The translations under genes and the position numbers were made by a program. A stretch of DNA of 64,000 bases, taken from contig CAJQUW010008995.1 in assembly GCA_907163375.1 (NCBI GenBank), positions 124,001 through 188,000 on the forward strand. The letters run 5' to 3'. The notes beneath the pieces were generated by a model, which had not been told where the DNA came from, made no database searches, and saw only the letters and a list, made by a program, of their open reading frames with translations. Shown here one piece after another: positions 1 through 64,000 of this stretch. This DNA comes from Prostheceraeus crozeri. Lineage: Eukaryota > Platyhelminthes > Polycladida > Euryleptidae. Position 1 is the stretch's first letter. Each line of letters starts with the position of its first letter.

Positions 1-1
1 T

Positions 2-334
2 GGAATGCTACGATGTGGAAAGAGTTGTAGGTTTGTTGGACGGAAGTTGGGTGTGTCACACTCCACTGTGAGCAGGTGGTGGAGTCGATGGAACAATGAT
101 GGAAAAGTTAAAAGAAGGAAAGGATCAGGGAGACCGAGATTGACAAACAATGCTACCGATAGGAAGTTGGTTATCTCAGCAAAGCGCAATCACTTCAAGA
201 ATGTTCCTCGACTGGCCATCAGCTTGAAAGCTGCAGCAGGAATTGCATGCAGTATACGAACAGCATATCGCCGTCTAGCAGAAGCGGGCCTGAGGTCATA
301 CCGACCTGTTGTAAGAATTCCTCTAAGTAAGTAA
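2..334 (+). pseudogene. Tc1-type transposase, N-terminal DNA-binding fragment
   Basis: The frame is open from the window edge and encodes about 110 residues of the paired helix-turn-helix region that a Tc1 transposase uses to bind its terminal repeats. Seen: a helix-turn-helix with GVSHSTVSRWWSRW, then the linker KGSGRPRLTNN, whose GRPR resembles the minor-groove contact motif between the two subdomains, then a second helical block ending near LRSYRPVVRIPLSK. The frame stops at 332-334, before the DD34E catalytic core, and no core follows. The true start lies left of the window or is the ATG at 5. It is a dead 5' fragment; other Tc1 pieces occur at 4883-5110 (minus) and 45955-46290 (plus) but cannot be shown to come from the same copy. 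Confidence 0.8.
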
Positions 335-506
335 TGCGAGAATTTCACACAATGACATTATTTCACTGCCAATTTAAATTCAAATATATTAGTAGTTTAA
401 TATATTCAAATATAATGTTTTATATAAAATGCTATCTTATAGTTAATGAGTGTGAGTGGAATAAAGTTCATATATTTTAGTGGAGTATTTTTTATGTCAG
501 GCAGTA

Positions 507-1220
507 TAGGATGTGAATTAAAAATCTGATTACTGTGGAATAGCAAAGTCAATGAAAGAGGAAATCTCTATAACTGTCAAGTTCATGTCTTCAGTTGATG
601 TTTGAATTGTTTCAGTTGTAGGTGCTTGAATACGGATGAGTTGATGTTGGTGGTGTGTTCACGACAGCGGATGTGTAAATGTCTAATGGTGCTGCCAATA
701 TAAAATTGTTTGCACTTGTCACATGTAACTTGATATACTACACACCTTTGGTAACACATTTTATTGTTTCTGATGGGACAATTTTGGAGTGTGCACTCTT
801 GATTGGGTCGTTTTTGTTTCAAAGCACTTCGTTTTGTTCTTCCTTGTTATTCTAACATCTATGTTTTCTTGGCGAAACACGTTCTTGATTTGTTTGTCTA
901 CTTTTTCGGAGACGAATGGAAATGGGAAATACATGTATTCAACATTTTGTTCACTTCGTTTTCTTTTCATTTGTTTATTGTTCGCGGTTTTGATCATTGA
1001 ATCAGGATAACCGTTTAGTTGAAGAGTTCTGTTCAAGTTATTCTCACATTTTTTGTATATTGTATCATTCGAGCATCGTTCTGCTATTCTGTCTTTTTCG
1101 GTTTTTATAAAGCTCAGTTTTGCTTCTTGAGGTATATGGGAACGATAATGTAAAAAAGTAATGTAGTAATCAGTATTACTTTGCTATTCCACAGTAATCA
1201 GATTTTTAATTCACATCCTA
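507..1220. mobile_element. Penelope-like remnant bounded by a 43-bp inverted repeat
   Basis: The 43 bases at 507-549 are the exact reverse complement of 1178-1220. Between them lies a minus-strand GIY-YIG endonuclease fragment (583-1135). Penelope-like elements often carry terminal repeats in inverted orientation, so this looks like a 5'-truncated copy bounded by its own termini. No target-site duplication was identified. Confidence 0.65.
583..1135 (-). pseudogene. Penelope-like element: RT-endonuclease linker and GIY-YIG domain
   Basis: Minus-strand frames give the C-terminal part of a Penelope-like polyprotein. A stretch from about 1135 to 780 holds the region after the reverse transcriptase (residues like KLSFIKTEKDRIAERC, then FPFPFVSEKVDKQIKNVF and DVRITRKNKT). 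A shifted frame continues with CTLQNCPI, a cysteine linker, and the nuclease start VVYQVTCDKCKQFYIGST, where the Y of YQV and YIG are the GIY-YIG signature, followed by R..EH. GIY-YIG nucleases in these elements are thought to nick the target for insertion. A frameshift near 761-822 and loss of the whole reverse-transcriptase palm make it non-functional. It sits inside the 43-bp inverted repeat 507/1178. Confidence 0.8.
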
Positions 1221-1407
1221 TTTCTTCCCTTTTTTCTTCATGTCAGGTCATTTACTATAAATACTATTGGTACTATGTAACCCTTTACTACCTGCCGCAT
1301 AGCTCCTCTTCTCTTCTCTTACCATAGTTTGTACATTTTTTACTTCTTTTTTATATATCTCTTGATGTGAATTTCAAATTTTATTCTGCAAATCTTTCAC
1401 TAACTGC

Positions 1408-1440
1408 CTGATGATACCTACGGATAGTAGGAGAAATATA
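1408..1440 (+). ncRNA. Hammerhead-ribozyme-like core
   Basis: CTGATGA (1408-1414) is followed by a five-base-pair stem, CCTAC (1417-1421) with GTAGG (1427-1431), then GAAAT (1433-1437). That is the order of the hammerhead core: CUGANGA, stem II, GAAA. Penelope-like termini are known to carry hammerhead motifs, and a Penelope remnant lies just upstream. Stems I and III are not clearly paired, so it may be decayed. Confidence 0.4.
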
Positions 1441-1559
1441 TTACAGCAATTATTGATAAATTTCTAACAATTTAGTTGGCTGTTTCCAATCTATAAAATT
1501 AAATTTCAAATCCCGACGATGTAGGGGAGATCTTCCCGTGTCTCAACAATGGTCAGTGA

Positions 1560-2165
1560 GATTGTAATTGCCGAAGAGGTAATTCCGGAGGTTGTTGTGA
1601 GGCTATGACAGCTCGTGTAAGAAGCGCCTGGAAGAATTTCCACGACCTTTTGCCTGTCCTCACCAATAGGAATATCTCGCTGAAGCGCAGGGGTCAGGTA
1701 TATAATGCCAGTATTGGGAGTGGCTTGCTGCATGCGTCGGAGACATGACCCATTAAAGTTGATGACCTCACACGCCTGGTGAGAAATGAGAACTCAGTGA
1801 ATCGATGGATGTGTTCCATCAAACTTTGTGAACGCCGCTCCATGCGCGAACTGAGAGGCATGCTCCACCTGCATCACCTGGAATCAGTCCTATGCCAAAA
1901 TCACTTGTGCTGGTATGATCACCTGCAACGGATGCCGGACTGCAAGTGGCCAAAGAGAATCTTGATTTACGAAGTGGCAGGACCGGACATCAGAGGTGGA
2001 CAGAGGAAGAGATGATGGCACAATGTCAAGAGAGATCTTGAGCTCCTGCATCTGCAGCCTCAATCGACGGAAGACCGATCATCCATCCCGACAACCGACA
2101 CAACCCCAGTGTCCAACCGTCAAACCTTGTGAAGAAGAGACAACAACCAAGGAGTAAGTAAGAGT
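1560..2165 (+). pseudogene. Non-LTR retrotransposon, C-terminal end of pol (plus copy)
   Basis: Plus-strand frames encode the region after the reverse-transcriptase palm of a LINE-type pol. The readable order is TARVRSAWKNFHDLLPVLTN, LKRRGQVYNASIGSGLLHASET, a stop in place of the usual W, PIKVDDLTRL, then RWMCSIKLCERRSMRELRGM and LCWYDHLQRMPD with a GQRKRW tail near 2010. This is the thumb-like segment seen as 'Y-SETW ... RWMCG ... RW-GH--RM' across many invertebrate LINEs. Frameshifts and stops show it is dead. The related minus-strand piece at 2665-3390 keeps the same order of motifs but is a different copy. Confidence 0.75.
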
Positions 2166-2409
2166 AAGTTGAAGAAAAGATTTTAGCAGGCGAAGGAAAG
2201 TCACTGTCACCGCACAATTAAGGAATGTCTCGATTTTATCGCTAATGTCATTCGCTTATGGAAAGGATTGTTGATGAACTTGTTGTGCAGACTTGGTGCG
2301 GATCCTGTCTTGTATTTGAAATTACGTCAGTATTTTAATTGTTGTAGCAAATAAAATAGCAAAATGACCACTAGGGTCATTATATGTCTCGGGGTCCCTT
2401 GTCTCATCG

Positions 2410-2600
2410 GTGGTTTATGAATTCAAGTGTACTGGTGATCAGTACACCACATACATCGGTGAGACAACACGACATCTAGGTAGAAGATTTCATGAACATG
2501 TGTCAAGACCTGGTCCAATTTTCGACCATTTGCTTGAATGTAATACCTGCAGCAGACGTGACATCATAAACAATGTTTCGATCATTTACAAAACTCATTT
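2410..2600 (+). pseudogene. GIY-YIG endonuclease fragment (Penelope-like)
   Basis: A short open stretch begins VVYEFKCTGDQYTTYIGETTRHLGRR, with the GIY-YIG pattern (YEF...TYIG) and the following R...EH helix, then a terminal C-x2-C/H region (DHLLECNTCSRRD). These are the nuclease hallmarks of a Penelope-like element. The frame remains open to 2844 but past about 2600 it reads sense across the back of the non-LTR copy at 2665-3390 and carries no GIY-YIG similarity, so I end the domain there. No reverse-transcriptase part is found upstream. Confidence 0.7.
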
Positions 2601-2664
2601 TGTTCTTATTTTCCGAGGCCCTCTTCATAAAGAAGAGGTCCCAAATTTTAAACAGTCAACTTTC

Positions 2665-3390
2665 TCATTCAGGGCTCTTCATTTTATCTTTCTGATGTCT
2701 CTTCTTCTCGACGTTGGCCATGTCATACGCCTTCTTGACATAGCTATCTTCTGGCTTCCGGAGAATATGCCCGAACCATCTAAGAAGGTTCCTCTTCAAG
2801 ACGGCCTTGATGTCTTCTATTCCAAGAAGCTGGAGAAGGATTGAAGAAGCGAACATGTCCTACAAAAATGCGCCCATCATGCAGCTGATCATTCTGCGTT
2901 CTGCTGTCACCATTCTTTGCTGATCCTTGACTATCATGGACCATGTTTCACTGCCGTATATCTTGCACCTTCTCACACACGCGTCATACACTTGGCCTTT
3001 CATCCATAAAGGAGTCGCTCTCGATGTTTGAAATGGCGACAACTCACGAAACTTTCGCCAACCAGTTTGAACTCGCGCAGGTAATACAGCCCCTGAGCCG
3101 CCACCGGATTCCATCATGTCACAAGATAGCAAAATCTGCTCACAGCCTGATAGGTGCGATCCGCCTCTGAAATTGGACCGAGTTGTTCTTCACTTGCGGT
3201 TCCCGAAGAGCGCATTTGGCCTTGACAGGGTTTTTACATGAAGGACGACTCAACTGAGGCCAGGCTCCCTGTAACTCCGCTCCATCTCTTGTGCGTCCAT
3301 AACCGGCAAATAATACAATCGACAGAATTGCAGCCGACACCTTATCGACAAGTCTAGTCATCTTTCTTATTGAGTTCTTAAGCTCCATTG
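2665..3390 (-). pseudogene. Non-LTR retrotransposon, C-terminal end of pol (minus copy)
   Basis: On the minus strand the segments run, in order: an N-side piece from 3388 to 3140, then LSCDMMESGGGSGAVLPARV, GWRKFRELSPF, GQVYDACVRRCKIYGSETW, MVTAERRMISCMMG, and after a frame change LLQLLGIEDIKAVLKRNLLRW and FGHILRKPEDSYVKKAYDMA. This is the segment downstream of the YxDD palm in LINE-type pol proteins. Two frame changes and the lack of a palm or endonuclease domain mark it as a 5'-truncated dead copy. It overlaps the end of the frame carrying the GIY-YIG fragment on the opposite strand. Confidence 0.8.
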
Positions 3391-3566
3391 AGTTCTTTTG
3401 AGAACTGATTGATCCAATGGTTACAGCAGCATCGCATTAGTACACTTGCGGATTGGAGAACGTCGTCAGTCCTCATTAGGACTACTTCCATTAATAATTT
3501 AAATTTGTAAGCATTATAATCTATTGTAAATGGCCGCTGGGATGATTTTCATCATCGTATGAGAAT
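3380..3566 (+). repeat. Dispersed repeat, copy 1 (187 bp)
   Basis: Starts AAGCTCCATTGAGTTC and ends ATCATCGTATGAGAAT. It aligns along its whole length, with scattered substitutions and few gaps, to 45284-45469 on the same strand. No coding potential is visible. The second copy lies just upstream of a hammerhead-like motif, so it may be the end of a retroelement. Confidence 0.75.
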
Positions 3567-3915
3567 CTTCTTTCAGATGAGATGAACTTTCTTTTTCATT
3601 TATGTACTCGTAGAATTTGGAATGCAATAATTCGGCTCTTCTGATAGATCTAGGATAGAACTATTGAAATTGGTTTTACATTCGCATTGAATTATGGTCC
3701 TCCCGCCCTCTGCCATATCATAAGATATATATTTTATCACTTTTACCATATATTCCTCGAAAATGTTAATCCTTCGAAATCGTGCGAACCAATCAGAAGT
3801 TATCTATTTTTGTTTAAAGTAAAACCATCACCGCTAAATTTCTATAGTCGCACGAAGAATTAGAAGTTGCGTTGAGACAGAGTAGAAATAAATCAAATCG
3901 ATCTTTGCTTTGTAG

Positions 3916-4055
3916 TTTTGCTTCCATTGATGTTCCCGTAGCCTCCGTTCTTCAAGCATTACGACAGCTGGAAAGTGGTTCTTGGCATTCTCCCTCATTC
4001 CTTTTTCACCTCAACTCCGCGTATGAGACGTTGGGGGAAGTGAATCGAAACAAAG
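3916..4055 (+). CDS. Candidate internal exon of an unidentified host gene
   Basis: This 140-nt block has the hallmarks of an exon: a pyrimidine-rich acceptor ending GCTTTGTAG before 3916 and a donor AAAG|GTGAG after 4055. One frame is open through it and reads FASIDVPVASVLQALRQLES followed by GSWHSPSFLFHLNSAYETLG and EVNRNK; the helix-like periodicity and serine/leucine content look like protein. It enters with one base of a codon and leaves with one base (phase 1). That exit phase matches the two-base entry of the exon at 8149, so both could belong to one gene with a transposon-filled intron between them. I do not recognise the protein. Transcript evidence would be decisive. Confidence 0.4.
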
Positions 4056-4882
4056 GTGAGATTGGATTGCGGTGTTCGGAAATTCGTCTAAAATGACTTA
4101 AATGCACCATGGATTCAGTGGTTATTTCAGCTATTGTCAAATAAACTTTTATGATGTAATAGCAGTTATTTACGCAATCAGCGCATGATTGCTTCTTTAT
4201 AGCATTCCATGAGTTAGATATCTTAGATGACCAAGCCCGTAGGGTGAGGGCTATTTAAATCTAACGACCTCGAATGCTATGATGAAGCAGTCTTATGCAC
4301 GAGTTGCGTAGAGACTGTTATTTGACGACGTGCTATGATGATCAAGGACAGATTGTGATTGACATGTCTATGATTATCAAGAGTATTTAAATAGAAATTT
4401 GTCTTCATTAATCGTGAAAATATCTATTCACAGATCTAGTCTATACTAAAGCAGGACAAGAGCACTCATAATTGGCATAGATTACGCTCCTTCTACTACT
4501 ACTCATTGGAGTAAATACAGTGATGATCATACAGTGGACCACCTAAATTTTGTGTGACTTCAATGAAATTATGTTAATTGCAGGTACAAATTCGGCAGAC
4601 TAGCAAAGTAAAAGTTGAAATGAAATTATCTTTGTTTATCAATGGCTCCGTAACAGTGGCCTTAAAAGGGCCAGTGGTAGGTTCCAAGGTGGTCACAAAT
4701 ATGTAAATATGTAATATTTCGCAACCTCATCAGAAAGTTCAATCAATTATCGAATCCGGAAAGACATGCTTTCGATCAGGTTATTGATCACTACTTGATC
4801 TAACCTCTCCCTCTCTTGCCTTAACAAAACTTCGAGTCGAGAAAGATGATCTCCAGTAAGAATTAATCGTCTCACACCGAGC
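4056..4882. other. No gene recognised
   Basis: AT-rich sequence without a supported ORF, repeat pair or RNA gene. Confidence 0.5.
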
Positions 4883-5110
4883 TTCAGTAATTGTGCATTT
4901 GCAAATTTTTTACGTATCCCTCGGAAGGGTTATACCTTTCGATATGGAGTTCAGTTCTGTCATTCATCCATATCGCCGCACAAATAAGCAGGCTTTACCT
5001 CATTGATTCAGGCAATGTCAAATGATCAGGAATTGCATCACCTGACTTCACCCAAACTCTCAAACGGCCATCGCGACTTCGGAGACATACAGACGCTTCA
5101 TCAGTCCAAA
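4883..5110 (-). pseudogene. Tc1-type transposase, central catalytic fragment
   Basis: Read on the minus strand from 5108, the frame begins WTDEASVCLRSRDGRLRVW and continues VKSGDAIPDHLTLPESM before a stop, then, after a short gap, AAIWMNDRTELHI and YVKNLQM. This is the Tc1 core around the first catalytic aspartate: the usual 'FTDESRF-L---DGR-RVWR' motif followed by the 'WGGIS---RT-LH' strand. The aspartate of TDE is kept. The second and third acidic residues are not seen and stops interrupt the frame, so this is a dead internal fragment. It is probably the middle part of the same family as the N-terminal piece at 2-334 and the C-terminal piece at 45955. Confidence 0.7.
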
Positions 5111-5874
5111 CAACTCAATTCCATTGAGAAAGTCAGTGGCAATGCTATATCGTCCACTTCAGCCTCAAGCTCCTTTGGTTGGCGGTCAGTTCGGTCCCTG
5201 ATGGTCTCTCACCGCTTGTGAAGTGTTCACCGACGGTTTCAGATATGAACTCCGAAACTGGATCGTTTCTCACCAAAAGAATAATGATCCGATCGGTTAC
5301 AAAGCTTCATTTCTTTCCTTTCTGACCAGATCCAACCTTTCTAGGACGGGAGAAAAAAATAGTTTTCCATCTTTGACGGTGGTCTTTGGGGAAACTAACT
5401 TTCGGCTGACTAGTGTTGAATGTCATCTCCCGCGCGGGCAATAATCTGCTTTACAAGTCAAATAGAGCGATAGGATATCTACATTACATGCACGCAGACG
5501 AATAAAGAAGCGTCCTTTTGGATTTCTTCAAAACGTGACATGCAATTTAAGAATTAGTTACGCAAGCTAATGAATATTGTCTGTCATGACATCCTGCCAG
5601 TTTTTATAATGCTCTTCGTTGATGTTTAAAAGTATTTGATAGTCACGAATTGCATGTGCGCTCATGCAGCAGCCTACTGTCCATTAACACAAATGCAAAA
5701 CACAATGACCGCATATTGTCATTTAAATGAGATAATGGAACAGTTGTAATAGCGAACTGAGCAATTTTAAAATCCTTGTTATTAGACATACATGCATGAC
5801 CGTCAACTTAGTTCGCTCTAGTCCATGATTTTCTTGCTTCTATATCTATTTTTTCATAGATATTTTCAATAATC
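5111..5874. other. No gene recognised
   Basis: An open frame at 5223-5444 shows no family features and overlaps the flank of the Tc1 fragment. The rest is AT-rich with no clear feature. Confidence 0.4.
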
Positions 5875-5978
5875 TCAAATTATCCCGGGAAAAGTCCACA
5901 AAACAGATGAGATTTCTTCTCTCTCGTTTATTGCAAGAAACCTCATCTGTTTTGTGGACTTTTCCCGGGATAATTTGA
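5875..5978. repeat. 44-bp near-perfect hairpin with 16-nt loop
   Basis: 5875-5918 is the reverse complement of 5935-5978 with one mismatch at 5912. Each arm contains a CCCGGGA core. As RNA it would give a 44-bp stem with a 16-nt loop, the size range of long hairpin small-RNA precursors; as DNA it could be a tiny foldback element. No target-site duplication is evident. Confidence 0.85.
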
Positions 5979-6439
5979 AACATGCTTCGTAGTCTATTAT
6001 TCATTGAATTTTCAATCATCTGTCTGACTGTCATAATAATGTTTACTACAATAGTAATCGATCACTTTGAAAATGGCTGAATGAGTGGACTCATGCACGA
6101 GAAATGATGGTCACGGACAGAACTAGAGCAGAACAGTGCCAAGAAGACTATCTGTTGAACTTAATACAAATTCAAGTCAGAATTCTGATGGACTAGAACA
6201 TTAACACCACATTTAACGCACACCGACAGTACATTTGAATGGTGAAGATTTCCATTTAACGAATTTAGGCGAAGGAAGGTTGATTCAAAGATAAATGCTT
6301 TTCATTTGACAGGCCTGCTTGCAACCTGACCGCTGAGGTTCGTGTGTTTACTGATATAGTCCTGCAGCCAGAACGAGTTTCTGCATGGAACAAGGCCGAA
6401 AACGAGACTTCCACTCTCATGTAAACTGAGTTCTGGTCG

Positions 6440-6718
6440 TCTACCTAGGAATTCCGACAGACCTGGAGTTCATTCCGTTCTCGAGCCTGTTGTACTTGAC
6501 CGAGGAGATGGCAGATGGGATGACCACTTTCCTTTTCCAATGGGACGCGGATTAGTATGGGATGTTGCCCGCACACATGTTTGCACAAAGCGCGATCATA
6601 GAGTCGGCCAACACGCCTGGATCGCTGCCCAAAGAGCTGACGAACTCAAGCTCTCCAAGTATCGCGTGCCAGTTGAACGGTAGTGCTTCGAACTACCAGA
6701 GGGAATGCCAGATTGATC
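6440..6718 (+). pseudogene. Non-LTR retrotransposon C-terminal domain fragment
   Basis: Plus-strand codons read SVLEPVVLDRGDGRWDDHF, PFPMGRGLVWDVARTH and, further on, RADELKLSKYR. In many invertebrate LINE-like polyproteins the last domain has the order 'EP-GL-R-DG-RPDG-T--PW--G--L-WD-T--D----SH ... A---K--KY'. The same domain is recognisable at 25362-25839 and, minus, at 49407-50039. Here the RPDG motif is altered and the downstream part is lost. It lies within the left arm of the decayed foldback element, so it either inserted there or was carried by it. Confidence 0.6.
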
Positions 6719-6827
6719 TTTCCAGACACCATTTGACGTTTTTATATTATATTTATTATTTAAATTTCTTGTGTTTTGTATTTTCGCATTTATTTTGTTT
6801 TTTATCTTCGTATTTATAAGCTTTATG

Positions 6828-7134
6828 TTGTTGATGATGAGATAAAATTAATCAAATCCCTGTACCTACTACGAAAACGCGCGTACGTCGAGTCCTACCT
6901 GTTTCCTCTTCTTAGACACGATGTTAATCCACTTCTAAACAGACAGGATCAAAGAATTTCCAATGGGACGCACATTGCAGATTGTTGATGATGAGATAAA
7001 ATTAATCAAATCCCTGTACCTACTACGAAAACGCGCGTACGTCGAGTCCTACCTGTTTCCTCTTCTTAGACACGATGTTAATCCACTTCTAAACAGACAG
7101 GATCAAAGAATTTCCAATGGGACGCACATTGCAG
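6828..7134. repeat. 154-bp perfect tandem duplication
   Basis: 6828-6980 recurs from 6982 to 7134 with a period of 154 bp and no difference that I can see. Identity this high points to a recent duplication. Both copies span part of the foldback-element arm (GACAGGATCAAAGAATTTCC). Confidence 0.92.
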
Positions 7135-7674
7135 CTTTAAGCAAAAATGAAATTTTCTTTGTTTTCTCTTATCAACGAAAAGTACTAAGTCCAGAGCCCT
7201 AGTTTTCGGCATGGAATGTCTTCAGATCATTTCCTATCATGTGTAGAATGTGATATTATCATGTTTCTGATCATCGATGTATGCGAGAATGAGGTTCGAT
7301 GTGGATGAAGTGAGGCGACATGTCAGTGTTTGCCGACATTAGGAGGCTTGTCAAATCTGAATGTGTAAAGCTTCATAGATAAATGTTCCAGAATATGATA
7401 AGAAATTACCTGAAGACATTCCCATGTCGAAAATTATGGCTCTAGACTTAGTACTTTTCAGTTGATAAGAAAGAACATGGAAAATTTCATTTTTGCCAAA
7501 AACTGCGATCTGCGTCCCATTGGATTAACTTTTTCTTTGATCCTGTCTGACAAGAAGAGGAACTCACTAGAGCTCGACAGCCGTGCCCATTCGTAGTAAG
7601 CATCTGGTGCACATCATTCTGTGAAAGTCTCACTTTCGGTCTCGTTCCCTACAGAAACTCGCTTTGGCTGCCGG

Positions 7675-8148
7675 TCTAATATCACCTACCTCTGCAATGC
7701 GCGCGCTTGGCCAATCACGCAGGTCAAAGAGAGACGAATATCTATGTCAATTTCTTACGTACAATGGCTGGGATAGGATCATGTCCGCTCTAGACTAACC
7801 CACAAGCAACTGAATCTATCTCGGTGGGTTCTGCCCACGACAAGGTAGCAGGACAAGAGAACTGGAGTCTCATTAAAGTTGTATTCATTAATTTCCATCC
7901 ATATGACGCTTTATTCCGGTTTAATTTTGATCTATCGTCTAAAACTTTCCCATTCGTATTTGTTTATTTAAGCGCTCTGGATGTGATTGTTCAATATGCT
8001 TTCATTCCAGTGCCAGTGTCAGTTCTCTCTCTGGAAGATTAAGAAAAAATGTTCGGCAATTTATTTTTATTATTTTTCGTTCATGAGCTTACATGTTTTC
8101 ATGAAATGATCCATTCATTCTTGATGTCATCAGATCATCGTTTTTCAG
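7675..8148. other. Intergenic or intronic sequence
   Basis: A 72-codon open frame at 7824-8042 shows no recognisable motif. The segment ends in a splice acceptor (GTTTTTCAG, 8140-8148) for the exon that follows. Confidence 0.35.
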
Positions 8149-8576
8149 GAGTTTCACGGAAGCACGGTGGATTGAAAGCTGTCAGTGGAGAATTAGTGAA
8201 TGAATTGATTCAATCATGTCTAAAGTAGGAAGATAAATATCTCAAATGAAGAAGTCTGGGTTGATCTCTTTTCTCATTTACAGAGATGTGAATAAAAGTG
8301 ACCTGTTCATGAAGCAAATGAAGCTGAAGCCCTTCTGGTTTGTCCCTTTCGATGTATTCCGGTATATCGTCACAACAACTTTCATTTTCAAAGGTAAATC
8401 ACATTTGCTAGAAAGCAAAATCAGTATGTATTGAGTTGTTTTCTTATAATTGATAAACAGGAGTAGACATGAATAGCTGCCATTTCATCCAACATCAGGC
8501 ATCATCAGCTGGCCTAGTCTATGTCTCAACCTCATCAGAAAGAAAAGGAAATTTGTTGAGTTTTGTGATGGCCTAG
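8149..8576 (+). CDS. Three phase-consistent exons of an unidentified gene (3' part)
   Basis: Exon-like blocks 8149-8224, 8284-8393 and 8461-8576 are separated by 59-nt and 67-nt introns with GTAGGA...TTTACAG and GTAAAT...AAACAG ends. Splicing keeps one frame open across both joins: the first ends with two bases of a codon and the second supplies one; the second ends with one and the third supplies two. The product reads VSRKHGGLKAVSGELVNELI, then DVNKSDLFMKQMKLKPFWFV with a hydrophobic VFRYIVTTTFIF segment, then VDMNSCHFIQHQASSAGLVY, and stops at 8574-8576. The 5' end is missing; the block enters with two bases of a codon, which the exon at 3916-4055 could supply. The family is not recognised. 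The hydrophobic stretch could be a membrane segment. Confidence 0.5.
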
Positions 8577-9504
8577 GTGTGAGTTTAATAAAGAAAGCAT
8601 TGTGTCCTTCTCATCCTTTCAACTCCATCTGCAATAACGAGTCAACAAGGAATCAAAGGAGAGTGAAGTCCAATACATCTCGATATGGCTGCTCTTCCAT
8701 TAACCCTAGCAGAACCGGGCGATTTTTAGCGTCGTAGGACCGGGGGGCCACAAAGTCCCTCCTCAAATTTTCCATCTTCCGATGGATAAAACTTTTTTAG
8801 AGCTTGTCATCTTAATATTTCGAGTCTCTTCTTTCGAATGGTAGTGCCTAGTTTGCATGATTCGAAGACCTTAAGGCCAAACATTTGAATTTTCTTTTCA
8901 AATTTTTTCATTTTATATTATTGTTCATCACAACTAAAGTATTTCTGCAAACTTTTACTCAAGCATATCTATATGGTGTTATAAGTAAACTATTCTACCC
9001 TAATTTTTGTACTACAAATAGCAATTTGAAATTCGAACGTAAAAAAATGTCTTTCCATGTATTATTGCCTTTTTCTGTTTTTACAAATGTCTCGTTCTAG
9101 TGACTTAGTCGCTATAAAGACAAGATTATAATACATTCCGAATGCAATCTTTCGAATGGTGATACGTATTTTGCATTTATTTGTGGGTTTCATATCACGA
9201 CAACTCATTTCCGGAGTAGTATCTGCATGTACATGTAGGCCGATACCATAGATGTATCTTCCATATACATGTACATTACATCTACAATTATGCATGTATA
9301 ATGTACATGTACTCATTTTGGGAGATCAGATGAACGTGTATGCAGAAATTACAACGGAATTGAGTGATCATGATTGTAATGCAGAAGGAAATGATATAAT
9401 TTTACAGATCGTCCGTGTCATGACAGCCTTGGAGAGGTAATGTTTGTTAAATTAGCAACTCGATGACCTGCTATTGCTTGATGAACCTCAAGGGAATCTT
9501 TTTA
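8577..9504. other. No gene recognised; decayed repeat near 8696
   Basis: A GC-rich patch (AACCCTAGCAGAACCGGGCG, 8701 on; then GGACCGGGGGGCC) stands out and looks like the start of a dispersed repeat, with TTTCGAATGGT recurring at about 8833 and 9152. Near 9240-9315 there are several ACATGTAC/GTACATG words in both orientations. No ORF is supported. Confidence 0.35.
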
Positions 9505-11705
9505 AGCGTGATCATATCATAAGCAACCTGTTACTGGCAGAGGAAAATCGCATAATCAAAGACAATGATTTCAATTAACTTTGAAAGATGCAGATGGGTC
9601 CACATCACTATTCAGATTCAAGAAATGAAACATAAGTTTAGTGAATCATAAAATCATGCCGGTGAAAATTGAATTAAATACTTGAAATTTCATCCAAGAA
9701 AGCACAAGAAGATCGTGACTTTTTCATGAAGACTTTCATTATAAAACGGATCATGAAATTCCCTTGATAATCAGCATAATTTCCGCTTGTTAGGATGCTT
9801 ATTATCAAATATTCATTCCTTTTGATATCCAACTTGTTTCATGCTACTTATATAGGAGAGTCATCTCGGTAGTATATAAATTTTCTGCAAATTTTGTCTT
9901 TTTTTCAAAAGTGCTCAAATAATTTTTTGGACCACGGGAACGTGTTCTCCGTAAAAAACTGAATCTTTTCATATAAAAAATTTTCACTGTATACACATAC
10001 TTTTCTAAGTCGACACTCTACTTATATATCCCTACTCTATGCTTACACAGCTTGTACGGAAAGAACATTGTGAAATCAGAGATGAAAGTCGAATATAGAG
10101 GTAGAGCAATGTGTGACGCCAAATATAGTGAAAATCAGTCGATCCTAGTCAGTTGTTAGAGCAATGCAACAATGTACGATTTAACAGTTGATTAATTACA
10201 TTCTTTGCCGTGTTTCTGTAGCCATGACTTTTAATAGTTTTATTGAATTATGCGCGTAACACCCATTGTATATATTTTTATCATAAGCGTGGACACAATA
10301 TCAGAATGTGATTGGATTCATCCCAAATCTTACATCATAAATTAATTTCACTCTTCGGCTGAAATGAAGCAAACAGGCAACGCATATTCATTTTGAAGGT
10401 ACTGAGTGCGTTAAACATGCTTATCTGCATAACCATTTAAGGCTTTTCTCAAAAAATGGCCAAAATAGATGAACAACTTTTATAGTGGGATTTAGTTTCT
10501 AATCATCACACTATTCGCGGACGAATGCTTGTCTACACCGAATCCACGAGCCATGTATGTACTGTTGGTCTGGGAAAAACACAAACTTCGTGTTTCGTAT
10601 CATCCCTAACCTCATCATTCGTGCCGTGTTCTTGTTTATAGCCGTTTTGTTTTCGTTTTAACATTCACCATTCATCCTCGTAAATGTTCAGTTTGAGAGT
10701 ATTTGATAACGTAGCATGATCCTTTTCATTCCACGATGATGAAGAATAAACAGACAGCAAAGATGTACGCCGATTGATGAATTTGAGCCAAAACATTGAC
10801 AAGCCACCCTGCCTGAACCTGGTGGACCGAGTGCGCTTCCCAGTACTCGAATCTGAGGAGAGCCAGCCCGGCGGCCACTTCCTCTGAAAGCGAACGTGAA
10901 TTTTCAGTTGTTAGAACGATAAATACTTCCAATGTACAATTTACAACAACAAGCAGCGGAGGTTGTCATCTCTGAGAGACAGTGTTCATAAGATGAGTCA
11001 CATGTCTACAGGCTTTTAATCTACGGAACTTTTAAATCTTTTTATAATTACTTTATTGCACACTCTTCAATCTGATTCAGTCTCATCCATTGCTCGCAAA
11101 ATAAATTTTGGCTACGTGTTTGTGTTTCGCTAAGAATCTTCTCGCCTTGTTGATGGCCACATTATCTTTTTGTGACGATAGAGTAAGAATAAGGTAGGTA
11201 GATTGTCGACTCAAAAAATGTCAGCAAACAGTGACAATTTTATATCAAAAGTGAATCAGTTTTTTGTGGAGATTACATTCCTGGTTCTCTAAGAATTTTT
11301 GCTAAATTTTTGCAAATTATTCATGTGTCTATGTACTAGTGATTTGGACCCACAATATAAGTAGTATGAAACTCGTATATCAAGAGGAATAAACATTTAT
11401 GAACAGACGTATTAATTTAGTGGAAATTAAAGCTGATTATAAGGGAATATCATGAACTGCATTACAATGCAAGTCTTCATCGAAAAGTTGAGATCTTACT
11501 GTAATTCTTGTTTGAGATTTCAAGTTTTTAATTCAATTATCATCGGCATGATTTTATGATTCACTAAATTCATGCTTCATCAATATGTCTTGAATCAGAA
11601 TAGTAATGTAGACCCATTTACATCATTTAAAGTTAATTATGACCATTGTCTTTGATTATGATATTTTGCTGTTTCAGTGGCAAGTAGCTTGTAATATGAT
11701 CACAG
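9505..11705. mobile_element. Large foldback element with ~540-bp degenerate inverted arms
   Basis: The left arm, about 9505-10045, matches the reverse complement of about 11160-11705. Anchors include AATCAAAGACAATG (9557) against CATTGTCTTTGATT (11644), ATAAAATCATGCCG (9650) against CGGCATGATTTTAT (11545), and GTCGAC (10010) against GTCGAC (11205). Identity looks like about 70-75% with small gaps, so the element is old. The spacer, about 1.1 kb, contains an exon-like block on the minus strand. No transposase is visible. Confidence 0.75.
10726..10883 (-). CDS. Candidate terminal exon, unidentified protein with C-terminal membrane segment
   Basis: On the minus strand a good acceptor (TTCGCTTTCAG, ending at 10884) precedes a 158-nt open stretch ending in a stop at 10726-10728. 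It reads EVAAGLALLRFEYWEAHSVH, then QVQAGWLVNVLAQIHQSAYI and FAVCLFFIIVE. The block is clearly more GC-rich than its surroundings. The last 15 residues are hydrophobic and could be a membrane anchor. It enters with two bases of a codon. No upstream exon was located on the minus strand. It lies in the spacer of the 9505-11705 inverted-repeat element, so it is either a host exon around which the arms sit or a captured gene piece. I do not recognise the family. Confidence 0.4.
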
Positions 11706-13101
11706 TTACGAAAATGCTCTTATTGCTGAGGCATGAGCATTAAAGTAACTAGTAACCCCTCGTAGGACCAAGAAAATGAAGTTCGAAATTCTGTCGATAA
11801 TGCATTAGTTGATATATTAGGGTCCACTAGATCAATAATAATGGCTCGTGGGTTTCGCTCAGAAAACATTTAGAGATACTGAGTCAGTAAAAAGCTATTT
11901 ACACTATCACAGCATGAAATTAATGCAGTTTCCATATCTACGGTTCGTTGTGAATGATATCTCACCATTGGAATAGCTGAAATTACTAAAAGTAGTTGAT
12001 TACTTCAGAAAACAGTAAGATCAATCGATCCTGAGAATTTCGCAGAAACTTTACTATTCAAAAGTAGAATGTCGATTGATAAAGCAGATCTAGTCCAACA
12101 AAACCTGAACTTCGAAAGTCATATCTGGCTCTATTGCAATATATCAAAGTTTCATGTATGATATATATCAAAAGGAACAATTTCTTACCGCACACCAACT
12201 TAACGTTTTCAAGTGCTATTGTACTATAAATGCTACTACTCGATACTACTCATATAATATTGACATCATATATTGAAAAAACATTCAAAATCAAAATTGG
12301 CCAATTTATACCACTTCAACTACCGGTTACCTGATCAAATTTCTTCTCCAAGTAAATGAGCATGATTCTGAGTTTCAGCATCAATTTGGAGTTAAAACTG
12401 GCATGCAGAAAATTAGCTAGCCCAGCTTGAAAGCAGCCATTTTTGGCATTTTTTGAGAAAAAACACGATTTTTGAACGCTTGGTGTAGCTCTCTGTATTC
12501 TGGTTACCGCTTAAGATCACAGATGTGAAACACGCTGATATACAGCAACACAATTATCATGGTTATTACGGGTAGCAAGAATATAGAAAGTTGTGAGATT
12601 AGTTTAAATTTTTTGTGTTTTTTCGCGAACCCTATTTTTTCACCATTTTTGGATCCATGTAGCTCCGTTCTGCATGGCAGTTACCCGTTGAAATTCATGC
12701 AGGAATTCCTTGATACCAAACTAATGCTGCATGCGAAGTTTGGTTGAGTAACGAACATGCAGAAGAAAGTTACAGCGGCGTAAAAATTCAAAGTTTAAGA
12801 ATTTCAAAAATTTGGAAGAAAATTAAATTTCTAAAAATAGCTCTATATCCCGCTATATTCAAAATTGTAAGCTAATATTTTAGATTTGGTCTTTTCTATG
12901 GCATAGCAAACATGTATCCGAAAATCAGCAAACTCTGAGACTTAGTGCCACAAAATTTTTCCAAAAATTGGGTGAATCGTCGTGGAATGACTCATATACA
13001 TTGGGGATTTAATTATTATTGCTTCTCTACCTAATATACGATTATACTTCCTAAAGCATCAAAATTATTTTATAGTAGCATTGTAACCAAAATGATTAGA
13101 A
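11706..13101. other. No gene recognised
   Basis: AT-rich sequence with only short, low-complexity frames. No inverted or tandem repeat pair was found by eye. Confidence 0.4.
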
Positions 13102-13332
13102 TTGATGGAAAAGCCAGAAACTGCGAATTCAATATTTCTGCTTCACAGCCTCCGTTGTGGATGCAAAAGTACCGTTTGTACATTTTGTACCCCTGACGCA
13201 GGCTGTGGAGGCGAAATATTGGAATTAGTACCTATTGATGAAGGTCTCGACGCCATTCAAAACTTTGCCCAAAAATATTGCCACGAAAGAAATGATTATT
13301 TTGGATTTGATCAAAAGAAAAAGTTTATATGA
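13102..13332 (+). CDS. Short cysteine-containing ORF, uncertain
   Basis: A 76-codon frame reads MMEKPETANSIFLLHSLRCG, then CKSTVCTFCTPDAGCGGEI. The cysteine spacing (C-x-C-x4-C-x2-C-x5-C) is suggestive of the short cysteine clusters found at the ends of some invertebrate repeat-encoded proteins. No start context, splice sites or neighbouring exon support it, so it may be chance or a decayed fragment. Confidence 0.2.
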   Translation: MMEKPETANSIFLLHSLRCGCKSTVCTFCTPDAGCGGEILELVPIDEGLDAIQNFAQKYCHERNDYFGFDQKKKFI

Positions 13333-13985
13333 AGAAACCAATCTGCCAAATTACACATGTTGCGGTGACCTGCTCCATCAGGAGGATAATAAATGGCGAG
13401 ACAATTCGGACCGACAACAACTCGTACCATGCACTTTGAAATGACGTAAAACTCAGCTGACATAAAGCACGTACAAGACATATAAAGTGCACTCCTATTG
13501 CTATGTACAAATCTGTCTATATCGTAGCATTCCATGTATCCCTTACCATCTTCAGAACATGTGTCGTATATGTAGATGACTTATGGTTTCACAAGGGTAT
13601 CTCCTCTTATCAACCTATTGACTATGAAGCAGATAATCGCATTACTAATGAAACAAATATTTCGATCCATAAAGACATAAAAGCTTTTCCTGTAATTCGA
13701 GTGAATTTTTGATCATTTCAATACACTTACTCTATGCTTGTGACTTCGTCGCTTCTCTAGCTGCTTTAATTTAGGTTTGAGTTGTTTGAAATAGGCAGAC
13801 CCATACAACACTACAACTATATCTTCAAGGTTGTTTTTGATTATCAGCTGTATTGCTCTTACCGTTCCCTGGCTTTACATGGTATGTTAATTGTGTTGTT
13901 CGACCACATTGAAGACAGGTGCCATACGTGATGTGTTTCTTTCTACATTCTTGTGAAAATCATTTATGGAAATGCGTATTTGCAG

Positions 13986-14147
13986 TCTCATTTCTATTCC
14001 ATCTACAGAATTTGTCAGTATCACACAGTCTCTCTACACTGATTTGGTTCCTACTGGAGTCGACAAAGCCGAGCGAGTCAGATGCAAATCAATACTGCGC
14101 TTATTGGAAGATAACCTTTCAATTCGTGATAAAACTTCTCCAAAAAA
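13986..14147 (+). CDS. Candidate internal exon of an unidentified gene
   Basis: A 162-nt block lies between an acceptor (GTATTTGCAG, ending 13985) and a consensus donor (AAAAAA|GTAAGT at 14147/14148). One frame is open and reads LISIPSTEFVSITQSLYTDL, then VPTGVDKAERVRCKSILRLL and EDNLSIRDKTSPK, a charged, helix-prone sequence that looks like protein. The exon enters after two bases of a codon and leaves after two. The next acceptor was not fixed: an AG 35 nt downstream would leave an in-frame stop. Neighbouring exons were not found, so the gene structure is unknown. I do not recognise the family. Confidence 0.4.
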
Positions 14148-14724
14148 GTAAGTCATTCCTCACTCTAATTGTTAATGCTCAGATTGTAGACGAACTCGAG
14201 GAAAAGTGATTGGTGCTGATCAAGCGATTTTTCTGAATAACTTTCCCTTGTTACTGAGATGATTAAATAATTTAACTGCCAAATAGGGACAGCGGAACAG
14301 AGATGAAATTAATCAGCTAACGAGTGGAGAAACGCTTGATCGCGATTTTTGTAGTGCATTTTCTTAAAATTGGAAAATTCTCAGAAATTGTTGGATGTGC
14401 AGCAGAGACATAAACGGGAGTCACATACATGCTGTCTTGTGATGAAGGAAGCCCAAACGTTTATTGTGAGACCTTTCAACCGGCCCAGCGAGGGATCGTC
14501 GAGCGAATGGTACATGTAAATTCGATGGATCTTTTGGAGGGCATCTTCTTAACATCTGAAGTTTCTCAGAGGTGGTCATGATGCTAGCCCATGACTTAAT
14601 GGACATACATGCACACTAGATATCAACCTCATTGGATAAGTCGAATATAGCCACGACTGCCTGATCACATTTCAGAACACGACGTGTTACATTGCTATGT
14701 TGAACATTGACAAGTGCCCGATAA
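14148..14724. other. No gene recognised
   Basis: Probably intronic or intergenic; starts with the GTAAGT donor described above. No other signal seen. Confidence 0.35.
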
Positions 14725-15093
14725 GGGCTGGCTTATACTTCCTCCGCATTGAGAACGGACATAGCTCATGAAAACGCAGACACATCCGTCTTGCGGAAAC
14801 CTCAGAAGTCTGCGTAAATTCATGCGGAGACTCTAAATACGGATGCATATCTATGGTTCATTTAATCATTCGTATGAAACGGAAGTTGAGTTGTACAAGT
14901 CACGTGATGTCATCGCTTCAGCTGCAATCTCATTGGTTCACAATCAAACTTCAGTCGCCTGAAATACGGAGACATTCAATCAAACAAATGTCTGCGTATC
15001 TTGATTTTCGAGCCTCCGTTTCATGTCTGCGTTTTCGCACAAAATCTCCCGGAGACATGTCCGTATAAAAATGGAGGAAGTATAGACCAGGCT
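14725..15093. mobile_element. 369-bp MITE with TAA target-site duplication
   Basis: The left end GGGCTGGCTTATACTTCCTC is matched in inverted orientation by the right end, which ends GGAGGAAGTATAGACCAGGC. TAA flanks both sides (14722-14724 and 15094-15096). A 3-bp TWA duplication and short TIRs are typical of PIF/Harbinger-type MITEs. The inside repeats GTCTGCGTxT and CGGAGACAT words in both orientations. No coding capacity. Confidence 0.7.
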
Positions 15094-15817
15094 TAATATG
15101 CGTTTCTGCATTTTATCTTTCCAAATCTGCAATGTAGGTCTCATTGATAATTGAGGTTCCATAATGTTGGAAATAATCAATGAAGAATTGGAATTATACA
15201 AAGGATTTGGAATTACATATCATGAAAATTACTAAATGACAAAACAAAAATAATTTCAATACTTATTTCCAGCATTTGTAAGATATTGATTGTCTCACTC
15301 CCCTTAGTGGTATTCTGATAGTCAATAAGATGAACTGACCAGTGAACAAATCGAACAGATGACGATGATGATTAACGACCTGGAGGCATCTGTTGCAAGC
15401 GTTGATAAGTTTTTTGACAATAAGTTTGACAGATTCACCTAGTAAATGATGAATTCCATCTCCAGAAAAGCTGGTAAAATAATAAACAAGAAAACTGTCG
15501 ACTGTCAGTTTAAATCAGTGTTGGTTTTTTGTTTTTTTTAAATAGGTGGGTTTTTCCCTGGGTTCTTTAAAGACATTCACCAATTGATTGACGTACGATC
15601 GAATTTGAGACAGATATTGATAGCAGGTAATGTCCGATGTCAAGTCGTAAGCTCAATGGTGTATTCTACTTTCAGCATCAAACTACTCAGAGCATAATAT
15701 TTCTTATTTATCTGAAATACACGTCTTATTCTTCTTATACTACCGAGACAATTCTTTCGCCATGAGACAAGAGATTTTATGCATCCACATGAAATTGCAA
15801 GTAACTTTGACATCAGT
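15094..15817. other. No gene recognised
   Basis: AT-rich; contains a poly-T run at about 15530. No supported feature. Confidence 0.35.
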
Positions 15818-17191
15818 ATATGGGTAAATCCAATTTAATCCACAACATTTGACGGAACTGTGTCTTTGATTTGTAAAATCCATATTTCTGAACCGATTTC
15901 AATAGTTTTTTTAATCGAACCGTCAAGATCTCATCTATTTTGGCATGGTTTTTAAAAAGTCACAAAGCCAAGACCTTCTTCACAAGTTGCCGTTTTTGCT
16001 AAAAAGAGACCAAAAAAGCATGTCCAAAGTTAGAGTATTCTCACTTCAACACGGATTTTTGATCGGCTACATTCAAATACACCCACTAATATTTATATCA
16101 TCTGAAAGTAGAAGATCAGCTCTTTAAGACAGTCTAATTTTAAATATTGTAATTAATATTAATCATTGAATTTTCACTGGGTTTCCATTGTCCAATGAAA
16201 AAAATGTCCTCTGACCGAGACGTTTTCTGTCCTCTGACCGAGGTACCTTTTCTCGAAGAATATTGATTGTTCCATTAAACGTTTTGCACCAAACGAATCC
16301 TCTAGTGTGCTAGTTTATAAATCCGTAAAGAAAATTCAGTTTGGTGACGTTACAAGTGAGCAATATTGATTTAAAAATATTTTCATCCGTTTTTTCGGCC
16401 AGAGTATTTGAATATTCCCAAAAATTTCATTTGGATGCTGAAACCAGACATTTCGTCAGGAATCGATGAAATTTCGCGACATGGGAGGGATCCATGCTCT
16501 TAACATCTATGCAAAAGAAATTTTTCATTTAAATTAATTAACCCTCTCAAAATCTCCAAAAACCACGAGAATGTCCTCTGACCGAGACCCTAAACAATCT
16601 CGGTCAGAGGACAACGTTGAAATTGAAGATCTCGGTCAGAATACAAAGGTCTCGGTCTAAAGACATGATAATGTATGCAATTACATTTAGATCACTCCGT
16701 TTTACGCATTCAAGTACTCGCCCTAAGTTCCCAGTCTCATGAACCCAAATGTACAAACCGAAGAGTTTCCTGTTCGACATCAATTTGTCCTCTGACCGAG
16801 ACCTTGAAATTCTCGGTCAGAGGACAAATTGAAATTGAAGATCTCGGTCAGAGGACAAGGCGGGTCACGGTCAAAGGATATTATATGCAATACATTCCAT
16901 GCAAGCATTCATCCTAAGTTTCCAGTCTCATCAGCAACCCAAATGCACAAACCGAAGAGTTTCCTGTTCGACATCTATCTGACCAAGATCATTGTCCTCT
17001 GATCGAGATGTAGAAGAAAATGGCATTTTAAAAGTGCTAGATTTCTATGGAAAGTTCTTATTTGGTGTGGTCGCCGCTACGATTTTCGTGTTCAGCGTAA
17101 AAAATAAGTATATATGCAAATTTTCACGGAAATCTGAGACCCAAAGTTGAAAAGACAGAAATGTTGTGGAATAAATTGGATTTACCCATAT
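15818..17191. mobile_element. 1.37-kb terminal-inverted-repeat element with a 16-nt motif cluster
   Basis: The 33-bp ends 15818-15850 and 17159-17191 are inverted copies with one difference in the shared core (ATATGGGTAAATCCAATTTA at the left end). Inside, at 16205-17008, there are about ten exact or near copies of TGTCCTCTGACCGAGA, some forward (16205, 16228, 16572, 16786, 16993) and some reversed (16598, 16630, 16650, 16811, 16842). No transposase is encoded, so it is probably non-autonomous. The motif array could be a protein-binding cluster. The flanking duplication is not certain. Confidence 0.75.
16572..16995. repeat. 214-bp tandem duplication within the motif cluster
   Basis: Words such as TGTCCTCTGACCGAGACC, GAAATTGAAGATCTCGGTCA and AACCGAAGAGTTTCCTGTTC recur with a shift of about 214 bp (16572 to 16786; 16756 to 16950). 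A third partial unit starts at 16993. This duplication multiplied the 16-nt motif. Confidence 0.8.
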
Positions 17192-17696
17192 TATCTAGTT
17201 TAGTATTTATTCCAATGAAAACAAATTTAGTGATGCAACTGAGCGCATAATATCACGTCCATGATTTCGTCATATTAGAATCAATGATTGAAAATGTTCA
17301 TAACAAAAAGTGTGGTTATTACAAAATTACTTAAAAAGGTATGGAAACTCCTACGAACGTGAAAGTTGAAGAAATGATGACAGACTGAGTAAAGCACCCA
17401 GAAACAGCAGCAGTATAGAATAACTAACTATAAGAATTTGTTATGAATGCTCCGTAGCCGCTCTTTTAGAACTGCAATTAGGCTAGAAGTGTAAATAAAA
17501 CAATTTATCAAACATTCGTTCATGTTGAAGTTCCTATCTGATGATATACAACTTGTATTTAATAATCCTGGCCTTCTATAGAAGAAACACAATCTACTAT
17601 TTTAAATAACCCAGCCTCCTATTGAAAGATCCACCAAAATTTCAATTCAAAAACGGTTGGTTTTTTGAAATATGCCAACCGTGGTTTAAGTACATA

Positions 17697-18646
17697 CGAG
17701 GGGTGATTGATAATTTCGCGGCCTGACATAGAAAGCTTAAAGCCAGGCCATTATGCACATGTGGATTGATACAATGGAGTGTGCTGACGGCGCATGACGA
17801 GTGATCAGTCGATCCGGTAAACTGTTGGTAAACCACAGCTACTTAACTTCAGTTACTAACTTATCAGTCAGTTAGTCAGATAAGTGTTGCGTAAGATGGA
17901 TCACGTTTCAAATCGAGCTGTCATTCGTTATCTCGGCTTGAAAGGACTCACACCAAAGGAGATTCATGATGATATGGTTGGAACACTTGGTGAGAAAGCT
18001 CCGTCCTACACCACAGTCAAGAAGTGGGCTTCAGAATTCAAGCAAGGAAGAGAGAGCTTGGAAGATGATCCCCGTTGTGGAAGACCAGTGACAGTGAGCA
18101 CAGAAGATGTGATCGATCATGTTCAAAAGAAAGATTGCCTTCGAACTGAAGATTTCACAAGAGCGTGTACATAACATCATCCATCATGAACTTGGCATGA
18201 ACAAAGTTTCCGCTCGATGGGTGCCACGACTGCTCACACCAGAGAACAAACGAGCCCGCTTTCTCATCTCAAGGGACAACCTGGCGCTGTTCGTAAGAGA
18301 TCCTGAAAATTTCATGGACCGGTTCATTACGATGGATGAGACTTGGGTTCACCACTATCAGCCAGAGTCGAAAGAACAATCGGAACAATGGAAGCACCCA
18401 GGATCACCAACTCCGCGGAAAGCCAAGGTCACCAGGTCCGCGGGAAAGGTCATAGCCTCCATTTTTTGGGATTCGAAGGGAGTTTTGTTGTTGGACTTCC
18501 TAGAGACTGGTCGGAGTCACCGGATCGACTGATCACTCGTCATGCGCCGTCAGCACATTCCATCGTATCAATCTACATGTACATGTGCATAATGGCCTGG
18601 CTTTAAGCTTTCTATGTCAGGCCGCGAACTTATCAATCACCCCTCG
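17697..18646 (+). mobile_element. Mariner element with long inverted ends and internal deletion
   Basis: TIRs begin CGAGGGGTGATTGATAA and are flanked by TA (17695-17696 and 18647-18648), the mariner target duplication. The inverted arms are long: 17697-17817 against 18520-18646, about 121-127 bp with few differences and one 6-bp ACATGT insertion. The 950-bp element carries only the first half of a transposase gene. Confidence 0.9.
17884..18532 (+). pseudogene. Mariner transposase, N-terminal half with first catalytic aspartate
   Basis: Mariner transposases bind the TIRs with two helix-turn-helix motifs and cut with a DD34D core. Here the first frame holds RAVIRYLGLKGLTPKEIHDD, TVKKWASEFKQGRESLEDDP and RCGRPVTV, which is the bipartite DNA-binding domain. 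A frame change near 18119-18170 leads to ISQERVHNIIHHELGMNKVS, the conserved RWVPRLLTPENK and ITMDETWVHHYQPESKEQS, where the D of MDETW is the first catalytic residue. It then reads KAKVTRSAGKVIASIFWDSK and LLLDFLETG and runs straight into the right terminal repeat. The second and third aspartates are deleted and the frame is shifted, so it cannot act by itself; its ends could still be mobilised by a related transposase. Confidence 0.92.
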
Positions 18647-18864
18647 TACAGACCAGTTGTCATCCATTTTGTATTCAAAACAATTGTTGTTTTCAATATT
18701 GAATATTTTGAACATGGTTGAACAGTTTTCTTTCTATTTATTTAGCTGTGGCCCTTCTGTAGAGCACTTTGTAGACATCAGCTGTATCTCAATACTTTTC
18801 CTATTAACAGAAATGAGTAAATCTTCAATTCTGTATTTTCAGTGTTCTTTCTGCAACGAAGAAT

Positions 18865-19264
18865 ATGTCAGCCCCTGAAGTAGACAAGCTTCTCTCTCAG
18901 GTAATCAATAAGTTCATCCTATTTGTTTGATGTCACTTCTCAGTGGAACGATTTCTTATTCAGACACCTGCAAGCTCACAGGTAGGAACGCCGTCGATGG
19001 ATGAGTTTGTGGAGGCAGCTGTCAATCGCTTTCTTGAAGGAGTAAGTTGGTCATAATTTATGAAAGATCACACGAATTTGTGAAAGTACTGCGATTTATC
19101 AGGTCTTACCAGATGTAACAAGCCATAAGCAACCGATTCACACACCTTCCACGCCTGTTGTGGAACTTGAGTCCTACCCAATGCGGGCTCAAAAAGAGCA
19201 TTTACATCCACTCCTAACTTCTAAATGTGCTGAGAAGTTATTGATAAGTACAAAGCATGATTGA
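18865..19264 (+). CDS. Three-exon small gene, unidentified 91-residue protein
   Basis: Exons 18865-18900, 18964-19041 and 19103-19264 are joined by 63-nt and 61-nt introns with GTAATC...TTATTCAG and GTAAGT...TTTATCAG ends. All joins are phase 0 and no stop occurs until the TGA at 19262-19264. The product is 91 residues: MSAPEVDKLLSQ, then TPASSQVGTPSMDEFVEAAV and NRFLEG, then VLPDVTSHKQPIHTPSTPVV, a long hydrophilic tail. An acceptor (TGTATTTTCAG, ending 18842) lies just before the ATG, so a 5' untranslated or coding exon may precede it. No domain is recognised; the middle exon looks like a short amphipathic helix. The alternative is an accidental succession of splice-like sites, but three matching phases and the consistent intron size argue for a real gene. 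Confidence 0.6.
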
Positions 19265-19442
19265 TGAAAATGAAAAAATATATTAATGTTGTTTATACTC
19301 GGAATAATGTAAATAACTCGAAAGCACATTAGGTACGGAGCCTTTCTTTCATGTGGCCGAGTTGTTATTTATCCCACTATCTTTGTTTTGTGCTGAGTGT
19401 TCACCAATAATGCAGAGTGTGCCTAATTTCAAAGTGTTAGGT
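19265..19442. other. Probable 3' untranslated and intergenic sequence
   Basis: AT-rich, with GAATAATGTAAATAA words after the stop of the small gene; no canonical AATAAA. Confidence 0.3.
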
Positions 19443-19518
19443 TTGACCCGACCAAGGCTTGAACCAAGGTCTCCCTGACGCAGAGCGAGCACTCTACCAC
19501 AAGGCCACAGCGTCGGAC
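19443..19518 (-). repeat. tRNA-derived sequence (SINE head or tRNA pseudogene)
   Basis: On the minus strand TGGCCTTGTGGTAGAGTG resembles a pol III A box and GGTTCAAGCC a B box, about 35 nt apart as in tRNAs. The T stem does not pair well, so it is not a functional tRNA. Confidence 0.5.
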
Positions 19519-20320
19519 AAGATCAATTTGTGCATGGAATGCAACCCAAACATGCGTATATGAAATGTGGAGGATTTCTTATGGCAAGGTATTAATAAGC
19601 TTCACAGATTTTTCTCATTGCATCAATTTAAGGCCTATTGTGAAGCAAGATTGCTGTCTCATTAACGGCGTCTACATAATAATTAATAACACCATGCAAC
19701 AAAAAAAATTTTTTCCTCTGTTCCTGAAATTTAAGTCTTATTTTCTTGTTATATGGCTTCTGACAAATAGGAAATTAAGTTTAATTTCCATATCAAAATG
19801 CTTTTGAACAAATGCAATTGAAATTTGCATTTTCCATGTTTTTATTATAAATGAATATAATATATCAAATCTGGATTCTGATTGTACTCCATGGATGGAT
19901 TTGTATTTTGTTTAAACGTGCTAAATAATTTTAATTATATTTTTCAATGATGTTCGCACGTTGTTTCAATTTCAATATCAATGCAAGATTTATTAACATT
20001 GTTGAGGTAAGTGTTCATTCATCATTAAGTTTACTACATTCATACGTTTAACTTGAATTAGATGAAAATCGTAGGCGACTACAATATAGGCTACTAACAT
20101 ATTTTAAAGGCTAATTTGAACGTTAAAAATGATTCCTGAAATGGTGTTTGGTACGATATTTTGTGAAACTGTCACCATACTCGCAGTTAACAGCTCATGG
20201 TAAATGTATTGTCATAAAAATGGACCAAATACCAAAAAGGGTTCTCTAGTAGGACAAAGAATGCTGCTCTATAAGTTTGTTCTTAGGATAACTCTAGCAA
20301 AGTTACTGCAAAAATTGTGC
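19519..20320. other. No gene recognised
   Basis: AT-rich. An open frame at 19565-19807 is lysine/phenylalanine-rich and shows no motif. Confidence 0.35.
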
Positions 20321-20399
20321 GTCAGGGGTGATTCGAACACCGGTCCACTGTGCACCCATCGATCACTGTTCACGCTCGCTATCCACTGAGCTACTGAAC
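20321..20399 (-). repeat. tRNA-derived sequence (SINE head or tRNA pseudogene)
   Basis: Minus strand: CAGTAGCTCAGTGGATAGCG (A-box region) and GGTGTTCGAATCACC, a T-arm with four pairs and a TTCGAAT loop. The acceptor and anticodon stems are not convincing. Confidence 0.5.
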
Positions 20400-20638
20400 T
20401 GATATCACTTATCCGAGTCCCCTTTGTAGTTAAAGAGATTTATCGTTGTCTGTTAATATGATGTAAGTAACATGATTTCTTATCTTGACTTTGATGGGGA
20501 ATAAATTTCAAATATTTCTAAAACCAGGTGTGCTAAGGCCCATTTACGAGTACATGGTCCATACATAGTTTACCATAATCCTGTTTGTATAGTTTTTAAC
20601 ACACTTTTATTCTTTTTTCAGGATTCTGGTATTAACTC

Positions 20639-22318
20639 ATGGCTTCAAGAGGATGTCGCTATTCGGCAGATGCCTTCTGTTACGTTTGTGGAGAGTTCAT
20701 CAAGATTAGAGCCAAGAAATATGCTGTATCATCATCCAAGAAGATGGCAAAGGCTTATTTCCTATATTTTGGAATGCCTGTTGGCGATCAAGACAAGAAT
20801 TGGGCTCCCCATTTCTCCTGTGAACTTTGCACTAAATCTTCGGAAAGATGGCTAAGGGGAAAACAGAAGAAAATGCATTTTGCCGTTCCTCGAATTTGGA
20901 GGGAGCCCACTGATCACCTCAACGACTGTTACTTCTGTATAGTGGATGCTTCGGGACGAAAACGAGGCAAAAAGAGTGCACAATCGCTTATATACCCTGA
21001 CATTCCGTCTTCAATAGCCCCTGTACCACACAATGACGAACTTCCTATTTCACCACCGCCTCCTCTCTTTGATGAATCTGACTCCCAGGATGAACAACTG
21101 ATCGAAGATCCGTCAGCAGATGATGACTATTGCGATGAAAATAAAAACAAGCCCTATTTCCCAAATCAAAACGATATCAATGACCTTATTCGAGATCTCA
21201 GTTTAACAAAGGAAAATGGTGAGATTCTGACATCTCGTCTAAAACAGTGGAATTTGCTTTCAAGAGAGGTGAAAGTAACCCTGCAGCGAAAGCGACAGCT
21301 GTCGTTTTCAGTGTATTTTACATTGAGGGATGGTATTTGTTATTGTCACGACATTCCCGCTTTATTTGAAGCTATCGGCATTCCATGTACCATTGCAGAT
21401 TGGCGCTTGTTCATAGATAGCTCTCAGAGGAGTCTTAAAGTTGTTCTATTGCATAATGGAAACGTCCATCCGTCCATTCCGATCGTACACTCAGTCATAT
21501 TGAAAGAACGATACGAAAACGTGAAGAAAATCCTTGATCTTATCAAATACAAGGACTACAAATGGGAAGTCATTGGCGACTTTAAGATGGTGGCTTTTTT
21601 TATGGGATTTCAGGGTGGCTGGACGAAGTACCCGTGTTACTTGTGTTTGTGGGATAGCCGAGCGTCACGTGTTCACTACCAGCAATTCCAATGGCCACAG
21701 AGAGAGGAATATCTTGTCGGTAGGAACAACGTCCTTCATGAGCCATTGGTTGATCCAGATAAAGTTCTCATGCCCCCACTCCACATCAAACTTGGTTTGA
21801 TCAAGCAGTTTGTAAAAGCCATTGATGTTCAGTCGCAAGCTTACCAGTTTTTGGAAGGTTTCTTTCCTGAGCTGTCTTCTGCCAAAATCAAAGCAGGAAT
21901 TTTTGTTGGCCCTCAAACAAAAAAACTTATGGCTTCACAGGAATTCGCTAATCTACTGACTTCAGTTGAAAAAGCTGCCTGGGATAGCTTCAAATCTGTA
22001 GTTAACAACTTCCTCGGCAACAACAAATCGGATGACTATGTCGAGCTCATTGAAGAGCTAATCGCCAATTATGCTGCCATGGGTTGTAAAATGTCCCTCA
22101 AGCTACACATGCTGGCATCCCATTTGAACAAATTCAAATCAAATTTGGGAGCTCATTCGGAAGAACAAGGAGAAAGATTCCATCAAGATGTCAAGAACTT
22201 TGAGCACCGCTATCAAGGTCAGTACAATGAGAATATGATGGGAGACTATGTATGGAACTTGATCCGTGATTCTGACGAAGAAAACAGTCGTAAGACTCGA
22301 AAGAGCTTGCGTTTTTGA
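20639..22318 (+). CDS. Intact 559-residue zinc-finger-like protein of a repeated invertebrate family
   Basis: This is the only long intact frame in the window. A strong acceptor (TATTCTTTTTTCAG, ending 20621) precedes the ATG by 17 nt, suggesting an upstream untranslated exon. The N-terminus has paired cysteines, C14/C17, C61/C64 and C97/C100, which could bind zinc; the region includes GDQDKNWAPHFSCELC and the conserved-looking FAVPRIWREPTDH. Residues 120-175 are acidic and proline-rich. A further CYLC pair lies at 333-336, after DFKMVAFFMGFQGG, and the C-terminus has HSEEQGERFHQD (506-517) and RYQGQY. I recall this arrangement as a family of unnamed proteins present in many copies in arthropods and some cnidarians, so it may be transposon-derived. 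I know no proven function. Its perfect frame amid broken elements suggests recent arrival or selection. Confidence 0.85.
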   Translation: MASRGCRYSADAFCYVCGEFIKIRAKKYAVSSSKKMAKAYFLYFGMPVGDQDKNWAPHFSCELCTKSSERWLRGKQKKMHFAVPRIWREPTDHLNDCYFCIVDASGRKRGKKSAQSLIYPDIPSSIAPVPHNDELPISPPPPLFDESDSQDEQLIEDPSADDDYCDENKNKPYFPNQNDINDLIRDLSLTKENGEILTSRLKQWNLLSREVKVTLQRKRQLSFSVYFTLRDGICYCHDIPALFEAIGIPCTIADWRLFIDSSQRSLKVVLLHNGNVHPSIPIVHSVILKERYENVKKILDLIKYKDYKWEVIGDFKMVAFFMGFQGGWTKYPCYLCLWDSRASRVHYQQFQWPQREEYLVGRNNVLHEPLVDPDKVLMPPLHIKLGLIKQFVKAIDVQSQAYQFLEGFFPELSSAKIKAGIFVGPQTKKLMASQEFANLLTSVEKAAWDSFKSVVNNFLGNNKSDDYVELIEELIANYAAMGCKMSLKLHMLASHLNKFKSNLGAHSEEQGERFHQDVKNFEHRYQGQYNENMMGDYVWNLIRDSDEENSRKTRKSLRF

Positions 22319-22810
22319 TGACAGGCCTATTTCTGTTTGATCCTTTCGGAGTGGTACCCTGTTCTTCTATTCCAATATATTTAGCCTACATTTTTCATTT
22401 GCATTACAACTCATTCTTGCAGCATTCTCGTTTTTTCTAAATAAGAAAATATATAGGCCTACTACGGCCTACACTTATGGTTCTAGGCTATAGTCTGCAA
22501 TCATAGGCCTACAAATATCAGAAATATTAACATAAGGATCCTTTCAACATAAGGATAAATGAAATTTACATCGTTGTTTTAAGACTTACGAAACTATAGG
22601 AAACCAAATCTTCGTAAAAACCGGTATTTTCTCAAAAAGTCAAAATTGTATTATTTTATCAAAAAAAATCACAAAAATCAATATACTGACCACAAAAGCA
22701 TTTTTAAAAACGGAGGATTGTTGTTTTCGTGGTTTGTGTGACCCATGGAGTAAGGATAAAACATTTTTTTTCGGGGAACAAAATTTGTGTTGCATGGTGT
22801 AATAGATGTA
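22319..22810. other. 3' flank with TAGGCCTA words
   Basis: AT-rich, with several TAGGCCTA-like palindromes (for example 22456 and 22506). No gene. Confidence 0.35.
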
Positions 22811-24178
22811 CAAGGTGGCCATAAAGTCGCGCACCAAGCCATATTTGACATACACTCTAGCTAGAAACAATCACACTTTTATAGAATGACGATTTGTTCT
22901 CTTCATTTCATGAATGAACGTAATTCGATGTAGATGATAACGTACCGATGATGACATGAGTGTTACTCTGAAATCGAATAAATGGAAATAACAATGGCTT
23001 CTTAATCACAACTAGCGAGCATGTCTTTGGCAATTGAACACAGAATTGAAATGATCTTACTTTGTGGGCGAGAGGGTGCGACAAACAGGTCTGTTGCTGA
23101 AACGTTCAATTCAAAGCATGAAGGAATGAATGTTAGTCAATCTTCAGTCGGTCGGTTACTCTTGAAGTTCAAAGAGACAGGTAGTGTTCATGACAAAGAG
23201 CGAAGTGGACGTCCAAGAATATCTGATGAGACAAGAACAGCCATTCTTGATAAAGTTGAACAGAGTCCAAAGAAGTCCGTGCGCAGATCATCTCGTGAAA
23301 TCAACTTTCCCCGATCCACGATGCAGAAGATAGTCAAAGAAGAGCATTTCCATCCATACAAGCTTCAGATTCTCCAAATGTTACACGAAGACTATTCGGA
23401 CCGACGCGTGGAAATGTCGACATGGTTTGAAAACCAACTGGATGAAGATCCTGACATGGTTCATCAGAAAGTTCTCTTCAGCGATGAGGCTAACTTCTAC
23501 CTGAATGGTGAAGTGAACAAGCAAAACTGTCGCTACTATGCGCGGGAGAATCCACACTGGATGCAAGCCACAAGAGAACATAGTGGAGTGAAACTGATGG
23601 TCTGGTGCGGTCTGTGGAAGGACCATGTTTTAGGACCCTTCTTTTTTTGACTGAAAGCTTAACGGCAGCAGGTATCTCAAAATGCTGCAAGAAGAACTTC
23701 TGCCCCAGCTAGACTCAATTTGGAGAAGGTCGATCTGAGTGGTTCATGCAGGATGGAGCGCCTCCACACTATGCCTTGAAAGTGCGTGACTGACTGGATC
23801 GAAACTTCGAAAATTGGATTGGTCGAAGGGGGGACAGTTGAATAGACTCCACGCTCCCCTGACCTGAATCCCATGGATTTCTTCTTTTGGGGATACACAA
23901 AGCAACTAGTGTATTCCGAGCGCATGAATGACCTGGATCATTTGAGAACTCGAATTCGGGATGCCTGTGAGCAAATCAACGGTGATTCAAGTTTGCTCAA
24001 TCGAGTGTTTGATAACATTCACCATCGGCTTGATTCATGTCTGGCTGCTGAAGGGCACCATTTTGAACATTTGTAAATATAAATTTCTTTGTTCACAACT
24101 AATTGATGTTTTCCTTAAGTCATTTAGAGATCCATAAGAACAATTAAAATCTTGGTGCGCGACTTTATGGCCACCTTG
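22811..24178 (+). mobile_element. Mariner-type element, nearly full length but broken
   Basis: TIRs are exact over 27-28 bp: CAAGGTGGCCATAAAGTCGC at 22811 is matched in inverted orientation up to 24178. TA precedes the left end (22809-22810); the base pair after the right end is TT, perhaps a mutated TA. The 1368-bp length is normal for a complete element with one transposase gene. Confidence 0.92.
23021..24076 (+). pseudogene. Mariner-type transposase (DUF4817-like N-terminus), disrupted
   Basis: The first 209 codons are intact: MSLAIEHRIEMILLCGREGA starts a helix-turn-helix domain of the type found in an arthropod-rich mariner lineage, followed by GRLLLKFKETGSVHDKERSG and RPRISDET. The catalytic core begins at VLFSDEANFYLNGEVNKQNC (first D) and NPHWMQATREH...LMVWCGLWKDHVLGPFF. 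After a stop at about 23648 the second-aspartate region is degraded (DGAPPHYAL-like remains at 23755 with stops), and the frame resumes with SPDLNPMDFFFWGYTKQLVY and ends HHFEHL at 24076. Stops and frameshifts make it inactive. It lies between matching TIRs, so it is a single decayed copy. Confidence 0.92.
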
Positions 24179-24525
24179 TTTATTATTAATTATCCAGCTA
24201 GCATTGTTGGTAGAGACGCGAATACGCGATTAATTAGAACCAGCCCGAAATGCTAGCATGTAGTTCTTATTGAGTACGTCCTTTAAATAGGCCTACGGTC
24301 GCTGTGAATTTCTATGAAATGTGGAGGACTTTCCTTAAAAATATCCATGACGTAATTCATTCGTTTAGCAATACAAGTATTTTCCTTTGTGTCAACAGTT
24401 CATGATGAAATCAGACACCAATCATGTTCATTAAATCATTCCAGGATGCTGCAACAGAATATTTTCTTCTATTCAATCGCATGTTAGGTTATGTAAAAAG
24501 CAAGACTGCATCTGTGGTAAGGAGT
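24179..24525. other. No gene recognised
   Basis: AT-rich flank of the mariner; one TAGGCCTA word at about 24289. Confidence 0.35.
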
Positions 24526-24599
24526 CGCGGCAGGAATCGAACCTGCATTCTTAAGAGCCCACATCTTAAATGATACCATTACACCACACGAAGTAACCA
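24526..24599 (-). tRNA. tRNA-like gene or pseudogene, 9-nt anticodon loop
   Basis: On the minus strand the T arm is perfect (GCAGG-TTCGATT-CCTGC, 24546-24530). A box-A-like D arm (TGGTGTAATGGTATCA) and an anticodon-type stem (TTAAG with CTTAA) are present, but the loop between them has nine bases (ATGTGGGCT) and the acceptor strands pair poorly. More likely a tRNA-derived repeat than a working tRNA. Confidence 0.4.
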
Positions 24600-25033
24600 C
24601 TAGACAAAGCTTGCTGGTTCTTAGATGCTATCAATCAAAGTTTTGTACTGATGTATGATGCAATTGTTCATTGCCTTTCAAAAATATAAGAACAACAGTA
24701 CACTACTTATAAATTCGTGAGTATCATTGTGGTCACGGTCACGGGTTCATCGGATTTCTCTGAACAAGGGATGCATTTTAAAATTAGCGTACCAGTATCG
24801 ATTACATTACAAAGCGCTATAATAGCCAAAGTTATATTTTCTATATATATTTTTTTCATTTAGTCATTGTTAGGTCATTATAGGTCATTTAGTCTTGACC
24901 TCTGCTGGCTGGACTCAGTCCTTCTTTCAAATGCCTGAGGTACATTTCAGTCAACAGTGACTCTACTTTTTTGATAGATGCTAATCTTTCCCTATTATAG
25001 ATATAACTTTTGAGGCTGTGCATCTTAAATGTA
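24600..25033. other. No gene recognised
   Basis: AT-rich; contains a short direct duplication of GTCATT words (TAGTCATTGTTAGGTCATTATAGG, about 24862). Confidence 0.35.
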
Positions 25034-25101
25034 CAGGACCGCGCTTGGTCGGGTTTGAGCGTTCAGGACTTAGCGGTCGAAACGCGATCGTCCTGACCAA
25101 G
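25034..25101 (+). ncRNA. Structured repeat with possible pseudoknot, copy 1
   Basis: Three helices can be drawn: CTTGGTC (25044-25050) with GACCAAG (25095-25101); GCGTT (25059-25063) with AACGC (25081-25085); and CAGGAC (25064-25069) with GTCCTG (25090-25095), which crosses the second and would form a pseudoknot. A second copy at 44596-44655 has different bases in the same helices. Single-stranded parts (GGGTTTGAG, GGTCGAAAC) are conserved. Confidence 0.5.
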
Positions 25102-25361
25102 TTCCTGTTGATGACCTCATTTAATTTGTATGCAAATTGTGTAGATTTTCATTTCTCGTTTTAGCTTAAGGAACTGATATCAACTTTCTTACACACCTGG
25201 TAGATTTTAGATAACGTAATCCCGCTGTGCTAGCTAGATCTGATATTTTGATTGGAAACAGACCTGTCCTCTTATCAGCTATTCTTCAACTTATTTTTTT
25301 AATTTTGCTACCTTGAAGCACTTTGCTACGTTGACTTATATATGAAAAATTTGGTGATATT

Positions 25362-25839
25362 TTGGGATACGCGGTACATTGTAAGAGAGGACCCAACGCA
25401 GTCAGACGACATAACACCATTCGCAATTCCATCCACCGTTTTTGCCAACAAGGAAGACTGAATCCGAGATTGGAACAAGGCTCCTGTGACGATCTGGACA
25501 GGCCAGCGGACATTCTCATCCCAGACTGGTCACATCACTGTTGCACATCCGCTCACTTCTGATTTTATTCATGGAGCGAGTGCAGCATCGGATATGTGTC
25601 TGACAGCAGCAGAGAAACGCAAGCATCAAGCAAACGACGGAAAGTGTGCCAGGATGAGATGGCGGTCATCACCTTCCACTGATTGGGGCCCGGCAGCAAT
25701 GAAAACATTAAATCGGATATCTAGATCGTTGTCAATGTGTAGAAACGAACGGTACTCATTGATTCGTAATGACATGCTTGACTTCCTGGGCGTGACGTTG
25801 GCAAGATCACAGTTGCCAGAGCTCTCCTGGCGCGCATGA
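25362..25839 (+). pseudogene. Non-LTR retrotransposon C-terminal domain
   Basis: Two overlapping plus frames carry the terminal domain of a LINE-like polyprotein: VHCKRGPNAVRRHNTIRNSI (the C-x-R----RH--N-I zinc/HTH-like segment), then RPADILIPDWSH, SAASDMCLTAAEKRKHQAND and GKCARMRW (lysine-rich helix), then WGPAAMKTLNRISRSLSMCR and LGVTLARSQL. This order is the same as in the minus-strand copy at 49407-50039. At least two frame changes are needed to read through, so it is a dead 3' remnant. The upstream palm domain is not present. Confidence 0.75.
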
Positions 25840-26200
25840 CTCTTTGAAGTGTTTTCTTACATCCTTTTGGTCATTTTTTGTCTCTTGAGTTGAACAGTGA
25901 TTCTTAGACATTGTTCATAGGTTTATTTATGTAAGAACTATATTCCTATTTCTTGACTAAGTGAATAATTATGAATATTATGAAAAATATTTCTTCTACA
26001 TTTAATGAATAAAATTATTAAACTACATTTCTGAACGCAAAAACACAGTTGCATCATGAATCAAACAAGAATAAAATGTCAAGAAAGCTATCACTAGGGA
26101 AAATAAAAAGAAGGAACAAAATGCTTTATAAACTAGGTAGAAAATTCTCAAAAATCACTTTACGGAAGTTGCTTCTGCTTTCCATCAAACAAATAACGAG

Positions 26201-26280
26201 AGACTGTCTCTGCGGCAACCACCGTCTGGCGTCAGATTACAGACTGTCTCTACGGCAACCACCGTCTGGCGTCAGATTCC
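26201..26280. repeat. 40-bp tandem duplication
   Basis: 26201-26240 and 26241-26280 differ at two positions (AGACTGTCTCTGCGGCAACC against ...TACGG...). It lies in the degraded end of the reverse-transcriptase fragment next to the minisatellite. Confidence 0.85.
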
Positions 26281-26545
26281 CTGTATCCATGGACTTGAAT
26301 TTGGTCTCTTCAGAGGACCTGCCTCGGATTCCTTGACGCAGTATTCGAGTCATCAATTTTGTGGCATTATTCGCTAGGCAAATAGGTTGATGATATTCCC
26401 ATTTTTTCGCACTAGGTTTCCTCGGCAACGGAATAAAAGTGGATTTCACCATGTCTTCCGGCATCTTACTTTCAACATGCATGTAGATTTGGTGCAACAA
26501 CAGAGTGTGCATCTTGACACCTTCCTCTCCAGCTGCTGACATCAT
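26237..26545 (-). pseudogene. Non-LTR reverse transcriptase, part downstream of the satellite
   Basis: On the minus strand the frame leaves the minisatellite as MMSAAGEEGVKMHTLLLHQI, then MPEDMVKSTFIPLPRKPSAK and ICLANNATKLMTRILRQGIR. This is the N-terminal reverse-transcriptase region of LINE pol proteins: the 'PDGI--EM---G-------L---' strand followed by 'W---IP-PK' and 'R-I-L-----K----I'. The missing residues just upstream (NRKAAG) lie on the other side of the satellite, at 34205-34466. Past 26290 the frame degenerates. The whole reads as one reverse-transcriptase gene split by expansion of the array. Confidence 0.8.
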
Positions 26546-29500
26546 TTCAGAGACTATGCCATCCCTCCTGCTGCTGACATCATTTCAGAGACTATGCCAT
26601 CCCTCCTGCTGCTGACATCATTTCAGAGACTATGCCATCCCTCCTGCTGCTGACATCATTTCAGAGACTATGCCATCCCTCCTGCTGCTGACATCATTTC
26701 AGAGACTATGCCATCCCTCCTGCTGCTGACATCATTTCAGAGACTATGCCATTCCTCCTGCTGCTGACATCATTTCAGAGACTATGCCATTCCTCCTGCT
26801 GCTGACATCATTTCAGAGACTATGCCATCCCTCCTGCTGCTGACATCATTTCAGAGACTATGCCATCCCTCCTGCTGCTGACATCATTTCAGAGACTATG
26901 CCATCCCTCCTGCTGCTGACATCATTTCAGAGACTATGCCATCCCTCCTGCTGCTGACATCATTTCAGAGACTATGCCATCCCTCCTGCTGCTGACATCA
27001 TTTCAGAGACTATGCCATCCCTCCTGCTGCTGACATCATTTCAGAGACTATGCCATCCCTCCTGCTGCTGACATCATTTCAGAGACTATGCCATCCCTCC
27101 TGCTGCTGACATCATTTCAGAGACTATGCCATCCCTCCTGCTGCTGACATCATTTCGGAGACTATGCCATTCCTCCTGCTGCTGACATCATTTCAGAGAC
27201 TATGCCATCCCTCCTGCTGCTGACATCATTTCAGAGACTATGCCATCACTCCTGCTGCTGACATCATTTCTGAGACTATGCCATTCCTCCTGCTGCTGAC
27301 ATCATTTCAGAGACTATGCCATCCCTCCTGCTGCTGACATCATTTCAGAGACTATGCCATCCCTCCTGCTGCTGACATCATTTCAGAGACTATGCCATCC
27401 CTCCTGCTGCTGACATCATTTCAGAGACTATGCCATTCCTCCTGCTGCTGACATCATTTCAGAGACTATGCCATTCCTCCTGCTGCTGACATCATTTCAG
27501 AGACTATGCCATTCCTCCTGCTGCTGACATCATTTCAGAGACTATGCCATTCCTCCTGCTGCTGACATCATTTCAGAGGACTATGCCATCCCTCCTGCTG
27601 CTGACATCATTTCAGAGACTATGCCATCCCTCCTGCTGCTGACATCATTTCAGAGACTATGCCATCCCTCTGCTGCTGACATCATTTCAGAGACTATGCC
27701 ATCCCTCCTGCTGCTGACATCATTTCAGAGACTATGCCATTCCTCCTGCTGCTGACATCATTTCAGAGACTATGCCATCCCTCCTGCTGCTGACATCATT
27801 TCAGAGACTATGCCATCCCTCCTGCTGCTGACATCATTTCAGAGACTATGCCATCCCTCCTGCTGCTGACATCATTTCAGAGACTATGCCATCCCTCCTG
27901 CTGCTGACATCATTTCAGAGACTATGCCATCCCTCCTGCTGCTGACATCATTTCAGAGACTATGCCATCCCTCCTGCTGCTGACATCATTTCAGAGACTA
28001 TGCCATCCCTCCTGCTGACATCATTTCAGAGACTATGCCATCCCTCCTGCTGCTGACATCATTTCAGAGACTATGCCATCCCTCCTGCTGCTGACATCAT
28101 TTCAGAGACTATGCCATCCCTCCTGCTGCTGACATCATTTCAGAGACTATGCCATCCCTCCTGCTGCTGACATCATTTCAGAGACTATGCCATCCTCCTG
28201 CTGCTGACATCATTTCAGAGACTATGCCATCCCTCCTGCTGCTGACATCATTTCAGAGACTATGCCATCCTCCTGCTGCTGACATCATTTCAGAGACTAT
28301 GCCATCCCTCCTGCTGCTGACATCATTTCAGAGACTATGCCATCCTCCTGCTGCTGACATCATTTCAGAGACTATGCCATCCCTCCTGCTGCTGACATCA
28401 TTTCAGAGACTATGCCATCCCTCCTGCTGCTGACATCATTTCAGAGACTATGCCATCCCTCCAGCTGCTGACATCATTTCAGAGACTATGCCATCCCTCC
28501 AGCTGCTGACATCATTTCAGAGAGTATGCCATCCCTCCTGCTGACATCATTTCAGAGACTATGCCATCCCTCCTGCTGCTGACATCATTTCAGAGACTAT
28601 GCCATCCGTCCTGCTGCTGACATCATTTCAGAGACTATGCCATCCCTCCTGCTGCTGACATCATTTCAGAGACTATGCCATCCCTCCTGCTGCTGACATC
28701 ATTTCAGAGACTATGCCATTCCTCCTGCTGCTGACATCATTTCAGAGACTATGCCATCCCCCAGCTGCTGACATCATTTCAGAGACTATGCCATCCCTCC
28801 TGCTGCTGACATCATTTCAGAGACTATGCCATCCCTCCTGCTGCTGACATCATTTCAGAGACTATGCCATCCCTCCAGCTGCTGACATCATTTCAGAGAC
28901 TATGCCATCCCTCCTGCTGCTGACATCATTTCAGAGACTATGCCATCCCTCCTGCTGCTGACATCATTTCAGAGACTATGCCATCCCTCCTGCTGCTGAC
29001 ATCATTTCAGAGACTATGCCATCCCTCCAGCTGCTGACATCATTTCAGAGACTATGCCATCCCTCCAGCTGCTGACATCATTTCAGAGACTATGCCATCC
29101 CTCCTGCTGCTGACATCATTTCAGAGACTATGCCATCCCTCCTGCTGCTGACATCATTTCAGAGACTATGCCATCCCTCCTGCTGCTGACATCATTTCAG
29201 AGACTATGCCATACCTCCTGCTGCTGACATCATTTCAGAGACTATGCCATCCCTCCTGCTGCTGACATCATTTCAGAGACTATGCCATCCTCAGCTGCTG
29301 ACATCATTTCAGAGACTATGCCAACCCTCCTGCTGCTGACATCATTTCAGAGACTATGACATCCCTCCTGCTGACATCATTTCAGAGACTATGCCATCCC
29401 TCCAGCTGCTGACATCATTTCAGAGACTATGCCATCCCTCCAGCTGCTGACATCATTTCAGAGACTATGCCATCCCTCCAGCTGCTGACATCATTTCAGA

Positions 29501-32500
29501 GACTATGCCATCCCTCCTGCTGCTGACATCATTTCAGAGACTATGCCATCCCTCCAGCTGCTGACATCATTTCAGAGACTATGCCATCCCTCCTGCTGCT
29601 GACATCATTTCAGAGACTATGCCATCCCTCCTGCTGCTGACATCATTTCAGAGACTATGCCATCCCTCCTGCTGCTGACATCATTTCAGAGACTATGCCA
29701 TCCCTCCTGCTGCTGACATCATTTCAGAGACTATGCCATCCCTCCTGCTGCTGACATCATTTCAGAGACTATGCCATCCCTCCTGCTGCTGACATCATTT
29801 CAGAGACTATGCCATCCCTCCTGCTGCTGACATCATTTCAGAGACTATGCCATCCCTCCAGCTGCTGACATCATTTCAGAGACTATGCCATCCCTCCAGC
29901 TGCTGACATCATTTCAGAGACTATGCCATCCCTCCTGCTGACATCATTTCAGAGACTATGCCATCCCTCCTGCTGCTGACATCATTTCAGAGACTATGCC
30001 ATCCCTCCTGCTGCTGACATCATTTCAGAGACTATGCCATCCCTCCTGCTGCTGACATCATTTCAGAGACTATGCCATCCCTCCAGCTGCTGACATCATT
30101 TCAGAGACTATGCCATCCCTCCTGCTGACATCATTTCAGAGACTATGCCATCCCTCCTGCTGCTGACATCATTTCAGAGACTATGCCATCCCTCCTGCTG
30201 CTGACATCATTTCAGAGACTATGCCATTCCTCCTGCTGCTGACATCATTTCAGAGACTATGCCATCCCCCCAGCTGCTGACATCATTTCAGAGACTATGC
30301 CATCCCTCCTGCTGCTGACATCATTTCAGAGACTATGCCATCCCTCCTGCTGCTGACATCATTTCAGAGACTATGCCATCCCTCCTGCTGCTGACATCAT
30401 TTCAGAGACTATGCCATCCTCCTGCTGCTGACATCATTTCAGAGACTATGCCATCCCTCTGCTGCTGACATCATTTCAGAGACTATGCCATCCCTCCTGC
30501 TGCTGACATCATTTCAGAGACTATGCCATCCGTCCTGCTGCTGACATCATTTCAGAGACTATGCCATCCCTCCTGCTGCTGACATCATTTCAGAGACTAT
30601 GCCATCCCTCCAGCTGCTGACATCATTTCAGAGACTATGCCATCCCTCCAGCTGCTGACATCATTTCAGAGACTATGCCATCCCTCCTGCTGACATCATT
30701 TCAGAGACTATGCCATCCCTCCTGCTGCTGACATCATTTCAGAGACTATGCCATCCCTCCTGCTGCTGACATCATTTCAGAGACTATGCCATCCCTCCTG
30801 CTGCTGACATCATTTCAGAGACTATGCCATCCCTCCTGCTGCTGACATCATTTCAGAGACTATGCTATTCCTCCTGCTGCTGACATCATTTCAGAGACTA
30901 TGCCATCCCTCCTGCTGCTGACATCATTTCAGAGACTATGCCATCCCTCCAGCTGCTGACATCATTTCAGAGACTATGCCATCCCTCCTGCTGCTGACAT
31001 CATTTCAGAGACTATGCCATCCCTCCTGCTGCTGACATCATTTCAGAGACTATGCCATCCGTCCTGCTGCTGACATCATTTCAGAGACTATGCCATCCCT
31101 CCAGCTGCTGACATCATTTCAGAGACTATGCCATCCCTCCAGCTGCTGACATCATTTCAGAGACTATGCCATCCCTCCTGCTGCTGACATCATTTCAGAG
31201 ACTATGCCATCCCTCCTGCTGCTGACATCATTTCAGAGACTATGCCATCCCTCCTGCTGCTGACATCATTTCAGAGACTATGCCATCCCTCCTGCTGCTG
31301 ACATCATTTCAGAGACTATGCCATCCCTCCTGCTGCTGACATCATTTCAGAGACTATGCCATCCCTCCTGCTGCTGACATCATTTCAGAGACTATGCCAT
31401 CCCTCCTGCTGCTGACATCATTTCAGAGACTATGCCATCCCTCCTGCTGCTGACATCATTTCAGAGACTATGCCATCCCTCCTGCTGCTGACATCATTTC
31501 AGAGACTATGCCATCCCTCCAGCTGCTGACATCATTTCAGAGACTATGCCATCCCTCCAGCTGCTGACATCATTTCAGAGACTATGCCATCCCTCCTGAT
31601 GACATCATTTCAGAGACTATGCCATCCCTCCTGCTGCTGACATCATTTCAGAGACTATGCCATCCCTCCTGCTGCTGACATCATTTCAGAGACTATGCCA
31701 TCCCTCCTGCTGCTGACATCATTTCAGAGACTATGCCATCCCTCCAGCTGCTGACATCATTTCAGAGACTATGCCATCCCTCCTGCTGAGTTCATTTCAG
31801 AGACTATGCCATCCTCCTGCTGATGACATCATTTCAGAGACTATGCCATCCCTCCTGCTGCTGACATCATTTCAGAGACTATGCCATCCCTCCTGATGAC
31901 ATCATTTCAGAGACTATGCCATCCCTCCTGCTGCTGACATCATTTCAGAGACTATGCCATCCCTCCTGCTGCTGACATCATTTCAGAGACTATGCCATCC
32001 CTCCTGCTGCTGACATCATTTCAGAGGACTATGCCATCCCTCCTGCTGCTGACAACATTTCAGAGACTATGCCATCCCTCCTGCTGCTGACATCATTTCA
32101 GAGACTATGCCATCCCTCCTGCTGCTGACATCATTTCAGAGACTATGCCATCCCTCTGCTGCTGACATCATTTCAGAGACTATGCCATCCGTCCTGCTGC
32201 TGACATCATTTCAGAGACTATGCCATCCCTCCTGCTGCTGACATCATTTCAGAGACTATGCCATCCCTCCTGCTGCTGACATCATTTCAGAGACTATGCC
32301 ATCCCTCAGCTGCTGACTCATTTCAGAGACTATGCCATCCCTCCTGCTGCTGACATCATTTCAGAGACTATGCCATCCCTCCTGCTGCTGACATCATTTC
32401 AGAGACTATGCCATCCCTCCTGCTGCTGACATCATTTCAGAGACTATGCCATCCCTCCTGCTGCTGACATCATTTCAGAGACTATGCCATCCCTCCTGCT

Positions 32501-34205
32501 GCTGACATCATTTCAGAGACTATGCTATTCCTCCTGCTGCTGACATCATTTCAGAGACTATGCCATCCCTCCTGCTGCTGACATCATTTCAGAGACTATG
32601 CCATCCCTCCAGCTGCTGACATCATTTCAGAGACTATGCCATCCCTCCTGCTGCTGACATCATTTCAGAGACTATGCCATCCCTCCTGCTGCTGACATCA
32701 TTTCAGAGACTATGCCATCCGTCCTGCTGCTGACATCATTTCAGAGACTATGCCATCCTCCAGCTGCTGACATCATTTCAGAGACTATGCCATCCCTCCA
32801 GCTGCTGACATCATTTCAGAGACTATGCCATCCATCCTGCTGCTGACATCATTTCAGAGGGGACTATGCCATCCCTCCTGCTGACATCATTTCAGAGACT
32901 ATGCCATCCCTCCTGCTGCTGACATCATTTCAGAGACTATGCCATCCCTCTGCTGCTGACATCATTTCAGAGACTATGCCATCCCTCCTGTGCTGACATC
33001 ATTACCGAGACTATGCCATCCCTCCTGCTGCTGACATCATTTCAGAGACTATGCCATCCCTCCTGCTGCTGACATCATTTCAGAGACTATGCCATCCCTC
33101 CAGCTGCTGACATCATTTCAGAGACTATGCCATCCCTCCTGCTGCTGACATCATTTCAGAGACTATGCCATCCCTCCAGCTGCTGACATCATTTCAGAGA
33201 CTATGCCATCCCTCCTGCTGCTGACATCATTTCAGAGACTATGCCATCTCTCCTGCTGCTGACATCATTTCAGAGACTATGCCATCCCTCCAGCTGCTGA
33301 CATCATTTCAGAGACTATGCCATCCTCCTGCTGCTGACATCATTTCAGAGACTATGCCATCCCTCCTGCTGCTGACATCATTTCAGAGACTATGCCATCC
33401 CTCCAGCTGCTGACATCATTTCAGAGACTATGCCATCCCTCCTGCTGCTGACATCATTTCAGAGACTATGCCATCCCTCCAGCTGCTGACATCATTTCAG
33501 AGACTAGGCCATCCCTCCAGCTGCTGACATCATTTCAGAGACTATGCCATCCCTCCTGCTGCTGACATCATTTCAGAGACTATGCCATCCCTCCTGCTGC
33601 TGACATCATTTCAGAGACTATGCCATCCGTCCTGCTGCTGACATCATTTCAGAGACTATGCCATCCCTCCAGCTGCTGACATCATTTCAGAGACTATGCC
33701 ATCCCTCCTGCTGCTGACATCATTTCAGAGACTATGCCATCCCTCCTGCTGCTGACATCATTTCAGAGACTATGCCATCCCTCCTGCTGACATCATTTCA
33801 GAGACTATGCCATCCCTCCTGCTGCTGACATCATTTCAGAGACTATGCCATCCCTCCTGCTGCTGACATCATTTCAGAGACTATGCCATCCCTCCTGCTG
33901 CTGACATCATTTCAGAGACTATGCCATCCCTCCTGCTGCTGACATCATTTCAGAGACTATGCCATCCCTCCTGCTGCTGACATCATTTCAGAGACTATGC
34001 CATCCCCCCAGCTGCTGACATCATTTCAGAGACTATGTCATCCCTCCTGCTGCTGACATCATTTCAGAGACTATGCCATCCCTCCTGCTGCTGACATCAT
34101 TTCAGAGACTATGCCATCCCTCCTGCTGCTGACATCATTTCAGAGACTATGCTATTCCTCCTGCTGCTGACATCATTTCAGAGACTATGCCATCCCTCCT
34201 GCTGC
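26531..34205. repeat. 38-bp minisatellite array, about 200 units (7.7 kb)
   Basis: The period is 38 bp (for example TATGCC at 26821 and 26859). The unit runs from CTGCTGCTGACATCATTTCA through GAGACTATGCCATCCCTC. Variants include CCAGCTGCTG for CCTGCTGCTG, loss of one GCT (35 bp), a lost C (37 bp), ATTCC for ATCCC and CGTCC for CCTCC. Segments are repeated at a larger scale: the series starting TATGCTATTC at 30861 recurs unit for unit at 32521, 1660 bp later. On the minus strand the unit begins GCAGCAGG and reads DGIVSEMMSAAG, identical to the flanking reverse-transcriptase frame. Confidence 0.98.
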
Positions 34206-34466
34206 CTTTCTGTTTGCGGATTTCTCCTGTGCAATCCTTGCTTCATCGCTTATAATATGCATTATGTTGTTGTCGTTGTTCTGCTCACTTCTTATGCTTG
34301 TCCTTCGATTATGTTCAAACAGACTTTCAATGTTATCTGTCCAACAATCAGGTTTCTTTCCACAAAAGCTTCTCTGGATTGGCTGTCTACGCATCCATTG
34401 ACAGCTCCAATCTTCCGAATACCGGCATCCATCCTGACACATGACTCGTAGGGTAAAATCGGGCAT
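34205..34466 (-). pseudogene. Non-LTR reverse transcriptase, part upstream of the satellite
   Basis: The minus-strand frame reads CQWMRRQPIQRSFCGKKPDC, then WTDNIESLFEHNRRTSIRSE and DEARIAQEKSANRKAAG. In LINE pol proteins the stretch before the first reverse-transcriptase motif has the order '--RW-E-F--L-N-' ... '--EV--AI--LKN-KAAGPDGI'. Here KSANRKAAG is followed at once by satellite units whose minus strand supplies DGIVSEMMSAAG. So this fragment and 26237-26545 are the two flanks of a single gene. It has no stop within the matched part, but the satellite contains stops because 38 is not a multiple of three. Confidence 0.75.
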
Positions 34467-35811
34467 TATCGACAGTCTCTCACTGCTTTCTTAGCTTTGA
34501 TATGAGATATGATATCCAAATAATCTCTTCTTGATTGAATTTATCAGTTCATCGATTTATTTTGTGATTCTAGGTGACAAGAAAGGTGTGTAAATTGCAA
34601 CAATGTTCGCATAATATCGACAGTCCCAAAAAGAAGCGTCAAAATCAACTAGGTATAGTAAACTAGTGATGTCATACATTGTATGAAGCCCAAGTTTATA
34701 TAATCTTATCTGCTGCCTCTTTGGTTGTCTGAAAAGGCGAAATTTCACATCCGGAAACAGTCAAGACAGACGAATCCATCATCGTCAAAGACGAAGAAGA
34801 ATTCTGTACATTTTCATGCATGCAACGCAACCGAAAGCGATGCAATTCGCCTTTTCAGACTATGAAAGAGACAACGGATGTGCAAAGTTTCGTTCCGTAT
34901 AACATGCAACATTTTTAGTTTGTTATATTTGGCATTTTCTGACACTTCCTTCGGGGACTTTCGATGTCGCCGTGCAATGTGTTGATATTATGCGAATATC
35001 ATTATAGGCCGCACATCCTACTCTTCACCTAGAATCGCATGTTGAACCGATTAATTAATAGATTCGAGTAAGAAGGGATTATTTGGATGTCATAATTCAT
35101 ATAAATACTGAGAGAAACAACTGTGAGAGCACTAAAACTGTTTATTTACTGTCGATGTTACCCGACATCTTCCACGCATGGTCTAGATAGATAAAGGGAT
35201 GCATTCAAATCTTGTGAAGGTGATATTGTAATAGACAGCAAACAATAATGACAGAAGAATGGCTATTTAGTCAGTATCTTGTTGAACAATGCTGATTGGT
35301 ACCTTTCGACAGTGGTGTCGATATTACCCGACATTTATGCATCGACTACATACGACAATATAACGTAAACAATTTGACGAAGTCATTGCTATTCCGTGAA
35401 ACTACACCCCTATGCTATGGAATAACCAATTACTTAGCTGTCAGAAGGCGCGTGAAGGAGCTGACTGAGTTGCCCTGATCGGGGCAATATATTGTAGAAT
35501 TCGGCGACTCACTTCACTGTGCGATATCTGTCAGGATGAGGCAATCAGAAGCGTTCAACCAATCTTCTGTTACACATTTGAGAGTTGACTACTTATTGAT
35601 ACACATGGATGATCTTCTGAAATTCTGAAATATCATTTTGGAAAAGTGGCTTAACTGTCGATATTACCCGACTTTATCCTTGATTATAATGTTTTTTTGC
35701 ATCGAGAGTTAAAGTTGTTTTCCTTTGCGGTATTATTTCCGGATGTCGTTGTCTAACTTATCAGGCTGTGCATTCTCGTGTTGTGTTGAACCTTAGTCTG
35801 ACTTCCATTCT

Positions 35812-36085
35812 TTAGTCATCCATTCTGCTTCGCAGTTTTTTCTGTTCTTCGGCAGCTTGTGAAATCAGACTCAGTGATGTCCATTTCAAACAGCTCTCTC
35901 TGCATTTATCTCGATGTTGTTCGCTGTTCTGTATGCACGAATCAATCCATTCTTCCCCATTTTCGTTGCGCACATGAAGGCTGTGGAGTCCTAGCATGTT
36001 ATATTCTGTCACATTCATGCTTCTTTATCCTACTTTCACATTGAGATCACGCATCACCACTTCTCCGCCTCTGCGGTAGACAATG
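35812..36085 (-). pseudogene. Non-LTR endonuclease fragment
   Basis: On the minus strand the sequence reads GEVVMRDLNVKVG, then after a stop MNVTEYNMLGLHSLHVRNEN and GEEWIDSC. This corresponds to the APE-type endonuclease motif 'V--GD-NAK-G ... G--G---RN-NG---I-FC' of LINE pol proteins; the catalytic D of GDxN is present but the preceding G is R. The rest (QNSEQHRDKCRESCLKW...) does not match the usual 'TW-SPDG---NQIDH' segment, so an internal deletion joined it to later sequence. It is a dead piece inside the spacer of the large inverted repeat. Confidence 0.6.
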
Positions 36086-37661
36086 TACAGTGTTAAGGTT
36101 CGAATAGAATTTCTCCAAATCTTCGGCTTCGCTAGCACTAAACTCGAATATCAATGCAGAAAATGTGTTATTTGGGTGCACTTTCATATTTCGGATATTT
36201 TAAAAAAACATCAATTTATTCATGTCATCGAAGAGACTATCGAATCTTATGAAGGTGAAGTCTATTTAGGAACTCAATTGGTCGTGTCGCAACAGGATCA
36301 GCCCTATTGGTTTTAGCCAATTCTAGCTGCGATTTCATTTGAATGAGACTTGCACTTTTACATATTAGAGAGGATAACGCAAATGTAGTCATGCGTATAC
36401 TCAGTTATCGATTTTAATTGGAAATTTGCTATGTCACGCGACATTTGAAGTGACTTGGAAACATGAAGGAAAAGCCTACGCGGACGCAGCGCCTGTTAAC
36501 AGCCATCTATATTTGTACTCCGATAATATCCTCAATTGCCCACACTTTCCCTAAGTTTTGTGAAAATCGCTTAAGTTAAACGGTCATCAGATAGACTTTG
36601 AGTTTTGAAAAGCAGTTATCCTAATGAGCTTCCAACAGCGTATTTCATTAGCAATACAGTATGCTCATTATTGGCATGATGGGTTATCACATGGATGGCA
36701 ATTTTTCGTTTCTTCCAATTTTCTGAATGTTTTTATGGGTCTCGTGATACGTCCAAAATGCAATAATATCATAGGGGGGGTAGGGAATGTATTTCTGCCA
36801 CAATTCCTTTTTAAGGCAAAGTGATGTGTAATAGGCTCTAGATTGAAAAAGGGTTTCTATTCTGTATCTTAAACAAGCATTTGAAATGTTATGAAAACGA
36901 CTGCAAATTCACAGTCGGCGTTTAAACACAATCCACGGTTGTCTCAATTACAGATCACGCATTTGGGCGCGATATCACATGATATTATAAAATAAGAGCC
37001 GTTTTATCATCTGTCGAATCCACTTCAAGTGACATTTCTGTCACATTTCTGTTTATGAAAACTATTGTATCTGAGTTCAAAACGGAAATATGTTTGCTTT
37101 CACGCATTCCACCTGCCATCTGATATCTAAATCATTGCATTATATTTTTCAGCTTCCCAGCATAAACTAAACCCTTGTAAAGTGGATAGAATATCTCCTT
37201 AGAATGGTCGAATGGTTCGTTTGGATGGAGAACATTGATGCAGCTTCCTTCAAAGGCGGTGACTGCAGAATCTCTCGGTTATGGTGGAGCTTAGTGAATT
37301 TTTCGTGCCGTGAACTCCATGACCTTGTGAAAAAGAATGAACTGAATTTTGTATGCATTTACCTTGTATTTGTATTTTTGAATATGCAAATATATGAACC
37401 AGCAACTAGTTTTATTTGGTTCTGTGTAATAAATCAATCCAATATGATGCTACACTTCGGGCTCAACCGAAATTGCTTCTTTATTTTCTTCACTGCAATC
37501 ATTTCAACATTGCGGTCTTGCACAATGCTGTTTTGCAATAAACTTACTCGATCAAATTGTATGCTTAGATTTGGAACAGCATTCATCATGGAGCTGGGCC
37601 TACTCCGTGTATGTAAGTGGTGGGAGAGGCTTGTTTAATTAACTTCTTACATTAAGTTCTC
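36086..37661. other. Spacer of the inverted repeat, no gene recognised
   Basis: Open frames at 36083-36316 and 37204-37638 (144 codons, hydrophobic C-terminal half) lack motifs and splice support. A run of seven G at about 36774. Confidence 0.35.
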
Positions 37662-37848
37662 ACTCCGTGGCACAGTGGTTAAGTGCTTGGCCTAGCGATC
37701 TTCTGCCCAGAAATCGAGCCCCGAAATTGTCATTGGGAGTCGTTAGGAAGGGCATCCGAACTAAAAGATCACAGAGCTCCAGATTAAACTCAATGTCATC
37801 ACCGTCCACGCCCCAAGTAAGGGGAGCAAGTGACGTCAAACCATCATT
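37662..37848 (+). mobile_element. tRNA-derived SINE, copy 1
   Basis: It begins ACTCCGTGGCACAGTGGTTAAGTG, with a pol III A box, and has ATCGAGCCCCGAAA as a B box. A body follows with GGAAGGGCATCCG and ACGCCCCAAGTA and ends in an ATCA-type tail. The same sequence appears in reverse at 53485-53684, so this is an active-type dispersed SINE family. It lies inside the spacer of the large inverted repeat. Confidence 0.85.
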
Positions 37849-38299
37849 TTTGACAAAATCTTGTAAGCACGAGCACCTATAACAAACTGATACCTTGATG
37901 TAATTTAAATATAATTATCTCGGCATTTATAGGAATGACGGCGACTGCTTAGAGTTATATTTAGATGCATACAGCCGAAATAATTATTCAATGAAGTCAA
38001 CGTCGAAAAGCAAGCAAATAAGAGGTCCGCCTCCTTAGATGCCCCTCTGGAACAGAAGCAAAATGAAATTGAGGCTAAAAGAAATGAAAAGCAGTCAACT
38101 CAGATAGTGCTTGCGAAACTCCATGAAAGGTTCCAGAAGGGAGAGAATGAGTTCAAGAGAATTGAGCGATAAAAAGAAAAATGAAACTTGCCGAAAATAT
38201 GACGGAATCTGTTTTGAAATGGCAAGCGGAGAAAGTTTCCTTTTGCACGACCGCAGAATTGAAGACAAAGAATTTCATGGTTAAATACTACCCCCCCCC
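37849..38299. other. Spacer, coiled-coil-like remnant
   Basis: About 38030-38170 can be read as APLEQKQNEIEAKRNEKQST followed by VLAKLHERFQKGENEFKRIE, a charged heptad-like stretch in one frame before a stop. It may be a decayed ORF. An 11-C run lies at 38291. Confidence 0.3.
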
Positions 38300-39432
38300 C
38301 ACCATAGGGTAAAGTTGGATAACATATCGAGAGTTAAGTCACTTTTCCAAAATGATATTTCAGAATTTCAGAAGATCATCCATGTGTGCAGTAAATTGTA
38401 TCAATAGGTAGTCAACTCTCAAATGTGTAACAGAAGATTGGTTGAACGCTTCTGATTGCCTCATCCGGACAGATATCGCACAGTGAAGTGAGTCGCCGAA
38501 TTCTACAATATATTGACCCGATCAGGGCAACTCAGTCAGCTCCTTCACGCGCCTTCTGACAGCTAAGTAATTGGTTATTCCATAGCATAGGGGTGTAGTT
38601 TCACGGAATAGCAATGACTTCGTCAAATTGTTTACGTTATATTGTCGTATGGAGTCGATGCATAAATGTCGGGTAATACCAACGCCACTGTCGATAGGTA
38701 CCAATCAGCATTTGTTCAACAAAGATACTGACTAAATAGCCATTATTTTGTCATTATTGTTTGCTGTCTATTACAATATCACCTTCACATGATTTGAATG
38801 CATCCCTTTATCTATCTAGACCATGCGTGGAAGATGTCGGGTAACATCGACAGTAAAAAACAGTTTTAGTGCTCTCACGGTTGTTTCTCTCAGTATTTAT
38901 ATGAATTATGACATCCAAATAATCCCTTCTTACTCGAATCTATTAATTAATCGGTTCAACATGCGATTCTAGGTGAAGAGTAGGATGTGCGGCCTATAAT
39001 GATATTCGCATAATATCAACACATTGCACGGCGACATCGAAAGTCTCCGAAGGAAGTGTCAGAAAAATGCCAAATATAACAAACTAAAAATGTTGCATGT
39101 TATACGGAACGAAACTTTGCACATCCGTTGTCTCTTTCATAGTCTGAAAAGGCGAATTTCATCGCTTTCGGTTGCGTTGCATGCATGAAAATGTACAGAA
39201 TTCTTCTTCGTCTTTGACGATGATGGATTCGTGTGTCTTGACTGTTTTCGGCTGTGAAATTTCGCCTTTTCAGACAACCAAAGAGGCAGCAGATCTATAA
39301 ACTTGGGCTTCATACAATGTATGACATCACTAGTTTACTATACCTGGTTGATTTTGACGTTTCTTTTTGGGACTGTCGATATTATGCGATTTTGTTAAAA
39401 TTTACATGCCTCTGTTTTCACATAGAATCATA

Positions 39433-39764
39433 AACTATTTTTATCCTGTGTACACTTGTATAGCTCTACATGTACCAGATGCAGTTATTGCAATTTGCAA
39501 CAACCTCATCGTGTTCATGCCTTTTAACTTTGGAAGCAGCTCAATGTTCTTCTCACCATTTTTCGTTTTACAACCTTTTTTGAATTGAACATCACTTATG
39601 TTTCGGTTTAAGTAAACGGTTTTAATTTTATTTAATTAGTTTTTTCCGACGTTTTGAATATTGTAATGCACCATGGATCATGCATAAGACGTGTTCTTTC
39701 AATGCATCATTTTAGCAAGAATGAATAATTGCCTAGATATGTCATCACAAAAAATTAAGGTTGG
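39433..39764. other. No gene recognised
   Basis: AT-rich flank of the large inverted repeat; no feature seen. Confidence 0.35.
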
Positions 39765-39925
39765 TGGTGGTGGATTACCCGACCCCGTCCCGCGGATAGG
39801 GGCGTGGCGGACGCCACGGATGGGATGCCGAAAAGGTGGGCAACCCCCACGGGGGATGTCACAGATCAAAACAAGAAACCGCTCGAATAATGGGGCACAG
39901 TCAGTAGGGGACATCGTAATTAACT
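39765..39925. other. GC-rich patch, probable retroelement fragment
   Basis: A 160-bp stretch near 55-60% GC, in contrast to its surroundings. The plus frame reads GGGGLPDPVPRIGAWRTPRM and GCRKGGQPPRG. The proline/arginine-rich text resembles leader regions of some LINE-like elements, but I cannot assign it. Confidence 0.3.
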
Positions 39926-40491
39926 GATCGTGAAAATTAAGGGCGCACCATTTTGAAATGATTAATTGTCTAATAACTGAGAATTCCAATCATTAGTCTA
40001 CTGTTAAAGATTAATTTAATTTGTGTAATCTGTCTATGACTTGACTCTATCAACACTTCGACTTGATAAGTACGAGTAGACATTAATGTCTTAGAAAATA
40101 TTCATTTTCTCTCGGTTGATATCAATATTTTAAAACAAGATTTGTGTTCAATCATAGTATGAAGAGAAAACAATGATAATTCTGACATCCTGATATCTAT
40201 TTCGCGGCCTCTCTTCAGGAGAAGAACGACTGTTGTGATGCACAAAATGTACAGACAAGTTTAATACAGCTCATCAGACTGGTATAGATTGCGGACATGA
40301 CATTCGGACAAGCTTCAAACAGCAACGATATCTCAATAGTGCATTTACAAACACAATAGATTTACCGAAGGCAATAGAAAGGTACAAAGGCATGACAAAA
40401 GAAAAAAGCTAAAGCCAAGGCAAACGTAGGATATGCTTTAAGTCTTTGTGGATACATAGGTCAGGACGGTAACGAGATATATACAGAGATT
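39926..40491. other. No gene recognised
   Basis: AT-rich; nothing supported. Confidence 0.35.
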
Positions 40492-40790
40492 CTAAAATGG
40501 GGAGAAGAAAAGGGGACCGAGGAGCACATAAAATAGAAAAATAAGTAGAAAAAGTACGTCCTGAAAACTACCGCAAGATATGGCATGCCGACAAATGGCG
40601 CTGGACGGAGACTTGGTAGAGCGAGGACGACAATGTCTACCTTCAGTCCACTTCGATAAATGTTCTCTCATTCGGACCCTGAAACATCTCTCAGTGCGCC
40701 CAATATAACTGCATCCGCAGTCACAAGACAACTTATAGATAAGGCGAGCACGACTGAGGGATGGTACTGGATCCTTAAGACAGCGGGAGG
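40492..40790 (-). pseudogene. GIY-YIG endonuclease fragment (Penelope-like)
   Basis: On the minus strand the text reads KDPVPSLSRARLIYKLSCDC, then GCSYIGRTERCFRVRMREHL and SKWTEGRHCRPRSTKSPSSA. IYKLSCDCGCSYIGRT is the GIY-YIG core with its metal-ligand cysteines, and R..MREH is the next conserved helix; the closing SSAICRHAISCG resembles the C-terminal 'H----GH' site. No reverse transcriptase is attached, so this is a 5'-truncated, dead copy. Its sequence differs from the other GIY-YIG pieces in the window, implying several Penelope families. Confidence 0.75.
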
Positions 40791-43700
40791 GAATACGACA
40801 GACTCAATAGCCGGAAAAGCTTTCTTGTCGATGAAAAAATACTTTTACAGACGACTTTACTGGTGCCTGTAAATCTCAAAATGCTGTAGAGGGCCAACAT
40901 AGACATTTATCACTACAGCAAATATTGATTCCTAAGAAAGGCACAAGTATTGTCTATCCTTTCTGACGCGAATCTTTGACAATTGTGAAATACAAACACT
41001 GCTAGCTAGCATTTTGCTAGCCGGAACTGCCTGCTAGCTAAAACTTCCTACTGAAACGATGTAGGGACCACAAAAAATCCCCGCGTCGATGCTACTATAT
41101 GGAAGCAGTGAAGCGGGACTCGGGTAGTCAGGGTTTGTATCCTCACTCCCAAAACACTGGAGCGGAGCATTACACTCCGATGCAAGTACACTGACTACCG
41201 ATTTACGACGAGTTTGAAACCTGCTTAGAATTGTCCATTTCTCGTTGAACCAAGATTCACATCAAGTTTGAAAATATTGTTCATGAAGCACGGATAACCT
41301 TTGCGCACAAACCGAACATGCTACTTAAAAACTTTGAAATAGAATGAAACTCCGTTTTAGTAGCATTGGTTATAATGATGAAATGAGAGCCAACGCTGCA
41401 ATATACACGTATGTTATTAACTACAAGGTGTGACTAAAAATTATTGACAGTGAGAAGATGAAATAACATATCTATGGTCTAAAATTTGCTGTGTCGTGGT
41501 AAAGTAGCGTTCTAGTAATTGTCTGACAAAAAATTTGAGTCTCTCCGATTGACATGTTAAGTAAATTGACATTATTAAGTAAAATCAAACCTAAGCTTAC
41601 AATGTATACATGATTGTTATGCGAAGCATTCTCAGGAAATATGCACACATTCATTTCAAAAGTACTATGCTTAAATTCCTCGATGTAGACAATCGTGATT
41701 AAGTACAGTATGTTTCACAAAAGCAGGCATGAATATTTATCAATATATCTATTGAAATTTTAACTGTTGGTTTAAATCCTGAAGGACCTTAATGCTCCCA
41801 CAATATTTTCAGTCAGCTGCTTTTCGTGAGACTCGATTTTTGCTGCAAATAATTTTAAGTGCTTGTATTTGGCTGTTTTGATAGATTATATACGAGTTTC
41901 ACATGTTCCATTTGTGAGAATATAATCCTGGGCTGTCCTGTAACTTGGTATTTAGGGTTCCTAATGTGAGGATTTTTCATTCGTTTGGTTGCTTAAGTGG
42001 TGCTATTTTCAAATAATAGGAAGTTCATCAACATACAAAGACAGGGTTGAACATAGATTGAAAAAAATCGTATGTTGTTACACTGCTAGTACTTCAAAAT
42101 GGTCACTCTGTCACATAAAAGTCACCTGTCAAAAATTCTTATGTAGGCATTCACTATATGACTGCGGTCTACCAATGTGTGTTATAGCCATCGCCTATTG
42201 CTCAGCGGATCATGCCATGTTCATATGTGTGAATATTCCCGTTTAATATTCGTTAATTGAATTAATGTAGCAATCATTGATAATTCTATCTCCAGAGTTT
42301 GGCCTTTAGGCATCTCAAGTCTAGAATTGTTTCGCAGTAGTTATCGACTATACGTGGTGAAGAAAAAATCTTTCAATCAATCTAATCTACTATTGTCATC
42401 CTAATTTTCTCGACCATTCATGTCACCGAATTATTGCACAAGAATTTGGAGGATGTTGACCCATTTGTGTATGGTGATGAAATGCAGCACAATGAACCAT
42501 TTATTGAGGCACACTTAAATGTGAAGATAAGGATGCCTATCAGATAAAAATGAAAGTTCTGACAAGTCGTGGATAAGTAAAAAATCTGAGCTTTCATTAC
42601 AACTATGACTGCAATGCGAGTAGATGGCTTTCAGTTGAATGATTTGGTGTGAGAAATCTTTATCACACTGTTCATGTATCCGACGAAAATCATTCAACAT
42701 TTTCATGTGTCTTGCTTTGTGGGCTGGACCCAACAGGTCTTCTATATCGCAATTGGTTTGAAATCTAAGTTAGTAATGATTAATCACATTTATCACGCAA
42801 GCTTAATTATATCAAAAAAGTATCTGAGCTATTTGTACTATTAGAGTAAATATTTGTAAGTCTCCATTCGCATCTGCATTAAAGGAGACTTGCAGAATTC
42901 TTCCACTTCAGACGTCCTTGACACACCTGGAACTATCATTATTTGTTTGATTTTATTTTTTTTGTTGATTTTATTGAACTTTGTTTGGCGAAACACGTGC
43001 AAATGTTTTCAGTGATTTCTGAACTCCATATGACAATGAAACTCTTTCCCGTTTGACCACTTTCCGCTAAACAAGGATGCCATCTGTGTTCGGTGAGTCC
43101 GCTGAAGTTTGCAAAGCAGTTAATCGAGCGAAATCGGTGTCTACAGGTGAGATGTGACACTAATTGACGAGCTTGTAAGGTGAGCCATTTTTCACTTCAG
43201 GATATTGAACCACAAACAGGAGGTTAGCTTTGATTTGTTTATCCAGGAAAAACTGCAGCACCCCTCCTTGTATTTGATCTGCGTTCCTCACGCCTTGAAC
43301 GCAATTTGCTTCGCAAAAATGGCGCCATCTCAATCAGGAATTGTTAGAGAGACCTGAATAAATAAATGGGTTTGACTGCTTTGGTGAGGACGAGACCTGG
43401 ACCGAGAGCGGGTGAGAAAACAGTCTAAAATGTGACCTTTTGGGACTGAACCAACTCCAACTTTGATCATCAACACGAGTCCCCATTCTTCCAATAAACA
43501 AAGGAATTCTTAACATTTCGAGGTGTCAATGCTGTTTGGCAATGCCATGACCTCTCACCAGATTCAAAATTGTGTGATGACTGATAGATGTCTCTTTGAC
43601 TAACTCGAATGAGAAATTAAGAAAATCGAGTTTCAGATAATGTTGTGGAGTATTCCATCGAAATTTTTCGTTCAATCTCTCAAGAGGAGTTCTTGACCAA

Positions 43701-44188
43701 GGTCAGAAAATCTCTTACACCATTGCTGCAAATGTGATTGAATGTGGTGGAGATCACGTAGCTGAATGAATTCAGCTGAATGCCCTCATTATAGCAATTT
43801 CTAACAAAATTTAATAGATTTTCGTGAAAATCTGACTAAAAATTTGATTAACTGAAATCATTTTTAGTTGAATTTACACGATGCACGATAATTTTTCTAT
43901 CTCGTTGCATTTAAAAAGTAGGGTTTTCAGAATGTGCTGAAGAAATGTACTTTTAGTTATTTCCATCACATTTTTGATAAATAATGAGCTCAAGCATTAT
44001 ATTATTATCGATAATAGAAAAGTCGTCCATTAAATTGATCTTCTGAAATAGTTTTAATAATTTTTAGTCACACTTTCTATAACATTATTTTTCTTATTCA
44101 GTCAATTCTTCGGTGAATTCTTCAACTTCATGAAGAATAGTTGAAATTAGGATATCATGAAAAAAATAGTTAACTTACAGTCAACTGC
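40791..44188. other. Long stretch without a supported gene
   Basis: AT-rich. Short frames (41989-42246, 42515-42733, 42939-43160, 43334-43516) show no convincing family motif. A GCTAGC-rich spot lies at 41003-41038. The 42900-43560 segment has, on the minus strand, ELVKETSISHHTILNLVRGH, a possible helix-turn-helix of a decayed transposase, but nothing follows to support it. Confidence 0.3.
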
Positions 44189-44220
44189 CTTGAGAAAGGG
44201 TGAGGACCCGAAACGTTGGC
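44189..44220 (+). ncRNA. Hammerhead-like motif
   Basis: CTTGAGAAA, then a hairpin GGGT-GAGG-ACCC (198-201 with 206-209 of 44000) and CGAAACGTTGGC. The layout is that of the hammerhead-type ends of Penelope-like elements; the first box is not canonical, so activity is doubtful. Confidence 0.4.
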
Positions 44221-44595
44221 AACTCTGTACCTAAACTTAATTTTTCTTTTATTGTGGCATGAACACCTCGGGAGAGAATAATTTAGGTTTGAATTTTTTT
44301 TTGAATATGTTCCTCCCACCCACTGCCATTACTTATAAGCTATCATGGTTCGTGCCGACTGCGGTGGGAACCGTCTTTGCAGTGCCATGAATCGAAAAGG
44401 CAAAGATTGATGTACAGGATTTGTTTACATGTGTGGATCGCAAAAGCAAAATGTATTTATTGATGGTATGAATTTAATGACAGGATGAGTTTACATGTGG
44501 GAAATGTAACATTTGAATGATGTCTGACTTATCTTTGTGACATATCTTTCAAGACATATCATTACCTATTCAGTATTTTGTCAGTCACTATGTGT

Positions 44596-44655
44596 GGGAC
44601 CCCGCTCGTCTGGGTTTGAGTGTTCAAGTTAGGGGTCGAAACACAACTAGACGAG
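44596..44655 (+). ncRNA. Structured repeat with possible pseudoknot, copy 2
   Basis: Aligned to 25034-25101. Helices: CTCGTCT (44605-44611) with AGACGAG (44649-44655); GTGTT (44620-44624) with AACAC (44640-44644); AGTT (44627-44630) with AACT (44645-44648). The three right-hand strands follow one another without gaps. Both strands of the first two helices changed relative to copy 1 while pairing was kept. Confidence 0.5.
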
Positions 44656-45283
44656 TACATGCTGGTGACTGACGGACTGCAGTATTATGTTTTATATCCC
44701 TTAATCGGTAGCTGAAGTAGTGATCGATGTATTGTTTTTCAAATGAAGAACAAATGAAGAAATGTGGGATTATATGAAGTGTTATAGACGGATTAAGAAA
44801 CTGGCGACAACAAATTCAAGTGAAGAAATAGTATTTTCCATGTGTAGTCTTAGGTATAGTGTGCATAATTTCATTGCTTTCGGTGTAGTAGAGTGTCATT
44901 GTAGTTCTATTGTTTGCCTCCATTATCCACTTTCCACTTATTCACTATTACCATTATCCACCATGTGTAGTGTCTGAATCGGTGAAGTAGCATTATTGTA
45001 TTTCCATGTTTTACCTCCACTTTTCAATTTTTATCCATCGATCTCCTGTTGTTTTGTGATATCCATTTTTAATTTCCTTAACCTATGATGACCATTGTCC
45101 TATTGTATTTCCACTACAAGGTATATTAAACGTCTGTTTTGAACATGTATGCGGCAATGTTTGGAATCTATGGTATTAGCATATTAACAGTAAGAATGAG
45201 TAGTGTTACAAATCTTAAGATTCCACTTTTACCAGATACGTATTGGGCAAAAGCTGATCAAATTTAATTCGTTGCCACGAGAA
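44656..45283. other. No gene recognised
   Basis: AT-rich; an open frame at 44762-44977 has no motif. Confidence 0.35.
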
Positions 45284-45469
45284 AGCTCCATTGAGTTCAT
45301 TTAAGAACTGATCAATCCAATGGTTACAGTAGCATTGCATTTTTACACTTGCGGATTGGAGAACGCCATCAGTCCTCATTATGACTACTTCAATTAATAA
45401 TTTGAATTAGTAAGCATTATATTCTATTATAAATGGCTGCTGGGATGATTTTCATCATCGTATGAGAAT
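45284..45469 (+). repeat. Dispersed repeat, copy 2 (186 bp)
   Basis: Matches 3380-3566 along its whole length, same strand. It is followed about 90 bp later by the hammerhead-like motif at 45562. Confidence 0.75.
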
Positions 45470-45561
45470 GATCCTTATACGTATGTATTGCTTAATCTGT
45501 CATAGACTTTATAGAATTTTTGAAAATCACACGAACTAAGATTTTGCAAGCCTTTGCTCCC

Positions 45562-45591
45562 CTGAAGCTGGCTGTGACAGCCGAAATATTG
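45562..45591 (+). ncRNA. Hammerhead-like motif
   Basis: CTGAAG, then a five-pair hairpin GGCTG-TGA-CAGCC (45570-45582), then GAAATATT. It fits the box-stem-box order of a hammerhead with a one-base departure in the first box, and is followed by an A-rich tail (GAATAAGAAAAAGAATAAAA). Confidence 0.4.
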
Positions 45592-45954
45592 GGTGAATAA
45601 GAAAAAGAATAAAAAAATTAATAACATGTATTGCAGCTTTGGCTCTCGTTTCATCATTATACTTAAAACTCATTCAAAAAACTGGCTGATCAAAAGTCAT
45701 TTAAAGTATATTGATCAATATCGATCTGAGTGACTTGTAGTGATTGATGCACCTGTGGTGACTAACCTGCACAAAATGCAAAACCAAGCGAGATTAATTC
45801 TTGCTGGCAACTTAGCTGATCTAAACAAATGAAAATATACGAGTAGTAACCATGGTGGCTACGCATCAATTGAATCTGTAAACTACATGCCTACTTTGAT
45901 ACGTTTCATGCTGGTGTGGAAATGATTTAGCTCAACTAGAATAGTTTTTCATCG

Positions 45955-46290
45955 ATGTTCAATGGATTTCGCAGCGTCAAATTTAGGTAGAAAATTTCTG
46001 CCATGGGCCGAGGACCTTCTTGGACCACGTAAGACGACACGTCGACCGCAGGATGACAGCGCTGCTCTCCATCGCTCTCGCGTTGTTCGACAGTTCCAAA
46101 CTGGAATCCGATGGATTGAGTGGCCAGCCCAAAACCGTGATCTGAAGCCCAATGAACATTGGGATGAAATTGGGCAAAAGATTAGATTTCCGATGCTAGT
46201 CCTGCAGAATTAGCAAAAACTCTGCAAGAAGAATGGGATGCAGTGCTACAAAACACTATTTACACAATGTCAGATATATTCTTGCCATGA
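45955..46290 (+). pseudogene. Tc1-type transposase, C-terminal fragment
   Basis: The frame at 45962-46213 reads PQDDSAALHRSRVVRQFQT, then WIEWPAQNRDLKPNEHWDEI and GQKIRF. In Tc1 proteins the second catalytic D lies in 'QQDNAPCH' and the third acidic residue in 'WPAQSPDLNPIEH-WDE'; here the D of QDDSA and the E of NEH are retained. After a small frame change it continues PAELAKTLQEEWDAVLQNTI, the usual last helix, and stops near 46290. Only the 3' third of the gene is present. Together with 2-334 and 4883-5110 the window holds three different parts of Tc1-type transposases. Confidence 0.8.
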
Positions 46291-46608
46291 GTTGAATTAT
46301 TTTTTTCGACTACATGACATAGCATACAAATGAAAGAAAAGAATGATAATTACGTGTACAAGCAGGCGTAGGCCTACTGGACAAAAAGCATGTAATGTAT
46401 CCAAATTTAGTTTTACAATATTTACAACAGCGTTCTGTTCATATTCCGAGGACCTGGAAATCCTATACAATGAGAAGAATAGATTTCGCTCACGCGTGCC
46501 ATATGCTGAGTTATGACTATCAGATTTTCATGTGAAGTCTTCGTCATCAACAAGTTACATAATTTTTACTCATGTCCATCAGGTCTCACTAAGTTGAAGC
46601 CAGATTCA
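46291..46608. other. No gene recognised
   Basis: AT-rich; one GTAGGCCTAC word at about 46369. Confidence 0.3.
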
Positions 46609-47326
46609 ATTTTCCGCGATGTAAGCAAAATATAGCTCTCCCTCAATTTAGACGATTTTTTTAATTTATGAGATCAAGTTCCCCGACGCGTTTCGTCACG
46701 GTGGACAGTATCAAGGGGTAAGTAAATAAACAGGCAGTTGTATTAAATGTAAAAATGATTGTTACTATAAACCCGGTCCAACTTTAGTTAATAGCATAAA
46801 TACTAATGAAAACAAAAACAAATCTAATTGTAAACTGTGCAAGGACATAAATATATGTGTAGCGATAAATACATTGTGTATAATTTTGAATGTAAAATTT
46901 GTCATAGAAATTGCATTGGCAAAACTTGCCGACCTTTGACGTTACGGCATGATGAACGCAGACGCAGTTTGAACTGTAAAGATCGTGAAAGTGCACTATA
47001 TGAACATAGTTTGACTGACCACGCCGATAGAATGATGAACATCAATAGTTTCCAGCTTTCTGTCCTAAATAAACAAAAAGAATTCGATGCAAACTAAAAT
47101 GGCGGAAGCACGCTTCATAGCGTTGAACAAGCCACAAATCAACCGCAAGCATGAACTGATCTAACCAGTCGTCACTGCTCAATCATTTTTATATTAAATC
47201 CAACTGCCTGTTTATCTACTTACCCCTTGATACTATCCACCGTGACGAAACGTGTCGGGGAACTTTATCTGATGAAACAAAAAAATTGAGCGAGAGCTAT
47301 ATTTTTGCTTACATCGCGGAAAATTG
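46609..47326. mobile_element. Penelope-like mini-element with inverted terminal repeats
   Basis: The left segment, about 46609-46770, matches the reverse complement of about 47160-47326: TTTTCCGCGATGTAAGC against GCTTACATCGCGGAAAA, CCCCGACGCGTTTCGTCACG against CGTGACGAAACGTGTCGGGG, and ACAGGCAGTTG against CAACTGCCTG. A GIY-YIG domain lies between. CTTGATA and CGAAACG boxes near each inner end recall the hammerhead-type termini of Penelope-like elements, though stem II is weak here. Confidence 0.75.
46837..47097 (+). pseudogene. GIY-YIG endonuclease domain (Penelope-like)
   Basis: An 86-codon frame reads IVYNFECKICHRNCIGKTCR, the GIY-YIG core with its C-x2-C pair, although the second half is CIGKT rather than YIGxT. 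RPLTLRHDERRRSLNC gives the arginine helix, and ALYEHSLTDHADRMM the H---H---D site near the end. It closes with FDAN and a stop, then ALNKPQINRKHELI-like text in another frame. Standing alone between inverted repeats, without a reverse transcriptase, it is a truncated copy, perhaps a deletion derivative that keeps only the nuclease and termini. Confidence 0.75.
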
Positions 47327-47728
47327 AAAAATGAACCTCCCGTATAAGACAACGAAAGATCGGAAGCTGCCATCTGAGCTGTCCGACTCCTCTTTACTTT
47401 CACCAGCAGCTGCTGCATTACCAAACAATCAATCAACAGGATATACCCGAGCCCTTCTCAATGATCTTTGCCATGACAGTAACATTGACTTGTGTGAAAA
47501 TTAATTAACACACAGTTACAATCGGTCACATGCGCATCGATAAATACGATCAATAAGATATTGCATAACTAATTCAGTAACTCAAAACATAAATATTGAG
47601 AGACAAAGGACTGCAAGTTCCTGCAGATGACCGATTTTAAACATTAATTAAATAATGCAAGATATCAGTGATTTTGACCAACCTCGCCCTGTTAAGGGTT
47701 AATGACATTGGAATAATTTGTCGAATTA
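47327..47728. other. No gene recognised
   Basis: AT-rich; contains a poorly supported frame on the minus strand only. Confidence 0.3.
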
Positions 47729-48043
47729 CTATTCAGAATATCTCAGGATTGTTCTTGTTGTATTCTTGCACGAAAAGGACAGTGCTTTATTTTCTCTTTC
47801 TACAGGAGAATCGTTATTATTTGCACGTCTGAGCGCGTCTTCAATTAAATGTCTTAGATACTTTGATGTTATCAATTTTTGTATCAACTCAGTGTAGTGC
47901 TCATTTCTGACCTTCTCGTTTGAAACAATCCTTCTGATTCGACGGATCAAGTTTCTTATATGTTTCTTAATATGTGTCGCAGATGAGATAAATGGAACAC
48001 AACTCATTGCATCTGTCCTTTTCCAATAACTATCCGCATTCAA
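47729..48043 (-). pseudogene. Penelope-like polyprotein, region after the RT palm
   Basis: The minus frame reads HIKKHIRNLIRRIRRIVSNE, then KVRNEHYTELIQKLITSKYL and RHLIEDALRRANNN. In Penelope-like proteins the stretch after the catalytic palm has the order 'IP--Q--R-RRI-S----Y------L---L----YP---I--A---A'. The match is good, and the PY of the usual 'YP' is changed. It ends without a GIY-YIG part, and the polarity is opposite to that of the neighbouring 46837 domain, so the two are separate insertions. Confidence 0.65.
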
Positions 48044-48684
48044 TCAAACTTCAGATTCATTTATAGGCTATACACAGTCACATACAAAAAAGAGATTTTA
48101 CTCATTTCTCTCGTGAACTGAATTACGGGATTTAATTTATTCATCATTAATAATCATCATTGATGGTCAATTATTAATTTCATTAATTAATTTTTTAAAG
48201 TAGTATAAGTGGGAGCTACTTTAGTTCTCATTGCAGGTCCACAAATCTGAAGATATAGTACCGGTACATCTTATATTAAAATAATTATTTCATACCGATG
48301 AGAACAATGACTACAAGTTACATAAGTCAAAGAGTTAGTGTAAAAAATCAAAAAAGGAATTATAATAGCTAGAAATCATGAAATCATTGTCCTACGAAAT
48401 TTCATCAAAACAATCCCTATACATAAAAAGGCACATAAACTTTAAGCAAAAAGAAATCTAAGTCAGAACCTAATAGATTTCCCAGCAATGACAAGCTCTT
48501 CCTGCCCAATTCTTCATTCTTTTGTGTGCCAAAAGCGATCAGGCATTACACCGCATCAAGGCTACCAGAAGCTATTTTATTATGGCAGCTCTGACTGCTC
48601 TGACTGCAGCTTTATCCAGTCTGCATGGATATTTTCCCACCAATGCGCAAAAATACGTCCTTCTACTCCTTCCCCCATTCAAGG
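48044..48684. other. No gene recognised
   Basis: AT-rich; an open frame at 48488-48745 runs into the foldback element and has no motif. Confidence 0.3.
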
Positions 48685-49405
48685 CCGGCAGCCAGAACGA
48701 GTTTCTGCAGTGAACGAGGCCGAAAATGAGACTTTCACAGAATGATGTACACCGTATGCCTACTACGAATCTGCATGTCTCCCGAGTTCTAGTGAGTTCC
48801 TCTTCTTGTCAGACAGGATCAAAGAAAAACACATGTAAATCCAATGGGATGCAGATTGCAGTTTTTGGCTAAAATGAAATTTTCTATGTTTTATCTGATG
48901 AAACGAAAAAGTACTAAGCCTAGAGTCATAATTTTTGGCATAGAATGTCTTCAGGTCATTTCCTTTTATGTTCATGCACCACTGTCTATAAAACTAAACG
49001 CATTTAGATTTGGCGAGCTTATTAATGTCGGCAAACACAAACATTTTGAGCAACTTTATCCACATTGAATCACATTCTCACATACATTGCCGATTAGATG
49101 CATGATAATAGCACATGCACATCATAGGAAATGACTTGAAGACATTCCACGCCAAAAATTATGACTCTAGGCTTAGTACTTTTTCGTTTCATCAGATAAA
49201 ACATACAAAATTTCATTTTAGCCAAAAACTGCAATCTGCGTCCCATTCGATTTACATGTGTTTTTCTTTGATCTTGTCTGACAAGAGGAGGAACTCGCTA
49301 GAACTCGGCAGACATGCAGATTCGTAGTAGGCATAAAGTATACATCATTCTGTAAAAGTCTTATTTTCGGCCTCGTTCCCTGCAGAAACTCGTTCTGGCT
49401 GCCGG
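48685..49405. mobile_element. Compact foldback element with ~290-bp inverted arms
   Basis: Ends are CCGGCAGCCAGAACGAGTTT (48685) and the inverse ending GGCTGCCGG (49405). The left arm, 48685 to about 48978, matches the reverse complement of about 49110-49405 with few differences, leaving a spacer of about 130 bp. The same arms occur, decayed, at 6361-7674. No coding capacity. It sits directly beside the non-LTR fragment at 49407. Confidence 0.9.
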
Positions 49406-49406
49406 A

Positions 49407-50039
49407 CTATTCTCCGAAGACAGACACCGCCATTAGTAGGCATCTCCACCCGAGTTCTGTACATGTCGAGTCATTGGAGGTGTTCTTGTGACTTTCAGCG
49501 ATGTTAAGGAAAGATCTCACGGATGTACTCGCTACGGAAATATTGCAAGTAGAAAGCGGGTGTACCACCGTGAGATCAATCGCACCTGGTCGTCCAAGGT
49601 TCAGGTCGTGAAGCAAGATGTCAGCAGTTCGTCTATTAATATCTGTCACCCCCAAGCCATCACCCCTCTCAATGCTCGGTCGCAGATTCGCTCAGTGGCA
49701 CATCTCGCTAAGTTGGTCTCTAACAGTGTTGTGTCTTGAACTCACATTGGGACTTCTTTTGCATGTTAGGGCGTGGAGTCCACAAGGGTCCAGTGCTACG
49801 TCCGGGCATCTAGAACAGCAGCAGTCACCCTTAAATAGAGAGACGCCTAGCCACCATTTTGCTAATATTTGATATTCGTTAGGTAATAGACGTAGGCCCA
49901 AACCTAGTGATGGTATCGCTGTAATCCAGGATGAAGCATCGGCGGAACTGACTGAATTCAAGCGCACTGCATACACATCATTAGCTTGACTTTTAATTGA
50001 GTTGAGAATATCTTCGAAAGAGAAGAAGTTATTCTCCAA
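49407..50039 (-). pseudogene. Non-LTR retrotransposon C-terminal domain
   Basis: Minus-strand frames give, in order, ASSWITAIPSLGLGLRLLPN, then CPDVALDPCGLHALTCKRSP and NVSSRHNTVRDQL, then after frame changes TADILLHDLNLGRPGAIDLT, VVHPLSTCNISVAS and CTELGWRCLLMAVSVFGEWG. This is the terminal domain of LINE-like polyproteins, 'P---LGLRL' then 'C--GAxxD--G-H-L-C-----R--RH--N' and 'RPD-----GxP-A-D-T'. The same domain is found at 6440 and 25362. It ends abruptly at the edge of the foldback element (49405), which probably interrupted it. Frame changes show it is dead. Confidence 0.75.
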
Positions 50040-50163
50040 TATTTATTCTAAACCTGTCAAAATAGTGTTAATGCGTTCATTCTGCCAAAATTCTATCGCT
50101 TAACAGCTTTAGCTATCAGGAATATTGGTATAGAGTGAGATTACATCAAACGTCATCATAGCA

Positions 50164-50606
50164 CACTAGGTGACATGACACGCGTAATTACGGAACACCC
50201 CAAACATCCGTGGTTAAGGACATTCTATTCTTCTACACGCGTACATATGCGCGCTGTACTAAGAGTCAGAAATCACTTGATCTGATGCTGTTAAAACATG
50301 GGGAATGTTTATGAATACGCGCGGGCGAGCGTTTATAGTTTGTGCGTCGTCTACGGATGTCTACGCTGCCGCTTGAACCATGGATGAACCGCTAATAATG
50401 TTCTTTCTTCCTTGAGCATGAAATTGAGGTCCTATCACATTGTTTAGCCTCTGATACATGCAGACACATGAGACGCAAAGTCTATATAACAGGACTGCCA
50501 ACTATACTAACTTATATAACAGATATTGCAGCAATGTCCCGCATAGCCACGGATGTTTAGGGTCATGTGTAATTACGCGTGATTGAGCGTGGCATGTCAC
50601 ATAGTG
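50164..50606. mobile_element. 443-bp MITE with ~65-75-bp inverted ends
   Basis: The left end CACTAGGTGACATG and right end CATGTCACATAGTG are inverted relatives, and the match continues inward through ACGCGTAATTAC and AAACATCCGTGG to GGACATT (50220 against 50534). The terminal CACTA is the signature of that transposon group, but no 3-bp target duplication was seen, so the superfamily is uncertain. No coding capacity. Confidence 0.65.
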
Positions 50607-53007
50607 TAGAGTCATTATCAATAGAGTTAGGTGGGGAATCAAAAAGGGAGGGAGTGTCTTTGATCATGGGAATAATAAATTTCAGGAGTTCGTCAGCGAA
50701 GACAATCAGGCGACTTGTCTTTTATGGAGGAGTGGCGAATACGGCACTGAAGTTCCCTTTGCTCTTGGAATTTTTAGGGCAAGAATATACACAGTCAATA
50801 AATATGTATGTGCCGTGTAAATATCAGAAAGTGATACATTTTCATGAGCATAGTCTGATAAGAAAAGGCATGCTGCTGAGCTTAACCTTTCACTGATAAC
50901 ATGGAGAACACACCGTTAACAGCTAGATCACACAGCAATGAGATACACAGACCGTATGAAGTTCTTCAGAGAAGCTTGTGAACGTCTTTTGTGCGCCTGT
51001 TAACTTTCTTATAATGATCGAAAGGACCAACTTCATCGACAAAACTTGGGCACAATTATCTGAATTCTTTGAATCTGAAGGAATCGTGACGATCGAAACA
51101 TTATGATGGAATTCACAGCAATCCGCAAGCGATGAACAACAATTTTTTTATTAGTTAGGCATTAAGCATTTCTTTTGTCAAAATATTAAGTTCCTACATG
51201 TGCCTGTGCCGTCGATTTGAATTAGTTTGCACTTCTAAAAAAGTGACACCGTTTCACAATCTAATTTTGTGATTGTAACACTTGTTTTTTCAAAGAAAAT
51301 CGACCACCTTGATTGTTCAGATTGAGCATTAGGGGTGTAGTTCGTTAGAATTTTGACTTTGTCTCAATGTTAACTTTATAACCTCCTGAGTTAAACGGGA
51401 CACCTGTCGCCATGCCAAGTAGAGTCCTTTGCGCACAGCAGACGAAAACAGAATTGATGATAACGTCATTACAGACAAAATTAATGAAGATAGAACCATG
51501 CGCTACTCGGTATGCGCTTAGAATATGCCCTGAAACAGCGCACGGAAGTAAAAGTCACTTACTCATTGCCCGTCGACCTTCAATTACCACCATGACGCTG
51601 TATTGCGCTCTTAACTGAAGAATAATAGTGATGATAGCATTAATAATGCATGCTTCTATAAATTTCCGTCAGACAAGAAAATGTGAATATTATGGAGTGA
51701 TAAAATTGGAAGAGCCTATCTCACTCCGTCAAAAGATTCTCGGGTACCTATTCAATTTACTGACAATAACAAAGTGAAAAAGCTAAGGTATGCTCCATTA
51801 CCTGATTTGTATAGCAGAAAACAACACTCTTTCCACTTGAAAAAGACAGTCGTTCCTACGTTTGAATTTCGGAAAGTAATCATTCCCTGTCAAATTTGAA
51901 AACCCGCAAAGCATTATATAGAAACTGAACGTAAGCCGATCATGTTTCAATATCACTTTTTCGTCTGATGTTTCATTTACTGGGAGTACAAGTCAAATTG
52001 CTCTACCCGATGATGACAGCCCTGAGTCATTGAACCTTGAGCCAACTGCTGACTTGATTGTGTGATTCAATCATTGAGTGCGGCATTTATCCATAAATCT
52101 CTCGAGTTATTCCACATCACTCTGTTGAAATGCGTCAGAAAAGTTTAATTCCCCATATCTTTTACACAAAAAGAGAGCTCTGTTGGCTGTAATTGACAAT
52201 AGCCTGAATGCACACAAAGATGTAGTTCATGAATAGATTACGCTACTAAGAGATGGTCTGTGTAAATCGTCAAACTTCTGGGAAAAAGTATGCGTACGGA
52301 AAACTTGCTTATGATATGTGAGCGTTACGAGGCCGAGGCAGGTCAATAAACTTCCCTGTCAGCAGAGACTGTGTCATCGCAAACTCTGTATATATGTCGA
52401 ATAACTCTTTCTCATAGCTAAGTTATCCGAGATGACGTCATCACGAAACTTTGCAACGCTTCTGCGCTTCAACAATGATGAATAAGATGAGAACAAGTAG
52501 AGGACAGGGATCGAGGATGCGGCTAGCATTGATTGAGCAAATAAAAACGATATGTACATTTGGCCAAACTAGACATAAATTATAACAGAATTGACAAAAC
52601 ACTTTCCGATCGTGAAAAATGATCCAACTCAGCGATCTTACTAATCTTCACTTACCTGTCTAAAAGAATACGCCAGAAAGCTCAAAACTGCAATAGCAGA
52701 ACTTCAGATGTTGCTATCGATCAAGGGAATTTTTTTAGACAGTCGTGACGAATCTTAAATATAATCTTTGCATCATGAAAATGCTGTTAAGTAGTTCATG
52801 CTGTCGGTCAATTTTCATTAAAAAAATCTGTCTTCGTACTAAAATTCTGCAAAAAAACGTTCGTTTTCCTTCGTAAGGCCCACTGACTCAACTGACCACC
52901 ACTTAGGAAAGTAAAATATATGGAGAAATAATTACAGCAACATAAGGTCTCATGTGGCACATCGCATATTAAAACAGGCCTTCAACACGAAAATGACATT
53001 TCAAGTG
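50607..53007. other. Long stretch without a supported gene
   Basis: Frames at 50579-50896, 51412-51618 and 52374-52559 lack motifs. No repeat pair was found by eye. Confidence 0.35.
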
Positions 53008-53279
53008 TGTTGATGTAGGTGCTTTCAGCTTTGCCGCCGTTGCCTCGTTTGTGTGTATAGGGTTCTCTACATTGTAGCATTACATCAGCCTCCCATGTAT
53101 GACGTCACCATCATCTCACGATCGTCTCACAAATTATGACATCATTAATCAGTCAAAATGTAACTTCGAATTGATTATGAAGAAACTTTTACAAGTACAT
53201 AACAAAAAGGTGTTAAAACTGTCAATAAAGAGTGAAAGTTGACTCTAGACGCTGGTCTTCTCAATTTCCTGTCAGGAAA
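53008..53279 (+). repeat. LTR 1 (shortened)
   Basis: Begins TGTTGATG and shares TTTGCCGCCGTTG, the GTATAGGGTTCTCTACAT block and the end segment GACTCTAGACGCTGGTCTTC with the other LTRs. About 45 bp near the start, present in LTR 2 and LTR 3, are missing. Its last bases (GTCAGGAAAG) lack an AC found in the others. Confidence 0.85.
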
Positions 53280-53292
53280 GCTATCACGCATT

Positions 53293-54247
53293 ATGAAATT
53301 GATCGAGGTGGTCAAGAAGTTTTCTGGAGGTGAAAATGATGACATCGACCAGTGGATTGACAAATTCCTAGTGTCGGTCGACATCACTTTTGAAAATGCC
53401 GACAAGAAAACAGAAGAGAAACTAGCCAAAATCATTCCTATATTTCTTGAAGGCCCAGCTTATGCTACTTGGAAGCAACTGCCTTGATGATGATGAAGCT
53501 TTTACGTCACTACTCCCATACTTGGGGCTTGCACGGTGCTGACATAGTCAGACTTATGGAGCACTTGTTATAGTACTTTTAGTCCGGATGCCCTTCCTGC
53601 CAACTTCCAATGACACCTTTGGGGCTCGACCACTGGACCAAAGGATCGCTAGGCCAAGCACTTAACCACTGCGCCACGGAGACCACTGCCTGACGCTGAC
53701 AAATCGGTATTCAAAACCGTGCTTGCTGCATTGCGTCGCGTCTTTGGGCGGTCAAAACTACAAGCCTGACAGGACTTGAAAAAGCTCAGATATCTGCCAG
53801 GAGAGTCAATCGATGTGCTGGCGGACGAGATCAAGAGATCCTTAGAGGTCATAACCGGCGACAAAGGTTCATCTGGGGGACGCCCGGCCACATCAAGTAT
53901 CATCACAAGTGAAGCTTCAATGTGGAGAAAATTTGAACATACAAACAGTAATATCCAGTGCCAAGTCCTTGCTCGCCAATTTCTCCGACATGGCGGGACT
54001 CTCAGCTGGAGCACTTCCAAATACCAACGGCAATCGAAGAATGTTGGAGAAGACGGGAAACCTCGCTGCAATGGCTGCCGACGTCTGGGCCATACAGATC
54101 GAGATTGCAGCACCATCTGCTACCGCTGTGGAGAAGTTAGACACATGCGATCTGACTGTCGAAAGAGTCAGGGAAACGGACAAGCGGAGGCGGTTGCGCC
54201 GGATCATGCTGCCCCCGCACAAACGCATTAATCCGGGAAATGCGCAT
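53293..54247 (+). pseudogene. Gag of LTR-retrotransposon unit 1, interrupted by a SINE
   Basis: Gag packages the element's RNA. The ATG at 53293 (MKLIEVV) follows the LTR; residues KKFSGGENDDIDQWIDKFLV begin a capsid-like region. The frame is cut at 53484 by a 200-bp SINE and resumes at 53692 (DADKSVFKTVLAALRRVFG...). A stop follows at about 53770, then LRYLPGESIDVLADEIKRSL. Near the end are two zinc knuckles, CNGCRRLGHTDRDC and CYRCGEVRHMRSDC (54067-54160), both C-x2-C-x4-H-x4-C, as in many Gypsy-type Gags. The SINE and the stop codons make it non-functional. This whole region is missing from unit 2. Confidence 0.85.
53485..53684 (-). mobile_element. tRNA-derived SINE, copy 2, inserted in gag
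   Basis: Read on the minus strand it starts TCTCCGTGGCGCAGTGGTTA (A box), has GTGGTCGAGCCCC (B box) and ends in (TCA)n, seen on plus as TGATGATGATGA at 53485. The target duplication ACTGCCT flanks it (53478-53484 and 53685-53691). Same family as 37662-37848. The insertion post-dates the retrotransposon. Confidence 0.92.
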
Positions 54248-54586
54248 TGACGGAAGGACAATGAGAACTCTGATCGACATCGACTGCAGTGTTACTCTCA
54301 TAAGTGAGCACGTTGTACATGGGAGACGTCGTAATTCATCCGTAGTGTGAGTTTAGAAATGATGAACAAGGCTTGTTTGTACACTCGTGGGTCTATTGAC
54401 TTGAGGTCCATTGTAACTGACAATGGCATTGATTTAAGGCCGATCAGTTCTCACATCGTTTCTAGCCTGCCTCTTAATGTAGATATAATTCTAGGATTAG
54501 ATGTATTGTCCGTGAATAGACCTGAACTATCCTACACAAATAGAGAAAGAATACTAGATAAATTTCACACCATCTACCGATACTGT
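54239..54586 (+). pseudogene. Aspartic-protease-like domain 1 of unit 1 (DID in place of DTG)
   Basis: Retrotransposon proteases cut Gag-Pol and need an active-site D-T/S-G. Here MRTLIDIDCSVTLISEHVVH has DID at that point; the rest is well kept: SLEMMNKACLYTRGSIDLRS and VDIILGLDVLSVNRPELSYT, where ILGLDVL is the usual closing 'I-G-D-L' strand. It ends at a stop (54587). A second, similar domain follows at once. Unit 2 carries the same DID at 57827. So the change predates the duplication of units, and the first domain is unlikely to be catalytic. Confidence 0.75.
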
Positions 54587-54589
54587 TGA

Positions 54590-54905
54590 TCGGGTGAGAC
54601 CCTGTCAAACTCGCAACAACGCTCTGATCAAAGAAATTGTTATCGACGGCAAAATAATGAGAACGCTGATTGACACAGGTTGTAGCGTGACTTTAATAAG
54701 CAATTATGTGCAGGGTAAACGTCGTCATTTCCTAATACTGCATTAGATATGATGAATAAGACTGTTTTGCACACCCGTGGATCTATTGAGTTTAAATCTA
54801 TTGTATGCGATGACTTTGATCTAAGATCGATTACCGCTCATTCTGTCCCCAGTCTACCGCTAGGTGTAGATGCAGTCATTGGATTGGACTTGTTATCTTA
54901 AAACA
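54590..54905 (+). pseudogene. Aspartic-protease-like domain 2 of unit 1 (DTG kept)
   Basis: The block begins RPCQTRNNALIKEIVIDGKI and has MRTLIDTGCSVTLISNYVQG, with an intact DTG, then in shifted frames GSIEFKSIVCDDFDLRSI and VDAVIGLDLLS. It aligns over its whole length with domain 1 (RSI-L-SIV-D---DLR-I--H-V-SLPL-VD---GLD-LS). Frameshifts and a stop in the LS/NRLEL position break it. Two complete protease-like domains in tandem are not the usual Gypsy arrangement. In unit 2 the corresponding DTG is GTG. Confidence 0.7.
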
Positions 54906-54936
54906 GACTCGAACTGTTTCGTCGGGATCGGGATGT

Positions 54937-55640
54937 TTGACTAAATTCTCTAAACCGACCAAAGGTATTGCGAACCTTAATCAACCGTCAATTGATAATG
55001 CAATAATTACCGACAGTGATTTTGACTCTAGGTTTCACGAGGGCCGTTGGATAGCTAATTGGAAATGGGCTGATAAGGACAAGACTAATGAATTACATAG
55101 GTATCCCTGTAGTGATGTCAGACAAACTAACCGCGAGGCTTTTGATAAAGAAATTGAGGCATGGGTTATGGAAAGCATAATGATACAAGACTGTTGAACA
55201 GCACGGTGAGATACGCGTTTACCTACCGCTGATGGCCGTTGAGCAAGACAAAGGCGATGAAAGAAAAGTCCGCCCGGTGCTGGACTATCGGAAACTGAAC
55301 CGTATTGTTCAGTGTTTTCCTGGCGGTGCTGTTCCACTTTGTGCTGAGAGACTCAGAGAGTGGCGTATGAAAGGCGGGAGGGGCTCATTGCCAGACCTTG
55401 GGAAGGCCTATTTACAAATTCACATTGACAAATCACTTTGTGTTTATCAAGCTGTTAGTTGGAGATGAAATACCTGTCTTCTCACGAGACTGGGGTTTGG
55501 CCTATCTGTAGCGCAAAAAATAATGACTGCCATTGTCGAAAAGGTGTTAGCCAAAGCTATAAATGTCAGTGAAGCGGTATCAAGTTACTTTGATGATTTG
55601 TTTATAGACACATGCAAAATTGATGTCAATTACGTCAAGT
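54937..55640 (+). pseudogene. Reverse transcriptase of LTR unit 1
   Basis: Pieces in three frames give a Ty3/Gypsy-type reverse transcriptase: the N-terminal WKWADKDKTNELHRYPC and REAFDKEIEAWVMESIM, then VRPVLDYRKLNRIVQCFPGG and PLCAERLREWR (motif 2 region), DLGKAYLQIHIDKSL (motif 3, with D kept), LTRLGFGLSVAQKIMTAIV and the catalytic box SYFDDLFIDT at about 55583-55612. Stop codons at 55194, 55466 and 55646 and frame changes inactivate it. LLTRLGFGLS..P-like order and the YFDD box fit the family. The homologous part of unit 2 is at 58490-59200 and shares several of the same stops, so those arose before the units separated. Confidence 0.85.
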
Positions 55641-55949
55641 CATATTGATTGAGTTGGGGATTAGAAAGAAAACAGCCTTCAAGCTTAGGCGACAGAGACG
55701 GGGTCAAGGTACTCGGCATGAAGGTTAAAGAGGATCTTTCATGGGAAAGAGAAAACAAATTACCGTAAGTACCTAATAAATGCACGAGACAGCAAATGCA
55801 CAGTGTTGTAGGTGAGCTTGTAAAAGTCACTTCCCAATTGCAGGTTGGCTACGAGTCCAGTGCAGTTTCATACAAACGTTTACAGCTATTTCCAAATCAG
55901 GTTGGGATGAAATTGCTCCAGAAAATCTGAAAAAAAACTTTTACATGAA

Positions 55950-56200
55950 ATTCAAGTTGGTGTGGCGAAAGAAGTCAGTGGTTGCATTGTTGAAGATGAT
56001 ACGTGGTTGAGGCCGCCTGCTGATTCTGCTCACATAAATTTTAGCGAGTTGGATGCAGTTATGAAAGGCATCAACATGACATTGGTGGAGGCAAAGATAT
56101 TTTTACATAAAAACGGACTCGTCCACCGTATATAAGTGGCTGCAGGCGATTATCAAGAGGATACATAACGTAAAATCTCGTGCGTTATCAGAGCGATTGA
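55950..56200 (+). pseudogene. RNase H-like region of LTR unit 1, 5' part deleted
   Basis: Frames read GVAKEVSGCIVEDDTWLRPP, then SAHINFSELDAVMKGINMTL and LVHRIYKWLQAII. The 'HIN--ELDA--KG---' segment carries the E that belongs to the RNase H catalytic set. The start of the domain, with WADASGLAV and its first D, is missing here but present in unit 2 (59576-59606). Conversely, unit 2 lacks this segment. The two units therefore lost complementary parts. Confidence 0.7.
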
Positions 56201-57437
56201 TCCGACGTAGGCTTGATGCATTAAAAGAAATAATAGAAATTCAGCAGCTTCAAATCAAGCCCGTTCTAATTGCACCAAAGGAGAATTTGTCAGATCAACT
56301 AACCCGTGTTCCTAAGTCATGGTTGCAAATAGAGAAAGAACTGACTTCAGTGATCGATGACGATGAGACAACAATAGCGGGGGCTGTTGTTTTTGGTGAA
56401 CAAAGCACCAAGCTCGGAAAAGATAATAAGGCAGTTCACTCTAGGTGTCACTTTGGAGTAGACAGGACCCTGCGTCTGGCGACGGAAAAATAAGGCACAC
56501 AGGTCTCTAGAAGGATGGCGAAAAGAGTTGCCAGTCGTTGCGACACGTGTTCAAAGATTGATCCCGCCATTATTTTCAAATGGGAACGCGGCATGGTAGG
56601 TAGCTCAATCATATGGGATAAGGTTGCGATGGATGTGACACATTTCAAGGGGAAGGCATATCTATCTATGATTGATTTAGCATCTCGTTTCACGACATGG
56701 CGCGAGTTGAGAATGAATCAGCTTCGGAAGTGGTCAGTCACGTTGAGCAAGTGGTCTCTTAATTTGGTCCACCCTCCTCAATCTTGACTGACAACGGTAT
56801 AGTGTCTCGGAATTTTCTAGAATTGTTGGATAACTGGGAGATAGAGCAGATTCTGTCTTGTGCTTATAGACCTCAGGGCAACGCGGTTATCGAAAGGATG
56901 CACCGAACGGTCAACCAATGTGCCATGCGAACAACGAGATCTATGCAGGAAGCTGTTTTTTGGGTCAGTGACAGTAAAGATGGTAGAAATTCAGGTCCAT
57001 TCGAAATGATGCTTTCAGCCTATTCAAAGAAGCCAGAAATTAATAAACAACGCAGTAGGTTAACGACATGCGATTCCAAACAGCTAAGTACTCAACGCTT
57101 TATAAACAATAATTCATACGATCCGGAGAGGAATCCTCTTACCGTGGGGATAAAATATATTTGCGGAACCCTGAAGGAAAGTGTGACAGCGTTTGGTCAG
57201 GACCACACAGAATAAGATCGATTCGATCAAGCGTAGGAGTAGTCATTAATGACGATAGGATCACTAGGCATGTCTCGCACCTTAGAATTGTACCCATTGA
57301 TAAACCTATCAGAGAAGATTTTGAAACGCATGACAATGACGAGAGTGTGAGTTTAGCAAAATCAGACAATGAAGTCATTATCCCTCGTAGAAGTGAGCGT
57401 GTGAGGTGTCCGGCGTGGATGAATGACTATGTGTGTT
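56197..57437 (+). pseudogene. Integrase of LTR unit 1
   Basis: The linker frame DALKEIIEIQQLQIKPVLI leads to CHFGVDRTLRLATEK and RVASRCDTCSKIDPAI, the HHCC zinc-binding part. The catalytic core has VAMDVTHFKGKAYLSMIDLA (first D), a frame change, LTDNGIVSRNFLELLD (second D) and CAYRPQGNAVIERMHRTVN (E). The C-terminus holds RNPEGKCDSVWSGPHRIRSI and RHVSHLRIVPID and ends WMNDYVC just before LTR 2. Frame changes at about 56493 and 56787 and others leave it broken. All three catalytic residues are visible. Confidence 0.88.
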
Positions 57438-57749
57438 GACAGCATCTTGTATGCTATGTTAGGTCTTAAAACATGTGGGGCGTATAAGTGATTTTAGATT
57501 TGCCGCCGTTGTCTCGTTTGCGTGTATAGGGTTCTCTACATAGTAGCATTACATCAGCCTCCCATGTATGATGTCACCATCATCTCACGATCGTCTCACA
57601 AATTATGACATCATTAATCAGTCAAAATGTAACTTCGAATTGATTATGAAGAAACTTTTACAAGTACAGAACAAAAAGGTGTTAAAACTGTCAATAAAGA
57701 GTGAAAGTTGACTCTAGACGCTGGTCTTCTCAATTTCCTGTCAGACAAG
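57434..57749 (+). repeat. LTR 2 (shared central LTR)
   Basis: TGTTGACAGCATCTTG start, then TTTGCCGCCGTTGTCTCG and the same body as LTR 1 with a few substitutions (GACG to GATG and others), ending CAGACAAG. Confidence 0.88.
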
Positions 57750-58136
57750 AAGCTATGCTGCCCCCGCACAAAGGCATTAATCCGAGAAATGCGCATTGAC
57801 GGAAGGACAATGGGAACTCTGATCGACATCGACTGCAGTGTTACTCTCATAAGTGAGCACGTTGTACATGGGAGACGTCGTAATTCATCCAGTGTGAGTT
57901 TAGAGATGATGAACAAGGCTTGTTTGTACACTCGTGGGTCCATTGAATTGAGGTCCATTGTAACTGACAATGGCATTGATTTAGGGCCGATCAGTTCTCA
58001 CATCGTTTCTAGCCTGCCTCTTAATGTAGATATAATTCTAGGATTAGATGTTTTGTCTGTGAATAGACTCGAACTATCCTACACAAATAGAGAAAGAATA
58101 CTAGATAAATTTCACACCATCTACCGATACTGTTGA
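57750..58136 (+). pseudogene. Unit 2: gag-less start and protease-like domain 1
   Basis: The sequence jumps from the LTR end to GCTATGCTGCCCCCGCACAA, which in unit 1 is at 54205, so gag and the leader (about 930 bp with the SINE) are gone. The frame continues MRIDGRTMGTLIDIDCSV, the same DID variant as unit 1, then SLEMMNKACLYTRGSIELRS and VDIILGLDVLSVNRLELSYT and stops at 58134-58136. A Gag-less unit depends on others for packaging, and the later breaks make it dead anyway. Confidence 0.8.
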
Positions 58137-58455
58137 TCGGGTGAGACCCTGTCAAACTCGCAACAACGCTCTGATCAAAGAAATTGTTATCGACGACAAA
58201 ATAATGAGAACGCTGATTGGCACAGGTTGTAGCGTGACTTTAATAGGCAATTATGTGCAGGGTAAACGTCGTCATTTCCTAATACTGCATTAGATATGAT
58301 GAATAAGACTGTTTTGCACACCCGTGGATCTATTGAGTTTAAATCTATTGTATGCGATGACTTTGATCTAAGATCGATTACCGCTCATTCTGTCCCCAGT
58401 CTACCGCTAGGTGTAGATGCAGTCATTGGATTGGACTTGTTATCTTAAAACAGAC
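58137..58455 (+). pseudogene. Unit 2: protease-like domain 2 (GTG in place of DTG)
   Basis: Matches 54590-54905 of unit 1. The active-site text is LIGTGCSVTLIGNYV, so D is G here. Frameshifts and stops follow as in unit 1. Confidence 0.7.
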
Positions 58456-58489
58456 TCGAACTGTTTCGTCGGGATCGGGATGTTTGAAT

Positions 58490-59200
58490 AAAATTTTCTA
58501 AACCGACCAAAGGTATTGCGAACCTTATTACTAATCAACCGTCAATTGATAATGCAATAATTACCGACAGTGATTTTGACTCTAGGTTTCACGAGGGCCG
58601 TTGGATGGCTAATTGGAAATGGGCTGATAAGGACAAGATTAATGAATTACATAGGTATCCCTGTAGATATGTCAGACAAACTAACCGCGAGGCTTTTGAT
58701 AAAGAAATTGAGGCATGGGTTAGGGAAAGCATAATGATACAAGACTGTTGAACAGCACGGTGAGATACGCGTTTACCTACCGCTGATGGCCGTTGAGCAA
58801 GACAAAGGCGATGAAAGAAAAGTCCGCCCGGTGCTGACTATCGGAAACTGAACCGTATTGTTTCAGTGTTTTCCTGGCGGTGCTGTTCCACTTTGTGCTG
58901 AGAGACTCAGAGAGTGGCGTATGAAAAGCGGGAGGGGCTCATTGCCAGACCTTGGGAAGACCTATTTACAAATTCACATTGACAAATCACTTTGTGTTTA
59001 TCAAGCTGTTAGTTGGAGATGAAATACCTGTCTTCTCACGAGACTGGGGTTTGGCCTATCTGTAGCGCAAAAAAATAATGACTGCCATTGTCGAAAAGGT
59101 GTTAGCCAAAGCTATAAATGTCAGTGAAGCGGTATCAAGTTACTTTGATGATTTGTTTATAAACACATGCAAAATTGATGTCAATTACGTCAAGTCATAT
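58490..59200 (+). pseudogene. Reverse transcriptase of LTR unit 2
   Basis: Same order as unit 1: N-terminal WKWADKDK, VRPVL (a base is lost after it, so DYRKLN is frame-shifted), PLCAERLREWRMKSGRGS, DLGKTYLQIHIDKSL and the SYFDDLFINT box at about 59137-59166. Stops corresponding to those of unit 1 are present, plus private indels (58838, 59071). Non-functional. Confidence 0.82.
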
Positions 59201-59499
59201 TGATTGACTTGGGGATTAGAAAGAAAACAGCCTTCAAGCTTAGGCGACAGAGACGGGGTCAAGGTACTCGGCATGAAGGTTAAAGAGGATCTTTCATGGG
59301 AAAGAGAAAACAAATTACCATAAGTACCTAATAAATGCACGAGACAGCAAATGCACAGTGTTGTAGGTGAGCTTGTAAAAGTCACTTCCCAATTGCAGGT
59401 TGGCTACGAGTCCAGTGCAGTTTCATACAAACGTTTACAGCTATTTCCAAATCAGGTTGGGATGAAATTGCTCCAGAAAATCTGAAAAAAAACTTTTAC

Positions 59500-59620
59500 A
59501 TGAAATTCAGAAAAAAATTAGAAAAGAAGGAGATCCTGTACGCGGTCATTGGTCAGTCAGTCGCTTCGCCCCAATGGCGGTATGGGCAGACGCTAGTGGG
59601 TTAGCAGTTGATGCATTAAA
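59500..59620 (+). pseudogene. RNase H start of unit 2, 3' part deleted
   Basis: Reads VSRFAPMAVWADASGLAV with the first RNase H aspartate, then joins directly to DALKEIIEIEQLQ. The segment with HINFSELDA seen in unit 1 is missing. The break falls at a GTTG that is also found at the deletion point of unit 1. Confidence 0.7.
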
Positions 59621-60834
59621 AGAAATAATAGAAATTGAGCAGCTTCAAATCAAGCCCGTTCTAGTTGCATCAAAGGAGAATTTGTCAGATCAACTAACCC
59701 GTGTTCCTAAGTCATGGTTGCAAATAGAGAAAGAACTGACTTCAGTGATCGATGACGATGAGACAACAATAGCGGGGGCTGTTGTTTTTCGTGAACAAAG
59801 CACCAAGCTCGGAAAAGACAATAAGGCAGTTCACTCTAGGTGTCACTTTGGAGTAGACAGGACCCTGCGTCTGGCGACGGAAAAATAAGGCACACAGGTC
59901 TCTAGAAGGATGGCGAAAAGTGTTGTCAGTCGTTGCGACACGTGTTCAAAGATTGATCCTGCCATTATTTAAAATGGGACCGCGGCATGGTAGGTAGCTC
60001 AATCATATGGGACAAGGTTGCGATGGATGTGACACATTTCAAGGGGAAGGCATATCTATCAATGATTGATTTAGCATCTCGTTTCACGACATGGCGCGAG
60101 TTGAGAAATGAATCAGCTTCGGAAGTGGTCAGTCACGTTGAGCAAGTGGTCTCTTAATTTGGTCCACCCTCCTCAATCTTGACTGACAACGGTATAGCGT
60201 CTCGGAATTTTCTAGAATTGTTGGATAACTGGGAGATAGGGCAGATTCTGTCCTGTGCTTATAGACCTCAGGGCAACGCGGTTATCGAAAGGATGCACCG
60301 AACGGTCAACCGATGTGCCATGCGAACAACGAGATCTATGCAGGAAGCTGTTTTTTGGGTCAGTGACAGTAAAGATGGTAGAAATTCAGGTCCATTCGAA
60401 ATGATGCTTTCAGCCTATTCAAAGAAGCCAGAAATTAATAAACAGTGCAGTAGGATAACGACAGGCGATTCCATACAGCTAAGTACTCAACGCTTTATAA
60501 ACAATAATTCATACGATCCGGAGAGGAATCCTCTTACCGTGGGGATAAAATATATTTGCGGAACCCTGAAGGAAAGTGTGACAGCGTTTGGTCAGGACCA
60601 CACAGAATAAGATCGATTCGATCAAGCGTAGGAGTAGTCATTAATGACGATAGGATCACTAGGCATGTCTCGCACCTTAGAATTGTACCCATTGATAGAC
60701 CTATCAGAGAAGATTTTGAAACGCATGACAATGACGAGAGTGTGAGTTCAGCAAAATCAGACAATGAAGTCATTATCCCTCGTAGAAGCGAGCGTGTGAG
60801 GTGTCCGGCGTGGATGAATGACTATGTGTGTTGA
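59607..60834 (+). pseudogene. Integrase of LTR unit 2
   Basis: Closely follows unit 1: HFGVDRTLRLATEK, SRCDTCSKIDPAI, then a deletion of one base pair run at 59970, VAMDVTHFKGKAYLSMIDLA, LTDNGIASRNFLELLD, AYRPQGNAVIERMHRTVNRC and the C-terminal GPHRIRSIRSS and WMNDYVC. The catalytic D, D and E remain. Frame changes inactivate it. Confidence 0.85.
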
Positions 60835-61131
60835 CAGCATCTTGTATGCTATGTTAGGTCTTAAAACCTGTGGGGCGTATATGTGCTTTTAGATTTGCCG
60901 CCGTTGTCTCGTTTGCGTGTATAGGGTTCTCTACATAGTGGCATTACATCAGCCTCCCATGTATGATGTCACCATCATCTCAAAAACTATGACATCATTT
61001 ATCAGTCAAAATGTGATTGCGAATTGACAATGAAGAAACTTTTATGTGTACATAACAAAGAGGTGTTGAGCTGTCAAAAAGAGTGAAAGTTGACACTAGA
61101 CGCTGGTCTACTCAACTTCCTATCAGACAAG
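60829..61131 (+). repeat. LTR 3 (most diverged)
   Basis: Same start and end as LTR 2 but lacks the CGATCGTCTCA segment and has more substitutions (CAGTCAAAATGTGATTGCG). It is followed by unique flanking DNA (TTGATTTTTTGTGC). Confidence 0.85.
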
Positions 61132-61566
61132 AGTTGATTTTTTGTGCTATAATTTATGAAACGGTCTGTCCATGTGGCTATTTTAATGTGCACGCTTTCT
61201 TGTAGGCCTACACTCAATCCGAAATTGTTCCATTGTGTCTCAGATCCGACCTGATGTAGTTGAACATCACGTGCTTATTCAGTGAGCATGCAGAACTACC
61301 AGGGGAACATGAACATATCTGGATTAATGTCATCAATAACCTAAAAACAAATCGGGTTCGAACTGTGCATCCCTAATGTATGCATTGCACAGATTCTCAT
61401 TTAGGAATCGACAATTCAAGAATGAATTTCTCAGTAATATCTTCTGTGAATAAAAAATTCATTTCTTGGTGACAAAAACCTGCGTTTCCTCTTAGTAAGT
61501 GGCAGCAAGTGCCACGCACACATTCTGCCACTAAACATGAGCATTTGTACCATGTCTTTCCCAAAT
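61132..61566. other. No gene recognised
   Basis: Flank of the LTR array; one GTAGGCCTACAC word at about 61202. Nothing else seen. Confidence 0.35.
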
Positions 61567-61758
61567 GTGATAATGCTCATCATGGGAAGCAACAAGGCGT
61601 CAATGTTCATCTATTATTTTATTTTGTTGGATATCACAAGGCCTTTCGGGGGTCATAAACGGCCATCGTCAGGCGAAAAGTAAGTTAAAAATAAGGAAAA
61701 ATAAAGAAATAAGCAAACATGGACGCTTTGTGGCTTCCCATGATGAGCATTATCAATG
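61567..61758. repeat. Inverted repeat around a hammerhead-like core
   Basis: GATAATGCTCATCATGGGAAGC (61570) is found reversed at about 61735-61756, and the match continues inward through AAGGCGTC/GACGCTTT. Between the arms, the minus strand has CTGACGA (61672-61666), a GC-rich segment and CGAAAGG (61648-61642). This resembles the ribozyme-type terminus of a Penelope-like element. Confidence 0.55.
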
Positions 61759-63340
61759 ATTCAAGCCCTTTATTTTCGGAAATCTTGTGCAAATGCAAAA
61801 ACTAGTTCAGATGTAATCAAACTAATATGAGAAATATACAAAATCTGCCTCACAGTTGCGTCACATAGTTAGTTGGAAATTCACACACCTGCGACGTCGC
61901 AGGCGCGGATTCATTCCAAGAAATTCGAAATGTCAAATTTGTCACTACCTAATGTTGATGAGCTATAACAAACTCTAATGCAATCCATGAGTTGATTTGA
62001 GAATTTGCAACATCATAGATCACATCATGATGGGTTGACACAGACCTTTGACATGGAAAATTTTTTTCCCAGTGGGACGCATTCTAGTGGCTTCATCTAT
62101 TGTCTATATATTTTTTTCTGTTTCTACACATGTGGAAATACAAAATAATATAAATTTTAACATGACTCATTCGATTCTAGTGATAAGGATATACACGACA
62201 AGTTCAAAAGATAGAAAGCCGTGAGCCATGCAATATAGAGACTGTTTGTGATCATGCAATTTTTTCCCAGTTGTTCCTATAATGCTGATCGCGATTCTCA
62301 GTTGCAGATCAATTAATGCAGTGCGAATCATTGCTCAGTCAGATCTCCCATGTGCTTCGATGTCAATGTGGGAACACCAGTTTATTTGGGTTTCCATTGT
62401 GAAGAGGGCGACTGCTTCAAACAATGTGCAATCCCAGTGCACTTTTTTCATGAGGATTGATGGCATGATATTGGATTTCATAGTCACAGTTTGTAGTTAT
62501 GCGCATCACTTGAATGTATAATGAATTTTTTTCAAAACTTTTGAGAACTAGGGGCCACATCAGAGTTCACTTCAGTCATTCTCTCACTATAGCCTTATCT
62601 GCATGTGCTCATTTTATAGAGGCTCATGCTTTTCAGAATTCCAGGCATGCACATTGTGGTGTAGACAAAATTCGGAGAATATTTTGATTGTCATCACCCA
62701 GCACATCTTGTGTAATAAATGAAAAAAATGTCGATGAGCTGCATGTCATTTTCTTCGCAAAAAATATAATCAGTTCATAAAATATATTTTGTTTAAATGC
62801 ATTTCGCTGAATACGTACCTCATCGTCACCTATAGCGCACAAATCAAAATAGCAGGTACGAGCGTGGGATCATATGTTTTGCGCACATCTTCGTGGCATT
62901 TTTACTAAATTCTTTGCGATTTCCATGTTCAATGCAAGTTAGATATACTATTCAAGCAATAATTCATGACATTCTTTGAGAAAGAATACTGTATTGTATC
63001 ATTTTGTATTGCCAGAGCTGTATTCAATGATTTTGACGAGCATATCAGTAACTTGTTAGTGGGTGGTGAATTACTATCTAGTTAGAATGAATTGTAGAAA
63101 ATCTTCTGTGAATTTTTTCATGAAGGTGAGTAATCTACACCTATATTGACCAGCAAGGCTGTTTATGTATTGCTTAGTTTACTATGAGCTCAATTATTTT
63201 AGGGAGCTTTTCGCTTTTTCTTTTATTTCGAGTGATATTGCACAGTGATCTATTTTATGACTTAAAACTTCACCCTCACAAGTACATACCATGATCAATT
63301 AGCAACTATGCCTACATCCTACTACGAATTCCGAGAGATT
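61759..63340. other. No gene recognised
   Basis: AT-rich; frames at 62282-62521 and 62633-62842 have no motif. No repeat pair found by eye. Confidence 0.35.
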
Positions 63341-63880
63341 TTAGAAACAATTTAGCATCTCCCAGTTGTCAGAAATGACGCATTCGTTCTTCTCGCTGTC
63401 TATGGAACACGTAGTAGTCGCCGGTAACACATCGAACGCTATTGCAGATTTGGTAATTGAAGCGTTACAGGTATATGTGTCTGACCCGCATCGACGGAGA
63501 GACCAGATGTAACAATCCATAAACCACATTCTGGTTTGGATGTAGAACTTCTTGTTTGTCAACAGCTTCATTTTCATAAAATGAGCTTTGTCTATCGCAA
63601 TTCGCATCGATTACACACTCAGATCTGCCGTCGTCCGTCGCATTGATCACAGATAGAGCAAAGGATCTGATCTATTTTATGCTGACTCCGCTTATCGTTG
63701 TCTATATCCACTTTTTGTGCTATGGCCTTCGTTTTTCTGCATTTATCCTCAATCCATAGTCTGGACTCGATCCGCTGGAGATCATCTTCGTTGTCTGTCA
63801 GCAATGAGCACTGTATCGTCGTCATACCTCAAATGTTTGATTATTTTACCGTTATTTGCTGTTCCAGAGTTCTGGTATTC
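63341..63880 (-). pseudogene. Non-LTR reverse transcriptase, palm end and thumb fragment
   Basis: On the minus strand YDDDTVLIAD (about 63838-63812) is the catalytic YxDD box of a LINE reverse transcriptase. After a frame change comes DNEDDLQRIESRLWIEDKCR and KTKAIAQKV, the helix after the box. Later frames give MRIAIDKAHFMKMKLLTNKK, FYIQTRMWFMDCYIWSLRRC and GSDTYTCNASITKSAIAFD, the thumb-like 'R--I--AK--F-K---L------L-TR---I-CY-WS---YGS-TW-L---------FE' segment. Frame changes and lost residues show it is dead. Its family differs from the 2665 and 26237 copies. Confidence 0.7.
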
Positions 63881-64000
63881 TTCTTCACATTCTCTTTTGA
63901 CATTCTCTTCTTCACATTCTTCGCATTTTTCAGATTTTGACCTCTGTCCACCTTAAACAATGACGGATACGAATGTAGAATAGCTCTTTGACAAGCTGAG

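Follow-up and report, generated by a model that had tools for sequence, protein, structure and literature searches.

We analyzed a 64,000-nucleotide stretch of the Prostheceraeus crozeri assembly (hereafter the window; C7472:124001-188000, from a genome of 2.05 Gb in 14,165 contigs), in which TRF detects a single large tandem array (Table 1). The array has a period of 38 bp and 203.3 copies at 96% matches (score 14403), with its length taken from the assembly; the period lies within the range of tandem units (10-100 bp) by which transposable element (TE)-derived minisatellites are defined. Read on the minus strand, the 38-bp unit translates as DGIVSEMMSAAG, and the array sits between two fragments of reverse transcriptase (RT). 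In translation, the flank on the right runs up to the array with ...SANRKAAG and the one on the left opens with ...SEMMSAAGEEGVKM; immediately beyond the array on the left stands AAGEEGVKMHTLL.... An initial annotation had proposed this minus-strand RT reading of unit and flanks, and the translations bear it out. The array that it described is likewise real, but the span that it gave (26237-34466) extends over both RT flanks and into a distinct tandem duplication that lies just left of the RT fragment. On the opposite side, an element with inverted ends starts ~170 bp past the right end of the RT fragment.

Table 1. Features of the array locus (window coordinates)
Feature	Position	Strand	Basis or remark
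Distinct tandem duplication (2.0 copies of 40 bp) bordering the RT fragment on the left	26201..26278		TRF
RT fragment downstream (3') of the array, begins AAGEEGVKM...	26307..26536	-	Alignments; open frame 26237-26584
38-bp minisatellite array, unit DGIVSEMMSAAG, frame shifts at each repeat	26527..34205	-	TRF, unit parsing, translations
Candidate seed, 3' half (GCAGCTGGA), an incomplete unit at the array end	26528..26536	-	Same 9 bases in array-free C12905
5' half of the candidate seed, GCAGCAGGA	34197..34205	-	Same 9 bases in C761a, C761b and C3908
RT fragment upstream (5') of the array, ends ...EKSANRKAAG	34197..34438	-	Alignments; open frame 34185-34490
Element with ~1-kb inverted ends	34607..39389		Arms within 34607-35664 and 38324-39389, 97-99% complementary

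Anchor-based parsing divided the array into 201 units of 32 distinct types, 115 of them identical to the commonest type, from which the units differ by an average of 0.66 edits (200 units). Most parsed units are 38 bp long (174); the others measure 37 bp (13), 35 bp (10), 39 bp (2) and 36 bp (1), with one double unit of 74 bp. Since 38 cannot be divided evenly by three, each repeat moves the reading frame, and the other frames contain stops. Two units modeled as single-stranded DNA are no more stable than shuffled sequences (z 2.63 and -0.36), and exact matches to 29 bases of the unit are absent from collections of viral, bacterial and archaeal sequence (viral_contigs, genome_contigs). No function is indicated for the array.

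Homology between the flanks and RT relatives stops near 26307 and 34438, covering ~500 bp without the array. A 7-bp stretch upstream of the array, present in C3908, C12905 and C3416, is absent both here and at a second array locus on C2055; C1601 lacks a longer stretch at the same site. Given this short extent of homology and the 7-bp loss, the RT copy is, judging from its sequence, a truncated, dead relic and not an intact ORF, with damage that could precede or follow the array. The two short flanks in the window match no Pfam family at E<=0.001. The proposal that a minisatellite had grown within a non-LTR RT ORF is therefore sustained as to its RT origin, whereas the ORF itself proves to be a dead fragment of ~500 bp.

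Related RT copies elsewhere in the genome preserve the state expected before the array arose. When the two flanks were joined and used as a protein query against the genome, 1395 candidates emerged, of which the best 150 were scored and listed. Thirty of these listed matches were made into loci, four corresponding to the window and C2055 and 26 to other loci; the 26 fetched for comparison come from 146 listed matches that belong to neither array locus, the other 120 being left out. All 26 fetched loci carry one unit at the array position without an array-sized gap, although some of the alignments contain a one-residue gap, and so the unit has a homologous counterpart, present once per copy, in a dispersed TE. 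C3908 and C3416 likewise have one unit at this position, while C12341 spans the downstream side only. Among the seven relatives closest by DNA, six have a segment of 39 bp and the seventh, C3908, one of 29 bp. C3908 is the closest single-unit relative (80% identity over 333 columns) and is itself damaged within the unit, having lost 9 bp inside it together with one base at the site where the array unit is short. The expectation that uninterrupted RT copies would carry one unit of about 39 bp was borne out by the fetched loci, apart from the length in C3908. An array at this position is absent from all 28 related RT copies examined, and TRF finds no 38-bp array in 33 related RT loci.

The domains of a longer relative (C7822, with endonuclease PF14529 and RVT_1 PF00078) fit a non-LTR (LINE) retrotransposon as the source, which, from its motifs, may belong to the RTE clade. 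A motif of the K-A-x-G-P-D type occurs in 100 of the 120 proteins listed (535 protein matches elsewhere in total).

The second array, at C2055:8435-9128, has 18.3 copies of the same 38-bp unit between the same RT flanks. C2055 is colinear with window positions 18646-38855 in blocks of 91-97% identity, with indels between the blocks and different insertions in each sequence; over 440 aligned columns, their RT flanks agree at 98%. These similarities argue that C2055 is the other haplotype, making 18 and 203 units alleles, and not a segmental duplicate. However, divergence of ~5% is high for alleles, one common block (window 22800-24000) is a multi-copy transposon, C2055 has between its positions 13774 and 21678 no block of at least 300 bp matching the window, and from 22142 to its end it matches nothing in the window. 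Weighing both sides, we consider the odds of allelism to be even. The arrays have only the commonest unit type in common (among 32 in the window and 2 in C2055), which indicates that they largely changed separately and, given their common flanks, that expansion or turnover continued after the two loci separated. The simplest reading is a common ancestor with a small array, followed by separate expansion or turnover at both loci.

The unit is one base shorter than the segment from which it appears to derive. The difference falls at a codon that reads CCA, TCA, CTA, CCT or CAA in relatives but GG in the array; with this base lost, the array is non-coding and out of frame. The initial annotation had inferred this loss from an expected length of 39 bp, which the six 39-bp relatives support. 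The relic may have been frameshifted ahead of the first duplication; alternatively, homogenization carried the short form through the array later. A loss older than the array, leaving the fragment frameshifted at that spot before it was first duplicated, would account for the short form of the unit touching the 5' flank at both loci, and C3908 is shortened by 1 bp at the same place (GGACCGAT vs GGACCAGAT). Against this, the tree joins C3908 to the array loci with little support (bootstrap 66, unrooted), its bases at the site differ (CC vs GG), and homogenization could have spread a later change. We place an early loss slightly below even odds.

The first duplication cannot be seen directly, the unit adjoining the 5' flank being 38 bp long like the rest; candidate traces of it lie at the ends of the array. 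There, GCAGCAGGA and GCAGCTGGA match at eight of nine bases, and the array closes with an incomplete unit equal to the 3' motif GCAGCTGGA. A direct repeat at the unit ends had been put forward as the seed; the suggestion is plausible at 8/9 bases, but the 3' motif is GCAGCTGGA and not GCAGCAGG. Each half is present in some array-free relative (Table 1), but both halves at 8/9 occur in none of the 11 array-free relatives compared: the match is 7/9 in five (C3908 and four of the C13754 group) and 3 to 6 bases in the other six. As a candidate for the direct repeat of 5-20 bp that Haber and Louis place before expansion, the pair matches at 8/9 at the array ends and at no more than 7/9 in these relatives. 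Repeat pairs of this quality number five in the 520-bp single-unit sequence, compared with a mean of 2.7 in simulated sequences, and at least five arose in 29 of 200 simulations. With no array-free relative carrying both halves, and with such pairs not rare by chance, GCAGCAGGA/GCAGCTGGA may be regarded as a plausible but weak candidate for the seed of the first duplication. The array contains both versions, with 151 motifs reading GCAGCAGG and 34 reading GCAGCTGG when the two in the flanks are counted; this would follow from a variable exchange point or from later exchange that shifted the mark.

We propose that the starting element copy had a single ~39 bp segment (KAAG-PDGIVSEMMS-AAG) bounded by these similar 9-base motifs, between which slippage or unequal exchange would have duplicated the segment. 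The longer homology thus created could then have supported expansion, whether by conversion, more slippage or unequal exchange. In the array, 10 consecutive units that carry rare variants recur as a block at a distance of 43 units; at this lag there are 11 matches, compared with a shuffled mean of 3.7 and a value reached in none of 500 shuffles, among 60 lags tested (four of them below 0.02). This suggests that later growth proceeded by block exchange. The left quarter of the array is more uniform (0.40 edits per unit vs 0.72-0.76), and this uniformity may reflect more recent growth at that end. The same internal structure bears on whether the array length, or the contrast of 203 with 18 units, is an assembly artefact arising, for example, by collapse on C2055 or false expansion in the window. 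Tandem arrays are hard to assemble, and C2055 is short (36,165 bases), its right part being a local repeat of 7 to 8 kb. But the window array holds many unit types in a partly non-random order, and a GAAATGGTG variant occurs in 8 of the 17 C2055 units and in none of the window, so C2055 is not simply a collapsed copy. Such an artefact strikes us as improbable.

A genome-wide search for two adjacent units (at most 3 mismatches in 49 bases, and thus blind to more divergent arrays) returned 190 matches and none for a backward-read control, so chance is not an issue. Counted in the fetched sequences, 173 matches fall in the window and 17 in C2055. A copy of this RT with two units, the intermediate that the Haber and Louis model anticipates, is absent from the copies examined, all 190 matches belonging to the two long arrays. 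The initial annotation had named an array lacking RT flanks as a finding that would speak against an RT origin; none emerged from this search. Nor does the distribution resemble that of a classical satellite, with many long arrays across the genome, since only two homologous loci are involved. The idea that a pre-existing 38-bp satellite was inserted into, or captured by, the RT fragment draws on the satellite-like length and homogeneity of the array, but we reject it because what the unit encodes is exactly the RT segment that the flanks lack, aligned in register with relatives that have it once, and because the two-unit matches include no free-standing array. We therefore favor, at a probability of roughly 0.9, a locus-specific minisatellite that appears to have grown from a coding segment of a decayed non-LTR (LINE) RT fragment.

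A second transposon within the window provides a possible parallel. A DNA transposon, which we take to be Tc1/mariner-like, occupies positions 22800-24000 or beyond and gives weak helix-turn-helix matches below the Pfam cut-off; of 381 candidates, the 40 that were scored comprise the window's own copy and 39 others at 94-97%. At the end of this transposon lies a 29-bp unit present once in the window, C5041 and C99 and twice in C5328 and C4601, which differ in flanking sequence. C13748 carries 89 units by fuzzy count (TRF main row, 85.7 copies at 83% matches). The two-unit state that is absent for the RT array is thus present for the DNA transposon end. We speculate that this genome repeatedly makes private minisatellites from transposon pieces and that the 203- and 18-unit versions are alleles in rapid turnover, a view that we hold tentatively and regard as rather doubtful. 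If it were true, the RT array and the 29-bp case (1, 2 and ~89 units) would represent states before, during and after minisatellite birth.

For most satellites, the origin has to be deduced once the ancestral state is gone. Here, one genome contains the segment of origin and relatives with a single unit, along with one short and one long array; together with the second transposon end (one, two and many units), this makes models of first duplication and later expansion testable on sequence. Our search of the open-access literature turned up no account of this array. Events of this kind are known, and what is known of them is left unchanged by this case, which is a good, readable example of the process. 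The initial annotation was right that satellite birth from a transposon coding region is known in principle; in calling the context unusual it overstated the case, and the RT copy is degenerate and not intact.

Births of satellites from transposon sequence are reviewed in PMC12628747. Satellites with similarity to LINE ORFs include chicken HinfI/CR1, and PROsat and Pvc20 with L1 ORF2 (PMC9659126); like these, our repeat is related to LINE coding sequence, but they are listed there as satellite DNAs, whereas the present array is limited to one locus and its homologue. As described for Lathyrus sativus satellites from LTR retrotransposons, a tandem array expanded inside a retroelement, but in that account short arrays within the elements came first (PMC7004042), and here none of the 28 RT copies has one. 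In the models of Haber and Louis and of Taylor and Breden (PMC6947457, PMC3389668), short direct repeats bound the future unit and the terminal unit is incomplete; our locus has such a terminal unit and a candidate repeat pair. Our case departs from the models as outlined in these sources in that the seed has one mismatch in nine bases at the array locus and at least two in array-free relatives, and in that its unit falls short of the relatives' segment by one base. For the human genome, PMC3389668 reports 7,276 TE-derived tandem repeats, amounting to 23% of minisatellites and satellites, with 300 bordered by direct repeats of 5-20 bp and postulated birth mechanisms explaining only 6%. The array resembles this human set in its short units from TE sequence and expansion by local duplication; it differs from the set as presented there in its source, a LINE RT coding region, and in being accompanied by single-unit relatives and a homologous locus of another length.

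The 40-bp sequence that is tandemly duplicated beside the reverse-transcriptase (RT) fragment appears to be present as a single copy at C2055, the contig carrying the homologous locus, versus the duplication in the window. To the right, the colinear match between C2055 and the window ends at C2055 base 13774, within the inverted-end element, and a 7- to 8-kb local repeat follows this point on C2055.

We also observed another transposon-born minisatellite, whose 29-bp unit is the end of an element that we tentatively label Tc1/mariner-like. The unit is expanded into an array at a single site and occurs twice at each of two further sites (L070 and L071, excerpts of contigs C5328 and C4601). All three remaining copies read have one unit, including that in the window (near 22820-22850).

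Tandem repeats and inverted-end element in the window and at other loci (L, contig excerpt; C, contig)
Feature	Copies or identity	Coordinates	Setting
154-bp unit	two, identical (100% matches)	window 6828-7134	
40-bp tandem duplication		window 26201-26278	immediately outside left end of RT fragment
~4.8-kb element, ~1-kb inverted ends	ends 97-99% complementary	window 34607-39389	right of RT fragment
Expanded array of the 29-bp unit	~89 units	L069:1022-3724 = C13748:1089521-1092223	single site
124-bp unit	three, 99%	L011:2391-2765 = C2055:6891-7265	inside C2055-specific stretch
62-bp tandem array	4.2	L051:431-694 (C10760)	close to a different RT copy
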